The notes under the pieces: generated by a model
Seen by the model: only the letters and a program-made list of their open reading frames with translations
Told to the model about the DNA's origin: nothing
Databases searched by the model: none
DNA from: Anaerolineales bacterium
Lineage (GTDB): Bacteria > Chloroflexota > Anaerolineae > Anaerolineales > Villigracilaceae
Direction: 5' to 3'
Length of the DNA: 64,000 nucleotides
Assembly (NCBI GenBank): GCA_013360875.1
Contig: JABWAU010000004.1
Coordinates: forward strand, 22,715 to 86,714
Program-made: the position numbers and the translations under genes
In this document: piece by piece, positions 1 to 64,000 of the stretch
How positions within the stretch are numbered: the stretch's first letter is position 1
How the letters are laid out: each line of letters opens with the position of its first letter

Positions 1-1143
1 ACCGCGACGATTCTCATCAAGAACGGCGCATTCACTCCTGAAGAGTTGATCTCCATCCGTGTCTTCCTCGCCGAGCGCGCCTTCGACCTCACCTACGCGC
101 CCGATGTCCGCGCCGAAGAAACCAATCAATACAACATCCTCCAGGAATCGAAGTATTATCAAACCTATTTGCAACTTCTCAATTCAAATCCCCGCGAAGA
201 ATTTTATCAGGCTTACGATTACGATGTCCGCCCGCCCACCGACGACCATCCCTTCTTCGGGCATTACTTCAAATGGGCGCAGGCGCCGCAAGTCATTGCC
301 GAGTTTGGCAGGGCGTGGCAGCCCTTTGGCGGCGCGGGATATTTCGTCGTCGTGGCATTGCTCATTCTTGCTATCATTCTTGCCGCCGCGCTCATCCTCA
401 TGCCCATCGCAATCACCCAACATTACGAAGTATCCCGCAGGGACGCAACACGAAGCGCTTTCCCCCTCCGCAACCTGCTTTACTTTGGCTTCCTCGGCTT
501 CGCTTTCCTCCTCGTTGAAATTCCCCTCCTCCAGCGTTTCATCCTTTATCTCGGCAACCCCGCCTACGCCTTCACCACGGTCTTATTCTCCATACTTTTC
601 TTCTCTGGATTGGGAAGCAGACTTAGTGACCGCATCCCGCTCCGACCCTCACTGGGGATTCTCACAATTCTCATACTCTTCACTCCCTTCCTGCTTCCCC
701 GCCTCTTCTCTCTAACCCTGGGCTTGCCTCTAACCATCCGGCTTGGTCTGACCGCCCTCGTCCTTTCGCCGCTCGGCTTTTTGATGGGCATCCCATTCCC
801 GGCGGGGATCCGCTCGATGAAACGGGAGCAGGCTTTATATGTCACTGCGAGCGATGGTCGAGTAGGCGTGATCTTCGCCGTACCGAGACCGAGCGAAGCA
901 GTCTCTCCCTCAAAACCGAGAGATTGCTTCCCGAAGGTCGCAATGACACAGCCGGGCGACAGCATCCCCTGGGTGTGGGCGGTGAACGGTGCAGCGTCTG
1001 TAGTCGCGTCCATTCTGTCCGCTTTGCTGGCATTGACGTTCGGCTTCAGTTGGGTGCTGAGGCTTGGCGCGTTGTGTTATGCCGGCGCATGGCTCACGGC
1101 GCTGGCGGCTCGCCCCGATGTTCCTCGACGCCGGGACCCGTGA
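1..1143 (+). CDS. C-terminal part of a spermidine synthase-like multi-pass membrane protein (5' end outside window)
   Basis: Reading frame is open from base 1 (TATILIKNGAFTPEELISIR...). TM segments and NLLYFGFLGFAFLLVEIPLLQRFILYLG...WAVNGAASVVAS resemble membrane-embedded spermidine-synthase-like proteins. Confidence 0.7.
   Translation, partial: TATILIKNGAFTPEELISIRVFLAERAFDLTYAPDVRAEETNQYNILQESKYYQTYLQLLNSNPREEFYQAYDYDVRPPTDDHPFFGHYFKWAQAPQVIAEFGRAWQPFGGAGYFVVVALLILAIILAAALILMPIAITQHYEVSRRDATRSAFPLRNLLYFGFLGFAFLLVEIPLLQRFILYLGNPAYAFTTVLFSILFFSGLGSRLSDRIPLRPSLGILTILILFTPFLLPRLFSLTLGLPLTIRLGLTALVLSPLGFLMGIPFPAGIRSMKREQALYVTASDGRVGVIFAVPRPSEAVSPSKPRDCFPKVAMTQPGDSIPWVWAVNGAASVVASILSALLALTFGFSWVLRLGALCYAGAWLTALAARPDVPRRRDP
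841..948. repeat. 108-bp palindromic dispersed repeat inserted in frame in a CDS
   Basis: Ends GTCACTGCGA... / ...TCGCAATGACA are inverted; inner arms GAAGCAGTCTCTC / GAGAGATTGCTTC. Confidence 0.8.
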
Positions 1144-1906
1144 ACGGAACGAAAGCCACACCGCCCAGATTGTACGCCTTCAATTCACCGTTCTCTTTGA
1201 CGAACTTCCACAAACTTTGAAAAAAGCCCGGCGGACCGATGGGGATGACGATGCGCCCGCCCTCCGCCAGTTGATCGGCGAGAGGCGCGGGGAGGTGATC
1301 CGGCGCGGCTGTGACGATGATGGCGTCGAAAGGCGCGTATTCCGCCCAGCCGTAGTAGCCGTCGCCTTGTTTGACGCGGACCTCTTCGTATCCCAGTTCC
1401 TTCAACGCCGCCGCCGAACGTTCCGCCAGTTCGGGGACGATCTCGATGGAATAAACCTCCACGTAGCCCAACTCGGCGAGGACGGCGGCTTGATAACCCG
1501 ATCCTGTGCCGATCTCCAGCACTTTTTCGCCGGGCTGCAGTTCGAGAAGTTCGGTCATCCAGGCGACGATGAAAGGCTGCGAGATGGTCTGACCGTAGCC
1601 GATGGGAAGCGGATGATCGTCGTACGCCTGATCGAGATATTGCGCGGAGACAAACTTGTGGCGGGGAACCGTCCGCATGGCGCGCAGGACGTCCTCATTC
1701 GTAATGCCAGCGCCTTCGATATCCTTCCCGACCAATTCAAGCCGGGCTTCCGTAAAGGCATCCTCTTCCATTGACGAAGCGGCGGGCGTCGTGACAGGGA
1801 CCGAGGGCGGGGCAGGTCGAACCGGAGCCTGACGGGGTCCGCAGGCGGCTGGCAGAAAGGTCAGCGCTGAAACGATAATGATTCGCGCAAATCCAACCCG
1901 ATACAT
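1094..1906 (-). CDS. pcm: Protein-L-isoaspartate O-methyltransferase with N-terminal export/lipoprotein-like signal
   Basis: VPRHKFV..., PIGYGQTISQPFIVAWMTELL, VLEIGTGSGYQAAVLAEL motifs; N-terminus MYRVGFARIIIVSALTFLPAACGPRQ. Confidence 0.88.
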   Translation of the reverse strand: MYRVGFARIIIVSALTFLPAACGPRQAPVRPAPPSVPVTTPAASSMEEDAFTEARLELVGKDIEGAGITNEDVLRAMRTVPRHKFVSAQYLDQAYDDHPLPIGYGQTISQPFIVAWMTELLELQPGEKVLEIGTGSGYQAAVLAELGYVEVYSIEIVPELAERSAAALKELGYEEVRVKQGDGYYGWAEYAPFDAIIVTAAPDHLPAPLADQLAEGGRIVIPIGPPGFFQSLWKFVKENGELKAYNLGGVAFVPFTGPGVEEHRGEPPAP

Positions 1907-2065
1907 AAGGCTGCTTGTCCTGCATCGGATTATAAGCCGGTTGGAGCGTGATGACTTTGTAATTCCTTTGTTTTCGATTACGCCCGCCTGACCGTGACGT
2001 GGGATTTTGAAGGCTCACTGTTGAGATGGACGCCTCGCCGAGGGAGTGAGCGGAGGCAGTCGAAA

Positions 2066-2107
2066 GGATGAAGGCGGAGGGATGAAGGCGGAGGGATGAA
2101 GGAAGAA
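2066..2107. repeat. Short tandem repeat (GGATGAAGGCGGA unit)
   Basis: ggatgaaggcggagggatgaaggcggagggatgaaggaag read directly. Confidence 0.7.
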
Positions 2108-2395
2108 GAAACCGTCCCCGAATAAACGAATGAGGGCGCGCGGCATTCGTGAATTCATGGCTTTCACGCGTTCGATCTTGCGCTGGTTTGTCATGCGTGT
2201 CTCTTGTCCGCGTGTGTAGCGTAATGGACTCTTCTCTTCCTGTTTCTTTTTTCGTGGCGTACTTCCAGTTTGGGTATTTTAGAAACAGGGACATTTGTAA
2301 CCTGCAATTCAGTCCAAACATAAACGAACTTTTTTGCGCTCCGTGCGTAGAATATACTATCAACGTTCATTTGAAATCGAAACAGGAGAAATCTC

Positions 2396-2887
2396 ATGGC
2401 TAAACTCGATATCATGGTGCAGGATTTCCTTGCACAGAAAAAGATCGCCGTGGTCGGCACATCGGATAAACGCGACACCGGTTGCAACCTGGCGTACAAC
2501 AAATTCAAGGAGAACGGTTATCAGGTCTACGCGGTCAACCCGCGCATTTCCACCTTCGATGACGCGCCGTGTTACCCCGACCTGAAATCCATCCCCGAAA
2601 AACCGGATGCGGTCTTCATTCTTGCAAATCCCAAAGTGACCGACCTGATCGTCCGGCAGTGCGTTGACTTGGGCATTAAGCGCGTCTGGATGCACTGCAT
2701 GATGGGCGTCAAACCAGGTTTGACGCCCGGTATGACCAGCGTTTCGCAGGAGGCGGTAGAGTTGTGCAAAGCCAACGGCATTACGGTTATTCCGGGGTCG
2801 TGCCCGAATCAATTCCTGAAGCCGGATTTCGGTCACGCGATGATGCGGGGTTTGTGGCGTTTGTTCGGTTTCCTGAACGTAAATTGA
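2396..2887 (+). CDS. CoA-binding domain protein (YccU-like)
   Basis: KKIAVVGTSDKRDTGCNLAYNKFKENGYQVYAVNPR...CMMGVKPG pattern; upstream AGGAGAAA RBS. Confidence 0.85.
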   Translation: MAKLDIMVQDFLAQKKIAVVGTSDKRDTGCNLAYNKFKENGYQVYAVNPRISTFDDAPCYPDLKSIPEKPDAVFILANPKVTDLIVRQCVDLGIKRVWMHCMMGVKPGLTPGMTSVSQEAVELCKANGITVIPGSCPNQFLKPDFGHAMMRGLWRLFGFLNVN

Positions 2888-2995
2888 CGCGGGTTCGGGA
2901 AATTCTTTTTAGGACATGGAGAAACCCATGACGACCGCGCGATCCGTGTACCAACTTCCACTCCAATACTCATCCTGAATTGACGTTGAAACAGA

Positions 2996-3029
2996 GAGAC
3001 TCCGGCTCGACCGGAGTCTCTTTATTCTT
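2996..3029 (+). terminator. Rho-independent terminator
   Basis: GAGACTCCGG-CTCGA-CCGGAGTCTC perfect 10-bp stem followed by TTTATTCTT. Confidence 0.85.
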
Positions 3030-3200
3030 ACTTGTTCCCCCTTATGCCGATCCCCCGATTTGAACCGGCAAAGTCGCATCCCCCATTCTGTCGGGTCAAA
3101 GTTACGTTTCCATTATTCGAGACTTTAGGGAGAATGTCCAGCAATCAATTTTTGGGCTGGCTCAAGAATTTTTTTGACTTCGTGGTATAACAGCGTCAGG

Positions 3201-4091
3201 ATGAATCGCAAGGAATTCGGACAACTCTTATCTGCATTGCGACAGGATATGGGGTGGACTCAATTTCAGTTTGCCGAGATCGCAGATGTTAACGAGGCTG
3301 TCATCAGCCAGATCGAACGCGGGGTAAAAAAACACTTCGAGCCGGAACTCCTGTTCAAAATCGCGAACGCGCTCCAATTGACCACGCTGGAGCGGCGTGA
3401 GTTCTTTCTGGCGGCAAGCGGATTGGACAGAAAACAGATCGTGCGTCAGGCATCCGCCAACGTCAGGACGGATGTGTTCGATGTCAGGAAAGTGCTGGAG
3501 CGGATGGTCGGTTTGACCGGGGATATCCGCCTGCCCGCTTTTTTGGGCGATGTGTTTGGCGACGTGCTTGCCGCGAATCGGATGATGCTGGCGTTTTACG
3601 ACATTCCGCCCGCCATGTTCGAGAACGCTGCGCAGATCCCGGGCGGATATAACACCGCGCGCATCAACTTCGGGCGCGATCTCGTCGGGCGGAATCACGT
3701 CGCTGACAATTGGGATCAATATGCCTTGAATTCGATGCACGCCTTCCGGGTGAACAGCCTTCGTTATCGCGCCCATCCGTATTTCAAATATCTGATGAAG
3801 GCGTTTCGCAATCCCATCGAGTATCCGTTCTTCGATCGTTTCTGGAAGATGGTCTCTTCAACGGAGCAGGATCGGGAGGCGAACGTGGATTATTTTTCCT
3901 ATACCCATCCCGCGTTCGGCGGGCTGCATTACGTCGCTTCGACCATCACGGCTGTCACTTCCACCGGCGAGTTGTTCCTGATCCAGAACGTGCCGCTCGA
4001 CGAACATACGGATCGGGTGTTCGATCAGTTGAAGAGCGCCGGGACCGGGGCTGTCCGATTCGCTCCCTGGCCCCTCAAGCCCATGCCCTGA
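3201..4091 (+). CDS. XRE-family regulator with MmyB-like C-terminal domain
   Basis: N-terminal HTH (LLSALRQDMGWTQFQFAEIADVNEAVISQIERG) and a MmyB-like ligand-binding region. Confidence 0.75.
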   Translation: MNRKEFGQLLSALRQDMGWTQFQFAEIADVNEAVISQIERGVKKHFEPELLFKIANALQLTTLERREFFLAASGLDRKQIVRQASANVRTDVFDVRKVLERMVGLTGDIRLPAFLGDVFGDVLAANRMMLAFYDIPPAMFENAAQIPGGYNTARINFGRDLVGRNHVADNWDQYALNSMHAFRVNSLRYRAHPYFKYLMKAFRNPIEYPFFDRFWKMVSSTEQDREANVDYFSYTHPAFGGLHYVASTITAVTSTGELFLIQNVPLDEHTDRVFDQLKSAGTGAVRFAPWPLKPMP

Positions 4092-4134
4092 TGAATGATT
4101 TCTTTATGGACTCGAATCCAAACACGCCCGTTTT

Positions 4135-4611
4135 ATGACGCTGACCGAAAACAAACCTTCCGGATTTTTGCGCGTCCTGTTTCGTTTGCCGATCTTCCTT
4201 TATCGGATGAATCTCGGTTTTTTACTCGGCGGCCGTTTTCTCATGCTCACGCATACGGGGCGCAAAAGCGGATTGCCGCGCCGGACCGTCGTCGAGGTTG
4301 TGAGCAACGACGAAGCGGCAGGGACATATTACGTCGCCGCGGCGTGGCGCGAAAGATCAGACTGGTATTTGAACATCCTGAAGAATCCGAGGGTCGAGGT
4401 TCAGGTGGGGAACAAGTCATTCGAAGCGGAGGCAGGTCGAACGTCCAGGGAGGAGGCGGGGCGCGTCTTGTGGGAGTATGCCCAAAAACATCCCATCGCC
4501 TTCCGTGAATTGACATTCATCATGCTGGGGGAACGCCTGCCGGCCGCGCGCGAGACCTGTCGGCGCATCGCCGAATCCGTTCCCGTAATTTCGCTTAAAC
4601 CGATACAATAG
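4135..4611 (+). CDS. Deazaflavin-dependent (F420) nitroreductase-family protein
   Basis: LTHTGRKSGLPRRTVVEVV...WYLNILKNPRVEVQVG motif set. Confidence 0.8.
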   Translation: MTLTENKPSGFLRVLFRLPIFLYRMNLGFLLGGRFLMLTHTGRKSGLPRRTVVEVVSNDEAAGTYYVAAAWRERSDWYLNILKNPRVEVQVGNKSFEAEAGRTSREEAGRVLWEYAQKHPIAFRELTFIMLGERLPAARETCRRIAESVPVISLKPIQ

Positions 4612-4615
4612 CCTC

Positions 4616-5137
4616 ATGCCAGCCAATATCGAGATCAAAGCCCGCGCGCAGGACTTCGACGGAATCAAAGCCCGCGCCGAAAAACTCAGCGATACGCCTG
4701 TGGAGGTCATCCCGCAGGTGGATGTTTTCTTCAACGTTCCGCAGGGACGTTTGAAACTGCGCCTCCTCGCGCCCGACCGCGGGCAGTTGATCTATTACAC
4801 GCGTCCCGACCGGGAAGGACCGAAACGTTCGGACTATCACATCAGTTACACGTCCGATCCCGAAAGCCTCAAGCGCGTTCTGGAACTCGCGTATGGGCTT
4901 CGCGGCGTCGTGAAGAAGACGCGTTACCTCTATCTTGTCGGGCAGACGCGCGTGCATTTGGACGACGTTCAGGGACTGGGTCAATTCATGGAACTGGAGG
5001 TCGTCCTGCGGGAGGGGCAGGGAGATGCCGAGGGGCAGGAAATTGCCGAGGGTCTGATGATCAGCCTCGGGGTGGAAAGAAGCGACCTGCTGGAGGGGGC
5101 GTACATGGATCTGTTGGAAAAATCGTCGCAGGTCTAA
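4616..5137 (+). CDS. CYTH domain / class IV adenylate cyclase-like protein
   Basis: NIEIKARAQDFDGIKARAEKL...QVDVFFNVPQGRLKLR...RVHLDDVQGLGQFMELEVVL. Confidence 0.85.
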   Translation: MPANIEIKARAQDFDGIKARAEKLSDTPVEVIPQVDVFFNVPQGRLKLRLLAPDRGQLIYYTRPDREGPKRSDYHISYTSDPESLKRVLELAYGLRGVVKKTRYLYLVGQTRVHLDDVQGLGQFMELEVVLREGQGDAEGQEIAEGLMISLGVERSDLLEGAYMDLLEKSSQV

Positions 5138-5171
5138 AGTCGAAAACCGATCTTGGACCTTCGACTTTAGA
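5133..5171. terminator. Inverted repeat overlapping the CYTH stop codon (terminator or dispersed palindrome)
   Basis: TCTAAAGTCGAA ... TTCGACTTTAGA, 12-bp perfect arms. Confidence 0.5.
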
Positions 5172-5251
5172 CTCGAATAATCGTGGTAAAATTCGCCGCC
5201 GAGCGTTGTACCCTTCGCTCGAGAAAATCCTTGCCAGAAAGGGCTTGAACC

Positions 5252-5797
5252 ATGAAAGTAATGCTTGTCAGGGACGTTTACAAACTGGGGCGCGCGGGCG
5301 ACATCAAAAAGGTCGCCGATGGCTACGGGCGCAACTACCTCATCCCGCAGGGATTGGCGGTGCTTGCCACCGCAGGCGCCCTCAAACAGGTGGAGAAGAT
5401 CCGCCAGCAGGCTGAGATCCGCCGCGCAGAACTCAACACGGAACTCAAAGGCTTGGCGGACCAGGTCAAAGACGTCGTGTTGACGTTTGCCGCGAGGGCG
5501 GGCGAAACCGGCAAACTCTACGGCTCCATCACCACACAGGACGTGGCGACCGCCTTGTCCGAAAAAACACGCTTCGAAGTCAAAAAACATCAGATTGACA
5601 TGCAGCCCATTCGCAACCTCGGCGAATACACCGCCCACGTCCGTCTCACGATGGACCTTGTTCCCGAAGTGAAGATCGTCGTCCACCGCGAAGGCGAAAC
5701 AGTTGAAACCGATGAAGCCGAAACCCTCGAAGAACCTGTTGAAGAAGCGCAGATCGAAGCGGCGGCGGCGGATTCGGCGGAAACAGCCGAAGCCTGA
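5252..5797 (+). CDS. rplI: Ribosomal protein L9
   Basis: MKVMLVRDVYKLGRAGDIKKVADGYGRNYLIPQGLAV N-terminus; acidic C-terminal extension. Confidence 0.97.
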   Translation: MKVMLVRDVYKLGRAGDIKKVADGYGRNYLIPQGLAVLATAGALKQVEKIRQQAEIRRAELNTELKGLADQVKDVVLTFAARAGETGKLYGSITTQDVATALSEKTRFEVKKHQIDMQPIRNLGEYTAHVRLTMDLVPEVKIVVHREGETVETDEAETLEEPVEEAQIEAAAADSAETAEA

Positions 5798-5818
5798 TCC
5801 ACACCCCTCCGACCATGA

Positions 5819-5865
5819 CATCACCAGTCCGTTCCCACTCGAGGGGCTGGTGATGTTTCGTTTTA
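5819..5865 (+). terminator. Hairpin terminator after rplI
   Basis: CATCACCAG ... CTGGTGATG followed by TTTCGTTTT. Confidence 0.7.
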
Positions 5866-5869
5866 CGTG

Positions 5870-7519
5870 ATGCAAACCATCGGCCAGCGACTCAAAACCG
5901 CGCGCGAAGAAAAACAACTCACGCTCGATCAAGTCTTCGAAGCCACGCGCATTCGCGTTAACTATTTGCGCGCGCTGGAGGACGACGATCTCTCCGTCAT
6001 GCCTTCGCCCGTGCAGGCACGCGGTTATCTTCGCAACTACGCCGATTATCTTGGGTTGGACATTGACCGACTGCTCGAAGAAATGCGCGCCGCGCAGCAA
6101 ACCGCCGGGGAGATCGTCGGACCCGCGGACCTCGCCGACCAGACCGCGCACGAACCTCCTCGAGAGGCTGTGACCGCGCCCGACGAAACGCCTCCTTCTC
6201 CGCCGACGGTTGATTCCGTCCGAGAGACCGAATCCCAGCCCGAGCCGCCTCCCGCCAAACCCAAACGCCGCGGACGCAAAAAAGCCGAAGCGGAACCGTC
6301 TCCCGTCATCGAGCCTTCACTGGAAGAGATCGAGAAACCCGTTTTGCAACCCGAACCCCTCGCGGCGGAGATTGCCGAATCCCAGCCGGAAGAACCTTCC
6401 CAGCCCGACGCCGGCGACACCCTTTGGCAAACGTGGTTGAACCGGCTGGATGCGGTCATCAACCGGAAAGCCGGGACGAAGGAAGAGGCGACCATTGAGT
6501 CGTCCGAAGCCGCCGCGCCGCCTGAAACCTCACAACCCGAAACGGACGCCGCGCAGCCGGAAGCGTCAGAGGTTGAACAGCCTCAACATTCGGATGAAAT
6601 ATTCAAAGAGATCGGCGCCAAACTGCGGGAACGCCGCGAGACCCTGAGCCTGCATCTCGAGGAAGTGGAACGCAACACGCGCGTCAAGGCGCATTACCTC
6701 GAGGCGCTCGAACGCGGCGACATGAAGAGTCTGCCCTCCACTGTCCAGACACGCGGCATGTTGTCGAACTATGCCTCCTTCCTCGACATGGACGTGGACG
6801 CCATCCTGCTCCGTTTTGCCGACGCGTTGCAGGCGCGGCATCGTGAGAAGAATCCGCAGCGTCCCGCGCGCAAACGGGGGGGACCGATCCTTGCCAACAT
6901 GCCCATCCTGCAAAACTTCATCGTGGGCGATATGATCTTCGGCATCGGCATTGCCGTACTGCTGGTTGGATTCATCATCTGGGGTATCAACCGTGTGCTG
7001 ACCCTGCAAAGCCTCGAAGAGATCCAGCCGACCGCGCCGTCCATTTCGGACGTCCTGCTGGCATCGCCGGACCCGTCTCTGTTCACGGCGACCGCCACGT
7101 TACTGCCCGTTGAATCCTTTGAAGAAGAGGCGACGCCGACCATCATCGTCCCTACCTTGAACGTCAATGTCAGCGTGCAGGTCAACCTGGTCGCGCTCGA
7201 ACGGACGTACGTGCGCGTGATCGCGGATGGGGAGGTGGCGTTCGAGGGCAGGGTCATACCGGGGAACGCGTACCTGTTCGAGGGGGAGGACCAGGTGGAG
7301 GTCCTGGTGGGAAGCGGCGCCGCCATCCGCATCGCCTATAATGGGCGCGATCTCGGCTTGATGGGGATGTTCGGTCAGATCGTTCATAACATCTACCGCG
7401 CCAACGAGATCATCACGCCGACGCCCCTGGCGACCGCGACGCCGACCAGCACCCTTCCGCCCTCGCCCATTCCTTCGCCGACGAATACGCCGACCCCATC
7501 GAGGACACCCACGCCGTAA
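5870..7519 (+). CDS. RodZ-like membrane protein with two HTH domains
   Basis: IGQRLKTAREEKQLTLDQVFEATRI... and a second IGAKLRERRETLSLHLEEVERNTRV... then a TM helix and extracytoplasmic domain with Thr/Pro-rich tail. Confidence 0.8.
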   Translation: MQTIGQRLKTAREEKQLTLDQVFEATRIRVNYLRALEDDDLSVMPSPVQARGYLRNYADYLGLDIDRLLEEMRAAQQTAGEIVGPADLADQTAHEPPREAVTAPDETPPSPPTVDSVRETESQPEPPPAKPKRRGRKKAEAEPSPVIEPSLEEIEKPVLQPEPLAAEIAESQPEEPSQPDAGDTLWQTWLNRLDAVINRKAGTKEEATIESSEAAAPPETSQPETDAAQPEASEVEQPQHSDEIFKEIGAKLRERRETLSLHLEEVERNTRVKAHYLEALERGDMKSLPSTVQTRGMLSNYASFLDMDVDAILLRFADALQARHREKNPQRPARKRGGPILANMPILQNFIVGDMIFGIGIAVLLVGFIIWGINRVLTLQSLEEIQPTAPSISDVLLASPDPSLFTATATLLPVESFEEEATPTIIVPTLNVNVSVQVNLVALERTYVRVIADGEVAFEGRVIPGNAYLFEGEDQVEVLVGSGAAIRIAYNGRDLGLMGMFGQIVHNIYRANEIITPTPLATATPTSTLPPSPIPSPTNTPTPSRTPTP

Positions 7520-7566
7520 GCATACCGTACCGCGACATTATGAAGTTTAACAAATAAATTCGGTCA

Positions 7567-7625
7567 TCGCGCAGTCGGCGTTCTCTTACGCCGACGGGCG
7601 CGTATGAGAACGCGCCCTACGCGAG
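7567..7625. repeat. Dispersed palindromic repeat (TTCTCTTACGCCGACGG... family)
   Basis: ggcgttctcttacgccgacgggcgcgtatgagaacgcgccctacgcgag; related copy at 16256..16316. Confidence 0.6.
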
Positions 7626-7689
7626 CATTACCGAAATATTTTCTGAAAGATCATCATGTCGCCTGTATCCTGGAAGGAAAAATTTATCA

Positions 7690-9039
7690 GTGACCAAAAA
7701 CACCTTTCATCTCGTTTCATTGGGTTGCGCCAAGAACACCGTCGATTCGGACTCGATGGCGCAACTGCTCCTCCGCGACGGTTATTGCGCGGTGGACGAT
7801 CCCGCGCGCGCCAGCGTGTTGATCGTGAACACCTGCGGTTTCATCGGACCCGCGAAGGAAGAATCCATCAGCGTGTTGCGCGAACTGGCGGAGGGAAAGA
7901 AACAAAGCCAGATTCTGATCGCGGCGGGATGCCTGACCCAGCGCTACGGTTCGGAAGTGGCGCAGAGAGTCCCCGGCATTGACGGGGTTCTCGGCACGCG
8001 CCGCTGGATGGACATCGTCCAGGTAGTGCGCGAATTACGCCAGGCTCCGCATCCCGAGCCGCTGTATCACCTGCCTGAGGAAGCGAAGACCGTTGGAAGG
8101 GACGAACAGGATGCGATGCGCGTCTCGGTTGCAGGAGCGAGCGCGTATTTGAAGATTGCGGACGGCTGCCGCCGGCCGTGCGCGTTCTGCGCGATCCCTC
8201 TCATCAAGGGGACGGCTGTTTCGCGTCCGCTCGAGTCCATTTTGGAGGAGGCGCGCCGGTTGCGGGATATGGGCGTGCGCGAGTTGATCCTCATCGCGCA
8301 GGATACGACGGATTACGGTCACGATCTGGGGATGAAGGACGGGCTGGCGATTCTGCTGGAACGATTGACCGCCTCCGTGCCGGACATGGATTGGATCCGC
8401 GTCATGTACGCGTATCCCGGTTACGTGACGGATCGTCTCATTGACGTGATGGCTTCGAGCAGGCAGGTTCTGCCGTATCTCGATATGCCGCTTCAACACG
8501 CGCATCCGAAGACGTTGTATCGCATGAGGCGGCCGTCGAATATTGACTGGGTGCATAAGACGCTTGGCAGGATGCGCGCGAAGATGGATAATCTGGCGAT
8601 TCGCACCACGTTCATCGTCGGTTATCCCGGCGAGACGGATGAGGAATTTCAGGCGTTGATTGATTTCGTAAAGGAGATCCGTTTCGACCGCGTGGGGGCT
8701 TTCCAGTTTTCGTTCGAGCCGGGGACGACGAGCGAGCCGCTTGGGGACCCGATCCCGGCGGAGGTGAAGCAGGCGCGCTACGATCAATTGATGAAACTGC
8801 AGCAGGGCATTTCTTTGCAGATCAATCAATCTTATGTGGGCAGGACATTGGATGTTTTGGTCGAAGGGCGGGACAAGGGAATCGCCATCGGGCGTTCGTA
8901 CCGCGACGCGCCGGAAATTGACGGGCTGGTGTTCATCGAGGGCGAGGCGAGGATCGGGGATATCGTCCCGGTCCGCATTACGGGGGCGATGGCGTATGAT
9001 TTGACCGGGGTCCCCGCGCCGGAGTTGATCGGGTTGTAA
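7690..9039 (+). CDS. rimO: Ribosomal protein S12 methylthiotransferase RimO
   Basis: FHLVSLGCAKNTVDSDSM; radical-SAM CRRPCAFCAIP; TFIVGYPGETDEEF. Confidence 0.96.
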   Translation: MTKNTFHLVSLGCAKNTVDSDSMAQLLLRDGYCAVDDPARASVLIVNTCGFIGPAKEESISVLRELAEGKKQSQILIAAGCLTQRYGSEVAQRVPGIDGVLGTRRWMDIVQVVRELRQAPHPEPLYHLPEEAKTVGRDEQDAMRVSVAGASAYLKIADGCRRPCAFCAIPLIKGTAVSRPLESILEEARRLRDMGVRELILIAQDTTDYGHDLGMKDGLAILLERLTASVPDMDWIRVMYAYPGYVTDRLIDVMASSRQVLPYLDMPLQHAHPKTLYRMRRPSNIDWVHKTLGRMRAKMDNLAIRTTFIVGYPGETDEEFQALIDFVKEIRFDRVGAFQFSFEPGTTSEPLGDPIPAEVKQARYDQLMKLQQGISLQINQSYVGRTLDVLVEGRDKGIAIGRSYRDAPEIDGLVFIEGEARIGDIVPVRITGAMAYDLTGVPAPELIGL

Positions 9040-9046
9040 ACTCGAC

Positions 9047-9175
9047 TGCAAAAAAACCGTGCGTGCGAACGTTCTCTGCCAAAAACCTGCGCATCGGATG
9101 TTCTCTGTCAAAAAAAGACCGCGTAGCGGACGTTCTCTGTCAAAAAAAGACCGCGTAGCAGACGTTCTCTAACGT
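9047..9175. repeat. Imperfect tandem array, ~29-32 bp unit, about 4 copies
   Basis: GTTCTCT anchors at 9071, 9100, 9132, 9164; unit ~ACCGCGTAGCGGACGTTCTCTGTCAAAAAAAG. Confidence 0.8.
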
Positions 9176-9236
9176 CCTGCGCAGGGTACGTAAAGATCGA
9201 AGACGAGGCAAAGGCGAGATAAATCTCGCGGTACAG

Positions 9237-9275
9237 GAAACAGCCGTCCCGTAGGAAGGAGGCGGCTGTTTCTTT
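9237..9275. terminator. Hairpin terminator
   Basis: GAAACAGCCG ... CGGCTGTTTC then TTT. Confidence 0.65.
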
Positions 9276-9308
9276 CGTGGGACGCTAGGGAGAACGTCTG
9301 TCACGCGT

Positions 9309-9818
9309 TTATGAGGCGCGGGCAAATGCCGTCGCAAGCAGGATCAAAATCGAAAGTCCGAAGTTGATGCGGAGGAGTCTCGTCTCGCGTTTTTGCAGTT
9401 GGAGGATCTTCTCCTCGTCCGCCTTCTTTTTGTTCATCAGTGTCCTGCGGATGGCGGGGATGACCTCCCAGGTCTGGATGGCGCTGGCGACGACCATGAA
9501 GACGCCGAGGATGTGCTTGATGAGGAGCGCCAGCGACCATTGTGTGCTGACGGAGATGAAGCCGTCGTAATGCGGGTTGACGCTCATCTGGAATAACCCC
9601 GTAATGAGCAGGAGACTCATGCAGAACCAGGCGATGGGTTCGAGCCGTTTTTGTATGGCTTCGATGAGCGCCAGGTGGTCAACGGGTTTGAGCGCGTTCT
9701 TGGCGGCCGGCAGGAAGAGGATGGAAGTCGCGGCGATGCTGCCGATCCACGCGACGGTGGCAAGCAGGTGAAGCCAGAAGGTTAGCGCGAGCGCCCAGGC
9801 GGGAGGATGAGCCAGCAT
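9309..9818 (-). CDS. CopD-like integral membrane protein
   Basis: HLLATVAWIGSIAATSILFLP...LLITGLFQM...HILGVFMVVASAIQTW, four TM segments. Confidence 0.65.
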   Translation of the reverse strand: MLAHPPAWALALTFWLHLLATVAWIGSIAATSILFLPAAKNALKPVDHLALIEAIQKRLEPIAWFCMSLLLITGLFQMSVNPHYDGFISVSTQWSLALLIKHILGVFMVVASAIQTWEVIPAIRRTLMNKKKADEEKILQLQKRETRLLRINFGLSILILLATAFARAS

Positions 9819-10876
9819 TATCCTCCGCCGGTATCTGTTGGAGGAGGCGTATCCGTTGGAGGCACAGCGGGGGTTTCCTCGGTCGGCGCTCCCAGTGTGG
9901 GCGTCGGCGTGGAGAGATCGGGCGTGGCGGTCGGCGGATAACAGGCGATGAATGCCTGTTCGTAATTCTGGCTTGCGAGTTGGTCCAATTGTCCGACGCG
10001 TTGCGCGTTCTCATACTGGGCGACCGCGTCGCAATATCTTTGTTGCCCGAAAAGTTCGTCGCCGTAGCGCATGGAGGCGAAGCGGAAACGATCCGAGGAG
10101 GTCATCGTACCGTCCCACAAACCGGGCCATCCGCTGTATACCTGCGAGAAGTAGGAGACGGTTTGTTCCCAGTTCAGTTCCCAGAAGGAGGCGCCCAACA
10201 GGTAGTATCGCGCGCCCTCGCGCACGCCGTTGGCGCTGACATCCAGGGTCCCAAAGCGTTCCGCCAGGGTCAGATAGTAGATGCCGCCCTCGAGGTTGCC
10301 CTGCTTCGTGATCAGATCGTATCCGTGATTACGCAGGGCGAAGTAATACATACCGTCCACCTGCGAGGTGTTGTAGTTCGGGTCGAGTTTACGCAACTGG
10401 TCGAGCGCGCCCAATGTGCCGGACCAATCCTGTGCGGCGATGAATTGTTGCGCGCGTGAGAAGGCGTCCTGCGCGCCGCTGAAATCTGGCGTGGACGTCA
10501 ATGAAGGCGTCGCGGTGGGCGGGACGTAATTTGCCTGAAGGTTGATCTGTACGAGTACTTCGGTCAATTTATCCTGCGCGCCGGGAAAGGAGGGGTCCTT
10601 TTCGAGGATGAATTCCAGTCGTTGTTTCGCATTTTCATAACGCCCGAACTCGATGTCCACCAGCGCGTATTGATATTGTTCGCCAAGTTGTTGCGTCAGC
10701 CTGGAAGACTGCGTATCCCTGCGGATCGCCAGTCCCGATTGATAGCCCCCGAAAAGTCCCAATGCGAGCAGGACGATCAAGCCGAGCGCGTTGATGATGA
10801 AGACGCGTCCGCGTTTGCGTTTTGCGACGGGCGCGTTGGGTTGTGTGCTTTCAGAGCCGTTATTATCTTGAATCAT
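9818..10876 (-). CDS. Membrane-anchored TPR-like repeat protein
   Basis: N-terminal TM helix after KRKRGR, helical repeat-like region, Pro/Thr-rich C-terminus. Confidence 0.55.
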   Translation of the reverse strand: MIQDNNGSESTQPNAPVAKRKRGRVFIINALGLIVLLALGLFGGYQSGLAIRRDTQSSRLTQQLGEQYQYALVDIEFGRYENAKQRLEFILEKDPSFPGAQDKLTEVLVQINLQANYVPPTATPSLTSTPDFSGAQDAFSRAQQFIAAQDWSGTLGALDQLRKLDPNYNTSQVDGMYYFALRNHGYDLITKQGNLEGGIYYLTLAERFGTLDVSANGVREGARYYLLGASFWELNWEQTVSYFSQVYSGWPGLWDGTMTSSDRFRFASMRYGDELFGQQRYCDAVAQYENAQRVGQLDQLASQNYEQAFIACYPPTATPDLSTPTPTLGAPTEETPAVPPTDTPPPTDTGGG

Positions 10877-10902
10877 GGGAGGTATTATATCAGTCCTTAT
10901 TT

Positions 10903-12408
10903 TTACAGTTTTAAGAGCAATTTAATTTCGGACCAGATGATGGGAAGACAGACCAGCCCGCCGACGATCATTCCCAGCAAGGCGGTCATCACTGCGGACC
11001 CGGGGACGATCACTGCCAACCCGTAGGCTGTCGCGCCTCCGAGCAGCGCGGCGACAACGCCTTTGCCGACCGCCCCCCACACGTCGAGACGCGCGTGCAG
11101 TCGCCTGCTCAGCCAGGTGAAAAGGATGATGGCTTCGATGAGCAGTGCGATCTCCGCAAAGGCAATGACCGGCGCGCCAATGTCATCAAAGACGAGGACG
11201 CCCAGGATGGCGATCCCCAAAAAGATGGCAAGGCGCAGGAACACCGTATAGAGCGGAACCATCGGTTCTTTGCGCGCGTAGAACGAACGCACCGCCACCT
11301 CGTGAATGACGTACCCCGTCAGTGTGAACAGGTACGCGCGTGTCGTCCACGTGAGCAGAGCGGTCATTGCCTCGTCGAACCCGAAGACGGCGCGCACGAG
11401 CGGGTGGATGCCCGCCGTCATCACAGCCGCAATGGGCAAGGTAAGGGCGATCAAGATCCGAAGGGCGCGTTCTATCGTGGCGCGGAATTCCGCCCACTCG
11501 CGGCGTGAAGCGAATTCGGAAAGTGTCGGGAGCATGGCGGTGGCGATCGCCGTTCCAAGAATCGTCTCAGGCACCTGCATGATCATCCAGCCGAACGTCA
11601 GCGAGGTGACCGCGCCGACCTGGTCTAACCGCGAGGCGAGATTATCCCGCGCGATGAAGATGAATTGAATTCCCGCCATCGTGAAGAGACGCGGCGCCAT
11701 CAGTTTCAGGGCTTCGGTCAATCCCGTGTCCCGGATGTCCAGCGAGGGCGTCCAGCGGAAACCGAATTTGACGAGCGCGGGAACTTGCACGAGCAGGTGC
11801 ATCGCCGCGCCGAGGATCACGCCGTAGACCAAACCGTGAATGCCGAAGATCGGAACGAGAAAGACCGCTCCGAATATCTGCCCGATGTTGTACATGCTGG
11901 GCGCGATGGCGGGCAGGACGAAGTGCTGATTCGCCTGAAGCGACGCCATCACCAGGCCGCTAATGGAGAAGATGACCGTGCCGATGAGATTCAAGCGCAT
12001 CAACCCGGCGAGCAGTTGACGCTGTTCTTCGCCGAAGCCCGGCGCGATCCCGATCTCCGCGCTTACGATCTGGTCGGCAAAAATGGCGATCAGAATGGCA
12101 AGCGCGCCTGTCAACACAAAACCGAAATTTGCCACGCGGGAAAACAGATCCCATGCGGCGGCGCGGTCTTTGGTGGTGAGATACTCTGTCAACAAGGGGA
12201 TGAACGCCATTGCCAGCGCGCCGCCGGAAATCAATGCGAACAACAGGTCGGGCAGGTTGTTGGCGGCGTTGAACGTATCCAGAAGATGCACTTCATCGGC
12301 GTAGATGCGCGAAATGATGATCGTATGCGCGAAAGCAAAGACCTTGTTGATAAAAAAGAAGAACGCCACAATCAGGGAGTTACGGGCAAGAGGGGAAAGT
12401 TTGCTCAT
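10903..12408 (-). CDS. murJ: Lipid II flippase MurJ/MviN
   Basis: Multi-TM; NAANNLPDLLFALISGGALAMAFIPLLTEYL and MAPRLFTMAGIQFIFIARDNLASRL. Confidence 0.92.
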   Translation of the reverse strand: MSKLSPLARNSLIVAFFFFINKVFAFAHTIIISRIYADEVHLLDTFNAANNLPDLLFALISGGALAMAFIPLLTEYLTTKDRAAAWDLFSRVANFGFVLTGALAILIAIFADQIVSAEIGIAPGFGEEQRQLLAGLMRLNLIGTVIFSISGLVMASLQANQHFVLPAIAPSMYNIGQIFGAVFLVPIFGIHGLVYGVILGAAMHLLVQVPALVKFGFRWTPSLDIRDTGLTEALKLMAPRLFTMAGIQFIFIARDNLASRLDQVGAVTSLTFGWMIMQVPETILGTAIATAMLPTLSEFASRREWAEFRATIERALRILIALTLPIAAVMTAGIHPLVRAVFGFDEAMTALLTWTTRAYLFTLTGYVIHEVAVRSFYARKEPMVPLYTVFLRLAIFLGIAILGVLVFDDIGAPVIAFAEIALLIEAIILFTWLSRRLHARLDVWGAVGKGVVAALLGGATAYGLAVIVPGSAVMTALLGMIVGGLVCLPIIWSEIKLLLKL

Positions 12409-12413
12409 GTGGC

Positions 12414-12452
12414 AGTGATCAGTGATCAGTGATCAGTGATCAGTGATCAGTG
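12414..12452. repeat. Heptanucleotide tandem repeat (AGTGATC)5
   Basis: Five perfect AGTGATC units plus a partial one; covers the stop codon of the adjacent minus-strand ORF. Confidence 0.95.
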
Positions 12453-12634
12453 GGTGGGGTGGTTTCCACGCCGGGGAGTTTTTCGGCGAGAAGATGGATT
12501 TTGTGAATGAGGATCGGGAAGCATTGCGCGCAGATGTATTTCGCTTCGCCCTTGAAGGTCAGGTTCAAGAGAGGGATTTGCGCGTCGGTGCGGTCACAGT
12601 TCAGGCAGACGGGTTCGGTCATGGGGCGCTCCAA
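12440..12634 (-). CDS. Small zinc-ribbon-like protein
   Basis: CLNCDRTDAQIPLLNLTFKGEAKYICAQCF, CxxC...CxxC. Confidence 0.55.
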   Translation of the reverse strand: MERPMTEPVCLNCDRTDAQIPLLNLTFKGEAKYICAQCFPILIHKIHLLAEKLPGVETTPPTDH

Positions 12635-12667
12635 AATGGGGGATAACGGGCGAAGTGTACCATAATG

Positions 12668-12703
12668 AAACGTCCCGAAACCTTGTTTGGTTCCGGGACG
12701 TTT
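12668..12703. terminator. Bidirectional hairpin terminator
   Basis: AAACGTCCCG ... CGGGACGTTT perfect 10-bp stem between converging transcription units. Confidence 0.7.
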
Positions 12704-12725
12704 GCGAACGCTTTGAGGCGTTGGA

Positions 12726-13514
12726 TCACAACGGCATCTGCACCAATCCTCCGTCGAACATCAGGGCATGACCGTGAATGAACGAGGCGGCGGGCGAAGC
12801 CAGCCAGACCGCAGCGCGCGCGAACTCTTCCACGGTGCCCATGCGCCTCAACGGGATTTCGCTTGAAATTTTGGCGGCTTCCTCTTCCGGGGTGGTGCCG
12901 GCCCGGGCGGCGCGGTCAGCCATCAGTTGTTCGACGCGTTCCGTCCACGTCCAGGCGGGGTTGATCGAGTTGACGCGGATGCCCTTCGGTCCCAGTTCGT
13001 TCGCCAGCGATTTTATGAATCCGATCACCGCCAGGCGCAGGGCGTTCGAGAGGATCAGATTGTCCAATGGTTGTTTGATCAGATACGACTGTGACGTGAC
13101 GATGCTTCCCTCGCCCTGCTCGACCATCTTCGGGACGACGGCATAACATAACCGGACCGCGCTCATCAGGGTCAGGTTTGCGGCGACCTCCCAGTCTTTG
13201 GCATCGAGCGAAAGAAAGTTACCCGGCTTGGGTCCGCCAGCGTTGTTGAACAGGATGTCAATGCGCCCGAATTCCTCGAGCGTCTTCGCGACGACGTTTT
13301 CTATATCATCGGCGTGCGTGAGATCGCCTCTTACCGCCAGGACGTCTGCTCCCGTTTCCTTTGAGATTTCCTTCGCTGCAACTTCGATCAGCTCACTGCG
13401 GGCGCACATCGCCACCTTTGCGCCTTCACGCGCGAATTCGCGCGCAGTGGCTTTGCCCAGTCCCTTCGACGCGGCGGTTACGAGGGCTACTTTATCTTTC
13501 AATCCCAAATCCAT
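12726..13514 (-). CDS. SDR-family oxidoreductase
   Basis: VALVTAASKGLGKATAREFAREGAKVAMCAR; NNAGGPKPG; start at MDLGLKDK with GGAGG RBS (the upstream part of the ORF is repeat sequence). Confidence 0.9.
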   Translation of the reverse strand: MDLGLKDKVALVTAASKGLGKATAREFAREGAKVAMCARSELIEVAAKEISKETGADVLAVRGDLTHADDIENVVAKTLEEFGRIDILFNNAGGPKPGNFLSLDAKDWEVAANLTLMSAVRLCYAVVPKMVEQGEGSIVTSQSYLIKQPLDNLILSNALRLAVIGFIKSLANELGPKGIRVNSINPAWTWTERVEQLMADRAARAGTTPEEEAAKISSEIPLRRMGTVEEFARAAVWLASPAASFIHGHALMFDGGLVQMPL

Positions 13515-13544
13515 GTGTTCCTCCGTGGGGGGTGTGGATGAGTA

Positions 13545-13617
13545 AAAGCATATACAGGTAGATAGGTACACAAGTAGACATGTACACAAATAGGCACCTG
13601 TGTACCTGTTTACCTCC
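13545..13617. repeat. Dispersed repeat, TACAGGTAG/GTACAC family, copy 1
   Basis: tacaggtagataggtacacaagtagacatgtacacaaataggcacctgtgtacctgtttacctcc; inverted arms. Confidence 0.7.
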
Positions 13618-13881
13618 TCAAAAAATCGCGTCCATCAGATCGCGTTCCCGCAACATGCGGCGTTTCCAGTTGTTGATGAGCGGAACGACGAAAGGCAAAA
13701 TCCGCATACTGTAATACGGCGGCAGGAGCGGTACGCCGAGTAGATCGCCGAAACTGATCAGCACGAAGAGATGCTCCAACCCTCCGCGCTGACGCGCCAG
13801 CGTCCGCACCTGGTCGTGGATCGCCAGTCCGTAAAGGATTTCGCGTGAGGTATTGAAGAAACGTGAGAAGACGGTTGTCAT
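13618..13881 (-). CDS. Small conserved protein of the ArsA-associated family (paralogue A)
   Basis: ILYGLAIHDQ..., GGLEHLFVLISFGDLLGVPLLPPYYSMRILPFVVPLINNWKRRMLRERDLMDAIF aligns by eye with 15971..16243 and 16322..16615. Confidence 0.75.
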   Translation of the reverse strand: MTTVFSRFFNTSREILYGLAIHDQVRTLARQRGGLEHLFVLISFGDLLGVPLLPPYYSMRILPFVVPLINNWKRRMLRERDLMDAIF

Positions 13882-13884
13882 GTG

Positions 13885-13970
13885 GAAGTACAAAAGCAGA
13901 CAAGCATACAGGTAGGTAAGTACACAGGTACACAAGTTTCACACGTGTTTACCTGTCTACCTGTGCACCC
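13885..13970. repeat. Dispersed repeat, TACAGGTAG/GTACAC family, copy 2
   Basis: catacaggtaggtaagtacacaggtacacaagtttcacacgtgtttacctgtctacctgtgcac. Confidence 0.7.
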
Positions 13971-13976
13971 ATCCAT

Positions 13977-14972
13977 TCAAACGAACAGCGCATCTCCCAT
14001 TCGTGTGAGGGAATCCGTCCCGCGCACTTCGTTTTCATAGAGCGGAATGGTCGAGCGCACCATGCCCTCGAACTTCTGCCACACGTCGTCCATGTAGCGG
14101 TCCTGCATCGCCACACGGTTTTTCACAAAGTCCGGAGACTTGTCGCTCACCTGTGCCTGGTCAATCAGCATGTTGACGATCACGCCGCCGACCGGGATGC
14201 CGAAATCGTGGAACCAGCCGATGAAGCGCGTGATGACCGCGATGGGCAATGCCTCCGCCAGCGTCACGAAGAAGAACGCGGTCAGTTCGTCGTTGGTGAG
14301 CAGTTTTTGCGCCTGTCCCATGCGGTCGCGGAACGAGACGAGATAATCCATTAGTGGGTCGGCTTCCTTTTTCTTGGTGAAGGAAAGCAGTTCGCGCAGG
14401 GTGCGCGCCTCCTCGCGGCTCTTCAACATTTTATTGACCCACAGCGAATACACCTTGGACATCCCCAGCAGGCGGCGCGCGTTGGCGGTCGGCGCGGTGT
14501 CGAAGACGTACACGTCGTACTCGTCGCGCAGCATCAGGTCCACCATGTTCTCGAACATGGCGGATTCTTCGAAAGCGGGGTTCATCGTCGCCGATTCAAC
14601 GAAGTCCTCCGCCTTGGTGGAAATATCCGCGAATTTCAGGAACCACTGGATCTTGTCGCGTATCTCCTGCTTGGAGCGTTCGATGGTTTCCTTGGTGTCA
14701 ATTTCGTAAGCCCACAGATTCGGAACGCCGTTCACCTGCGTCGGTTTTCCGAAAACATTCTGGCTCAACAATCCGCTCAAACTATGCACTGGATTCGTGG
14801 AGGCGAGCATCACGCGCTTTCCCTGCTTCGCCAGCCAGATCGCCGTCGCGCCAGCCATCACGGTCTTGCCAACTCCGCCTTTGCCGCCGAAGAATACGTA
14901 GCGCAGTTTGTCATGCTCCTTGACGTAATTTTTCATGGAAGTTTCAATCGCTTTTGCGGTCTTTGCAGTCAT
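13977..14972 (-). CDS. ArsA/Get3-like ATPase 1 (switch-I Asp replaced by Asn)
   Basis: FFGGKGGVGKTVMAGATAIWLAKQGKRVMLASTNPVHSLSG; VFDTAPTANARRLLGM; FVKNRVAMQDRYMDDVWQKF. Confidence 0.88.
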   Translation of the reverse strand: MTAKTAKAIETSMKNYVKEHDKLRYVFFGGKGGVGKTVMAGATAIWLAKQGKRVMLASTNPVHSLSGLLSQNVFGKPTQVNGVPNLWAYEIDTKETIERSKQEIRDKIQWFLKFADISTKAEDFVESATMNPAFEESAMFENMVDLMLRDEYDVYVFDTAPTANARRLLGMSKVYSLWVNKMLKSREEARTLRELLSFTKKKEADPLMDYLVSFRDRMGQAQKLLTNDELTAFFFVTLAEALPIAVITRFIGWFHDFGIPVGGVIVNMLIDQAQVSDKSPDFVKNRVAMQDRYMDDVWQKFEGMVRSTIPLYENEVRGTDSLTRMGDALFV

Positions 14973-14981
14973 CGCTTCCTC

Positions 14982-15956
14982 CTACGCCCCGTACATGATC
15001 TCGGACAGTTTCCTGATCATGTCCAATCCCGTCACGTCGCGTTCCAATTCGGGTACGTGCGCAGCAACCTGCTTCCCGAACGTTTCGTCAATTTGCTTCA
15101 GGTATTTATCCTGCATCTCGATTCGGTTTTTGAGGTAAGGCGGTATGTTCTGTGTGAGCAATTCGCGCGGCACGACGCGGTTGACGACGTAACCCATGAT
15201 CGGCACGTCGAATTTGGCGAACAGGTCCGCCGCCTTGGCTGTATCTATCAGGATCATTTCTTCGGGGATGACCACGAAGAAGAAACCGGTCTTCTCCTTG
15301 TCGGTCAGAATTCGAGACGAAGCGTTGATGCGTCCGCGGATGTATTGCAGTTCGTTCAGGATGGCATCCTCCTCGGTCTCCTTCTCGCGCTTCAGCCTGG
15401 ATACCATTTCCTCGTATTCGCGCATCTCCTCGCGCAGTTTGGTGATCTTATTGATCCACTCATCGTAGACCTTCGCCATGCTCAGGTAATACAGCGCGTG
15501 CCCGAGCGGCACGAGGTCGTAAATGTAGTAATCGTAGTTGCCCTCCACCACGATATCCACCACTGCGTCGAAGATGGCGCTTTCCTCCATCGCCGGTTCC
15601 GCGGACGCAGCCTGGATGTATTGTTCGATCTCATCGGGGACTTCGTCGAAGCCGTACATGTCGAGGATCTTCTTTCGGATCTCCCCCTGATAGGCTTTGA
15701 TGTGCTGGTCGGCGTCAATTTCCTGAGCCCACAGGTTCTCCATGATCTTGACAGGTCCCTTGCCGAAAATATCCTTCTGAAAAATATCGGACAGACTCGC
15801 CTGCGGATCAACAGAGAAGACCAGCACCTTCTTTCCCTGTTGAGCCAGCCAATAGGCAGTCGCGGCGGAGAAGGTGGTCTTCCCCAGCCCGCCTTTGCCG
15901 CCGAACATGATGTAGCGGCGTTCGGGGTGTTCCTCGAAGATTCGTTTGAGTGTCAT
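14982..15956 (-). CDS. ArsA/Get3-like ATPase 2
   Basis: MFGGKGGLGKTTFSAATAYWLAQQGKKVLVFSVDPQASLSDIF; IYDLVPLGHALYYLSMAKVY; YLKNRIEMQDKYLKQIDETFG. Start at MTLKRIFEEHP. Confidence 0.88.
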   Translation of the reverse strand: MTLKRIFEEHPERRYIMFGGKGGLGKTTFSAATAYWLAQQGKKVLVFSVDPQASLSDIFQKDIFGKGPVKIMENLWAQEIDADQHIKAYQGEIRKKILDMYGFDEVPDEIEQYIQAASAEPAMEESAIFDAVVDIVVEGNYDYYIYDLVPLGHALYYLSMAKVYDEWINKITKLREEMREYEEMVSRLKREKETEEDAILNELQYIRGRINASSRILTDKEKTGFFFVVIPEEMILIDTAKAADLFAKFDVPIMGYVVNRVVPRELLTQNIPPYLKNRIEMQDKYLKQIDETFGKQVAAHVPELERDVTGLDMIRKLSEIMYGA

Positions 15957-15970
15957 TGGGGACTCCCGAT

Positions 15971-16243
15971 TTAGAACATCGCGTCCGAAACGTCTTTCTC
16001 GCGCAACAAGCGTCGCTTCCAGGTCGAGATCTGCGGCACGACATACGGAAGCAGGCGCAGGCTGTAATACGGTGGCAGGATCGGGATGCCGATCATGTCG
16101 CCCATCGTGATCAGGATGAAGAGATGCTCCATGCTGGCGCGTGTCCGCAGGGCGTAACGGCTCATGTCGTGCGACGCCATGCCATAGATGATTTCCTTCA
16201 TATTTTGCCAAAAACTTTTCTTTTCTTCTTCAGTCATGTTCAT
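15971..16243 (-). CDS. Small conserved protein of the ArsA-associated family (paralogue B)
   Basis: IIYGMASHDMSRYALRTRASMEHLFILITMGDMIGIPILPPYYSLRLLPYVVPQISTWKRRLLREKDVSDAMF. Confidence 0.75.
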   Translation of the reverse strand: MNMTEEEKKSFWQNMKEIIYGMASHDMSRYALRTRASMEHLFILITMGDMIGIPILPPYYSLRLLPYVVPQISTWKRRLLREKDVSDAMF

Positions 16244-16255
16244 TTTCCTTTCTTT

Positions 16256-16316
16256 GCCGCGCAGGCGACATTCTCTTACGCCGACGGACACGCGAGAGAA
16301 CGTATCCTACGCATAA
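16256..16316. repeat. Dispersed palindromic repeat (TTCTCTTACGCCGACGG... family)
   Basis: cgcgcaggcgacattctcttacgccgacggacacgcgagagaacgtatcctacgc; related to 7567..7625. Confidence 0.6.
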
Positions 16317-16321
16317 AATAT

Positions 16322-16615
16322 CTAAATTCCATCCAAATGATAATCATGTTCATCGCTAAACTCGCGTTCGCGCAGGACGCGTCGTTTCCACGTTTCGATG
16401 TGGGGGACGATATAAGGCAGCAAACGAAGACTATAATACGGCGGCAAAACAGGTACGCCGATCATATCTCCCACCGTGCCGAGCATGAACAGGCTTTCGA
16501 GGCTGGCTCGCATTTCCATGGCGTGATGCGCAAACTCCATCCCGAGCATGCCGTATAAAAATTCGCGCACAGCCTGCCAGAGCGATTTTTTTTCTGGTTG
16601 CCTCGACACATTCAT
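16322..16615 (-). CDS. Small conserved protein of the ArsA-associated family (paralogue C)
   Basis: FLYGMLGMEFAHHAMEMRASLESLFMLGTVGDMIGVPVLPPYYSLRLLPYIVPHIETWKRRVLREREFSDE. Confidence 0.75.
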   Translation of the reverse strand: MNVSRQPEKKSLWQAVREFLYGMLGMEFAHHAMEMRASLESLFMLGTVGDMIGVPVLPPYYSLRLLPYIVPHIETWKRRVLREREFSDEHDYHLDGI

Positions 16616-16654
16616 ATTATACTCACGCCTACTCGTAGAACTCCGAGGTGTACG

Positions 16655-17305
16655 ATGAATTCACAAGCGATCATCATCATTGCAGTCGCCGTCTTCATGG
16701 GCTGGTTTGCCATCGGCATGATCTACAACCTGCGGCGCGGCGACAAACTTCTAAAATGGATGCAGGACGGCTTGCCGCTCATCGGTCAGCGCACCACCTT
16801 CCGCTGGCTGGGCAGTTCCGTTGCCGAGATGGGCATTGCAAAAGCAAAGCGCCCCTTTCACCGCATGGATGTCCTGATCGTTCTCAAGCCGCGCGACGTT
16901 TTTTGGATGACGCTCATCGCGCTTTTTCAAAGACGCAGCGACATCCTGATCTTCCGCGCCGCCCTTGGCACGCCTCCGCTTTTGGACCTCGAACTTGCGG
17001 ACCCAAAAACCTGGAGCGGACGCGAAGCCCTGGCAAAAGCAACCAAACGCGGGTGGGAGGGAACCGATTATCACGGTCTGCGGTTAATGGCTCCCAAGGG
17101 GTTGATCAATCTCGCCGCCTCCACTGTGGACCAGCTCGCCGCTCCCATGCAGGCGTTTTCGCCTCGCTTCGTTCGTCTCGGCTTGCGCAAGACCTCCCCA
17201 AATATGGAAGTGCACCTGCCGTTCCCCAACCCGAATGAAACGGACGCCAAAACCTACTTTCAGTCCCTGTGCAATTTGGGACGCGCGATCGGCGAACGGA
17301 ATTAG
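16655..17305 (+). CDS. Uncharacterised protein with N-terminal TM helix, divergent from the ArsA-like locus
   Basis: MNSQAIIIIAVAVFMGWFAIGMIYNLRRGDKLLKWMQDGLP start; codon-consistent ORF. Confidence 0.6.
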   Translation: MNSQAIIIIAVAVFMGWFAIGMIYNLRRGDKLLKWMQDGLPLIGQRTTFRWLGSSVAEMGIAKAKRPFHRMDVLIVLKPRDVFWMTLIALFQRRSDILIFRAALGTPPLLDLELADPKTWSGREALAKATKRGWEGTDYHGLRLMAPKGLINLAASTVDQLAAPMQAFSPRFVRLGLRKTSPNMEVHLPFPNPNETDAKTYFQSLCNLGRAIGERN

Positions 17306-17335
17306 TAGGTCACGCCTCAAGCGTGACCTACTAAT
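17301..17335. terminator. 15-bp perfect hairpin over the stop codon (terminator/REP-like)
   Basis: ATTAGTAGGTCACGC-CTCAA-GCGTGACCTACTAAT. Confidence 0.6.
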
Positions 17336-17349
17336 TTTCGCCGTGAAGG

Positions 17350-19269
17350 CTAATCCGTCGCCGCGGCGGCTTTCCGAGTCTTTCCGCCGCTGGCGTAACG
17401 TTGATAGGCCTTGTAACCATCCCAGCCGATGAAGAGAGCGGTGACGAACAACAGTCCGGCAATGACGATCATTGCCCATGCGCCGGTTGCCGCCGCGCCG
17501 CCCTTTGGCACGATGGTCACGAACAGGTTGCGCGCTGTGACCAAGGTTGCAGCCAGCGTGGTGATGTACATGAACAATGTGGGCCACAGGGCGAAGGCAG
17601 GATTCTTCTTTTGCTCCCTCAACCAGACCGTGACGATTAGCAGGCTAAGCGCCGCCATGAGTTGATTCGCCGCGCCGAACAACTGCCACAGATACACCCA
17701 CGTGCCGGTCAATACCAACAGCATGGTCAACACCATCGAAGTGACGGTCGAGACGTGCATGTTCTTGAAGACCGGGACCGCGTCACCGACCCACTCCGAG
17801 AGCGTCACTCGCATCACGCGGAAGATCAACTGCGTCACCGTCAACACGATGACCATGAACGCGCCGAATCCGAGCGCCGTGCCGAAGGTTCTGAAATCGG
17901 GACCGAAGAGTACCGTCAGCAAGGTGCCGACCCCCGCCGCGAAGCGTCCCGCGCCGCCGCCCGTTCCCACAATGGAGACCGCCACCAGGGAAAGCAAACC
18001 GAGCGTGTTCTCGGTGAACATCGCGCCGCCGCCGACCGGCAAGCCGTCGGTCTCATATTCCAACTGGCGGGCAGTGCCGATGGAGCCGATCAGCGCGTGC
18101 CAGCCGGAGATCGAACCGCAGGCGATGGTCACGAACAGCATGGGCCAAAGCGGTTGCCAGGCTTTGGCCGCATCGTAGGCAAAGCCCCACGTAATGAGCG
18201 GCTTGAGTTGAAATGTCGCGACTTTAACGGTTTCCCCGGCCGCGTTCACGGCGGTTGTGCCGAGGATCGGCGCCAGCACCGCGCCGAGGGCGCTAAGTCC
18301 GATCGTCAACAGCGTGATCCAGAAGCCGATGTAGTTGACCGGCTGGGCGAAGCGCCAGATGGGCAGGGTGGCGGCAAGATAAGAGAAGGCAAGGATGAAC
18401 AACGCCCAGAACAGGTAGGCGGGCATCGTCTTGATGGCGCCGGTCGCCGCGTCATACACCGCCGTGGTAGGACGTACGCCTTCCGCGTTGGGTGGGGGGA
18501 TGCGCGGGTCGGCATTGGTCGGATCGAAGACGGTCATCACCGAATTACCGCCGGTTAGATTGTTGACCGCGTTGTTGAAAGCCACGACCGCGCCGTTGAT
18601 GGGTCCGACCCATTGAACGGCTCTGGTCTCGGGGTTGATCGTGCTGCCAAAGGGACCGAAGACCATCGCCGCCACGGTCACGATCACGACGATCGCCGTC
18701 ACCAGGATCAGGTCCATCTTCCATTTGTAGAGCATCTGACCAGCCAACAGACCCATGAGGCCGAGCATGATGATGCCGAACGGCACGTCGGGGCGGGCAA
18801 CCATCAGGGCGGACATGATGCCCATGAACGCGCCAGCCACCAGCAACAGGTAGAAGAAGATGAACGTGAACAGGATGGTGCGGGTGCGCGGCGCGATCAA
18901 CTTGTGACTGATGGCGCTCAGGCTGTTGCCGTCGTTGCGGACGGCGACCATGATGGCGCTGTAATCGCTCACCCATCCGATGAACGAAACGCCGATAAGC
19001 AGCCACAACAGGGAGGGCGCCCAGCCCCACAGGTTTGCCGCCGTAATGGGACCCACGATGGGACCCGCCGCGGCGATGGACTTGAAGTGATAACCGTACA
19101 GCACGTTGCGGCTGGTCGGCATGAAGTCCACCCCATCCATGTACATTTTTGCGGGGGTGGCTTTCTTCGCATCCGACTGGATGACATCCCGGTCGATGCG
19201 TTTGGCATAGAAGTTGTATGCCACATAAATGACGATCGCTGCAATCACAACGATCCACAAGGTGTTCAT
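17350..19269 (-). CDS. cstA: Carbon starvation protein CstA-type transporter
   Basis: GYHFKSIAAAGPIVGPITAANLWGW; long multi-TM protein; SGWHALIGSIGTARQL. Confidence 0.93.
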   Translation of the reverse strand: MNTLWIVVIAAIVIYVAYNFYAKRIDRDVIQSDAKKATPAKMYMDGVDFMPTSRNVLYGYHFKSIAAAGPIVGPITAANLWGWAPSLLWLLIGVSFIGWVSDYSAIMVAVRNDGNSLSAISHKLIAPRTRTILFTFIFFYLLLVAGAFMGIMSALMVARPDVPFGIIMLGLMGLLAGQMLYKWKMDLILVTAIVVIVTVAAMVFGPFGSTINPETRAVQWVGPINGAVVAFNNAVNNLTGGNSVMTVFDPTNADPRIPPPNAEGVRPTTAVYDAATGAIKTMPAYLFWALFILAFSYLAATLPIWRFAQPVNYIGFWITLLTIGLSALGAVLAPILGTTAVNAAGETVKVATFQLKPLITWGFAYDAAKAWQPLWPMLFVTIACGSISGWHALIGSIGTARQLEYETDGLPVGGGAMFTENTLGLLSLVAVSIVGTGGGAGRFAAGVGTLLTVLFGPDFRTFGTALGFGAFMVIVLTVTQLIFRVMRVTLSEWVGDAVPVFKNMHVSTVTSMVLTMLLVLTGTWVYLWQLFGAANQLMAALSLLIVTVWLREQKKNPAFALWPTLFMYITTLAATLVTARNLFVTIVPKGGAAATGAWAMIVIAGLLFVTALFIGWDGYKAYQRYASGGKTRKAAAATD

Positions 19270-19420
19270 ATAGGTTCCTCCGTTCAATGTTGCGTCAGGC
19301 AAAACTTACGGATTTACGGACGTATCTGCCAGTAGATGACTTCTCCTCTCAACACATCCCTGGCGCGCAATGGAACAAATCTGTCTTCCATTCACCTCCT
19401 CTCTGGGAGCCTCCTCCGCC

Positions 19421-19918
19421 TCATCCAATCTCCGTCGGTTGACCCGCCAACTGACGGGCAATCTCCTCGCTGGCAGATGGCAGCATCTGGCTCCCGATAA
19501 AACGGGATCTGCCGTTCACAATGACCGCCGGATAATGGCGGGCGTTGTACTTCAACGATTTGTAAAACCCCTCCACGGACGCCGCATCAATCACCTTGAG
19601 GACGATGTTGTCGCAGTGCGCCCGGAACATTTCCTTCACCCACTCTGATACGACCTGATACTCCCGCCTCAACTCTTCGGGCAGACTGCTCTCCAATTGC
19701 TCCTCCTGCACGCGGTTCGACTTGCCCATCTCCCGCCACGCCACTTCACAATGGGTGCAGTGGTAATAGGCGGTGGGCGCGTAGGCGATGATCTCGACCA
19801 GTAAGGGCTTGTCCTGCGAAGTCCTCGTAGAGGGAGTTTTATCGAAGGGCTTGTCCTGAGCGGCGTCGAAGGGTTTGTTCATCATTCGCTCCTGTAAAAT
19901 AAAAACGCCAGCGAGCAT
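19421..19918 (-). CDS. Thioredoxin-fold-like protein with repeat-derived N-terminus
   Basis: VEIIAYAPTAYYHCTHCEVAW (CxxC), YPAVIVNGRSRFIGSQMLP; N-terminus PFDAAQDKPFDKTPSTRTSQDKP is encoded by a dispersed repeat. Confidence 0.5.
   Translation of the reverse strand: MLAGVFILQERMMNKPFDAAQDKPFDKTPSTRTSQDKPLLVEIIAYAPTAYYHCTHCEVAWREMGKSNRVQEEQLESSLPEELRREYQVVSEWVKEMFRAHCDNIVLKVIDAASVEGFYKSLKYNARHYPAVIVNGRSRFIGSQMLPSASEEIARQLAGQPTEIG
19803..19875. repeat. GGCTTGTCCTGAGCGGCGTCGAAGGG dispersed repeat
   Basis: gggcttgtcctgcgaag...atcgaagggcttgtcctgagcggcgtcgaaggg; same core appears inside uvrA. Confidence 0.7.
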
Positions 19919-20208
19919 CCCCCCTTTGCCCAGTGGCGTTACAAAAACAGTTCCCGGGTGACCACAATTCGCCCGGTTCCGACAGAAACCAGAATGTGTG
20001 ATGCGTTCGACGGAAGTCGCATTTTGACCTCGAACAATGTCAGATTGTCACACGGTTTGCCAGCGGTTCATCCTAAATATTCGTATATGTCCATAAATAA
20101 AAATGTTGGTTTAATTTTACAAATCTATGTCACAAAAGTCAACTGATGTTTGTAACTTTCAAAAAACCTTTGGAGAACGTCTGAAAACAAGATCAGAGAG
20201 GCTGGCAT

Positions 20209-20344
20209 TGTCATTTCGAGCGAAGCGAGAAATCTTTACCCGGCCGAGCCAGGATTTCTCCTCATGGAGTTTACCCTGAGCCGAAGCCCTGACACTGAAC
20301 GAAGTGAAGTGGAAGGGTCAGCCGAAGGGCTCGTCGAAATGACA
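20209..20344. repeat. 136-bp composite palindromic repeat
   Basis: TGTCATTTCGA ... TCGAAATGACA terminal inverted repeats with an internal CCCTGAGCCGAAG...GAAGGGCTCG segment. Confidence 0.85.
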
Positions 20345-20386
20345 TCTGGCAGGTTTTTCAGACACTCTTTGCTAAGAAACAGTTTC

Positions 20387-21325
20387 TCAGGTGGGCGAGG
20401 TTCCGCTTCGCGCCTTCAATTCGATCGGCAGTAAAGAAGCGTAGACGAAGTCCGCCACCGGGGTGGGAACTCCGAGTTCGCGTCCCTTGCGCCCGATCAC
20501 GCCGACCATGGATTCCAATTCCGTGCGGCGCCCTCCCTCCACGTCCAGTTGCATCGAAGCCTTAATGTGCGGCGCGGCGTTGTCCATGAACTCCAGCGAT
20601 TTCTGGACGACGTCTGCATCGAGAGCGATCCCCTGCGCCCTCGCCAACGCCTCCACCTCCCGCATCAGGCTGACGATCATCTCCCGAGTTTCCGGCACGG
20701 AACGGTAATCGCCCATCGGCAGGCGCGTCAGCGAACCCAGGCTGCTCGCCGCCGAAATGAACACGAATTTCGTCCACAGGATTTTCAAGATGTTCTCTGA
20801 GACTTCCACTGTAATTCCTGTTTTATGCAACACCTCAAAAATGGATTCGACGCGCTCCGAACGCCTCCCGTCCAGTTCCCCGAAGACGATGCGGCGGAAC
20901 TGCGACACATGTTTGACGACCCCCGGCGCCTCCATCGCGGACGAGAGCCAGGTTGCCCCTCCGAGGACATGATCCAAGCCGACGACTTTTCCGATCCGCT
21001 CCACGGCGTCCACTCCGTTTTGCAGGCTCAACACCGCCGTCTGCGGACCGATCGCAGGGCGGATGGCTGCCGCCGCCTCGTCCGTGTGATAGGTTTTGAC
21101 GCAGAACAGGATGAGATCAACGTCGCTGACTTCAGCAGGGTTATCGGTTGCCTGCGCGGGCGAAACAGTAAAATCCCCGAAGATGCTTTTGACCTGCAAA
21201 CCCTTTTCGCGGATGGCTTGCAAATGCGCGCCGCGCGCGATGAACGTCACATTGTTGCCTTGTCGAGCCAGCAATCCGCCGTAATAAGCCCCTACGCCGC
21301 CGGTTCCCATGACCATGATTTTCAT
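20387..21325 (-). CDS. Ketopantoate reductase family (2-dehydropantoate 2-reductase)
   Basis: MKIMVMGTGGVGAYYGGLLARQGNNVTFIARG; LILFCVKTYHTDEA; ATWLSSAMEAPGVVKH. Confidence 0.88.
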   Translation of the reverse strand: MKIMVMGTGGVGAYYGGLLARQGNNVTFIARGAHLQAIREKGLQVKSIFGDFTVSPAQATDNPAEVSDVDLILFCVKTYHTDEAAAAIRPAIGPQTAVLSLQNGVDAVERIGKVVGLDHVLGGATWLSSAMEAPGVVKHVSQFRRIVFGELDGRRSERVESIFEVLHKTGITVEVSENILKILWTKFVFISAASSLGSLTRLPMGDYRSVPETREMIVSLMREVEALARAQGIALDADVVQKSLEFMDNAAPHIKASMQLDVEGGRRTELESMVGVIGRKGRELGVPTPVADFVYASLLPIELKARSGTSPT

Positions 21326-21339
21326 ATTCAGCCTCCTTT

Positions 21340-21412
21340 GGTAAGTGTACGTGCATACAGGTATACAGGTGTTTCCATGGTATCTGTCTACCCATGTACC
21401 TGCACTCCCTCC
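21340..21412. repeat. Dispersed repeat, TACAGGTA/GTAC family, copy 3
   Basis: gtaagtgtacgtgcatacaggtatacaggtgtttccatggtatctgtctacccatgtacctgcac; encodes the last residues of UvrA. Confidence 0.6.
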
Positions 21413-24354
21413 CTCAAGTGCTCCCTCAAAAACCTCCCCGTATACGATCCCTTCGCTTTCATCACCTGTTCGGGCGTGCCTTCGGCGATCAACCGGCCGC
21501 CCATGTCGCCGCCTTCGGGACCGAGGTCAATGATCCAGTCCGCGACCTTGATGATGTCGAGGTTGTGTTCGATGATCAAGACCGAATTGCCCGAATCCAC
21601 CAGCCTTTGCAGAACTTCGATCAGTTTATGCACGTCCGCCGCATGCAAACCGACGCTGGGTTCATCCAACACGTACAATGTACGTCCGGTTGCGCGTCGC
21701 GAGAGTTCCTTCGAAAGTTTCACGCGCTGCGCCTCGCCTCCTGAAAGCGTCGTCGCGGGCTGACCGACGCGGATGTATCCCAGCCCGACCTCCTGCAATA
21801 GTTTCAACCTGTTCAGCATCGGTGGGTAATTTTTGAACTCTTCGAGCGCGTGATCAACAGTCATATCCAGCACGTCGGCAATCGAATATTTATCGCGGAA
21901 CAAAACCTGCAGGGTCTCGCGGTTGAAGCGTTTGCCGTGACACACGTCGCACGGCACGTACACGTCCGGCAGGAATTGCATTTCGATTCGCAGTTCGCCC
22001 TGTCCCTGGCAGGCTTCACAGCGCCCGCCGTGCACGTTGAACGAGAAACGCCCGGGCTTGTAACCGCGCACTTTGCTCTCGGGCAGTTCAGCGAACAACT
22101 TTCTGATCTCGTCGAACAAACCCGTGTATGTGCCGGGGTTCGAGCGCGGCGTGCGCCCGATGGGGGACTGGTCAATGTTGATGATCTTGTCGAGATGTTC
22201 CACGCCCTCGATGCGCTCGTGCGCCCCCGCTTGCGTGCGCGCGCCCATCAACTCCGCCGCCAGCGCGTTGTATAAAACGTCGCTCATCAACGAGGACTTT
22301 CCCGATCCGCTCACGCCTGTGATGCAGACCAGTTTCCCCAATGGGATTTTGACGTCAATCTTCTTGAGATTATTCGCGGACGCACCCACGATCCTGAGAC
22401 TCTTCCCATTCCCCTCCCGCCTCTTTTTCGGGACCGGGACCTGCTTCCTCCCCGATAGATATTGTCCTGTCAATGACTTTGGGTGCGCCAAAATCTGCTT
22501 TGGGGTTCCCTCTGCAATCACCTGCCCGCCATGCTCGCCCGCGGCGGGACCCAGGTCAATCACCCAATCCGCTTCGAAGATGGTTTCGCTGTCATGCTCC
22601 ACAACCAGAACGGTGTTGCCCAGATCGCGCAAACCCTTGAGCGTTTCGAGCAGTCTTGAGTTGTCGCGCGGATGCAAACCGATCGAAGGCTCGTCCAGCA
22701 CGTACAACACGCCCACCAAACGCGAACCCACCTGGGTGGCGAGTCGAATGCGCTGCGCCTCGCCGCCGGAAAGCGTCACTGCGGAGCGATTCAACGTCAG
22801 GTAATCCAAGCCGACGTTGACGAGAAACGTCAGCCGCTCGTGGATTTCCTTCAACACCCTTTCCGCGATGGCTTTTTGTTTTGACGTGAGCGGGGAGTTT
22901 TTCCCTGAAAGTTTCTTCACCCATTCCAATGTTTTCAGCACGTGCCACGAGTTGGCTTCCACGATGTTGACGCCGTCCACGGTGACTGCCAGCGCGGCAG
23001 GATTCAACCTCTTGCCCTTGCAACTCGGACACGGCCGGTCCGACATGAACTCCGAAATCTTCTCGCGGATGTATTCCGAGTTGGTTTCCTTGTATCGTCG
23101 TTCGAGATTGGTGATCACGCCTTCGAAGGCGCGCGAAAACTTGAATTCGTTTCCGTTTGCGCTCTGGTACGTCATCGGGATCTGTTTCTCCCCTGTGCCG
23201 TACAGGATGATGTGGAGTTGTTCCTTCGTCAGTTCCTTTACGGGTTTGTCCAAATCTATCTTGTACGCTCTGGCGGCGTTCGTCAGGCTTTGCCAGTAAT
23301 AGCCGCCTTCCTCCTTCGGTCCGCTCCACTCCATGCTGGCGATCGCTCCCTCGTTCAGGGACAGGTCGCGGTCCGGGATGATGCGCTCCGGGTCAATCTC
23401 CAGTTTCGAGCCGAGTCCCTGGCAATCGGGGCATGCGCCCTGAGGCGTGTTGAAGGAGAACGTACGCGGCTCGATCTCCGGGACGGTCGAGCCGTGTTCC
23501 GGGCAGGCGAGGTGCTCGGAGAATTGAAGGTCGAAGGTCGAAGGCTTGCCCTGAGCAGCGTCGAAGGACCGAAAGTCACCGCTCTGACCTTTGACTTGTG
23601 ACTTTTGACCATCTACCAGATTCACAGTGATGTACCCCTCCCCAAACTTGAGCGCGGTCTCCACTGAATCTGTCAACCGGGTGCGAGCGGCTTTTCTGTC
23701 CTCCTTATCGCCCTCGCGCGAAACGACGAGACGATCCACCACGGCTTCGATGGTGTGTTGTTTGTAGCGGTCGAGTTCGATCTCGTCGTCGAGCGAATGA
23801 ACCGTGCCATCCACACGGGCGCGGGTGAATCCTGCCTTGCGGATCTCCTCGAAGACCGCCTGGTACGTGCCTTTGCGTCCGCGCACCAGCGGAGCGAGGA
23901 TGAGGATGCGCGTGCCTTCGGGCAGTTTCTCGATGGCATCCACGATCTCCTGCGCCGATTGGCGCGTCACCTCGCGTCCGCACACGGGACAGTGGGGGAT
24001 ACCCGTCCGTGCGAAAAGCAGACGCATGTAATCGTAGATTTCAGTCACCGTGCCGACTGTTGAGCGCGGGTTGTGGCTGGTGGATTTCTGGTCAATCGAA
24101 ACGGCGGGGGAAAGCCCGTCAATGTAGTCAACGTCGGGTTTGTCCATCTGCCCGATGAACTGCCGCGCGTACGCCGAAAGCGACTCGACGTACCGCCGCT
24201 GACCCTCGGCGAAGATCGTATCGAACGCCAGCGACGATTTGCCCGACCCCGACAAGCCAGTGATGACCACGAACTTGTCGCGCGGGATCTCCACGGTGAT
24301 GTTCTTCAAATTGTGGACGCGCGCGCCCACAACGCGGATCGAATTGGATGACAT
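21388..24354 (-). CDS. uvrA: Excinuclease ABC subunit UvrA with in-frame repeat insertion
   Basis: [75 protein letters not shown]. Confidence 0.98.
23526..23610. repeat. Dispersed palindromic repeat inside uvrA, in frame
   Basis: AAGGTCGAAGGTCGAAGG...ACCTTTGACTTGTGACTTTTGACC; encodes [26 protein letters not shown]. Confidence 0.8.
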
Positions 24355-24549
24355 AAGACTCCTGTGCTGAAAGTCTATTTTAGCACAAATGTTTTATTTT
24401 TGAGGGTTTTGCCGACCGCCAAACCTTCATTATACCGAATCGCCAAATTGGACATCCGAAGATGATTTGCAACGCGCATGTTATACTCAAATGCAACTTC
24501 TCAAATCCGGCGGGGTTATTTGTGTTAACCCTGCCGGTAGGATGGACGA

Positions 24550-25122
24550 GTGCAGGAGACCGACTTCAAGGAAGAGGAGATCCTATCGCTTGCTTCGCAG
24601 GGCGACCGTGACGCTTTCGGTCAACTCTACGAGCGATACGTGGACCGCATCTTCAACTACGTTTATTACCGGACGGGCAACCTTCACGATGCGGAGGATC
24701 TTACCGCCCGCGTCTTTCAGCGGGCGATGAACCACATTAAAAATTACACGGACCGTGGCGTGCCATTTTCCGCATGGCTGTATCGCATTGCCCACAACCT
24801 GGTCGCAAACTGGCACCGTGACCGCAGCCGCAGGCAGGAGATTCCGCTCGACGACCTGCCCATCCTCCCGACCCGGGGCGATCATCCCGAAAGGAACCTT
24901 GTCCGTTCGCAGGAACAGGAGGCGCTTCTCAAACTCATCCGGCGCCTGCCCCCGGAGCGGCAAAGCCTCCTCATCCTAAAATTCGTCGAGAACCTCTCGA
25001 ACGCGGAGATCGGGAAGATCATGGGACGCAGCGAAGGCGCTGTGAAAAGCCTTTACCATAGGACGCTTCTCGCCCTGCGCGATCATCTGGGAGACCAAAA
25101 CATCAACCTCGAAGGAGAGTGA
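24550..25122 (+). CDS. ECF-type RNA polymerase sigma factor
   Basis: DRDAFGQLYERYVDRIFNYVYYRTGNLHDAEDLTARVFQRA; LPPERQSLLILKFVENLSNAEIGKIMGRSEGAVKSLYHRTL. Confidence 0.92.
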   Translation: MQETDFKEEEILSLASQGDRDAFGQLYERYVDRIFNYVYYRTGNLHDAEDLTARVFQRAMNHIKNYTDRGVPFSAWLYRIAHNLVANWHRDRSRRQEIPLDDLPILPTRGDHPERNLVRSQEQEALLKLIRRLPPERQSLLILKFVENLSNAEIGKIMGRSEGAVKSLYHRTLLALRDHLGDQNINLEGE

Positions 25123-25125
25123 GCC

Positions 25126-25968
25126 ATGCTCAGAATTGTGACCGATGGCGCCGCCGACCTCCTGCCCGGATGGGACAAGGAATACGGTATTGACATGATC
25201 CCCGTGAACATCCTATTTGGGGAAAAGTCTTATTTGCAGGGCGTCGAACTGGACAACGAGGGGTTTTACAAACTGGTGGACGAAAGCCGGCGCGTTCCCA
25301 AAACGTCCCAGCCTTCGCCGCACCAGTTCGTCGAGTTCTACCGCAGGGTGGCTCAAAAGGGCGATACGATCCTGTCCATTCACATCACCGCCAAACTCTC
25401 CGGCACTTACGCCTCCGCCGTTTCCGCCGCCGAGGAATTGAAGGCCGAGTTCAACGTCATTCCAATCGATTCCGCGGTCGGTTCGCTCGGCATCGGTTTG
25501 ATGTGCCGCGAAGCCCGCAAATTGGAACGCGCCGGCAAAAGTGTGGATGAAATCGTCAGATACATCGAGGAAGTCAAGTCCAAAATTCTCATCATCCTCA
25601 CGCTGGACACGTTGGAATACGCCAAAATGTCCGGGCGCGTAAAAACACTGCAAGCCGCGCTGGCTTCCGTGCTGAACGTCAAACCCATTGCGGTATTACG
25701 GAACGGCGATTTGGGCATGGCGGAACGGGTGCGTACGCGCAAGGCTTCGCTGGATCGCGTGATCGAAATGGCGAAGGAAGAATACGGCGACAAGCCGATC
25801 TACCTTGCGGCGGTTCACGCGCGCGATCCCAAATCCGGCGAGGCGCTGCTGGAACAGGCGAAACAGCAATTCAATTGCAGGGAGGCGATGCTCGGCGAAC
25901 TGTCCATTTCAATTGCCGCAAACCTCGGACCCGGTACCGTGGGCGTGATCCTCTACCCGGCCGAATAG
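25126..25968 (+). CDS. DegV family protein
   Basis: RIVTDGAADLLPGWDKEYGIDMIPVNILFGEKSYLQGVEL...RVPKTSQPSPHQF. Confidence 0.93.
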   Translation: MLRIVTDGAADLLPGWDKEYGIDMIPVNILFGEKSYLQGVELDNEGFYKLVDESRRVPKTSQPSPHQFVEFYRRVAQKGDTILSIHITAKLSGTYASAVSAAEELKAEFNVIPIDSAVGSLGIGLMCREARKLERAGKSVDEIVRYIEEVKSKILIILTLDTLEYAKMSGRVKTLQAALASVLNVKPIAVLRNGDLGMAERVRTRKASLDRVIEMAKEEYGDKPIYLAAVHARDPKSGEALLEQAKQQFNCREAMLGELSISIAANLGPGTVGVILYPAE

Positions 25969-25983
25969 AAACCGTGAGACAAA

Positions 25984-26250
25984 ATGATGAGAAGAAAGAC
26001 CACCAAACTTCCCGACGACATCCTCACCCTCGAAACGCGTCTCGCAGGGACCCTGAAACCGATCCAGCCTTCGAGCGACCTTGTCCAACGCCTCAGGGAT
26101 CGCCTCCGCTTCCCGGCTCGCGAGGAGATCGTTTCGCGGCTCGACTGGCGCAGGCTGTTTCTGGTGTTCGGAGGGGTGATGTCTGCCTTGCTGCTGGTTA
26201 TCACGGTTGCGCGCGCCTTCTTCCATTTGGTGGGAAGAAGGAATATGTGA
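25984..26250 (+). CDS. Small single-TM protein downstream of sigma/DegV
   Basis: ORF with RBS-like upstream; C-terminal LFLVFGGVMSALLLVITVARAFF TM helix. Confidence 0.5.
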   Translation: MMRRKTTKLPDDILTLETRLAGTLKPIQPSSDLVQRLRDRLRFPAREEIVSRLDWRRLFLVFGGVMSALLLVITVARAFFHLVGRRNM

Positions 26251-26390
26251 TTGTTCGTAAGAGGACGAGACCCTAAGTTAAAAGTCCTATTTTTGTTCTC
26301 TCAAAATGCGTAGGATGCGCTCTCCAGCGCATCCAGCAACGTTGAAGATCGTCACTTACGCGCAAGGCGAGTAGTTTTGAAACACTTTCT

Positions 26391-26419
26391 AAAGGTTTGC
26401 CAAACCTTTGGGTCTTTTA
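26391..26419. terminator. Hairpin terminator
   Basis: AAAGGTTTG-C-CAAACCTTT then GGGTCTTTTA. Confidence 0.6.
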
Positions 26420-26776
26420 TTTCAACAACTCGTCGCACAATGTTCGCGCTTCGGCGACGAGGTCCGCATCCACGGGGAGTTTGAATTCCTCGGTGACGCG
26501 CAAGGTCAAATGGTCTGCGATCAGCCTCAGGTCGGGAGAAAGAAGCGGGTCGTCCTTGAGCAGGTTCAACAGGTCGTACGCGCTCGTACTTCGTGGACGA
26601 ATCCCCTTTCGTTCCAGATATTCCCGAACCGCGATCCCCGCCGCGCGCCGCGCGCAAACGCGTGCCTGTCCCTCGTTGCCCCTTGCGCGCGCCCGTTCAG
26701 CCTGCGCGAATTCCTTCCTGATCTCTTCGTAAGGGTCGGCCGTCAATCGAAAAACCTGTATTTCAACAACGCCCAC
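26417..26776 (-). CDS. HEPN-like small helical protein, overlaps the upstream GT2 gene end
   Basis: EIRKEFAQAERARARGNEGQARVCARRAAGIAVREYLERKG... helical pattern. Confidence 0.45.
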   Translation of the reverse strand: MGVVEIQVFRLTADPYEEIRKEFAQAERARARGNEGQARVCARRAAGIAVREYLERKGIRPRSTSAYDLLNLLKDDPLLSPDLRLIADHLTLRVTEEFKLPVDADLVAEARTLCDELLK

Positions 26777-27426
26777 ACGGCTTCGAACGCGTCCTTCAAC
26801 TTGATCTTTTTGCCTTCGGAATAATCGCGCGGGTTGAAGGAGATTGGCACCTCGAAAATGCGGTACTTGCGTTTGAGGACCTTGGCGGTGAACTCCGGCT
26901 CGAAACTGAACCGTTTGGAGCGGATGGTTATGCCTTCGATCACTTTGCGGCGAAAGACCTTGTATCCCGTTTCCATGTCGGTCAGGATCGAATCGTACAG
27001 CACGTTGGTCATCAGGGTAAGCATTTGGTTTGCCACCTGATGCCAGAACATGGCGACCCGATGCGGCGCGCCCAGAAAGCGTGAGCCATAGACCACGTCC
27101 GCAAGCCCCTCTTCGATCGGCTGAAGCAGGGCAGGGTAGTCGCGCGGATGATACTCTAGGTCAGCGTCCTGAATGAGCAAAACGTCGCCTTTTGCGGCTT
27201 TCATTCCGCTGACGACCGCCGCGCCTTTGCCCTGGTTTCTTTCGTGCAGGATCACGCGGACTTTTCTTTTGCCGTCCAGTTTTTTCAGGATTTCGCGCGT
27301 GCCGTCCTGAGAGCCGTCGTCAACGACGATGATCTCCTTTGCCAGTTTGGTGGCTTGCACGCGCCGGATGGTCTCCTGGACGTTGTTTGCTTCGTTGTAC
27401 ACGGGGATGATGACGGAAAGGTTCAT
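26743..27426 (-). CDS. Family 2 glycosyltransferase (dolichyl/polyprenyl-phosphate hexose synthase-like)
   Basis: MNLSVIIPVYNEANNVQETIRRV; IIVVDDGSQDGTREIL; LLIQDADLEYHPRDYPALLQPI. Confidence 0.93.
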   Translation of the reverse strand: MNLSVIIPVYNEANNVQETIRRVQATKLAKEIIVVDDGSQDGTREILKKLDGKRKVRVILHERNQGKGAAVVSGMKAAKGDVLLIQDADLEYHPRDYPALLQPIEEGLADVVYGSRFLGAPHRVAMFWHQVANQMLTLMTNVLYDSILTDMETGYKVFRRKVIEGITIRSKRFSFEPEFTAKVLKRKYRIFEVPISFNPRDYSEGKKIKLKDAFEAVWALLKYRFFD

Positions 27427-27526
27427 GGTATAGTGTTACAGATTATATACGATAACGTCATTCAAAGTTGGGCGTGCTATAATTCGATCATCTCCAATTT
27501 CGATTTGTCCCATTCCGGGAGGTATT

Positions 27527-28858
27527 ATGACCAACAATCTCATGCGACCCACCGGCGGCTTGAGCGGTTTCACGCCGCCGCCCATTTATTCGGTGGACGA
27601 TACCGGCCTGAACGTTCTCTGGCTTCAGGACCTGACGTTGAAGGTTCTATATTCGCAGGGGTATTTGAGCGGGTTCAAGATCGCCGAGGCGATTGCCCTG
27701 CCTTTTGCAGGCGTCACGGACGGGATCCTGGAGGCGCTGAAACGCGAGAAGTTGATCGAGGTGAAATCGTCGCAGGGCGGGTTGGGCGAGGGCGCATACA
27801 CCTACGGCATCACCGGGGCGGGGATCACCAGGGCGCGTGAAGCGCTGGAACGAAGTCAGTATGCCGGCCCCGCGCCGGTGCCTTTCGAGGTGTATAACGA
27901 AGCCATGCGCCGGCAGAAAACGGGGCGCATGACCGTCACCGCGCGAACGATGCGCCAGGTGCTTTCGCAACTCGTTATCTCCGAGTCCACGTTCCAGCGG
28001 TTGGGTCCCGCATTGAATTCCGGCACGTCCATTTTCATGTACGGTCCGCCGGGAAACGGCAAGACGAGCGTCGCCCGCGCGTTCGGCAACCTCATTCTCA
28101 CACAAACGATGTACATCCCGTATGCCTTGTATCTCGACGGGCAGGTCATCAAGGTTTACGATCAGGTCAGCCATAAACTTGCGCCGGAGACCGAGGGCGG
28201 AGCGTCGCTTCCTAGCACCGGCAACCTTCGCACCAGCGCTCGCCGCGACCCGCGCTGGGTGAAGATCCGCCGCCCGTTCATCGTGACGGGAGGCGAGTTG
28301 ACGCTCGAAGGACTGGACCTCGTGTACGACGACGTGCACAAATTCTACGAAGCCCCCTTCCAGGTCAAAGCCAACGGCGGCATCTTTTTGATTGACGACT
28401 TCGGACGCCAGCAAGTGCGCCCGCGCGACCTGCTCAACCGCTGGATCGTCCCTCTCGAAAACCGCGTGGACTTCCTCACGCTTCACAACGGTCGCAAGGT
28501 CGAAGTGCCCTTCGACGTTTTGATCGTCTTCTCGACCAACCTCCCGCCGAAAGACCTGGTGGACGAAGCCTTCCTGCGCCGTCTGCGGCACAAGATCGAG
28601 ATCGGCGACCCGTCCTACGAGGAATATCGCGAGATCTTCAAGCGCGTGGCAAGCGACAAGAAAGTGGAATACAGCGACCAGGGACTTGCCTACCTCCTGC
28701 AGGAATGGTACATCAAACGCAACCGCAAACTGCGCGCCTCGCATCCCCGCGACCTGTGCGACCAGATCCTGGACATTTCCAGTTACCTTTCCGTCCCGCC
28801 GACCATGTCGCGCGATATGCTGGACCGCGCCGCAAGAGCATACTTCGTGGACATCTAG
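27527..28858 (+). CDS. AAA-type ATPase with N-terminal winged-helix-like region
   Basis: Walker A MYGPPGNGKTSVARAFGNL; IFLIDDFGRQQVRPRDLLNRW; IVFSTNLPPKDLVDEAFLRRLRHKI. Confidence 0.8.
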   Translation: MTNNLMRPTGGLSGFTPPPIYSVDDTGLNVLWLQDLTLKVLYSQGYLSGFKIAEAIALPFAGVTDGILEALKREKLIEVKSSQGGLGEGAYTYGITGAGITRAREALERSQYAGPAPVPFEVYNEAMRRQKTGRMTVTARTMRQVLSQLVISESTFQRLGPALNSGTSIFMYGPPGNGKTSVARAFGNLILTQTMYIPYALYLDGQVIKVYDQVSHKLAPETEGGASLPSTGNLRTSARRDPRWVKIRRPFIVTGGELTLEGLDLVYDDVHKFYEAPFQVKANGGIFLIDDFGRQQVRPRDLLNRWIVPLENRVDFLTLHNGRKVEVPFDVLIVFSTNLPPKDLVDEAFLRRLRHKIEIGDPSYEEYREIFKRVASDKKVEYSDQGLAYLLQEWYIKRNRKLRASHPRDLCDQILDISSYLSVPPTMSRDMLDRAARAYFVDI

Positions 28859-28946
28859 CATTGCAGCGCAAGGTTAGGAGCAAAAATCGCTAAACAGCTT
28901 ACGCGCCGCGCTGCGCTGCGCATTGGTGCGTACGGAATTTGTTGCC

Positions 28947-29699
28947 ATGTTCAAAGAATTACCTTACCCCATCATCCTTGCCCACCGAGGCGCGTCGGCT
29001 CATGCGCCGGAGAACACGCTTGCCGCGTTCCAACTCGCCGTCGAGCAGGGCGCGGATGGCATCGAACTCGATGTGAAACTCAGCGCAGACGGGCAGGTCG
29101 TGGTCATCCACGACGCGACCGTGGAGCGCACCACCGGCGCGCGCGGGCGCGTAAAGGATATGACCCTGGATGAACTCCGTTCGTTGGACGCGGGGAGTTT
29201 CTTTTCGGACAAATTCAAAGGGGAAAAGATCCCCACCCTCGCGGAGGTCTTCGAAGCGGTGGGCAGGCGCACGTTTGTCAACGTCGAACTCACCAACTAC
29301 GACACGCGGCGCGATCACCTCGTCGAATCGGTCTGCATCCTGGTAAAAAAATTCGGAATGCAAAAACGCGTGTTGTTCTCGTCCTTCCTGCCCTCCAACC
29401 TCTCCAACGCCCGCCGTTACCTGCCCGAAGTCCCTACCGGCTTGCTGGCTTTGAACGGCCTGCTCGGCGCTTGGGCGCGTTCGTTCGGTTTCGCCTTTGG
29501 GAAGCACGAGGCGTTGCATCCCCACCTCGGGGACGTGACGCAGCAACTGATCTATTTCGTGCATCGCCTGAAGAAGCGCGTCCACGTGTGGACGGTGAAC
29601 GACGCGGCGGATATGCGGAGATTGTTCAAGTGGGGCGTGGATGCGATCTTTACCGACGACCCGCAACTGGCTGTCGGTGTGCGCGGGGAAAAAGGATGA
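28947..29699 (+). CDS. Glycerophosphodiester phosphodiesterase
   Basis: ILAHRGASAHAPENTLAAFQLAVEQGADGIELDVKLSADGQVVVIHDATVERTT. Confidence 0.95.
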   Translation: MFKELPYPIILAHRGASAHAPENTLAAFQLAVEQGADGIELDVKLSADGQVVVIHDATVERTTGARGRVKDMTLDELRSLDAGSFFSDKFKGEKIPTLAEVFEAVGRRTFVNVELTNYDTRRDHLVESVCILVKKFGMQKRVLFSSFLPSNLSNARRYLPEVPTGLLALNGLLGAWARSFGFAFGKHEALHPHLGDVTQQLIYFVHRLKKRVHVWTVNDAADMRRLFKWGVDAIFTDDPQLAVGVRGEKG

Positions 29700-29775
29700 G
29701 GATGAGACCAGGCTTCGGGAACAGCGGACAATTCACGGGTCTGGGAGGAAGCGTTTGCCGGCATTGGGAGAAGGC

Positions 29776-32538
29776 ATGAGGATGGGACGTCTCCTGCGCG
29801 GGCTGATCCTGTTGCCGATCCTCGCCTCTTTCCTCGGACCCGGAATGGGCGCGCGCGCCCAAACCCCCGCGCCGCCTCCGCAGGTGCGGGCATTGCTGAA
29901 TTCCATGACCCCGGAAGAGCGCGTGGGACAGTTGTTCCTTGTCACCTTTCGCGGCACAGATACCGGCAGCGCGTCGCACATCCGCGACCTGATCGCAAAC
30001 TATCATATCGGCGGCGTGATCCTGCTGGCGGATAACGATAATTTTGTCTCCGAGCCGGAGACGGTTGCATCCGCGCATCAATTGATCGCGGATTTGCAGA
30101 ACATCGAATGGGAGGCTTCGCTCGAGGAGACAGACCCGCGCAAGGCATACGCGCCGTTGTTCGTCGGCATTTCACAGGAGGGGGACGGCGCTCCGAACGA
30201 TCAGATTCTGAGCGGATTGACTCCCCTGCCGAACGAGATGGCGATCGGCGCGACGTGGAACACTGGCAACGCCGCGCAGGTCGGCTCCGTGTTGGGGAGC
30301 GAGTTGTCCGCGATCGGCTTCAACTTGTACCTGGGTCCTTCATTGGACGTGGTCGAGTCGCCGAATCCCTCCGCCCGCAGCAACCTGGGGACGCGCGTCT
30401 TTGGCGGCGATCCGTTCTGGGTGGGGGAGATGGGCGCGGCGTATGTCTCCGGTTTGCACGAGGGGAGCAGCGGGCGCATGATCGTGGTTGCCAAACATTT
30501 TCCGGGGCGCGGCGGCTCGGATCGTTCGCCGGAGGACGAGGTCGCCACGGTTCGCAAATCTCTCGAGCAATTGAAGCAGGTCGAGTTATCTCCCTTCTTC
30601 GCGGTGACGAATTCCCCGAACCCGCAGGAGGTCGTTGATGGATTGTTGGTCTCACATATCCGTTACCAGGGGTTTCAGGGAAACATCCGGGCGACGACGC
30701 GTCCCGTCAGTTTCGACGCTTCGGCGCTGCCCGCCATTCTTGCCCTGCCGCAGTTTGCGACCTGGCGCGGCAACGGCGGGCTGGTCGTCAGCGACGATCT
30801 TGGGAGCGCGGCGGTGCATGAGTTCTATTCATTGGGTGGGGAGAGTTTTTCGCCGCGCCTGGTCGCGCGCGATGCCTTCCTGGCGGGTAACGACCTGCTC
30901 TACCTGGGCAACATTCGGGCGGATGAGTTCGACGATACCTATTCAGCCACTCTGCGAATCCTGAATGCGTTTTCGCAGGAATACCGCAACGACCCGATCT
31001 TTGCCCGCCTGGTGGATGCGGCTGTCACGCGGATACTTACGCATAAACTTCGCATGTACCCGGTCCTTGACATTCAGGGCGTAGTTCCTTCCGTGGAAAG
31101 GTTGAGCGACATCGGTTCATCGAGCCAGGTGGCGTTCGATATCGCGCGCAATGCTGCCACGCTGATCAGCCCCGACCCGCAGGAATTGAACACGCTCCTG
31201 CCTGCGCCGCCGACCATGAACGACCGCATTGTGTTCCTGACCGACGTGTCCCGATACAGACAGTGCGGCGCCTGTGAAATGCACGACGCCCTCGCCGCGG
31301 ATTCCTTTCAAAGGGAGGTGTTGCGTTTATACGGTCCCGATGGGAGCGGTCAGGTTCTCAGGAATCGCGTGAGTTCGTTTTCTCTGAACGAATTGGGGGC
31401 GTTGATGGACGGCACGACCGAGACGAACATCGAATCGGCTTTGAGCAACGCCTCGTGGGTGGTCATTTCTCTTGCCGACGTTCGGGATGGACAGATCAAC
31501 CTGCTCCGAAAGTTCTTCTCCGAACGCCCGAACCTGATCCGCAACAAGAACGTCATCCTGTTCTCGTTCACGGCGCCATATTATCTGGACGCCACTGACA
31601 TATCCAAACTCACGGCATATTACGCAGTCTACAGCAAGCAACCGGCTTTCGTGGACGTAGCCGCGCGCATTCTCTTTCAGCAGGTGTCGCTTCAGGGCGC
31701 TTCCCCGGTTTCCGTTCCGGCGGTGGAATACGACCTGATCAGGCAAACCTCGCCGGATCCCAACCAGGTCATTCCCCTGCAATTGGAACAGGCCAGAGAG
31801 ACTCCCGCCCCCGCGGAAAGCGGCACTCTCACGCCTGAACCGACCGTCACTCCCTTTTACAAGATCGGCGCTTCGATCTCGCTGCGCGCGGGACCCATAC
31901 TGGATCGAAACCAGCACGTCGTCCCCGATGGGACGGTGGTGCGATTCACCATGTCCACGCGGGACGAGTCGGGGAGCATATTGCAACAGGTCGAGACCAC
32001 CACGCAGGACGGCATGGCGCGCGCCTCCTTCGTTATTGATAAACCCGGCAAGGTCGAAATCCGCGCGGTCAGCGAACCGGCTTTGGTTTCGGACGTTCTG
32101 CAATTCGACGCGACGAGCGAGGGCGTGGCTGTGACGGTGGTGGTGCCGTCGGCCACGGAGACGCCGGAGCCGCCCACACCCACCCCGACGGTCATCCCTG
32201 AAAACGAATTTATTTCGCCGGAAGGATATCCCCGCCTGGGCGTCTGGCTTCTGGTCCTGGCGGGCGTTCTCGGCAGTGCGGCGCTTGCCTACTGGGCGAT
32301 GAGCCGCGTCATTACCCCGCGCTGGGGTGTGCGGTTTGCGTTATCTGTGTTGATCGGCGGGTTCGGCGCGTATAACTATCTCGCCCTGGGATTTCCGCGC
32401 GCGTTGGCGTGGGTCGCGTCCGAGTCCGGCGGGGCGGTCGGCGTTTTGTTGTTTACGCTGGGAGGGGAGGCGTTGGGGGTCGTTCTGGCGTGGATGTGGT
32501 GGCGGCTGTTCAGCGGATCAGGGTCGCGAGCAAGCTGA
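29776..32538 (+). CDS. Glycoside hydrolase family 3-like (NagZ-like) protein with Ig-like region and C-terminal TM helices
   Basis: TPEERVGQLFLVTF...; KHFPGRGGSDRS; LVVSDDLGSAAV; C-terminal 3-TM region. Confidence 0.8.
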   Translation: MRMGRLLRGLILLPILASFLGPGMGARAQTPAPPPQVRALLNSMTPEERVGQLFLVTFRGTDTGSASHIRDLIANYHIGGVILLADNDNFVSEPETVASAHQLIADLQNIEWEASLEETDPRKAYAPLFVGISQEGDGAPNDQILSGLTPLPNEMAIGATWNTGNAAQVGSVLGSELSAIGFNLYLGPSLDVVESPNPSARSNLGTRVFGGDPFWVGEMGAAYVSGLHEGSSGRMIVVAKHFPGRGGSDRSPEDEVATVRKSLEQLKQVELSPFFAVTNSPNPQEVVDGLLVSHIRYQGFQGNIRATTRPVSFDASALPAILALPQFATWRGNGGLVVSDDLGSAAVHEFYSLGGESFSPRLVARDAFLAGNDLLYLGNIRADEFDDTYSATLRILNAFSQEYRNDPIFARLVDAAVTRILTHKLRMYPVLDIQGVVPSVERLSDIGSSSQVAFDIARNAATLISPDPQELNTLLPAPPTMNDRIVFLTDVSRYRQCGACEMHDALAADSFQREVLRLYGPDGSGQVLRNRVSSFSLNELGALMDGTTETNIESALSNASWVVISLADVRDGQINLLRKFFSERPNLIRNKNVILFSFTAPYYLDATDISKLTAYYAVYSKQPAFVDVAARILFQQVSLQGASPVSVPAVEYDLIRQTSPDPNQVIPLQLEQARETPAPAESGTLTPEPTVTPFYKIGASISLRAGPILDRNQHVVPDGTVVRFTMSTRDESGSILQQVETTTQDGMARASFVIDKPGKVEIRAVSEPALVSDVLQFDATSEGVAVTVVVPSATETPEPPTPTPTVIPENEFISPEGYPRLGVWLLVLAGVLGSAALAYWAMSRVITPRWGVRFALSVLIGGFGAYNYLALGFPRALAWVASESGGAVGVLLFTLGGEALGVVLAWMWWRLFSGSGSRAS

Positions 32539-33514
32539 GCAGGAACAGCACAGCCGCGCTCCATGCCAGTACCGCTTCCGGGGGATTGGCGAGATACTCC
32601 ATCACGGAGCGGGGCGATAGGTGGGCGCGCGCGCGGGTGGAAATGGGCAGGGTCAGCGGTTCGCGGTTTCCGAGCAATGCCTGTTTGAATTCCCCGACCG
32701 TGTGAGGGCGTTCGTCCGGGTGCATGGACATTGCCCACAACACGGCTTTTTCAGTGCGCGGCGAAAGGGAGGGATTGATCTCTCGTAACGGGAGCAGGCT
32801 TTCGGGGGTGAGGAAGCGTCGGCGCGCGTCGACCGGGGGCGTGTTGGTGAGCAGGTGATAGAGCGTCGCGCCGAACGAATAAATATCCGAGCGAATGTCC
32901 GTGTGCGCGTCGCTTCCGCCGTATTGTTCGAGCGGCGTGTAGAGCGCGGTGCCTTGTCCCTGAATGATAGTGATGGTCACTTCCTCGGGCGCAAGGATTT
33001 TGACAAGACCGAAATCCACAAGTTTAATTAAGCCGTGCGGCATGAGTTTCAGGTTGCTGGGTTTGATGTCGCGATGCACAATGGGCGGCTCCTGGCTGTG
33101 CAGGAAGATGAGCGCGTTGGCGATCTGCTCCGCCCAGGAAAGCACTTCATTCTCGGACAGGAAGCGTTTGTTGCGGCGGGCTTCGAGCAGGAGGGAGCGA
33201 AGGTCCTGCCCGGGGACGTAATCCATCACGAGGTAATCGCGCGGACCGATCGAAAAGAAGTCGGAGACTTTTGGCAGGTTGGGATGATCGAGGCGCGCCA
33301 GGATGGTCGCCTCGCGCAGGAATTGTTCGCGGGCTTCCTCTCTCGTTTTCTCCGGGAGGGCGCGGTCGTATTCGACCTCCTTCAGGGCGCACTGGCGTCC
33401 CTTGAGGCGCACGTCGTCGGCAAGATAGATCGAACCCATGCCGCCCTGGCCGATCCGTTCGCGGATCTTGTAACGCCCGCGCAGGATTTCCTCATTCCTG
33501 AGAGATGGGAGCAA
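32510..33514 (-). CDS. Ser/Thr protein kinase with C-terminal TM helix
   Basis: YKIRERIGQGGMGSIYLADD; IVHRDIKPSNLKLMPHGLIKLVDFGLVK; DIYSFGATLYHLLT. Confidence 0.95.
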   Translation of the reverse strand: MLPSLRNEEILRGRYKIRERIGQGGMGSIYLADDVRLKGRQCALKEVEYDRALPEKTREEAREQFLREATILARLDHPNLPKVSDFFSIGPRDYLVMDYVPGQDLRSLLLEARRNKRFLSENEVLSWAEQIANALIFLHSQEPPIVHRDIKPSNLKLMPHGLIKLVDFGLVKILAPEEVTITIIQGQGTALYTPLEQYGGSDAHTDIRSDIYSFGATLYHLLTNTPPVDARRRFLTPESLLPLREINPSLSPRTEKAVLWAMSMHPDERPHTVGEFKQALLGNREPLTLPISTRARAHLSPRSVMEYLANPPEAVLAWSAAVLFLLSLLATLIR

Positions 33515-33665
33515 CTCTTCTCCTTGTGGCTGTAAGGTTGTGTTGTAACGTCGTTTACGGGCTGGCAGTTTCGGCGTGATCCTGCAAAAAAAGCCCGCGT
33601 TTCTGCTATAGTATTATAATATACGCTCCGCTTGTTGAAGTTATCATTTGATCGAAGAGAAATTC

Positions 33666-34319
33666 ATGACATCGCCCCATGAAGATTATCCATTGTTGAT
33701 CGCGCAGGAAGGACCCTTGAAGGGTCAGCGCTGGCAGTTGGATCGAACCATCGTATTGGGACGCGAGCCGACCTGCGACGTGGTCATCCCGGATCGCCAG
33801 ATCTCGCGCTATCACGCCCGATTGACGCCGACCCCGGAGGGGGTGATCCTCGAAGACCTGGGGAGCAAGAACGGCACGCATCACAACGGCGCATCATTGA
33901 ACACCCCGGTGGTCTTGCAGGACGGCGACCTCCTGTCCGTTGCGTTGGCGCAGCAATTCATTTTCCTCATTTCCGACGCCACCACGCCGCTGGCGGAGGG
34001 GGCGCTTCCCTCCGGGCGGTTGATGATGGACTTGAAATCGAGGCGCGTGTGGGTCAATCATCAGCAACTTGTGCCTCCACTTTCGGCGCAACAGTTCAAA
34101 TTGCTGTGGTTGTTGTATAAGAACAACGGGGAGGTGGTCAGCCGTCCCGATCTTGTGGCGGAGGTGTGGGGGGATGAGCAGGCTGCGGGCGTCTCCGACC
34201 AAGCGCTCGACGCGTTGGTGCGCCGGCTGCGCGAACGCATCGCCTCCCTCGACCCGACCCATCAATACATCAACACGGTGCGCGGACACGGCATACGACT
34301 GGATAACCCGTCTGCCTGA
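33666..34319 (+). CDS. FHA domain fused to winged-helix (OmpR/PhoB-type) DNA-binding domain
   Basis: FHA: IVLGREPTCDVVIPDRQISRYHARL...LEDLGSKNGTHHNG; wHTH: LSAQQFKLLWLLYKNNGEVVSRPDLVAEVWGDE...YINTVRGHGIRL. Confidence 0.92.
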   Translation: MTSPHEDYPLLIAQEGPLKGQRWQLDRTIVLGREPTCDVVIPDRQISRYHARLTPTPEGVILEDLGSKNGTHHNGASLNTPVVLQDGDLLSVALAQQFIFLISDATTPLAEGALPSGRLMMDLKSRRVWVNHQQLVPPLSAQQFKLLWLLYKNNGEVVSRPDLVAEVWGDEQAAGVSDQALDALVRRLRERIASLDPTHQYINTVRGHGIRLDNPSA

Positions 34320-34338
34320 CCCGCGCCGAAAAAGAACG

Positions 34339-34366
34339 CCTCCCGCGTGACTGCGGGAGGTTTTTT
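34339..34366 (+). terminator. Rho-independent terminator
   Basis: CCTCCCGC-GTGACT-GCGGGAGG-TTTTTT. Confidence 0.9.
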
Positions 34367-34442
34367 GACTGCCCGTATCTTTTTTCCGCCTCCGACGACT
34401 GTTCGGTTAAACCAACATCAAATTCAGTTTCGGAGGTTCAAA

Positions 34443-35105
34443 ATGCAGAGATCATTTCGCTTTATGGCGGTCGCGTTGCTTCTTGGAAGCTATCTGCTAA
34501 GCGCGTGCGCAGGCACGCCGACCCAAGCAGGCGGTCCCGGACAGGTTCCGACGGTCAACTCCAATGAGGTCCTGGATGCGGGAAGCAACGGCAACGATTC
34601 CAATTCCAACGACGACAATGCCAACACCAACGCGAACGACAACGCCGCCAACGACAATACCAATGTCAACGATAACGCCAACGACAACACGGGCGCGGAA
34701 CAGGAATTTCACGGCGTCGTGGAAGCCGTCACCGATACCTCGATCACGATCAACGGCGTGACGTATACCATCGCCGATTTCACGGAATTCAAGGATATCG
34801 TTTCCGTGGGCGACCAGGTCAAGATCCACGTGATCGTGGGCGCGGACGGCGCGCTGGTCATCCGTGAGATCGAACTGTCGTTGGGCGGCGACGACGACAA
34901 CTCGAACGACAACTCAAACGGCAATTCGAACGACAACGACGACGACGATGACAACTCGAACGGCAATTCGAACGACAACGACGATGACGACGACAACTCG
35001 AACAGCAATTCGAACGATAACGACGATGACAACGACAACTCCAATGACAATTCGAATGACGACGACGATAACGGCAATGACGACAATTCGAACGACAACG
35101 GTTAG
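34443..35105 (+). CDS. DUF5666-like lipoprotein with Asn/Asp-rich repetitive tail
   Basis: Lipobox LLSAC; FHGVVEAVTDTSITINGVTYTIADFTEFKDIVSVGDQVKIHV; tail DDDNSNGNSNDN repeats. Confidence 0.75.
   Translation: MQRSFRFMAVALLLGSYLLSACAGTPTQAGGPGQVPTVNSNEVLDAGSNGNDSNSNDDNANTNANDNAANDNTNVNDNANDNTGAEQEFHGVVEAVTDTSITINGVTYTIADFTEFKDIVSVGDQVKIHVIVGADGALVIREIELSLGGDDDNSNDNSNGNSNDNDDDDDNSNGNSNDNDDDDDNSNSNSNDNDDDNDNSNDNSNDDDDNGNDDNSNDNG
34893..35030 (+). repeat. 42-bp tandem repeat encoding DDNSNGNSNDNDDD units
   Basis: GCAATTCGAACGACAACGAC anchors recur at 34921, 34963 and (variant) 35005. Confidence 0.85.
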
Positions 35106-35134
35106 AAACCCTGCGCCCGCAAATTGAATTCCAT

Positions 35135-35171
35135 GGAACATCTGGACGCTGAAGCAGGCTCCAGATGTTCC
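35135..35171 (+). terminator. Hairpin terminator
   Basis: GGAACATCTGGA ... TCCAGATGTTCC, 12-bp arms. Confidence 0.65.
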
Positions 35172-35190
35172 GTTATTCAAGGTTCGCCAC

Positions 35191-36693
35191 ATGCAAACGC
35201 GACGGCAATTCCTTCAGCGCTCCCTCGGTTTGTTCCTCCTGTTCCTCCTGGGCATGGTGTTCATCCAATTCGTCACGCCCGACATGCCCGATAACGACGG
35301 CTTCTATCACATTAAACTGGCGTGGCTCATGCGCACGGAGGGATTGAAGCCCGATTTCCCCTGGCTTCCGCTTTCCATTCTGAACCAGCAGGAATACTAC
35401 GACCATCACTTTCTTTATCACGTTGCGCTGATCCCCTTTACGTATTTCGAGGACCTGCGCGTCGGCGCGAAATGGTCGGCGGCGCTGTTTTCGAGCCTCG
35501 CTTTTCTGGCGGTGTGGTATCTCTTCCATCGTCAACGCGTGCCGTATGCGTGGCTGTGGTCGCTGGCTTTGCTGGGAATTTCAGACGCCTTCCTCTATCG
35601 CATGAGCGTGACGCGCGCGCAGTCGCTCTCGCTCGCCGCGCTTGCCCTTGCGTTCGCCTGGCTCCTCGAGCGGAAGTACAAACGCCTTGCAGCGCTGTCA
35701 TTCGTGTACGTCTGGCTGTACGACGCCTTTCCTCTCGCCATCGCGTTCGCCGCGCTGTATCTGATAGCGGTTGCCGTCGTCGAACGGCACCTCGAATACA
35801 AGCCTCTGCTTTTTATCGGCGGGGGCATCCTGCTGGGGATGATCGTCAATCCGTACTTCCCCGATAACGTCATCTTTTCGTGGCATCACATGTTACCCAA
35901 ACTGACCGACGCCACGTCCGTCCGCGTCGGCAACGAGTGGTTTCCCTACGACACAAAACAGATCCTCGAAAACTCGTTCCCTTCGCTGGCTGCGTTCGTC
36001 GGTGGAATTTTTGCGCTCGGACTGACCGACAGGAAAATGGATGTGCGGACCGCCTTCGCCCTGCTCGTCTCGTTGCTCTTCGGACTCATGCTCTTTCAGG
36101 CGCGCCGCTTCGTGGAATACTTCCCGCCGTTCGCCCTGGTCTTCGCGGCGTTCGCGTGGGCGCCTTTTTTCATCGACTTTCGGTTTGCCTCCGCCGTATC
36201 AACCGATTCTCCCCTCAAGCGTATCCTTACCAGCGCGCCGGCGCTTTTGCTGTCGGCGGCGGTCGCTCTCAGTATCGCCCGGTCAGTGCCTCGGGCGCGT
36301 GAAGCGGTGGACAATTCCAAGCCGTACAACCTGTACGCGGGCGCCTCCCACTGGCTGGAGGAAAACACTCCTGCCGGTTCCCGCATCTTCCAGACGGATT
36401 GGGACGACTTCCCACGCCTGTTCTATTACAACACGCGCAACACCTACCTGATCGGACTCGATCCAACGTACATGCAACTTTACGACCCCGACCTGTACGA
36501 TCTATGGACGCTCATCACGCAGGGGGAGGTGGACCAGCCGTCGAGGATCATCGCGGAGACGTTCGGGTCGCAATACGTTCACACGGATCTGAATCACGGC
36601 AGGTTCATCCGGGTCGCGGGGAAGGACCCCGGTTTGAGAGAGGTCTATCGCGACGACCAGGCGATCCTCTATGAAGTGCTCGCCGCGCCGTGA
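35191..36693 (+). CDS. GT-C-like multi-pass membrane protein (STT3/PMT-like)
   Basis: Many TM helices; DMPDNDGFYHIKLAWLMR early loop motif and C-terminal soluble domain. Confidence 0.5.
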   Translation: MQTRRQFLQRSLGLFLLFLLGMVFIQFVTPDMPDNDGFYHIKLAWLMRTEGLKPDFPWLPLSILNQQEYYDHHFLYHVALIPFTYFEDLRVGAKWSAALFSSLAFLAVWYLFHRQRVPYAWLWSLALLGISDAFLYRMSVTRAQSLSLAALALAFAWLLERKYKRLAALSFVYVWLYDAFPLAIAFAALYLIAVAVVERHLEYKPLLFIGGGILLGMIVNPYFPDNVIFSWHHMLPKLTDATSVRVGNEWFPYDTKQILENSFPSLAAFVGGIFALGLTDRKMDVRTAFALLVSLLFGLMLFQARRFVEYFPPFALVFAAFAWAPFFIDFRFASAVSTDSPLKRILTSAPALLLSAAVALSIARSVPRAREAVDNSKPYNLYAGASHWLEENTPAGSRIFQTDWDDFPRLFYYNTRNTYLIGLDPTYMQLYDPDLYDLWTLITQGEVDQPSRIIAETFGSQYVHTDLNHGRFIRVAGKDPGLREVYRDDQAILYEVLAAP

Positions 36694-36801
36694 CGGATCA
36701 TCGTAAAGGCTGCGGACGGAATCGTCCTGGAATGTTATACTGACATGCAGGATGCCACATGTATCTTTTCGATGTTTATGAGAAGCGGGAGCGCGCTAAC
36801 C

Positions 36802-37350
36802 ATGCCGGTTAGCGATGAACAGGACGCCCTGGACGGGTTGCGGAAACTGGACCCAGCCTCCATCGGCGCCATCTATGACCGGCATTTCCCGGAGATCTAT
36901 CGTTACGTCCGTTACCGGATCAACGACGATGCGATTGCGGAGGACATTGCAAGCGACGTTTTCGTGCGCCTGCTCGAAGCCGCGCAAAGAAAGCGGGAAC
37001 CGCAGACCAGTCTCCGCGGCTGGTTGATCGCAACCGCCTCGAATGCAGTGAACGATCACCTGCGCCGCAAGTACCGCAGACCGACCGAAGCCCTGTCCGA
37101 TTCGATCCCCGACGCGGGCGTAAACCTTCATGCGGAGGTGATCTCGCGCGAACAGAACCGCGCCGTCCGGCAGGCGTATGCCCAACTGACTCCCGATCAA
37201 CAGCACGTGCTGGCGTTGCGATTCGGCCAGGGATACTCCCTCGAAGAGACGGCAGCCTCCATGAGGAAGAACGTGAACGCCGTGAAGGCTCTCCAATTCC
37301 GCGCGCTCGCCGCGCTCCAGCGCTTGATTGGGGAGGTGGACGATGACTAA
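36802..37350 (+). CDS. ECF-type RNA polymerase sigma factor
   Basis: DPASIGAIYDRHFPEIYRYVRYRINDDAIAEDIASDVFVRLLEA; LTPDQQHVLALRFGQGYSLEETAASMRKNVNAVKALQFRAL. Confidence 0.92.
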   Translation: MPVSDEQDALDGLRKLDPASIGAIYDRHFPEIYRYVRYRINDDAIAEDIASDVFVRLLEAAQRKREPQTSLRGWLIATASNAVNDHLRRKYRRPTEALSDSIPDAGVNLHAEVISREQNRAVRQAYAQLTPDQQHVLALRFGQGYSLEETAASMRKNVNAVKALQFRALAALQRLIGEVDDD

Positions 37351-38551
37351 GGTGTATGAAATTTTAGAGATCTGTCTGAAAGAGATCGAACGCGGCGCGG
37401 ATGTGGATACTGTCCTCTTCCGTTATCCCGAGTTCGAGAAGGAATTGCGTCCCCTTCTCGAGGCGTCCGTGAAGGCGAAAGAGATGGCGGTCGGCGATCC
37501 TTCCGAGGAGGCGGTGAGGCGCAGCCGCGCGAAGGTTCTTCAACGCGCGGCACACATGCGCGAAGCGAAAGCCGCGCCCGCCTCGCGCAGGGTTTGGTCC
37601 GTTCCGCTGCGGCGCGCGCTGGTGACGCTGGCGGTGGTCGCGATGCTGTTTGTGAGCGGCACGGGGCTTGTGCGCGCCTCGTCCTCGTCGTTGCCGGGCG
37701 ATAACCTGTATCCTGTGAAGCGCGCCTGGGAGGGATTATCCCTGTTCTTCACCTTCGACGTGGCGAAACGCGAAGCGTTGGAATTCGAACACGAAAACGA
37801 ACGGTTGAAAGAGTTGCGCGAACTGATCGCGAAGGGAAGATCCGCCGAAGTAGAATTCGCCGGGTACGTCACGCGTCAATCCGCGGACGAGTGGCGGGTT
37901 TCCGGCGTAACGGTCTTTGTCTCGCCTGGGACCCGTCTGCCCGAACAGCCGGTCGCCGTCGGCGCGGCGGTGCGGGTGAAGGGGCGGATTCAGAACAACG
38001 GCGTGGTTGCGGAGCGGATCGAGGCGCTTCCTCCGGGTTACAGACTGCCGGAAGGCGAGGACGAAGACAATCTGGAGATCGAAGAGGAGGAGGGCAAAGG
38101 GGCGAATCAGCCGATTGACGCGGAGCCAGTTACCGGGTCCGCGACCGAAGCGCCGAAAGCCACAGCGACCGTGACCTCCACGCCAAATCCAACGCCTAAG
38201 AGGTTGTCCATCGAGGGCGTCCTCTCCTCCATGACGAATAATTTCGTCACGGTCAACGGAACCCTGATAAACATCCAGTTTGCCGAGGTCAAAGGGACGC
38301 CCTTCGTCGGCGCCGTTGTGAAGGCTGAGGGATATTTCGACGCCGCAGGCGTTTTCATCGCTGCGAAGATCGAATTCAAGGGCGCGCCTCCGGGCAGCGC
38401 TCCGCCGACTTCGAACGAAAATGGAAGCGAGGACGATAACGGCAACAGGAATGACAATGGCGATGATAATGGCGGGGGCGGCAATGACAATGACAATGAC
38501 GACGATAACGAGAACGATAACGGCGATGACGACGCGGACGATAACGATTGA
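37343..38551 (+). CDS. DUF5667/DUF5666-type membrane protein with Asn/Asp-rich tail, partner of the upstream sigma factor
   Basis: TM helix ALVTLAVVAMLFVSGTGLVRA; SSLPGDNLYPVKRAWEGLSLFFT; two beta-rich modules; NDNGDDNGGGGNDNDNDDD tail; overlaps the sigma 3' end. Confidence 0.75.
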   Translation: MTKVYEILEICLKEIERGADVDTVLFRYPEFEKELRPLLEASVKAKEMAVGDPSEEAVRRSRAKVLQRAAHMREAKAAPASRRVWSVPLRRALVTLAVVAMLFVSGTGLVRASSSSLPGDNLYPVKRAWEGLSLFFTFDVAKREALEFEHENERLKELRELIAKGRSAEVEFAGYVTRQSADEWRVSGVTVFVSPGTRLPEQPVAVGAAVRVKGRIQNNGVVAERIEALPPGYRLPEGEDEDNLEIEEEEGKGANQPIDAEPVTGSATEAPKATATVTSTPNPTPKRLSIEGVLSSMTNNFVTVNGTLINIQFAEVKGTPFVGAVVKAEGYFDAAGVFIAAKIEFKGAPPGSAPPTSNENGSEDDNGNRNDNGDDNGGGGNDNDNDDDNENDNGDDDADDND

Positions 38552-38554
38552 ACG

Positions 38555-38586
38555 TTTGCGGAGGTGAACCCTCCGCAAATTTTTTA
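38555..38586 (+). terminator. Rho-independent terminator
   Basis: TTTGCGGAGG ... CCTCCGCAAA followed by TTTTTT. Confidence 0.85.
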
Positions 38587-38657
38587 AGGGCAATTTCAAC
38601 CGTGATACACTACAATCAATCCGCATTCATCCTTATCGCATCGCGCAGGAGACTTAC

Positions 38658-41201
38658 ATGATCGACTCACATTTCTATCTTGGACGCGCGTACGACTCCG
38701 TCGAACAAACCGTCACAAACGAAGCGGTGGCTTACGATCCCGCCAATCTGACCACCCACGCGGTGGTGACAGGCATGACCGGCTCCGGCAAAACGGGTTT
38801 GTGCATTGCCATGCTCGAGGAAGCCGCGCTGAAGGGCATCCCCGCCATCGTCATTGACCCGAAAGGCGACCTGACGAATCTATTGCTCCATTTCCCAGAC
38901 CTCACCCCGCAGGATTTTCAACCCTGGGTGGACGCCGACCAGGCGCGTCGCGCGGGAAAAACCCTCGAACAAGCCGCGCTGGAGGCGTCCCTGCAATGGC
39001 GCAACGGATTGAGCGAATGGGGGATCGGGCAGGAGCGGGTCCTTGCGCTCAAGAACGCCGCGCAGTTCGCGATCTTTACGCCCGGCTCCGATGCGGGCAT
39101 TCCGGTCAGCGTATTATCTTCGCTTGCCGCGCCCGAACTTTCGTGGAACGAAAACCGCGAAATCCTGCGCGAGAAGATCGCCAGCACAGTCACGGCTTTA
39201 CTGGGATTGGTCGGTTACGAGGATATTGACCCGCTTCGTTCGCGCGAACACATCCTGCTCTCGAACCTTTTCGAAAACGCGTGGAGCGCTGGAAAGGACG
39301 TCGAACTGACCGAACTCATCCTGCAAACGCAAACGCCGCCGTTCGACAAACTTGGCGCGTTCACGGTGGACGCCTTCTTCCCCGCCAAAGACCGCATGGA
39401 ACTCGCGATGGTCCTGAACAACATCCTCGCCTCCCCCGCCTTCGAAGCCTGGCGCGTCGGTCAATCGCTGGACATCGCCTCCCTGCTTTACGCGAGCGAC
39501 GGGCGTCCGCGCCACAGTGTCTTTTACCTCGCGCATCTGTCTGACAGCGAGCGCATGTTCATCGTCACGCTCCTGCTCTCCGCCGTCGAAACGTGGATGC
39601 GCGCGCAAAGCGGCTCGACCTCCCTGCGCGCCATTCTCTACATGGACGAGATCTTCGGTTATCTGCCCCCGCAGCGCAATCCGTCGTCGAAACCGCCGCT
39701 CCTCCGCATGTTGAAGAACGCGCGCGCCTTTGGTCTCGGCTTGATGTTGGCGACGCAAAATCCCGTTGACGTGGATTACAAGGCTCTCTCCAACGCCGGC
39801 ACGTGGCTGGTGGGCAAATTGCAAACGGACCAGGACAAACAACGACTGCTCGACGGTCTCGAAGGCGCGGCGGGCGGCGTCTCGCGCGCCGAGTTCGACA
39901 AGTTGATCTCATCGCTCGGCAAGCGCGTGTTCCTCCTGCACAACGTCCATGCGAAGCAGCCCACCCTGTTACATTCCCGCTGGGCGATGAACTATCTTGC
40001 GGGACCCCTGACGCGGACCCAGATCCCCGCGCTCAACAAACTTGCCAACGCGGACGCGTCGCCTCAAACCCAGCCCAAACCTGCTTCCGCCCCTCAAACC
40101 TTTGCCTCCGCTGAAACCGCTTCGCCGTCGTTCATGGGGTCAACTTCCCAGCCGGCGCGCCGATCTCCGGTCCCCACCCTCCAATCCTCCAACTCTCAGT
40201 TCTCCGTTACCAAACCCTCCCTTCCCCCAACCATCCGCGAATACTTCCTCCCCCAAACCTACTCCCTTCCCGAAGCCTTCAACGCCGCCGGTCGAACCAT
40301 GCCGCCCGAAGCGCGGATCGAGGGAGTGGTTTATCGCCCCGCGTTGATGGCGTCCGCCCAGGTACGCATTCTCGACCGCAAACTCGGCGTGGACAGCGAA
40401 CTCACGCGCGCCGCGTTCGTTCCCTCCCTCGAAAAACGCGGCGCCGTCCGTTGGGAGGAATACGCCTTCGATAGCCATACGCTCGAAAACGCGGAAACCT
40501 CCCCCGCGCCCTCCTCCCGATTTGACGCCATCGCTTCGCCGTTGAACGACGCGAAGTTGATGACCGCGCTCCAAAAGGACTTCGCCGATTGGGTCCATCG
40601 CAACTCCTCCGTGCAGGCGCGCGCCAACGAAACGCTGAAAGTGTACGCCGGTCCCGACGTCAGCCGGGCGGAATTCATGCGCGCCTGCGCCGACGCCGCC
40701 AGCCAGAAACGCGACGCCGAGATCGCCAAAACCACCGCGCAGATTGACCGTCAACTCAAAACGCTCGAAGACAAACTTGCGCGCGAGGAACGCGAACTGC
40801 GCGAGGACGAAGCCGAACTCAGTCACCGCAAAGTGGAGGAGGCTGGCACGCACCTCGAGAATCTCACGGGCCTCTTCGGCGGCAGGCGCAAAGCATCGCG
40901 ATTATCCTCCTCGCTCACCAAACGCCGCCTGACCGAACAGGCAAAAGCGGAGGTCGAAGAATCCGTCAATGCCATTGCCGCCTACAAGAAGCAGATCGCC
41001 GAACTCGAAAAACGCCGTGAAGAGACGGTCGCTGAAATCAACGAGAAATGGGGAAGCGCGGTCAACGATATCGTCGAAGTGACCGTCACCCCGAAGAAAA
41101 CAGACGTATTCATCGCCCTCTTCGGCGTCGCATGGACGCCGTATTACCTTGTCCAAACCGACGCGGAGATCATCACATTGCCGGCGTTTGGGGAGGAGTA
41201 A
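38658..41201 (+). CDS. HerA/DUF853-like ATP-binding protein with C-terminal coiled coil
   Basis: Walker A VVTGMTGSGKTGLCIAML; VIDPKGDLTNLLLHFPDL; ILYMDEIFGYLPP; long E/K/R-rich coiled coil. Confidence 0.85.
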   Translation: MIDSHFYLGRAYDSVEQTVTNEAVAYDPANLTTHAVVTGMTGSGKTGLCIAMLEEAALKGIPAIVIDPKGDLTNLLLHFPDLTPQDFQPWVDADQARRAGKTLEQAALEASLQWRNGLSEWGIGQERVLALKNAAQFAIFTPGSDAGIPVSVLSSLAAPELSWNENREILREKIASTVTALLGLVGYEDIDPLRSREHILLSNLFENAWSAGKDVELTELILQTQTPPFDKLGAFTVDAFFPAKDRMELAMVLNNILASPAFEAWRVGQSLDIASLLYASDGRPRHSVFYLAHLSDSERMFIVTLLLSAVETWMRAQSGSTSLRAILYMDEIFGYLPPQRNPSSKPPLLRMLKNARAFGLGLMLATQNPVDVDYKALSNAGTWLVGKLQTDQDKQRLLDGLEGAAGGVSRAEFDKLISSLGKRVFLLHNVHAKQPTLLHSRWAMNYLAGPLTRTQIPALNKLANADASPQTQPKPASAPQTFASAETASPSFMGSTSQPARRSPVPTLQSSNSQFSVTKPSLPPTIREYFLPQTYSLPEAFNAAGRTMPPEARIEGVVYRPALMASAQVRILDRKLGVDSELTRAAFVPSLEKRGAVRWEEYAFDSHTLENAETSPAPSSRFDAIASPLNDAKLMTALQKDFADWVHRNSSVQARANETLKVYAGPDVSRAEFMRACADAASQKRDAEIAKTTAQIDRQLKTLEDKLAREERELREDEAELSHRKVEEAGTHLENLTGLFGGRRKASRLSSSLTKRRLTEQAKAEVEESVNAIAAYKKQIAELEKRREETVAEINEKWGSAVNDIVEVTVTPKKTDVFIALFGVAWTPYYLVQTDAEIITLPAFGEE

Positions 41202-41277
41202 ATCCCCCTCATAGTGAAACCCGCGAGCCTAAACGACCATGCAGGTCTCGCTATGACGGTTGTTCTCATGGAGAAAC

Positions 41278-41910
41278 ATGTTCTGGTTGATCTTCGCCAT
41301 CGCAATCTGGGGCGTAGTCCATTCGATTACCGCCTCGCTGGGATTCAAGACACTCCTCTGCCGCGCGCTTGGAGATGGATTCATGCGATTCTATCGTTTG
41401 CTTTACAACACATTCTCCGTCCTCAGTTTTGCGCCGATCCTGTATTTGATGTTCGCGCTCCCCGACCGGGATTTGTACCGCGTCCCGTCTCCATGGAATT
41501 ACGCGATGCTGGCGGGGCAGGGACTTTCAGCCATTCTTCTTCTTGCCGCATTCCTGCAAACGGACACGCTATCCTTCATCGGATTGCGCCAATTGTTCGA
41601 GGAGGAAAAACCCGGAAAACTGGTGAAGACCGGTTTCTACCGCGTGATGCGGCATCCGCTTTATACGTTTGGATTGTTGATCCTCTGGCTTTCTCCGAGT
41701 GTCAGCGTCAATTCGTTTGTCGTGTATGTCTCTCTGACGGTTTACATCCTCGCGGGGGCATATTTCGAGGAGCGAAAACTCCTGCACGAGTTCGGGCGGG
41801 AATATGCGGAGTACAAATCCGTAACGCCCATGCTGATCCCCGGTTTGTCGAAGAGCCGCGCCAGTGGGGAAGTTTCGGCGGGAACAAATAAGGATGGGCA
41901 TCCGTTATAA
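41278..41910 (+). CDS. Isoprenylcysteine methyltransferase/NnrU-like membrane protein
   Basis: LVKTGFYRVMRHPLYTFGLLILWL...GAYFEERKLLHEFGREYAEYK. Confidence 0.8.
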   Translation: MFWLIFAIAIWGVVHSITASLGFKTLLCRALGDGFMRFYRLLYNTFSVLSFAPILYLMFALPDRDLYRVPSPWNYAMLAGQGLSAILLLAAFLQTDTLSFIGLRQLFEEEKPGKLVKTGFYRVMRHPLYTFGLLILWLSPSVSVNSFVVYVSLTVYILAGAYFEERKLLHEFGREYAEYKSVTPMLIPGLSKSRASGEVSAGTNKDGHPL

Positions 41911-42012
41911 CGGGGTGTCCATTCTCCCGTTCGGTTCGTTTTTGGAATGATGGTCTGGATACTCATGCCGCATTAATTTTCGACCTCTCTTGCAAGGTAT
42001 AATTTTCGAGCC

Positions 42013-43887
42013 ATGACGACAGTTTCACAACCTTATCAACGAATACCCGTCTTTCCGCAGATCGTCGCCGCGCTCATCAGCGGCGTGACGTTGTTCTTTA
42101 TCACGATCATCGCCTGGACTTTGGGATACCAACTGCTCTACGCGGGACGCATCTTTCCCGGCGTTTCGGTCGCGGGTGTGGACCTCTCCGGTCTAACTCC
42201 CTCCGAGGCGGCTGTCAAATTGAACCAGACTCTTTCCTATCCCGTAAGCGGTAAGATCCTGTTTCGAGACGGGGAAAAAGCATGGGTGGCGAGTCCCGCA
42301 GAATTGGGCATGGTCTTCGATCCATCGTCCAGCGCGATGTCAGCCTATCGGTTGGGAAGAAGCGGCGGCTTGTTCGGGGCGTTATCCGATCAGGTGCGGG
42401 CGCGCGCCGATGGGGCGTACGTCCAGCCGGTCATCGTCTTCGATCAGCGCGTCGCCTATCAATACCTGCGGCAGATCGCCCAGCAGGTGGATCAACCCAT
42501 GCGCGAAGCGGGCTTGAGCCTGGAGGGGACGAACGTCGTCGCCGCGCCCGGTCAGGTTGGGCGGGAGTTGAAGATTGACGCCACCTTGATCTATCTCGGC
42601 GCGCAACTACAATCCTTCAGTGACGGCGAGGTGCCGCTCGTGATCCAGGAAGTGCAGCCCCAGGTCATTGACGTGAGCGCGCAGGCGGAAATGGCGCGGC
42701 AGATTTTGAGCAAGCCTCTTATGCTCACCGTGCCGAACGCCGGCGCGGCGAACCCGGGTCCCTTTGTGTACGATCCGCAGGTTCTCGCCAACATGCTCGG
42801 CGTGCAGAAGACCCAGGACGGCATTCAGGTGATTTTGAATACCAGCGGCTTGAGCGAAATGCTCCAGCCCGTCAAGACCCGCGTGGACAGGCCCGCCAAA
42901 AACGCCAAATTTATTTTCAACGACACCACGCGCCAATTGGACCTGATGGAAGACTCGCAGACCGGGCTGGTGGTGGACGTGGAGGCAAGCGTCAAAGCCA
43001 TCAATGACGCGTTGCTGCGCGGCGAGCATACCGTTCCGCTGGTCGTGGTGGAAGACCAACCGCAAGTGCCCTCCACAGCCACCGGCGCGGAACTGGGCAT
43101 CACCGAATTGCTCTGGGCGGAGACCTCCTATTTCTACGGTTCCAGCCCCGAGCGCATCCAGAACATCCAGGCAGCATCGGCGCGTTTCCACGGCGTTCTC
43201 GTCGCGCCCGGTGAAGTGTTTTCCATGGGCGAGACCATGGGCGACGTGAGCCTCGAAAGCGGTTTTGCGGAGGCGCTCATCATCTATGGCGGGCGCACCA
43301 TCAAGGGCGTGGGCGGAGGCGTGTGCCAGGTCAGCACGACCCTGTTTCGCACGGCGTTCTTCTCCGGCTTCCCCATCGTGGAGCGATATTCCCATGCCTA
43401 CCGCGTTTCCTATTACGAAATGACCGCCAGCGGCGGGGTGAACCCCCAACTCGCCGGGCTGGACGCGACCGTGTACTTCCCGCTGGTGGATTTCAAGTTC
43501 AGGAACGACTCGCCGTACTGGATCCTGATGGAAACGTACGTCAACGTCAACGCGCGCACGCTGACGTGGAAGTTCTACTCCACGAAGGACGGGCGCGTCG
43601 TGGATTGGAGGACCACAGGTCCCGCCAACATGGTCTCCGCCCCGCCTCCGCTTTACGAAGAGAACCCGGAACTCAGGAAGAACGAAATGAAACAGGTGGA
43701 TTGGGCGGCGAACGGGGCGGACGTGACCGTCACGCGCACGGTTTCGAAGAACGGCGCGGTCCTCTTCCAGGATCAGATCACAACCCACTACGAACCCTGG
43801 CGAGCCATCTGCCAATACGGACCCGACTCGAAGAACCCCGAAAAACTGGCGGAGGAAAAGAATCTGTGCCGCAACCCATCCTCGTAA
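42013..43887 (+). CDS. VanW family protein
   Basis: HGVLVAPGEVFSMGETMGDVSLESGF...IKGVGGGVCQVSTTLFRTAFFSGFPIVERYSHAYRVSYYE. Confidence 0.93.
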   Translation: MTTVSQPYQRIPVFPQIVAALISGVTLFFITIIAWTLGYQLLYAGRIFPGVSVAGVDLSGLTPSEAAVKLNQTLSYPVSGKILFRDGEKAWVASPAELGMVFDPSSSAMSAYRLGRSGGLFGALSDQVRARADGAYVQPVIVFDQRVAYQYLRQIAQQVDQPMREAGLSLEGTNVVAAPGQVGRELKIDATLIYLGAQLQSFSDGEVPLVIQEVQPQVIDVSAQAEMARQILSKPLMLTVPNAGAANPGPFVYDPQVLANMLGVQKTQDGIQVILNTSGLSEMLQPVKTRVDRPAKNAKFIFNDTTRQLDLMEDSQTGLVVDVEASVKAINDALLRGEHTVPLVVVEDQPQVPSTATGAELGITELLWAETSYFYGSSPERIQNIQAASARFHGVLVAPGEVFSMGETMGDVSLESGFAEALIIYGGRTIKGVGGGVCQVSTTLFRTAFFSGFPIVERYSHAYRVSYYEMTASGGVNPQLAGLDATVYFPLVDFKFRNDSPYWILMETYVNVNARTLTWKFYSTKDGRVVDWRTTGPANMVSAPPPLYEENPELRKNEMKQVDWAANGADVTVTRTVSKNGAVLFQDQITTHYEPWRAICQYGPDSKNPEKLAEEKNLCRNPSS

Positions 43888-43892
43888 TAATG

Positions 43893-43920
43893 CGTGGTAA
43901 CGTCTGAAAACGTAACCACG
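43893..43920. terminator. Hairpin after the vanW-like gene
   Basis: CGTGGTAACGT-CTGAAA-ACGTAACCACG (one mismatch). Confidence 0.45.
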
Positions 43921-43955
43921 GTGGTCCAATCCCACCCTGCTCGACTGGAGCATCC

Positions 43956-44174
43956 ATGATAAGCGAAACATTGATCGAAATCCTTCGTTGCCCCAACTGC
44001 GTCCGCACGACGGGCGGCGAACTCAAACTCCACAGGGACGCATGGTTCATCTGCAGCGATTGCGGGCGCAAGTATCCCATCGTGGACGACATCCCCGTCA
44101 TGTTGATTGACGAAGGCGACAAATGGGTCAACACCGCCGAAGCCGATCTGCCTGTCCCGCCGCCCTCGAAATAA
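43956..44174 (+). CDS. Trm112 family protein
   Basis: LIEILRCPNCVRTTGGELKLH...WFICSDCGRKYPIVDDIPVML. Confidence 0.9.
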   Translation: MISETLIEILRCPNCVRTTGGELKLHRDAWFICSDCGRKYPIVDDIPVMLIDEGDKWVNTAEADLPVPPPSK

Positions 44175-44219
44175 CGTGAATACCCGTAACGCGAGAGTTA
44201 TCTCGCTGCGAAGAACGAC

Positions 44220-44807
44220 ATGAACGTGGAGGTGCAAATCCAGGTTCTATTGAATGACCTGGCCAGCGGCGACGAGGGACGCGCGGAAAACGCGGTCGCT
44301 CCTTTGATCGAAATAGGCGAGGAGGCGATTCCCGCGCTATTGGATTTGACCCGCTCTTCGGACGCGGACTCGCGCTGGTGGGCGTTACGCACGCTCGCAG
44401 GGTCGCCTCATTGCCGGACCGAATGGCTGGTCCCGTTTCTATTGACCGACCCCGCCCCGGAAGTTCGTCAATGCGCCGCGCTTGGGTTGGCGCTCAAAGC
44501 CGATGAAAGCGCGATCCAGCCTCTCGTCCAGGCGTTGAGCGACGATGACGGCATGGTCGGCAGTCTCGCGGTCAATGCCCTGATCAAGATCGGAAATCCA
44601 GCGGTCCCCTCCCTCATCGAAACAGTGGAGAACGGGAAAAAGTCCGCCCGCATCCACGCCCTGCGCGCGCTGGTCGAGATCAAGGATCACCGCGCCATCC
44701 CCGTTATGATGAAGGTGATGGAAAGCGGCTCCGCCTTTTTGCAATATTGGGCAAAGGAGGGCTTGGACAGGCTTGGTTTGGATATGGTATACATAAAACC
44801 GGTATGA
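44220..44807 (+). CDS. HEAT-repeat protein
   Basis: Repeating ALLDLTRSSDADSRWWALRTL / PLVQALSDDDGMVGSLAVNALIKIG / PSLIETVENGKKSARIHALRALVEI. Confidence 0.85.
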   Translation: MNVEVQIQVLLNDLASGDEGRAENAVAPLIEIGEEAIPALLDLTRSSDADSRWWALRTLAGSPHCRTEWLVPFLLTDPAPEVRQCAALGLALKADESAIQPLVQALSDDDGMVGSLAVNALIKIGNPAVPSLIETVENGKKSARIHALRALVEIKDHRAIPVMMKVMESGSAFLQYWAKEGLDRLGLDMVYIKPV

Positions 44808-46255
44808 ATATGAAATTTCTGAAAAACATCAAACGCCCCTCCGTGGGAAACATACTTTTTTGGACGATTGCCGCCGCCCTGGCGATCGGGGGTTTCTTTT
44901 TTGCGCGCAATATGGTCAAGTGTTGGACGATCACGCCCCTGCCGGGCGTTGTCCCGTCCGAGTGCGGCGTGAAAACTTCCGGGGCGGACGGTCCTGTGCT
45001 GGATGAGCAAGGTACGCCCGTCGCCGAGGCGGCAACGCAGCAACTTCCTCCACCGCCTGTCGCGATCCCCGACGTGAATTTGCCTCCCGCATGGGACGGC
45101 GCCAGCCGTGTCAACATACTATTCCTCGGGTTGGACGAGCGCGATTGGGTGGAAGGCTTGGGCGCGCCCCGTTCGGATACCATGATCCTCTTTACGGTTG
45201 ATCCGCTCTCGAAAACCGCAGGGATGCTCTCGATCCCGCGCGATTTATGGGTCAACATTCCGGGGTTCGGATACAGCCGCATCAACACCGCCTATTCATC
45301 GGGCGAGGGGAATAAACTCCCCGGCGGCGGACCCGGGCTGGCGATGAAAACGGTCGAGCAGTTTCTTGGCGTGCCGATTCAGTATTATGCGCAGGTGGAT
45401 TTTTCCGCCTTCGAGGAAGCCATCGACGCGATGGGCGGCTTGCAAATCTGCGTTCCCGAAGCGATAGATGTGAGCGTGATCGGCAGGACGAGGAAATTCC
45501 ACATTGACGCGGGCTGCCAGACCCTTCCCGGTTACCTGGCGCTGGGATACGCGCGCAACCGCAAGACGGAGGGCGGCGACGTGGACCGGGCGAACCGCCA
45601 GCAAGAGGTCATTCTGGCGTTGCGCGACCAGATCTTCAGCCCGGAAAATTTCCCGCACATGGTAGCCATCGCCCCCGATGTGTATCGGGAGGCATCCGGC
45701 GGATTGCGAACAAACATGTCCTTCGACGACGCGTTGCGGCTTGGCACGCTGATGACGCAAATCCCACCGGAATCCATCAAGCGCGGCGTGATTGATTACA
45801 GCATGGGTTCGCTGGCTAACGTCATACTGGGCGGAGAGAATGCCAGCGTCGTGAAGCCTTTCCCGGATAAGATCCGCGAACTGCGCGACCAGATCTTCAC
45901 CTCCGGCGGGGCGTTGAGTCCGCTGGCGCAGGGCGACCCGGCCGCGTTGATGCAGGCGGACGGCGCGCGCGTCCGCATCTTGAACGGTTCGTTCACCCCG
46001 GGTCTGGAAGTCGCCACTGGAAACTACCTCCTTACGCAGGGCGTGCCAGTCGTGGAGGTCGGTTCTGCGGACACTGCCTACGACCGTACGGTCGTCTATT
46101 TGTATGCGCCGAAACTATACACGTTGAAATATTTGCAGGCGGTATTCGGCATTTCGCACAGCACACAGATTCGCATCCAGCCCGACCCGACTTCGACAGT
46201 GGACGTGGAGATACGGTTGGGCAACGATTGGGCGAACAGCAATTCGATGCCGTAA
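44804..46255 (+). CDS. LytR-CpsA-Psr (LCP) family protein
   Basis: NILFLGLDERDWVEGLGAPRSDTMILFTVDPLSKTAGMLSIPRDLWVNIPGFGYSRINTAYSSG; ATGA overlap with the HEAT gene. Confidence 0.94.
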   Translation: MNMKFLKNIKRPSVGNILFWTIAAALAIGGFFFARNMVKCWTITPLPGVVPSECGVKTSGADGPVLDEQGTPVAEAATQQLPPPPVAIPDVNLPPAWDGASRVNILFLGLDERDWVEGLGAPRSDTMILFTVDPLSKTAGMLSIPRDLWVNIPGFGYSRINTAYSSGEGNKLPGGGPGLAMKTVEQFLGVPIQYYAQVDFSAFEEAIDAMGGLQICVPEAIDVSVIGRTRKFHIDAGCQTLPGYLALGYARNRKTEGGDVDRANRQQEVILALRDQIFSPENFPHMVAIAPDVYREASGGLRTNMSFDDALRLGTLMTQIPPESIKRGVIDYSMGSLANVILGGENASVVKPFPDKIRELRDQIFTSGGALSPLAQGDPAALMQADGARVRILNGSFTPGLEVATGNYLLTQGVPVVEVGSADTAYDRTVVYLYAPKLYTLKYLQAVFGISHSTQIRIQPDPTSTVDVEIRLGNDWANSNSMP

Positions 46256-46341
46256 GGCGCGATCATTCCCCCTCCCGCCTCTTACCCCTTTCCCCGCTTC
46301 GTCTCCGCTGCCGCCCAGCGCGAGCGGGGGAGGGGATTTTT

Positions 46342-47217
46342 TTACGGTTGTTGGAAGGTCAATTTGTAACCCCCCAGGTAGGTCTCGCCGTTCGGCGCGC
46401 GGCAGGCAGGAGGAACGAGGTCCGTCGCGATGTCGCTTCCCAATGCGATCTGGACGGCGTGGGAGGTGTCCGGGAACATCACGAAGTCGGCGTAGCCGTT
46501 GCCCAGTTCCGGTTTGAGCCCGGTGAAGAATTCCTCGCCGCCGGAATCCCACGTGATAACGATCCTGATCCCCGGCAGTTGCCTGCGGCTGGAGTTGAAC
46601 ACGATGACCTGCAACAATCTTTCCGGCAGGTTGGGATCGCAAACGGTGTCCTGTGCGATCAAACGGAAGGGCGCGCCCTGAGTGGGCGGCGGCGTCCGTG
46701 TGGGGCGCGGGGTGGGGGTGTTCGGGACTGGTTGCGTTTCGACGATTTGGGTTTCGAAGATTTCCGGCATTCCCGTAAGTTGAAGGGGAATGCCTTCCGG
46801 GGATGGGAAGGGCGTTACGGTCACCTCGACGTTCAGCGGCTTGGCGTCTTCGAATGTGGAGGTGATGAAGACCTGCGGCGGCTGGTTCGTTCCGTGTTCG
46901 AGATCGGCGGCGAGGGCGGCGAGTTGATCGGCTCCCTCAAAATCGCCGCTCGAGATCGTCCGCTGTGCCTGCGCGTTGAGCGCCTCAATCGGATCCGGGT
47001 CGCCCAATAACGAAAGCCTCGCCTCCGCACGCGGCAGGTTGCCGGTGGCGGCGTACGAGGCGGCAATGACCGAACGGAACTGGTCCTTGAAATCCACGCG
47101 CAGGACGGAGGGCTCCGAGTCTGTCAACCGCAAGGGGGAGATCATCCATGCGTAGGCAAGACCAAGCCCCAGTCCCGCGAGAAGCGCAAGCAGGAAGCTC
47201 CAGGGGAATCGTTTCAT
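46342..47217 (-). CDS. Uncharacterised membrane-anchored protein
   Basis: N-terminal TM MKRFPWSFLLALLAGLGLGLAYAWMISP; paralogous N-terminus to 47214..47564. Confidence 0.65.
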   Translation of the reverse strand: MKRFPWSFLLALLAGLGLGLAYAWMISPLRLTDSEPSVLRVDFKDQFRSVIAASYAATGNLPRAEARLSLLGDPDPIEALNAQAQRTISSGDFEGADQLAALAADLEHGTNQPPQVFITSTFEDAKPLNVEVTVTPFPSPEGIPLQLTGMPEIFETQIVETQPVPNTPTPRPTRTPPPTQGAPFRLIAQDTVCDPNLPERLLQVIVFNSSRRQLPGIRIVITWDSGGEEFFTGLKPELGNGYADFVMFPDTSHAVQIALGSDIATDLVPPACRAPNGETYLGGYKLTFQQP

Positions 47218-47564
47218 GGGGAGATCCCACTCCAGGCTTGCATGGCTGTGACGAGTTCCTGCAGGAGGAGGATGTCGGAGTCGGAGAATCCGTTCGTCCG
47301 CGCATAGTCCAGCGCGTCCGAGGCGATGGCAGAGGGGGATTGGGCGCCGAATACGGCTAATCGGCGCGCGGCAGTTCCGGGGTCCTGTTCGAGGCGGTAG
47401 GCTTCCGCAACCATGAGGACGTAGTCGGATTTGTAATCCGCCCTAAGAGTGTCGGGGGTGAGGTCGAAGAATTCAACGGGGTCTATGATCCAGCCGTAGG
47501 CAAGTCCCGCGCCGATGCCGATGAGGAATGTGACGATAACGAAGATCCAGCGAATGGGTTTCAT
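47214..47564 (-). CDS. Uncharacterised membrane-anchored protein (paralogue of the next gene)
   Basis: MKPIRWIFVIVTFLIGIGAGLAYGWIIDPVEFFDLTPDTLRADYKSDYVLMVAEAY; 4-bp ATGA overlap with 46342..47217. Confidence 0.65.
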   Translation of the reverse strand: MKPIRWIFVIVTFLIGIGAGLAYGWIIDPVEFFDLTPDTLRADYKSDYVLMVAEAYRLEQDPGTAARRLAVFGAQSPSAIASDALDYARTNGFSDSDILLLQELVTAMQAWSGISP

Positions 47565-47578
47565 TGAGTATCGAAATA

Positions 47579-47680
47579 TCCGGGCGGGAGATCGGCGGCA
47601 CCCGGAGACACATCCTTACCGTTGCTGTCTTTCGACCCTGGCGGGGTTCGAAAGGCTCCGCCGCGCCGGGCCCGCCCGGA
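47579..47680 (-). ncRNA. ffs: Bacterial small SRP RNA (4.5S-type)
   Basis: Minus-strand sequence contains CGAACCCCGCCAGGGTCGAAAGACAGCAACGGTAAGGATGTGTCTCCGGGTGCC (SRP helix 8, GNRA loop, GGGTGCC); outer 9-bp stem CCGGGCGGG/CCCGCCCGG. Confidence 0.9.
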
Positions 47681-47688
47681 CGATGGGA

Positions 47689-47717
47689 AGGATAACCGAA
47701 CAGGAGGGCAGTGTCAA
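47689..47717 (-). promoter_or_regulatory. Sigma70-like promoter for the SRP RNA
   Basis: Minus strand TTGACA - 17 nt - TATCCT, ending about 8 nt before the SRP RNA 5' end. Confidence 0.75.
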
Positions 47718-47983
47718 CTTAACATAACCGTAAGCCCGATGCGTTCCTAACAGGAATGATTGTTTTGGGCATTGTCTGTGATTTTGCCCATCGTACAATT
47801 GGGTTCTGGCGCTCCAAATTCATTCGTTTCAAACCTTGATTCACTGATGAATCGGTCCCTTATCACGGGTTTCGCTTTGCCGTGATCCGCGCAGCGGCTC
47901 GAACGAACCAGGCGGTGTGACCGACCGCGTATCTGGTTGCCGGGGAGACGGCATCATATTCTTTCAACGAGGACATTTTGACA

Positions 47984-50900
47984 ATGCATCGTTTCGCTTC
48001 CTTTCTACGCCTGGGCATGGTCACTGCGCTATTGGCGGGAATCTTCGCCCAGCCGCAAACCGTTCACGCGGCATCGCTGCCGGCCGAGATCAACAAACAA
48101 TTCACGCCTTTGCAAATTGACGCGGGCGGGGTGTCTGTGTTGAGGATCTCGATCTTCAACCCGAACACATTCCCGCTTTTCAACGTGGCGTTCATTGACG
48201 ATCTCGCGCGCGTCCAGCCCGGCTTGTACGTCGCCAACCCCGCCGGGGTGGTGAATACCTGCGGCGGGACGGTGACCGCCGTCCCCGGCGCGACGACCGT
48301 ATCGTTGAGCGGGGGCGCGGTTCCCGCACAGGTGGGTCCTACGCCGGGGCAGTGTTACATTGAAGTGAACATTTCATCGGTCACGGCCGGGAACCTGATC
48401 AACACAATTCCCGCGCATAACCCTCCCGCCGACATCGGCTTGACCGCGGACGGAATCGACAACGGCACGCCGGTTGTCATCACGAACACGTCGCCAGCCA
48501 GCGCGACGATCACTGTGGTCGCGGTCTCGCCGCCCTCCCTCTCCAAGACTTTTGCGCCGAACACGATCTTCGTCGGACAGACCAGCCAGTTGACGATCCG
48601 CCTCAACAACAACGACGCGGACACCAACCTGACGGGCGTCTCCTATACCGATACCCTTCCCGGCGGATTGGTGATTGCTAGTCCCTCCGGGCTGTCGGTC
48701 GCGAACTGCGGCGCGGGGGCAACGGTAACAGCCCCGGCAAACGGAACAGCCGTCTCGTTGAGCAATGGAATCGTCACACCGAGCCAGGATTGCGTGATCA
48801 GCGTAAATGTGACCGGTTCGTTCGGGCAGTATACAAATACGATTCCCGCAGGTCCTGGCGGGCCCGGCTCCATACGAACGAATCAGGGCGTCACCAACAC
48901 CAGCCCAGCATCCGCAAACCTGAACATTCAGCCTGTGGGCATTACCAAGGCCTTTTCTCCGTCCACTATTGTCGCGGGTGGAACCAGCACGTTGACGATC
49001 ACGCTTCAGAACCCAACCGGGAGTCCATACACAGGCGTGAGCGTGACCGACGACCTGCCGGCGGGGATCACGGTTGCGAACGCTCCCTCCACCACGTGCG
49101 GCGGAGGCGCGGTCAGCGGAAACGTTGGGGATACCTCCGTTCAATTGACGAGCGGGACGATCCCTGCCAGCGCGACGCCTCCCACGCCGGTTGGGTCTTG
49201 TATCATCACTGTGCCGGTGCAAGCCTCCCTTGCGGTTTCGGGATCCAGAACCAACACGATCCCGGCAAATGCTTTGACGGCAGACCAGCCCGGCGTGACG
49301 AATTACCTGCCCGCCTCCGCCAACATCGCCGTCAACCCCGCGTTGACCGGAACCAAGACGTACTCGCCGACGATCATCCCTTTGAATGGAATCAGCACGG
49401 TCACCATCACGCTCACCAATAACAGCGCCGCGCCGCTGACGAACCTGAGTTTTACAGATATCCTGCCCACAAACCTGGAGGTTTCCGGCGTACCCGCTTC
49501 GCCTCAATGCGGCGGGACGGTGACCAATACGCTTACCTCTGTCACCCTGACGGGCGGTTCGCTCGCCGCCGCGCCGGGACCGGGGAATACCTGTACCATC
49601 TCGTTCGATGTCACCAGCGACGATCCTGGCAGCGGCACAACCTATGAGAACTCCATCCCTATAGGGAACATCACCACCGACGAGGGCGTGGGGAACAATT
49701 CATCCATCACCACCGGCGCCGACCTCACCGTGGTCAACGCTACTACGCTCCCGGTCAACGTAGCCAAATCGTTCACCCCGGCGACCGTCACGCCCGCACA
49801 AGCCAGCCGCGTGCGCATCACGCTGACCGCGCCCGCGGACATCGGCGTCTCGGGGATTTCCATCACCGATACGCTTCCCGCCGGGGTGGTGGTTGCCACG
49901 CCCAACCCTCCCTCGATTCCCAACCCGACTGAGAGTTGTCCCGGCGGAACGTTGACCGCCGTTCCCGGCACGGATACGATCACCTTTACGAATCTGGCGA
50001 CGAACACGCTGGCGGCCGGCGCCTCCTGCAACATTGACGTGTACGTCGTCGCGGCGGAAGCCGGTTCTTTCGATAACCTCATCCCCGCCAATTCGGTCAT
50101 CACCTCGCAGGGACGCACCAACGAGTTCGACAGCAACACCGCCAACCTGCGCGTGACGAGCATGTCCATGAGCAAGGCGTTCTACCCGACGGCAGTCCAG
50201 GCGAACGGCTTGTCCACGCTCACAATCACGCTTCAGAACACCAGCCCCTCCGACCTGATCAACGTGACCATGACGGACAACCTGCCCGGCTCTGTGACCA
50301 ACGGGATGGTTGTCGCGCCGACACCCAACGCCATCACCACCTGCGGCGCAGGGACCGTCACTGCCAACCCCGGCGCCCAGGTCATCCAATTGACGGGCGG
50401 CACGATCCCCGCGCAGGTGGGCGGCGTACCGGGCATCTGCACGATCACAGTGGACGTGCAGGGCAGGGATTCCAGCCCGACCTCGCCCAGCGCCCAGACC
50501 AATACCATCCCGGTCGCCAACGTGACCGGTACTGTCGCCAACACCGGCGTAACGATCGGTCCTTTCGCGCAGGCGCAGGCTTCCCTGAACATTCGGAATC
50601 TTTCCATCGGCGTGGTGAAGGGATTTGATCCCGTGCTGGTCTATGGCGGCGCGACCTCCACCATGACCGTGCAGTTGATCAACCCGGAAAGCGTCGCGTT
50701 GACCGGCATCGCCTTTACGGACAACATGGCGCTGCTCCAACCGGGCATTGTGCTGGCAAACCCGGTCATGTTCAACACCGGGACGTGCGGCGGCGCGTTG
50801 ACCGGCAGCCCCGGCGACTCGTCCTTCTCCTTCAGCGGCGGGACTCTGTTGCCCAACTCGTCCTGCACCCTGACGCTTCGCGTGATCATGAACGTGAACG

Positions 50901-53900
50901 GCAACCGCACCAATCGCATCCCGGCAGGCGCGGTGACCACGTTCAATGGCGTGAGCAGCACGCAACCGACAGAAGCCTCCCTCACCAATCTTCCGGGCGT
51001 GAGCGTCAATAAAGTTTTCAATCCGAATCCGATCCAGGTGAACGAAACCACAGTCCTGACTCTCACGATCACCAATACAAGCGACATCCCCGTTGTCAGC
51101 ATGGGGTTGACGGACAACCTGCCGGGGGATCTGCCTGCCGGTCTGTTCGTGGCAAACCCGGCGAACCTCACTAACACCTGCAACGGAACTGCCACAGCCA
51201 ACCCGGGCGACCAGGTGATCCAGTTGAGCGGAGGGAGCCTGGCGGGCAACAGCAGTTGTTCCATTTCAGTGGATGTCACCACGAGCGAGCCGGGGGCTTA
51301 CGTCAACACGATTCCCGCCGGCGGGCTGATCACGAACGATCCCAACGTCACGAACAACAACCCGGCGACCGATACGCTCCGCGTGGGCGACCTGTTCAGC
51401 CTCGGCAATCGCGTCTGGTTCGATACGAACAACAACAGCCAGATTGATTTGGGCGAATCCGGCGCGGACGGGGTGACGGTCGAATTGTTTGCGGCAGATC
51501 CCGGCGGCGCGCCGACCGGTCCCGCGCTCGCTGCGCAGGTCACAGCGGGAGGCGGTTACTATCGCTTCGACGACCTCGCTCCGGGCGATTACGTCGTCGT
51601 CGTCCCTGCCAGTCAATTCGCCTCCGGCGGACCTCTCGCCGGATACCAAAGCAGTGGAACGACCATTGACGCTTCGGGCGCGATATCAGAATCGCCCGCC
51701 CCCGACCCGGACAACGACACCGACAACGAAGATAACGGCGCGCGTCGGTCCGGCGGCGCGGTGATCAGCGGCGCGGTCACGCTTGGACCGAACGCCGACG
51801 AACCTACAGACGATGCCGACGCTCCTGCCATGAACCCGGCGGGCGAAGCTCCCAATGATCGCAGCAACCGCACGGTGGACTTCGGCTTTTATCGCCAGGA
51901 ACTCGGCAACCTGGTCTTTGTGGATGTGAACGGGAACGGCGCATACAACGCCGCCTCCGACGCGCTCGTGCAGGGCGCGGTGGTGCGACTGTATTCCAGC
52001 AACGGCGCGGAGATCAACGTCGGCGCGGACGGCATTTGGGGAACTGTGGATGACGCTCCGGGCGGCGTGACGACCGGTGCGGATGGCTTATACCTCTTCA
52101 GCGGTTTGCCGCAGGGTGATTATGTCATACGCGTGACGCCTCCTGCCGGATTTACAAGCACAGTGGATACCGCCAACGCAGGCGATACCAACAACCCGAA
52201 CAACAACGTTGACAACAACGACAACGGCGTTGGTGTCGCAGGCGGGACCGTATCGAGCAACCTTGTCACGCTCACGCCCGGCAGCGCGGGCGCGGCGAAC
52301 AACAACGCCGTCTCCAATGCGACAGGCGTCACCTACAACCCGACCCTCGATTTTGGTTTTGTCCCGCTCTACAGCCTCGGCAACCGCGTCTGGTTTGATA
52401 CGGACAACAACAGCCTCATCAATGGTTCGGAAGTGGGCGTGGATGGCGTGACCGTCGAACTGTACCTTGCCAGCGATCTTACAATCCCCCTTGCAGCCGA
52501 TGTGACCGCGAACGGAGGCTATTATCGCTTCGACGATCTTGCCCCGGGCGATTACGTCGTTGTGATCCCCTCCTCTCAATTCGCTTCGGGCGGACCCCTG
52601 GCTGGATACTACAGCAGCGGCACGACCATTGACTCTTCGGGCGCGATCTCCGAATCTCCCGCCCCCGACCCGGATGGCAACTCTGACAGCGACGACAACG
52701 GCGCGCTGCAAACAGGCGGCGCGTTCAACGGAGCGGTCATCGCCGGTGCGGTGACGCTCGGGCCGGGCGTCGTCGAACCGACCGATGATTCGGATGCTGA
52801 TCCAACCAACCCGGCGGGCGAAGCGCCGAACGGTCAGAGCAACCGCAGCGTGGACTTCGGCTTTTATCGCACCGAACTCGGAAACCTGGTCTTCGTGGAC
52901 GTCAACGGCAACGGCGCGTACGACTCCGGAACCGACGCGCCTCTCCCGGGCGCCAGCGTCCAACTGTTTTCCAGCAACGGCGCGGAGATCAACGTCGGTC
53001 CCGATGGCATCCTCGGCACGGCGGACGACGCGCCCGGCGGCGTCACAACCGGCGCAGGCGGTACTTATCTGTTCAGCGGTTTGCCGCAGGGCAGTTACAG
53101 CGTGCGCGTCACGCCGCCTGCCGGTTACGTCAGCGCGGTGGACACGGCGAATACCCTCGATACGACCGATCCAAACACGAACGTGGATCATAACGACAAC
53201 GGCGTCGGCACGGCCGGCGGAACGGTATCGAGCAATGTGGTCGCATTGACGCCGGGCAGTTCGGGCGCGCTCAACAACAACGCCATTAGGTACAACACCG
53301 GCGTCACCCATGATCCAACCCTCGACTTTGGTTTTCAGGGAGGCTCGGGCGCGAACTTTGGCTCGGCGAAAACCCTGAGCGCCAGCAACCAGACATTCAC
53401 GACGAATCCCAACGTTGCGATCGGCGAAATCGTCGAATACACAGTGACGGTCAACGTGCCGCCGGGGATATTCGCCAATTCCCAACTGGTGGATTCGATG
53501 GATCGCGGCCTCTCGTTCGTGACCTGTTCGAGCGTTACGGAATCGGACCCGGCTCTGACTACCGATCTGCCTGGTTCGTTTACCCAAGCCTGCTCCACGC
53601 CGACAGTGGATGACTCAGGCGGCAGTACGACCGTGGATGTGGGACGCCGCGTCACGTTCGATCTTGGCACGGTGACGAACACCTCCGGCGCGGATCAAAC
53701 GCTGAGGTTCGTTTACACTGCCGTCGTTTTGGACAGCGCGGCAAACATCTCCGGCGCGACGCTTGATAACAGCGCGGTCTGGTCGTCGGATGCCGGGACG
53801 CAGCCTGCCTCGAGCGCGACAGTACTCATTGCTGAACCGGACCTGTCCATCACGAAAACCGCCGATGCGGAACTTGTATCGGTGGGTTCGCTCATCACGA

Positions 53901-54823
53901 TCACTTTGAACATCCGGCACACGGCGGAAAGCGAAGTGAACGCATACGATGTCGTAGTGACGGATCCTCTCCCGGCGGAGTTGGAGTTGGTGGCGGGGAC
54001 GCTGGAATGTTCTTCCGGCGCGCAGGATGCGAACCTCTGCGCTTACGACGCGGGAGCGCGCACAATCAACGCCGTGTGGGATGCTTTTGTCCTCGGCGGC
54101 GGGGATGGTGGAGTGACGTTTCAGGTGAGGGTTTCATCCATATCTTCAAACGGCGTCAGCAACGTGGCGAACGTGGCATGGACAAGTCTGCCCGGGGATG
54201 TCAGCCAGCCGCAGAACAACAACGTCTTTTCGACAGAACGCGATTACGACCCTGCCAGCCAGGTTGACGTATACGGCAGGAGCGATACGCTCGTCCTCGG
54301 CGTTTTCAGAAACGCGCCCGCCACTGGCTTTGCCCCGAACGTGGTGACAGACATCAGCAATTTGCCAAAAGAGACTTATGCTCAAACCGGCGGCTTGACG
54401 GTGGATATCCCGTCGCTGGGAATCAGCATCCCGATTGTGGGCGTGCCGTTGAAGGCTGGGGAGTGGAACGTGTCCTGGCTGGAGAATCAGGCCGGATGGT
54501 TGGAAGGAAGCGCATTCCCCTCCTGGAGCGGAAACAGTGTGCTGACGGGTCACGTCTATTTGTCGAACGGCCTGCCCGGTCCGTTCGTCAACCTGGGCAG
54601 GCTCAAATATGGCGACAGGATCATTGTCCGCGCCTATGGGCAGACCTTCATTTATGAGGTGCGCGCCAATGTGGTGGTGGCGCCAAACGATGCGTCCATC
54701 TTCAGGCACGAGGAGAAATCGTGGCTGACGCTGGTGACGTGCAGGGAATACGACGAGAAGGCGAACTCATACGGGAAGCGTGTGGTGGTGCGGGCTGTAT
54801 TGGTGAGCGTGGAACGGCGATGA
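47984..54823 (+). CDS. Giant secreted surface protein: repeated DUF11-like modules, SdrD-like B domains, C-terminal sortase domain
   Basis: Signal peptide; ~8 modules of 'KxFxPxxIxxGxxSxLTITLxN'; LGNRVWFDTNNNSQIDLGESGADGVTVEL B-type domains; C-term VLTGHVYL ... LTLVTC ... KRVVVRAVLV. Confidence 0.9.
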   Translation: MHRFASFLRLGMVTALLAGIFAQPQTVHAASLPAEINKQFTPLQIDAGGVSVLRISIFNPNTFPLFNVAFIDDLARVQPGLYVANPAGVVNTCGGTVTAVPGATTVSLSGGAVPAQVGPTPGQCYIEVNISSVTAGNLINTIPAHNPPADIGLTADGIDNGTPVVITNTSPASATITVVAVSPPSLSKTFAPNTIFVGQTSQLTIRLNNNDADTNLTGVSYTDTLPGGLVIASPSGLSVANCGAGATVTAPANGTAVSLSNGIVTPSQDCVISVNVTGSFGQYTNTIPAGPGGPGSIRTNQGVTNTSPASANLNIQPVGITKAFSPSTIVAGGTSTLTITLQNPTGSPYTGVSVTDDLPAGITVANAPSTTCGGGAVSGNVGDTSVQLTSGTIPASATPPTPVGSCIITVPVQASLAVSGSRTNTIPANALTADQPGVTNYLPASANIAVNPALTGTKTYSPTIIPLNGISTVTITLTNNSAAPLTNLSFTDILPTNLEVSGVPASPQCGGTVTNTLTSVTLTGGSLAAAPGPGNTCTISFDVTSDDPGSGTTYENSIPIGNITTDEGVGNNSSITTGADLTVVNATTLPVNVAKSFTPATVTPAQASRVRITLTAPADIGVSGISITDTLPAGVVVATPNPPSIPNPTESCPGGTLTAVPGTDTITFTNLATNTLAAGASCNIDVYVVAAEAGSFDNLIPANSVITSQGRTNEFDSNTANLRVTSMSMSKAFYPTAVQANGLSTLTITLQNTSPSDLINVTMTDNLPGSVTNGMVVAPTPNAITTCGAGTVTANPGAQVIQLTGGTIPAQVGGVPGICTITVDVQGRDSSPTSPSAQTNTIPVANVTGTVANTGVTIGPFAQAQASLNIRNLSIGVVKGFDPVLVYGGATSTMTVQLINPESVALTGIAFTDNMALLQPGIVLANPVMFNTGTCGGALTGSPGDSSFSFSGGTLLPNSSCTLTLRVIMNVNGNRTNRIPAGAVTTFNGVSSTQPTEASLTNLPGVSVNKVFNPNPIQVNETTVLTLTITNTSDIPVVSMGLTDNLPGDLPAGLFVANPANLTNTCNGTATANPGDQVIQLSGGSLAGNSSCSISVDVTTSEPGAYVNTIPAGGLITNDPNVTNNNPATDTLRVGDLFSLGNRVWFDTNNNSQIDLGESGADGVTVELFAADPGGAPTGPALAAQVTAGGGYYRFDDLAPGDYVVVVPASQFASGGPLAGYQSSGTTIDASGAISESPAPDPDNDTDNEDNGARRSGGAVISGAVTLGPNADEPTDDADAPAMNPAGEAPNDRSNRTVDFGFYRQELGNLVFVDVNGNGAYNAASDALVQGAVVRLYSSNGAEINVGADGIWGTVDDAPGGVTTGADGLYLFSGLPQGDYVIRVTPPAGFTSTVDTANAGDTNNPNNNVDNNDNGVGVAGGTVSSNLVTLTPGSAGAANNNAVSNATGVTYNPTLDFGFVPLYSLGNRVWFDTDNNSLINGSEVGVDGVTVELYLASDLTIPLAADVTANGGYYRFDDLAPGDYVVVIPSSQFASGGPLAGYYSSGTTIDSSGAISESPAPDPDGNSDSDDNGALQTGGAFNGAVIAGAVTLGPGVVEPTDDSDADPTNPAGEAPNGQSNRSVDFGFYRTELGNLVFVDVNGNGAYDSGTDAPLPGASVQLFSSNGAEINVGPDGILGTADDAPGGVTTGAGGTYLFSGLPQGSYSVRVTPPAGYVSAVDTANTLDTTDPNTNVDHNDNGVGTAGGTVSSNVVALTPGSSGALNNNAIRYNTGVTHDPTLDFGFQGGSGANFGSAKTLSASNQTFTTNPNVAIGEIVEYTVTVNVPPGIFANSQLVDSMDRGLSFVTCSSVTESDPALTTDLPGSFTQACSTPTVDDSGGSTTVDVGRRVTFDLGTVTNTSGADQTLRFVYTAVVLDSAANISGATLDNSAVWSSDAGTQPASSATVLIAEPDLSITKTADAELVSVGSLITITLNIRHTAESEVNAYDVVVTDPLPAELELVAGTLECSSGAQDANLCAYDAGARTINAVWDAFVLGGGDGGVTFQVRVSSISSNGVSNVANVAWTSLPGDVSQPQNNNVFSTERDYDPASQVDVYGRSDTLVLGVFRNAPATGFAPNVVTDISNLPKETYAQTGGLTVDIPSLGISIPIVGVPLKAGEWNVSWLENQAGWLEGSAFPSWSGNSVLTGHVYLSNGLPGPFVNLGRLKYGDRIIVRAYGQTFIYEVRANVVVAPNDASIFRHEEKSWLTLVTCREYDEKANSYGKRVVVRAVLVSVERR
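51398..53335 (+). repeat. Tandem ~970-bp internal duplication (two SdrD-B-like domain pairs)
   Basis: SLGNRVWFDTxNNS... recurs at ~51398 and ~52373; LGNLVFVDVNGNGAY recurs at ~51904 and ~52879. Confidence 0.8.
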
Positions 54824-54828
54824 AACGA

Positions 54829-54862
54829 ACACGGCGCTCCGTTTGGGGCGCCGTGTGATTCT
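54829..54862. terminator. Hairpin terminator
   Basis: ACACGGCGC ... GCGCCGTGT; weak T-tract. Confidence 0.45.
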
Positions 54863-54873
54863 CTCGAGTCGGA

Positions 54874-55347
54874 TCATTGCCTGCCGCGTGGGTTGACGTT
54901 CCAGCCCAGCCAGTAGAAACCGAGGTCGTCCATCATTTTCCTGAATTCTTCGAACCCCACCGGTTTGACGAGATAACTGTTGACGTGGTTGTAATATGCC
55001 CGCGCCACGTCCTTCTCCGCCTCGGAGGTGGTGAGGATCACCACGGGGATGGTCTTGAGTTCGTCGGATTCCTTGATGGTTTTCAGCACGTCAATCCCGT
55101 CCACACGCGGCAGGCGCAGGTCGAGGAGAATGACGTGAGGAAGGGGGGTGTTTGGGGGTCCGGCATATTCCCCCCTGCGGAAGAGATAGTCGAGGGCTGA
55201 TTGCCCGTCGAGGAAGTGACGCACCTGGTTTGCGATCCTATGCTCCTCAAGGGTGCGGATGACCAGTTCCGCATGATCCGCGTTGTCTTCCACGAGCATG
55301 ACGAGAACCGGTTCACCGATCATTTCCTGCTCCTTGTTGTTATTCAT
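54874..55347 (-). CDS. Single-domain response regulator (Rcp1-like receiver)
   Basis: VLVMLVEDNADHAELVIRTLEEH; LPHVILLDLRLPRVDGIDVLKTIKES; IPVVILTTSEAEKD. Confidence 0.93.
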   Translation of the reverse strand: MNNNKEQEMIGEPVLVMLVEDNADHAELVIRTLEEHRIANQVRHFLDGQSALDYLFRRGEYAGPPNTPLPHVILLDLRLPRVDGIDVLKTIKESDELKTIPVVILTTSEAEKDVARAYYNHVNSYLVKPVGFEEFRKMMDDLGFYWLGWNVNPRGRQ

Positions 55348-55450
55348 GTGTGCTGCAATTCTACCCGCTTTTCGGGGTTTGAGGCGTTTCTTATGGGTTA
55401 TCCCGAAATGCAACCCTTCAGTCCACTAATTCTCCATTAGAATCATCTCC

Positions 55451-56488
55451 ATGCTCCCCATCATCGCATTCACCATCCTCGTCCTCCTTTCCTACCTCCT
55501 CGTCCACCTCATCCGCCGTTACGCGGAGCGGCGTCAGATACTCGACCATCCCACCGAGCGCGGGTTACACGTCACACCGACGCCGCGCGGGGGCGGGCTG
55601 GCAATCGTTGTTTTGGTCATTGGAACAGGTTTATCGGTCGCGAGAGATGCGGTTTTGAGTCATGCGGCGGTCTATCTCGCATGCGGTATTGTGATCGCAC
55701 TTCTTGGTTGGCGCGACGACACCCATTCGCTCTCGCCGCGCGTCCGATTTGCGGTGCAGGGGCTGGTCGCCGCCGCGTCCATTTGGGAGTTGGGATATTT
55801 CAGTTCGGTCACCATTCCGTTGTTCGGTGAATTGCAGTTGGGCGCGGTGGGCGTCGTCATCACGTTCTTGTGGATCGTCGGACTGACGAACGCCTACAAC
55901 TTCATGGACGGCATTGACGGCATCGCGGGCGGCGTGGCGTTTGCGGCTGGGCTGGGTTGGGTGATGCTGGCGTCGAACATCCCTTATCTGGCAAACTCGT
56001 TCGTGTTCTGGATCGGGCTGGCGATCGCGGCAGCGAGCCTGGGCTTTCTCGGTCACAACTGGCAGCCCGCCAAAATCTTTATGGGCGACGTTGCCAGCAC
56101 GTTCCTCGGTTATTCGTTCGCGGTCATGCCGCTGCTCGCATCGAACGAGGAAGGCGACGCGCTCATGCTCGGTACGCTCCTGATGTGGACGTTCATCATG
56201 GACGCGGGCGTCACGTTCATTCGCCGCGCGCTCAAACGAGAAAAACTTTTATTCGGTCATCGCGACCACGTTTATCAACGCCTTGTCATCGGCGGCTATT
56301 CCCATGCAAAGATCAGCGCGTTGTATATCACTTTGACCCTGCTCGCATTGGCGCTTGCCTCAGCCTGGGGGAACGGAAGCCGCCTCGCCTCTGCCCTCAT
56401 CCTCTTCGGACTTCCCCTCACATACTACGTGCTAAACCGCCACGCAAATACATTATTATCCACGAATGACACGAAGAACACCAAGTGA
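55451..56488 (+). CDS. MraY/WecA-family glycosyl-phosphoprenyl transferase
   Basis: HPTERGLHVTPTPRGGGLAIV; NAYNFMDGIDGIAGG; AKIFMGDVASTFLGY; HRDHVYQRLV. Confidence 0.93.
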   Translation: MLPIIAFTILVLLSYLLVHLIRRYAERRQILDHPTERGLHVTPTPRGGGLAIVVLVIGTGLSVARDAVLSHAAVYLACGIVIALLGWRDDTHSLSPRVRFAVQGLVAAASIWELGYFSSVTIPLFGELQLGAVGVVITFLWIVGLTNAYNFMDGIDGIAGGVAFAAGLGWVMLASNIPYLANSFVFWIGLAIAAASLGFLGHNWQPAKIFMGDVASTFLGYSFAVMPLLASNEEGDALMLGTLLMWTFIMDAGVTFIRRALKREKLLFGHRDHVYQRLVIGGYSHAKISALYITLTLLALALASAWGNGSRLASALILFGLPLTYYVLNRHANTLLSTNDTKNTK

Positions 56489-56540
56489 AATTAATCTTTT
56501 TGATTCCTTCTTCGTGAACTTCGTGCTCTTAGTGGATAAT
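56453..56540. repeat. TTATCCACGAA...GTGGATAA dispersed palindromic repeat, encodes the MraY-like C-terminus
   Basis: attattatccacgaatgacacgaagaacacc...cttcgtgaacttcgtgctcttagtggataat; related copy at 63733..63811. Confidence 0.8.
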
Positions 56541-56554
56541 ATTCTCCTCTCAAA

Positions 56555-58636
56555 ATGATTTCCAAACTCCGAGCCTTCGCCTCCCTCTACCGAGAACTTG
56601 GTCCGCGTTGGACGCTCTTTCGCCTCGCCTACGCCTTTCGCCTCCGCACAGGACTCATTCGCCTCCAAATGCCGATGGGCGAGTGGAGTGATTATAAAAA
56701 CCTTATTTCAACCAACCCCGCTGGTCGAGTAGAGCGGGCGTTCTTCCCGCTCGTATCGAGATCACACCTAAGCAAAGCAACTTGGAATCCCCAACCCGCC
56801 ATCGCCGAAGCCAACAGGATATTGGGTGGCGAACTCAAATACTTCTCCCGCCAATACATCCAAACAGGCTTCCCTCCCAATTGGCACACTGATTATGTCA
56901 CCCTGAGCCGCTTTAGCGGCGAAGGGTCTCTACCACCGTCGTCCGAGATTCTTCGCTCCGCTCAGAATGACACCATGAAACACTGGTCGCAAATCCCTCA
57001 CGATTCCTCCACCGACATCAAATTCATCTGGGAACCGAATCGTTTTGCCTTCATCTACACCCTCGTCCGCGCCTACGCCGCCTCTCAAGACGAAAAATAC
57101 CCCGAAGCCTTCTGGACTCTCATCGAAGACTGGGCACAGCACAACCCTCCCAACACAGGTCCCAACTGGATGGATGGACAGGAGATCGCCCTGCGCCTCA
57201 TGGCATGGACGTTCGGATTCTTCCAATTCTCCAATTCTCCTTCTTCGACCCCTCAACGCAAAGAACAATTCCTCCTCTACATCGCCGCCCAAGCCGAACG
57301 CATCTACAAAAACATCGGCTACGCCATCTCCACGCGCAGCAACCACACCATCAGCGAAGCCTTCGGCTTGTGGATGGTCGGCCTGCTCTTCCCAGAACTT
57401 AAACACGCCGAAAAATATCTGTCTTTGGGAAAACGTCTCCTGGAACAAGAAGCGGCAAACCAGATCTTCCCCGATGGCACTTACTCCATGTACTCCCTCA
57501 ACTACCATCGCTTCATCCTTCATATTTATCTTTATGCAATACATTTGGGCGAAGTAAATAATTCTCCATTCTCCAATTCTCTTTACTCCTCTATTTCTTC
57601 CTCCCTCGAATACCTCTCCCACCTCATCAACCCCGAAACTGGCGAGATGCCTGCCTACGGCTCCAACGATGGCGCGCTCGTCCTGCCCCTCAACAACTGC
57701 GACTTCACCGACTACCGTCCGCTGCTGCAATTGGGCTGGTACATCACCAAAGGCGAACGGCTTTTCGAACCTGGTCCGTGGGATGAAGATTTGTTTTGGA
57801 TTTGCGGGGATTCTCTTACCGCGAAGTACGCTAAGAGCGCAAAGGAAGAAAATAATAATCTTAGCGAACTTCGCGCTTTTCGCGGTGAATCTTTCCCCAA
57901 TGGGGGAGTCTACCTCCTCCACAACACCCACTCCCACGCCCTCCTCCACTGCACGGACCACACCTCCCGCCCCTCCCACGCTGACCAGCTCCACGTGGAC
58001 TTGTGGATTCACGGTCACAATCTCGTCATTGACGCAGGAACGTACCTCTACAGCGGGGAAGGCATCTGGCGCAACGGGCTGGCGCGCACGCCTGTGCACA
58101 ACACCGTCACTGTGGACGGCAAAGACCAAATGACCCTGCTTAGTCGCTTCACATGGACGAATTGGTCAAAGGGCAAAGTTCTCAGACACGAGAAGGATCT
58201 CTGGCAGGGCGAACATGATGGCTATAAACCCGTATCCCACAAACGGACTGTCATGGCGCTCGGTGGTGATCGCTGGCTCGTGATTGACAATCTGGCGGCG
58301 AATGCCCCCCATCATTACGCGCTTCAGTGGCTGCTCGCTGATTTTCCCTTTGAGCAGAAAGATAATTTGGTTTTGCTATCGCTAAATGGAATGAAATACA
58401 AAGTACAAATTGGGATGAGCGAAGGCGATGGCAGGTTCTCCCTTGTCCGCGCCGACCCCAACTCCACGCGCGGGTGGCGGTCACGTTATTACGGTCACAA
58501 AGAACCCGCCATTTCTGTAATGCTCGAGGTGAATCAACCACAGGTCACGTTTTGGACGTTCTTTGGATTTGAGAATGATGTGATCGAAGCCGAGGGGAAT
58601 GTGTTGAAAATAAATTCAAAAATAGTTGCATCGTAG
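56555..58636 (+). CDS. Heparinase II/III-like polysaccharide lyase family protein with multiple in-frame repeat insertions
   Basis: ISTRSNHTISEAFGLWMVGLLFPEL; YSLNYHRFILHIY; HADQLHVDLWIHGHNLVIDAGTYLY; RTPVHNTVTVDGKDQ. Confidence 0.85.
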   Translation: MISKLRAFASLYRELGPRWTLFRLAYAFRLRTGLIRLQMPMGEWSDYKNLISTNPAGRVERAFFPLVSRSHLSKATWNPQPAIAEANRILGGELKYFSRQYIQTGFPPNWHTDYVTLSRFSGEGSLPPSSEILRSAQNDTMKHWSQIPHDSSTDIKFIWEPNRFAFIYTLVRAYAASQDEKYPEAFWTLIEDWAQHNPPNTGPNWMDGQEIALRLMAWTFGFFQFSNSPSSTPQRKEQFLLYIAAQAERIYKNIGYAISTRSNHTISEAFGLWMVGLLFPELKHAEKYLSLGKRLLEQEAANQIFPDGTYSMYSLNYHRFILHIYLYAIHLGEVNNSPFSNSLYSSISSSLEYLSHLINPETGEMPAYGSNDGALVLPLNNCDFTDYRPLLQLGWYITKGERLFEPGPWDEDLFWICGDSLTAKYAKSAKEENNNLSELRAFRGESFPNGGVYLLHNTHSHALLHCTDHTSRPSHADQLHVDLWIHGHNLVIDAGTYLYSGEGIWRNGLARTPVHNTVTVDGKDQMTLLSRFTWTNWSKGKVLRHEKDLWQGEHDGYKPVSHKRTVMALGGDRWLVIDNLAANAPHHYALQWLLADFPFEQKDNLVLLSLNGMKYKVQIGMSEGDGRFSLVRADPNSTRGWRSRYYGHKEPAISVMLEVNQPQVTFWTFFGFENDVIEAEGNVLKINSKIVAS
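56722..56763. repeat. 42-bp TGGTCGAGTA...TATCGAGATCA repeat, in frame
   Basis: Encodes GRVERAFFPLVSRS; same family as the segment nested in 841..948. Confidence 0.65.
56896..56972. repeat. TGTCACCCTGAG...CTCAGAATGACA palindromic repeat, in frame
   Basis: Inverted termini; encodes VTLSRFSGEGSLPPSSEILRSAQNDT. Confidence 0.85.
57816..57889. repeat. TTACCGCGAAG...CGCGGTGAA palindromic repeat, in frame
   Basis: ttaccgcgaagtacgctaagagcgcaaagg...cttagcgaacttcgcgcttttcgcggtgaa; encodes LTAKYAKSAKEENNNLSELRAFRGE. Confidence 0.85.
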
Positions 58637-58723
58637 GGGCGGGGTCGTCCCGCCCCAGAGCGTCGGTTACGCTTCGGCGTAGGCGGATGTTCTCTAACGT
58701 CCGCCCAACCTTGCGCTGTAATG
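58637..58723. repeat. Mosaic intergenic repeat
   Basis: GGGGCGGG-GTCG-TCCCGCCCC hairpin, then GGCGTAGGCGGATGTTCTCTAACGTCCGCC and AACCTTGCGCTGTAATG (inverse of CATTGCAGCGCAAGGTT at ~28859). Confidence 0.6.
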
Positions 58724-59326
58724 TTAAGCGGTATCAACCTTCCCTGAGTCTGAAGCGGGTTTTTCATCCAGCTGCCACTCCATCCACACAGGCTGGACGT
58801 TGTCGGGAATCACCGTGTACGCCTGCCCAACGGGAATTCCCTTGTCGCGGCAAATTGCCGTCGCAATGGATAGACCATGCGAGACGACCAGCACATTCTC
58901 GCGGGGATAACGGCGGGCGATGTCGTCCAGCGCGGCATAGACCCGCTCCGCCACCTCGCTGACCGTTTCCCCTCCGGGCGGGCGGACGCTGGCGGGGTCC
59001 ATCGTGCGTTGTGACCAGATTTCTGCATATCGCGCTTTGATATCCTCCACCAACACGCCCTCCCATTCGCCCTGATTGATTTCGCGCAGACGCGGTTCGA
59101 TTTGCACCGGCAAGCCAAAAGCATTGGCAATGGCTTCGGCGGTGTCGCGCGCCCGCATCAAATCGCTCGAAAAGATCGCTGCGAAGGTTTGTCCTTTTAG
59201 TTGTTCGGCAAGCGCCTTTGCCTGCGCGCGCCCCTTTTCGTTGAGCGGCACATCGCTTTGACCTTGATAACGTCCTTCGAGATTCCAATCTGTTTGACCG
59301 TGCCGAACGAGGCAGAGTTGTGTCAT
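58724..59326 (-). CDS. Histidine phosphatase (phosphoglycerate mutase-like) family protein
   Basis: LCLVRHGQTDWNLEGRYQGQSDVPLNEKGRAQAKALAEQL; VLVVSHGLSIATAI. Confidence 0.93.
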   Translation of the reverse strand: MTQLCLVRHGQTDWNLEGRYQGQSDVPLNEKGRAQAKALAEQLKGQTFAAIFSSDLMRARDTAEAIANAFGLPVQIEPRLREINQGEWEGVLVEDIKARYAEIWSQRTMDPASVRPPGGETVSEVAERVYAALDDIARRYPRENVLVVSHGLSIATAICRDKGIPVGQAYTVIPDNVQPVWMEWQLDEKPASDSGKVDTA

Positions 59327-61104
59327 TTGTGGAAACGCTCCCGATAGGCGGGGATGGTGATCATCGGCGGGCGTTCGCGTTCCGCCACCTCCTCGACTTC
59401 GAGGAAATATCCGCCTTTGGCATATTTGATCAACTTCATCGTCTTGTTGACCTCCTCGATGATGGAACGCTCGAAGCGCGGTTCGAGTTTGCGGAGCACC
59501 GTCTGGATGATGGCAAAGGACATTTTGCCCAGCGCCTCCAGTTCCTGGTTGTGATGGATGCGTTCCAGCAAATCCACCTGCGCAATGGCGCGCAGACCGT
59601 AGCGCTCGAAGATGTCAATCAGCAAGCCCGTTTCGACACCGTACCCCGAAGCGAAAGGCACTTTTTCGAGCGCCTCGCGGCGTCCCGCATATTCGCCCGA
59701 TAAAGGCTGAACGACGCCCGAAAGTTCGGGATAGAACAGATTCAACAGCGGACGCGCAGTGAGTTCGGTCACGCGCCCGCCTCCGCCCGCCTGTACCTTG
59801 TCGCCGATCTTCAAGGGACGCCGATAGAAACCCTTCACGAACTGGATGTTGCGGTTCAGCAGGAGCGGACCGATGATCCCGTACACAAAGCGCGGATGGA
59901 TGTTGATGATATCGGTGTCAATCCACGCGATGATGTCGCCTTTGGTGACGAGCAGGCTTTTCCACAAGGCTTCGCCCTTGCCGCTCCGCGCACCCAGTTC
60001 GGGGAGCAGGCGCTGATGGATGTACACCGGCACGCCCAGCCCCCGCGCAATTTGACGCGTGCGGTCGGTGGAGTTCGAGTCGAGCAGCACGATTTCATCG
60101 AGCAGGGGATATTTTTCCATCAACGTCTTCTTCACCGTGCGGATGACCTTGCCGACCGTCGCCTCCTCGTTCAGAGCGGGAAGTGCCAGACTGATGGTGA
60201 AGCCCTGCTTTTCCTTGAGCGCCAGCAGGTCTCGCAGGTTGGAAAATTCCTCGGCGTGGAAGGTGTTCTCCGCAAACCATTTATCCACGAGGACGGAAAT
60301 TGCCTTCGCGCCCGCGCCCTCATCCAGCATCGTTTCAGACATCGGGCGGCGCGTCTTGACGAGAATCAGGTTGGCAGATGATTCGGCGATCAGTTTCTCC
60401 GCAACCGGCCCAATCATCGTTCCGCCCGCAGTTTTGCCCGCTGTCGTCCCAAGCACTATCGTGTCGTATTGACGGGATTCCTCGAGGATGATTGAAACCG
60501 CATCATCGGTCGTGATCGAACGCAGGTTCGCTTCGGGGATTTGCGCGAGGATGGATTTCATACCCTTGAACGGCGCATCCGTTGCCGCGCCCGTCAGCGC
60601 AATGTGCAGAACATCCAATTGTTTCGAATGCAGACTCATGCCAATCTGCAGCGCCAGCTCGGCAAACGGTCCGCCGCGCGCCAAAACTACTGTCCGTTCC
60701 GGCGTGGCGCTGAAACTCCCGCGCACGATGGCAGTGTTGCAGACCGGGTTGACAAGGATCTTCGAGATCGAATCGCCCCAGATCGTCATCCCGTCCTTCC
60801 ATTCCAGCACGAGCAGATCGGGCTCCTCGTCAGCAATGACGCCCTGCAGGTCTTTCCACGGCGTGGGCGAAACGATAACTGTGGATTTGAAACGCACATT
60901 CGTATCGCTCAGCGACATCAACCGTTTGCGCAGCGCCCTTGCCTGTTGCGTTCCTGCACTGATGGGTTGCCCTCGTTTGATAGATACGACGCCGACCAAC
61001 ATCACCTCCTCGGCGATGCGATGCGCGGCATGAAACGCATTCTGCCCATCGTTCCCCAAACCAATTGGGACGAGCGCCAGTTTGATATTGCGTGTCTTTG
61101 TCAT
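59323..61104 (-). CDS. Glucosyl-3-phosphoglycerate synthase-like GT with two N-terminal Usp-like domains
   Basis: FTISLALPALNEEATVGKVIRTVKKTL; LLDSNSTDRTRQIARGLGVPVYIH...; GRVTELTARPLLNLFYPELSGVVQPLSGEYAGRRE; N-terminal Usp-like DTIVLGTTAGKTAGGTMIGPVAEKLIAESSANLILVK. Confidence 0.85.
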   Translation of the reverse strand: MTKTRNIKLALVPIGLGNDGQNAFHAAHRIAEEVMLVGVVSIKRGQPISAGTQQARALRKRLMSLSDTNVRFKSTVIVSPTPWKDLQGVIADEEPDLLVLEWKDGMTIWGDSISKILVNPVCNTAIVRGSFSATPERTVVLARGGPFAELALQIGMSLHSKQLDVLHIALTGAATDAPFKGMKSILAQIPEANLRSITTDDAVSIILEESRQYDTIVLGTTAGKTAGGTMIGPVAEKLIAESSANLILVKTRRPMSETMLDEGAGAKAISVLVDKWFAENTFHAEEFSNLRDLLALKEKQGFTISLALPALNEEATVGKVIRTVKKTLMEKYPLLDEIVLLDSNSTDRTRQIARGLGVPVYIHQRLLPELGARSGKGEALWKSLLVTKGDIIAWIDTDIINIHPRFVYGIIGPLLLNRNIQFVKGFYRRPLKIGDKVQAGGGGRVTELTARPLLNLFYPELSGVVQPLSGEYAGRREALEKVPFASGYGVETGLLIDIFERYGLRAIAQVDLLERIHHNQELEALGKMSFAIIQTVLRKLEPRFERSIIEEVNKTMKLIKYAKGGYFLEVEEVAERERPPMITIPAYRERFHK

Positions 61105-62327
61105 TGATTTACCTCTTCGAGTAATGGCGCGATGTGACGTACATAGATTTGTTCCCACGCATAGCCGCGTTTCGCACGGCGCGCCCAGCGGGACGTGAAC
61201 TCCGCTTCCAACCGGACCTTGACCTGCCTCGCCACCCCAGGCGGATCTGCCTCTGGAGCAAAGTACGTCACGTCCTCCCCGCCCAGTTCACGCAGAACGG
61301 GAATATCGGCGCAGAAGACCGGCATTTTGCTGAACGCTGCTTCGATGATGGGAATCCCGAACCCCTCCTCCTGGCTGGGGAAGAACAACGCATCGGCAAG
61401 GCGGTAAAAATCTGCGATGACCGCATCGGGCATAAACTCAGCCGTGACCTCCGCGAGAAAATGCGCCGCGCCCTGCAATTGCAATTCATCGCGCAGGGCA
61501 AACAACTTTTTCTTGTAGGCTTGGTTCGCAGGGTTGTGCGGACCTTCGGGTCCCGTGACAAGCAGCATGGCTCGCGGCAACTCCCTGCGCAGTTCCGCGA
61601 GGACGCGCAATGCCAGCTCGATGTTCTTGCGCGGCGTCAGGCGCACTGGCAAAAGCAGCAGTGGCTCTGCCTCCAGCAGGTTCAAGCGTTCCATGAACTC
61701 AACGGTTTGCGGTTCGAGTTTGAAAAAGGCTTCGATGTCCACGCCGTTGGGGATGACGCGGATCGAGCTGTTTGTAATCCCCAGCAGTTCGGAAAGTTCC
61801 CGCCTCCGCAACTCTGAAACAACAACCTGAGTGACGCCCTCCCACTGCGTGCGCAGCAAATCCCAGGGGTAGCCCTCGTGCAGTTCGTGACGATAGCGCG
61901 GCGTCGTCCATGCCAGGTCGTGATGCCAGAGAATCAGGCGAGGAAAACGCGGCGTCTGATAAATCTCGTGCAGGGCGGCGGTCAACGCCAGGTTCTTGTG
62001 CAGCGAGGCGACGTTGTGCGCGATCAATACATCGTACCCAGCCAGCGCTTCTAGCAAGTCCCTTTTGATTGACTCCCGCAGTTCCTCGAAGATGGGCGTG
62101 CGCTTGCCGGCATCGAGAAACCCTTTGACTTCCAGCACATCGGGGTGACGCGAGTCGCAGCGCGGCAGAATGCGTATGCCGATGCGTTCGTCGAAGACCT
62201 CGCCGCGCCCTGCCAGGATGGTCACTTCATGCCCTGCCTTCGTCATCAGGCTGGCGTGGTGCGCGAGGACGCTTTCCACGCCTCCCACGATGGGCGGCGA
62301 AGAATAATGCAGCAGCGCAATTTTCAT
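61101..62327 (-). CDS. GT4-family glycosyltransferase
   Basis: MKIALLHYSSPPIVGGVESVLAHHASLMTKAGHEV; VRLTPRKNIELALRVLAEL; FFPSQEEGFGIPIIEAAFSKMPVFCADIPVLRELGG. Confidence 0.9.
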   Translation of the reverse strand: MKIALLHYSSPPIVGGVESVLAHHASLMTKAGHEVTILAGRGEVFDERIGIRILPRCDSRHPDVLEVKGFLDAGKRTPIFEELRESIKRDLLEALAGYDVLIAHNVASLHKNLALTAALHEIYQTPRFPRLILWHHDLAWTTPRYRHELHEGYPWDLLRTQWEGVTQVVVSELRRRELSELLGITNSSIRVIPNGVDIEAFFKLEPQTVEFMERLNLLEAEPLLLLPVRLTPRKNIELALRVLAELRRELPRAMLLVTGPEGPHNPANQAYKKKLFALRDELQLQGAAHFLAEVTAEFMPDAVIADFYRLADALFFPSQEEGFGIPIIEAAFSKMPVFCADIPVLRELGGEDVTYFAPEADPPGVARQVKVRLEAEFTSRWARRAKRGYAWEQIYVRHIAPLLEEVNQ

Positions 62328-63664
62328 ACCGTCTCTCCGAAGCAATCTGCCAGCAGCAACGCCAGGTGGTTATGCAGCATGGTAAATGAGTAATACCGCT
62401 TCGCCAGTTCGTAGTTATGCTCGGCGTGTTGGGCGGTTTCCTCAGGATGTCTCAGGGCGTAGCGCGTTTCCTCCAGCGTTGCGCTGCTGATGAAACCGTC
62501 GAACTCGATGACCTTGAAGCCCTTCGGCTTGATGTCCGCTTCGTAGATGGAGTAATTGTTGACCACCAGCGGACGTTTGTAGTAAATCGCTTCGAGGAAG
62601 GCGTTGCCGAAGCCTTCGAGTGTGGAAGGATAGGTGACGAGGTCGGCTTTTTGATACACGTCTCCCAGCGAGTAGATTTTTCTCCCGTCTGAGGTGACGC
62701 CTCGCGCCTCGCCGATGATGTCGGACTCGAACCGCACCACCACGTCGAGCAGCCTGGCAAACTCACGCACGCGCTTTTCGTAGTCGGTGCCTTCGTCTCC
62801 CGCGGCGTGCGAGATGACCAGTTCGGCGGGCAAACCGATGCGCCGCGTCAATTCGATGGCGTGTTCGATGCCCTTGCGCTGGATGATGCGCGTCGGCTGG
62901 AGAAAAAGATATTGATCGGGAGCCAGCCCGAGGTCCGCGCGAAGCGTTTCGGTGTAGCCGTCGGAGGGCGGGGGAGGCGAGTCGAAATCCATCACGTTGG
63001 GGATGACCATCGAGTTGACGCCCTTCCGCCAGGCGAGTTGATGCGCTTGCAGCGAGTTGATGACCACATGCCGCACCGCTGGCAGGTCGGGCGGGAAGGC
63101 GGCAGCGATGTAATCATGCACCGAGTTGTTCATGAAGCGCTGGCGTTCCCAATAGAAATCATGATGGTGCGCGATGACAGGATAGCCCGTCTCGGCGACG
63201 AATTCGGTGATGGCAAGCCCCAACGGGATGTTGAGCGGAATGGTCAAAGCATTTTCGACGATGAGCAGTTCGAGTTTGAACTTGTGAGCAAATTTGTAGA
63301 GTTCCTCCTTGAGGTAGAAGCGCAGTTCCTGAATGCGCTGGGTGACGTGCGCCGGGCGGATATAGACCGAGAAGAAATCCTGGCGGTGCACGTGAATTTC
63401 GGGGTGCATCTTGCGCCCTTCGTGCAGTTTGCCCCACGTGCCTTGATAGGCAATCTGGTTGATGGCGTCAATTTCGGGGTGACGGTAAAACGCTTCGGGA
63501 ACCACATAACTTTTCTCGGCGGGCCGGTCGCAAACGCCGCAGAAATAAAAGCACTCGTGCCCCATGCGTTCGAGAACAGTTGCCCATTTGGCTGTTTCCA
63601 GCGAGACGCCGTCGGTGCCTGCAAAGCGGGTGGAGATGAAACCGATTCTTCGTGCGGGTGTCAT
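62324..63664 (-). CDS. Glycosyltransferase (GT4-like; candidate mannosylglucosylglycerate synthase-type)
   Basis: RIGFISTRFAGTDGVSLETAKWATVLERMGHECFYFCG; PTRIIQRKGIEHAIELTRRIGLPAELVISH; VTYPSTLEGFGNAFLEAIYYKRPLVVNNYSIY. Confidence 0.75.
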   Translation of the reverse strand: MTPARRIGFISTRFAGTDGVSLETAKWATVLERMGHECFYFCGVCDRPAEKSYVVPEAFYRHPEIDAINQIAYQGTWGKLHEGRKMHPEIHVHRQDFFSVYIRPAHVTQRIQELRFYLKEELYKFAHKFKLELLIVENALTIPLNIPLGLAITEFVAETGYPVIAHHHDFYWERQRFMNNSVHDYIAAAFPPDLPAVRHVVINSLQAHQLAWRKGVNSMVIPNVMDFDSPPPPSDGYTETLRADLGLAPDQYLFLQPTRIIQRKGIEHAIELTRRIGLPAELVISHAAGDEGTDYEKRVREFARLLDVVVRFESDIIGEARGVTSDGRKIYSLGDVYQKADLVTYPSTLEGFGNAFLEAIYYKRPLVVNNYSIYEADIKPKGFKVIEFDGFISSATLEETRYALRHPEETAQHAEHNYELAKRYYSFTMLHNHLALLLADCFGETV

Positions 63665-63732
63665 GTTGTCTCCTTGCTGATAAGATGTTCCCCTGTTTCA
63701 TGAAGTAGAATAAACTTCTTACGAAAGTCTTT

Positions 63733-63811
63733 TTTTATCCACGAAGAACACGAAACAACACGAATTTTTTAAATTTTCTCTGCGTGAATCCTCGTGAAAT
63801 TCGTGGATAAA
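63733..63811. repeat. TTATCCACGAAGAACACGAA...TTCGTGGATAA dispersed palindromic repeat
   Basis: Inverted termini; related copy at 56453..56540. Confidence 0.8.
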
Positions 63812-63854
63812 GAGTTTCTTTTTTACTTATGCAAGAGGTCTAAGGTAACGCATC

Positions 63855-64000
63855 ATGCAAACGTTTTATACCACAACTCTGCGGGAACTCTACGGCGATG
63901 AACTTGCCCCTGTCGTCCATCAGCGCTTGCGTGAACTGATTCATCGTTATCGCGGACAAATCCCTCAGCCCGAAAACTCCTCGTTGACCGAACGCGACTC
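63855..64000 (+). CDS. 5' end of a GH13-like sucrose/glucosylglycerate phosphorylase-type enzyme (runs off window)
   Basis: MQTFYTTTLRELYGDELAPVVHQRLRELIHRYRGQIPQPENSSLTERD; LTERD context resembles GH13_18 N-termini. Only 48 residues visible. Confidence 0.45.
   Translation, partial: MQTFYTTTLRELYGDELAPVVHQRLRELIHRYRGQIPQPENSSLTERD

What the first reader, a model, noticed from the sequence alone, without database searches (positions are those of the whole stretch)
13618..16615. Uncharacterised locus: two ArsA/Get3-like ATPases with three paralogous ~90-aa proteins
On the minus strand: small C (16322..16615), small B (15971..16243), ATPase 2 (14982..15956), ATPase 1 (13977..14972), small A (13618..13881). 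Seen directly: the three small proteins share (A/G)S(L/M)E(H/S)LF.L...GD(M/L)(I/L)G(V/I)P(V/I/L)LPPYYS(L/M)R(L/I)LP(Y/F)(V/I)VP.I..WKRR(M/L/V)LRE, and both ATPases have intact deviant Walker A GGKGG(V/L)GKT. Established: ArsA/Get3 ATPases work as pseudo-symmetric dimers that move metalloids or tail-anchored proteins. There is no ArsB, ArsR or ArsC here, so arsenite export is unlikely. Inference: the small proteins are membrane-peripheral/hairpin adaptors or clients of a heterodimeric Get3-like ATPase. I know of no described system with this composition.
Basis: partly seen in the sequence, partly recalled or inferred. Interest (0 to 1): 0.8.

Follow-up and report, generated by a model that had tools for sequence, protein, structure and literature searches.

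The report
Paired Get3-like ATPases with CstA transporter
The five genes are part of a conserved bacterial gene cluster built around CstA, a pyruvate- or peptide-type transporter, in which two ATPase subunits (one of them carrying a natural ATPase-disabling substitution at the key residue) and a small linker-type protein accompany the transporter; such clusters were predicted in 2010 but, as far as found, never tested.

Summary
In detail: five intact minus-strand genes encode two Get3/ArsA-family ATPases and three homologous ~90-aa proteins. In 61 relatives, CstA, the ATPase pair and the small proteins occur in exactly the same 13 genomes. In 400 Chloroflexota genomes the system and CstA share 37 genomes; the other three cases are two canonical CstAs and one contig break. 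In 80 loci from several phyla the order is CstA - small B - ATPase2 - ATPase1, with optional extras. The small proteins are distant homologues of NCBIfam 'cory-CC-star', which sits between CstA and a single ArsA in other bacteria. That is the CstA-CstX-ArsA arrangement described by Castillo and Saier in 2010 (PMC2963123), so 'no described system' is wrong. New here: the two-ATPase form is invariantly asymmetric. ATPase1 carries Asn at the Get3 D57 position (72/72), ATPase2 keeps Asp (75/75), also in a deeply diverged clade; single-ATPase systems keep canonical motifs. Best explanation: a half-site ATPase heterodimer that energises or gates CstA through CstX linkers. Coupling and substrate are inferred, not shown.

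The parts
17350..19269 (-). CstA-family transporter (PF02554), first and most constant gene of the system; ATG at 19269 (ORF extends to 19302 with a TTG start)
   Evidence: PF02554 E 6.6e-100; present in all 13 related genomes that carry the ATPases, and in none of the other 48
16322..16615 (-). small C (CstX paralogue C, 97 aa)
   Evidence: NF041419 E 6.8e-8, below curated cut-off
15971..16243 (-). small B (CstX, 90 aa), the only small protein kept in minimal loci and the most conserved
   Evidence: all 57 aligned small proteins match NF041419 at E <= 1e-3, best 9e-10
14982..15956 (-). ATPase2, Get3/ArsA family, catalytic Asp kept (SVDP), switch II DLVPLGH
   Evidence: motifs invariant in 75/75 and 74/75 readable homologues
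13977..14972 (-). ATPase1, Get3/ArsA family, Asn at the Get3 Asp57 position (STNP), switch II DTAPTAN
   Evidence: motifs invariant in 72/72 and 71/72 homologues
13618..13881 (-). small A (CstX paralogue A, 87 aa)
   Evidence: NF041419 E 2.8e-7; often downstream of ATPase1 in Anaerolineae-type loci
19421..19918 (-). accessory thioredoxin-fold protein with CxxC (HCTHC) and YPAVIV cis-Pro-like motif; conserved part 19421-19810, start codon uncertain
   Evidence: found in 11 of the related loci; invariant C18, C21, P94; AF2 pLDDT 85.7; Foldseek hits thioredoxins, probability about 1.0
16655..17305 (+). accessory protein of about 215 aa with one N-terminal hydrophobic segment, opposite strand; possible counterpart of archaeal CstY (by size and topology only)
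   Evidence: no Pfam match; in 11 related loci and many of the 80 loci
12726..13514 (-). short-chain dehydrogenase, frequent downstream neighbour; link to the system uncertain
   Evidence: PF13561 E 2.6e-55; in 9 related loci

Best explanation
The locus encodes a two-ATPase version of the CstA-CstX-ArsA system. CstA is a multi-pass carrier, by homology proton-coupled, for pyruvate or a related small metabolite or peptide. ATPase1 and ATPase2 form an obligate heterodimer with the ArsA/Get3 fold. Both bind ATP and close on each other, but only ATPase2 hydrolyses it, because ATPase1 has Asn where Get3 has its catalytic Asp57. One to three CstX proteins (small B, plus C and A here) sit at the membrane surface and link the ATPase to CstA, filling the slot that YbdD has in E. 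coli. ATP binding and one-site hydrolysis then energise or gate CstA, as ArsA does for the secondary carrier ArsB. Shown here: gene content and order, co-occurrence, family membership, invariant asymmetry of active-site motifs, predicted thioredoxin fold of the accessory protein. Inferred: heterodimer formation, physical coupling through CstX, ATP-dependent transport, substrate.
For: Co-occurrence: CstA, ATPase pair and small proteins in exactly the same 13 of 61 relatives (Fisher 1.5e-13, not corrected for phylogeny). In the same 400 Chloroflexota genomes: CstA 39, small 37, ATPase 37, pairwise overlap 36; G149, G179 and G251 are contig breaks, leaving only two canonical CstAs (G133, G220) without the system. 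G258, one contig, has CstA far from the ATPases yet keeps all parts, so the association is not only linkage. Order CstA - CstX - AT2 - AT1 is kept across several phyla, with CstA - small B - AT2 - AT1 as the minimal set. Single-ATPase relatives CstA - cory-CC-star - ArsA exist in Cytobacillus, Paracoccus and Pseudochrobactrum. D/N split invariant in 147 sequences and kept in the diverged clade L155-L158; AT1 and AT2 are sister clades, each 100/99. Get3 D57N binds ATP without hydrolysis (PMC12506534). E. coli CstA is driven by a proton gradient (PMC7730263) and needs the small protein YbdD (PMC5847655). ArsA energising CstA, with CstX as linker, was proposed in PMC2963123.
Against: No experiment links any ArsA homologue to CstA activity. 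E. coli CstA works without an ArsA, so ATP is not a general need of the family. The structure of small B could not be predicted with confidence (pLDDT 59.8), so no interface was tested. Genomic association also fits an assembly or insertion factor for CstA or CstX. The Asp-to-Asn reading rests on homology to Get3.
Confidence: 0.55

Rival explanations
1. Biogenesis: the ATPase pair is a Get3-like targeting or insertion chaperone dedicated to CstX and/or CstA, and has no role in transport once the complex is made.
For: Closest solved relatives are archaeal Get3 proteins (3zq6, 3ug6); CstX has a short hydrophobic stretch (max 19-residue hydropathy 1.45-1.67); strict co-occurrence with CstA fits a dedicated chaperone too.
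Against: The stretch that carries the Met-rich hydrophobic helix in archaeal Get3 (best 15-residue hydropathy 0.39-0.78) is shorter and polar here (-0.11 and 0.03). CstX has no C-terminal tail anchor. E. coli CstA is not known to need such a factor. A natural D57N subunit would be odd for a release cycle, though Get3 lacking CxxC can still target proteins (PMC10248533).
Confidence: 0.25
2. Regulation: the asymmetric ATPase and CstX act as a nucleotide-sensing brake or switch on CstA (energy state, or redox through the thioredoxin-like protein) rather than as an energy source.
For: One hydrolysis-incompetent site, multiple CstX paralogues and a CxxC thioredoxin-fold neighbour suit a sensor.
Against: No direct evidence; the thioredoxin gene is missing from minimal loci, and ATPase2 keeps the catalytic Asp.
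Confidence: 0.15
3. Arsenite or other metalloid efflux ATPase.
For: Family name only (PF02374).
Against: No ars genes; most homologues have no Cys at all (59/72 and 72/75) and none has CxxC; far below the ArsA equivalog cut-off (112 and 123 against 650 bits); almost invariably beside CstA.
Confidence: 0.02

Closest known systems
CstA-CstX-ArsA operons (Castillo and Saier 2010, PMC2963123)
   Same: Same three components: CstA, an ~90-aa CstX, single-domain ArsA homologues of ~330 aa; no ars genes; CstX proposed as linker and ArsA as energiser.
   Different: Most described cases have one ATPase, thought to be a homodimer; adjacent pairs were noted only for Pyrobaculum arsenaticum and Symbiobacterium and not interpreted. 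Here the pair is invariantly asymmetric, there are up to three CstX paralogues, and a thioredoxin-fold protein is added.
cory-CC-star protein, NCBIfam NF041419
   Same: All 57 aligned small proteins match its profile, and it sits between CstA and ArsA in Cytobacillus, Paracoccus and Pseudochrobactrum.
   Different: Score 30-34 against a cut-off of 80; the small proteins here never end in Cys-Cys (0/158).
ArsAB arsenite pump
   Same: ArsA-fold ATPase next to a secondary carrier.
   Different: Other carrier, no metal-site Cys, two separate asymmetric subunits instead of one fused protein.
Get3/TRC40
   Same: Fold, Walker A with intersubunit Lys, length.
   Different: No CxxC, polar client-helix region, Asp57 replaced in one subunit, cluster with a transporter.
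YbdD/YjiX (PF04328) with CstA/BtsT
   Same: Small partner needed by CstA; E. coli YbdD also ends in Cys-Cys like cory-CC-star.
   Different: No profile match to the small proteins; no YbdD above cut-off in the 61 relatives.

Membership tests
CstA-CstX-ArsA system (PMC2963123) | CstA-family transporter gene in the cluster | tested here: met
   PF02554 E 6.6e-100
CstA-CstX-ArsA system (PMC2963123) | single-domain ArsA homologue of about 330 aa in the same cluster, no ars genes | tested here: met
   324 and 331 aa, PF02374; two copies instead of one
CstA-CstX-ArsA system (PMC2963123) | CstX, about 90 aa, not found without CstA | tested here: met
   size, position and co-occurrence; homology to the CstA/ArsA-linked cory-CC-star protein P0006, 39.8 bits. 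The 2010 CstX sequences themselves could not be compared
CstA-CstX-ArsA system (PMC2963123) | ATP-dependent action on CstA | not testable with these tools
   also untested in the literature found
NF041419 cory-CC-star | score above curated cut-off of 80 bits | tested here: not met
   30-34 bits
NF041419 cory-CC-star | C-terminal Cys-Cys (inferred from the name and from three annotated members) | tested here: not met
   0 of 158
Arsenical pump ATPase ArsA (TIGR04291) | fused two-domain protein above 650 bits | tested here: not met
   112 and 123 bits, single domain
Arsenical pump ATPase ArsA (TIGR04291) | metalloid-site cysteines | tested here: not met
   no Cys in either window ATPase; almost none across homologues
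TRC40/GET3/ArsA family (TIGR00345) | subfamily score above 135 bits | tested here: met
   243 and 222 bits
Get3 tail-anchored protein targeting factor | CxxC zinc clasp | tested here: not met
   0 of 147; not strictly required, see PMC10248533
Get3 tail-anchored protein targeting factor | hydrophobic client helix | tested here: inconclusive
   shorter and more polar than archaeal Get3, but based on two reference sequences
YbdD/YjiX PF04328 | profile match | tested here: not met
   no Pfam match for the small proteins; E. coli YbdD does not match the small-protein profile

The most novel reading that the evidence does not exclude
An ATP-coupled carrier of a new subtype: a CstA-family secondary transporter gated or energised through CstX by a constitutively half-site Get3-type heterodimer, in which one subunit is permanently in an ATP-binding, non-hydrolysing form.
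Probability: 0.4. Interest if true: 0.8.

Novelty: new variant of a known kind. Interest (0 to 1): 0.6.

Why it matters
The 2010 proposal that ArsA-type ATPases energise CstA carriers has, as far as the searched library shows, never been tested. The two-ATPase form offers a clean handle: nature has already split ATP binding and hydrolysis between two genes, so single-gene and single-residue experiments can tell energising from targeting or gating. It would also show whether a widespread nutrient-uptake family can be switched from proton-driven to ATP-coupled, and it points to a role for an annotated family whose name says nothing about function (cory-CC-star).

Tried and rejected
Pfam found nothing for the small proteins; PADLOC gave only weak P-loop matches of the ATPases and no defence system. 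Structure prediction of small B from 57 sequences had low confidence (pLDDT 59.8, pTM 0.28), so no fold search was done with it. No solved structure matches CstA or the small-protein profile. A direct YbdD relationship of the small proteins was rejected, although YbdD and cory-CC-star both end in Cys-Cys. An ArsD-like identity of the thioredoxin-fold protein was considered; there was no ArsD Pfam match and the fold search returned thioredoxins in general, so it was not claimed. Distant small-like proteins in L053, L055 and L056 lie beside unrelated genes and were left out. Plasmid tblastn with small B found nothing.

Full report
What is there. The five reported genes exist as described. The two larger ones are Get3/ArsA-family ATPases (PF02374 257 and 234 bits; TIGR00345 243 and 222 bits), 36% identical to each other and closest among solved structures to archaeal Get3 proteins. 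The three small proteins are homologous to one another. They have no Pfam family, but all three match NCBIfam NF041419, 'cory-CC-star protein', at E 2e-8 to 3e-7, below its curated cut-off. All 57 relatives aligned match it too.

The missing partner. Further frequent neighbours are a thioredoxin-fold CxxC protein, an opposite-strand protein of about 215 aa, and a short-chain dehydrogenase. AlphaFold gave the thioredoxin-like protein pLDDT 85.7, and Foldseek matched thioredoxins.

Co-occurrence. In 61 whole genomes of relatives, the small proteins (two further weak hits, G036 and G054, are not of this type), the ATPase pair (the weak single hits in G033 and G049 are other ArsA proteins) and CstA occur in exactly the same 13 genomes, spread over three families and several genera. 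No genome has CstA alone, and none has YbdD (PF04328) above cut-off. In the same 400 Chloroflexota genomes at 80% completeness or more, CstA was found in 39, small proteins in 37 and ATPases in 37, with pairwise overlaps of 36 with CstA. Inspection explains three of the five mismatches as contig ends (G149, G179, G251). The other two, G133 and G220, carry a canonical CstA with no system. Fisher tests give 1.5e-13 and about 1e-46, without correction for shared ancestry. In G258, a single-contig genome, CstA lies far from the ATPase pair (3.297 Mb against 0.68 Mb) but all parts are kept, so the association does not depend on linkage.

Distribution. A scan of GTDB contigs found 416 stretches that encode relatives of the small proteins. 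The best 80 lie in MAGs labelled Chloroflexota, Acidobacteriota, Gemmatimonadota, Desulfobacterota or Thermodesulfobacteriota, Pseudomonadota and Bacteroidota; binning errors may affect single labels. Their gene order is nearly invariant: CstA, then optional thioredoxin-like and small C, then small B, ATPase2, ATPase1, then optional small A; L112 and L114 are rearranged. In Syntrophaceae and relatives only CstA - small B - ATPase2 - ATPase1 remain. These four genes are the core.

Asymmetry of the ATPases. The switch I motif is STNP in 72 of 72 readable ATPase1 sequences and SVDP in 75 of 75 ATPase2 sequences. Switch II is DTAPTAN in 71/72 and DLVPLGH in 74/75. Walker A is GGKGGVGKT in 72/72 and GGKGGLGKT in 75/75. 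No sequence has a CxxC, and most have no Cys. A clade only 43-46% identical in ATPase2 (L155-L158) keeps Asn in ATPase1 (SLNP) and Asp in ATPase2 (STDP). ATPase1 and ATPase2 form two sister clades, supported at 100/99 each and joined at 99/91; long branches among the outgroups make the rooting uncertain. The Asp aligns with Get3 Asp57, whose change to Asn allows ATP binding without hydrolysis (PMC12506534). By homology, therefore, ATPase1 should bind but not hydrolyse ATP and ATPase2 should hydrolyse it. The intersubunit Lys of the Walker A motif is present in both. In single-ATPase operons (Cytobacillus, Paracoccus, Pseudochrobactrum) the ATPase has fully canonical STDPAHN and DTAPTGHT.

What is known. 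Castillo and Saier 2010 (PMC2963123) described ArsA homologues encoded with CstA and CstX (about 90 aa), and in five archaea CstY (about 210 aa). They proposed that ArsA energises CstA with CstX as linker, and suggested homodimers. It is the only paper in the library that names CstX together with CstA. Public annotation confirms the arrangement: CstA - hypothetical - cory-CC-star - ArsA in Cytobacillus, CstA - cory-CC-star - ArsA in Paracoccus and Pseudochrobactrum. The Cytobacillus cory-CC-star matches the small-protein profile at 39.8 bits. So the small proteins are CstX-type proteins, and the window system is a two-ATPase variant of a predicted but untested kind. Differences from the cory-CC-star core: no terminal Cys-Cys (0/158), several paralogues, and the split ATPase.

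How it most likely works. E. coli CstA is a proton-driven pyruvate carrier (PMC7730263) that needs a small partner, YbdD (PMC5847655), which is not homologous by profile to the small proteins. ArsA converts a secondary carrier, ArsB, into an ATP-driven pump (established knowledge; summarised in PMC2963123). The simplest reading is the same logic here: a heterodimeric ATPase coupled by CstX to CstA. A chaperone role is less favoured, because the region that forms the hydrophobic client helix in archaeal Get3 is shorter and polar in both subunits and CstX has no tail anchor, but it is not excluded. The small-protein structure could not be predicted and no CstA structure was found in the PDB copy, so the interface remains untested.

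Verdict. Real, conserved and functionally coherent, but not an unknown composition: a new variant of a predicted, experimentally uncharacterised transporter-ATPase system, with an invariant active-site asymmetry as the new and testable feature.

Noticed in passing
window 13544-13615 and 13882-13964: Degenerate 8-bp-period tandem repeats (ACACAGGT/AGGTACAC type) flank the small A gene on both sides and extend its upstream open frame; a further short copy lies at 21355-21370.
   Followed up: partly
window 19800-19880: The N-terminus of the thioredoxin-fold gene contains an in-frame stretch reading FDAAQDKPFDKTPSTRTSQDKP that is absent or different in most relatives and looks like a repeated element translated in frame.
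   Followed up: partly
L057 7896-9794 (own genome C32): A fused two-half ArsA-like protein of 632 aa with canonical TTDPA and DTAPTGHT motifs in both halves, separate from the CstA system.
   Followed up: partly
L053 6058-6366, L055 about 1653-2006, L056 7752-8054: Distant small-protein-like ORFs ending ...ADLKHIGH or NPGHIGH, near SCO1/SenC, HD-domain or tRNA-synthetase genes, without CstA or ATPases; possibly a wider superfamily.
   Followed up: partly
L171 5904-6191: A hypothetical 95-aa protein between CstA and cory-CC-star in Cytobacillus; by eye it resembles the C-terminal half of the thioredoxin-fold accessory protein, not significant by profile.
   Followed up: partly
window 34586-35100: Long low-complexity arrays of ACGACAAC-type units inside or beside coding sequence.
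   Followed up: no
window 12413-12452: Perfect 7-bp tandem array CAGTGAT, 5.7 copies, upstream of the MurJ gene.
   Followed up: no
L171 6218-6475, L154 7214-7411: cory-CC-star/CstX and E. coli YbdD, two small CstA partners without profile similarity, both end in Arg-Cys-Cys; convergence or very remote relation not tested.
   Followed up: partly
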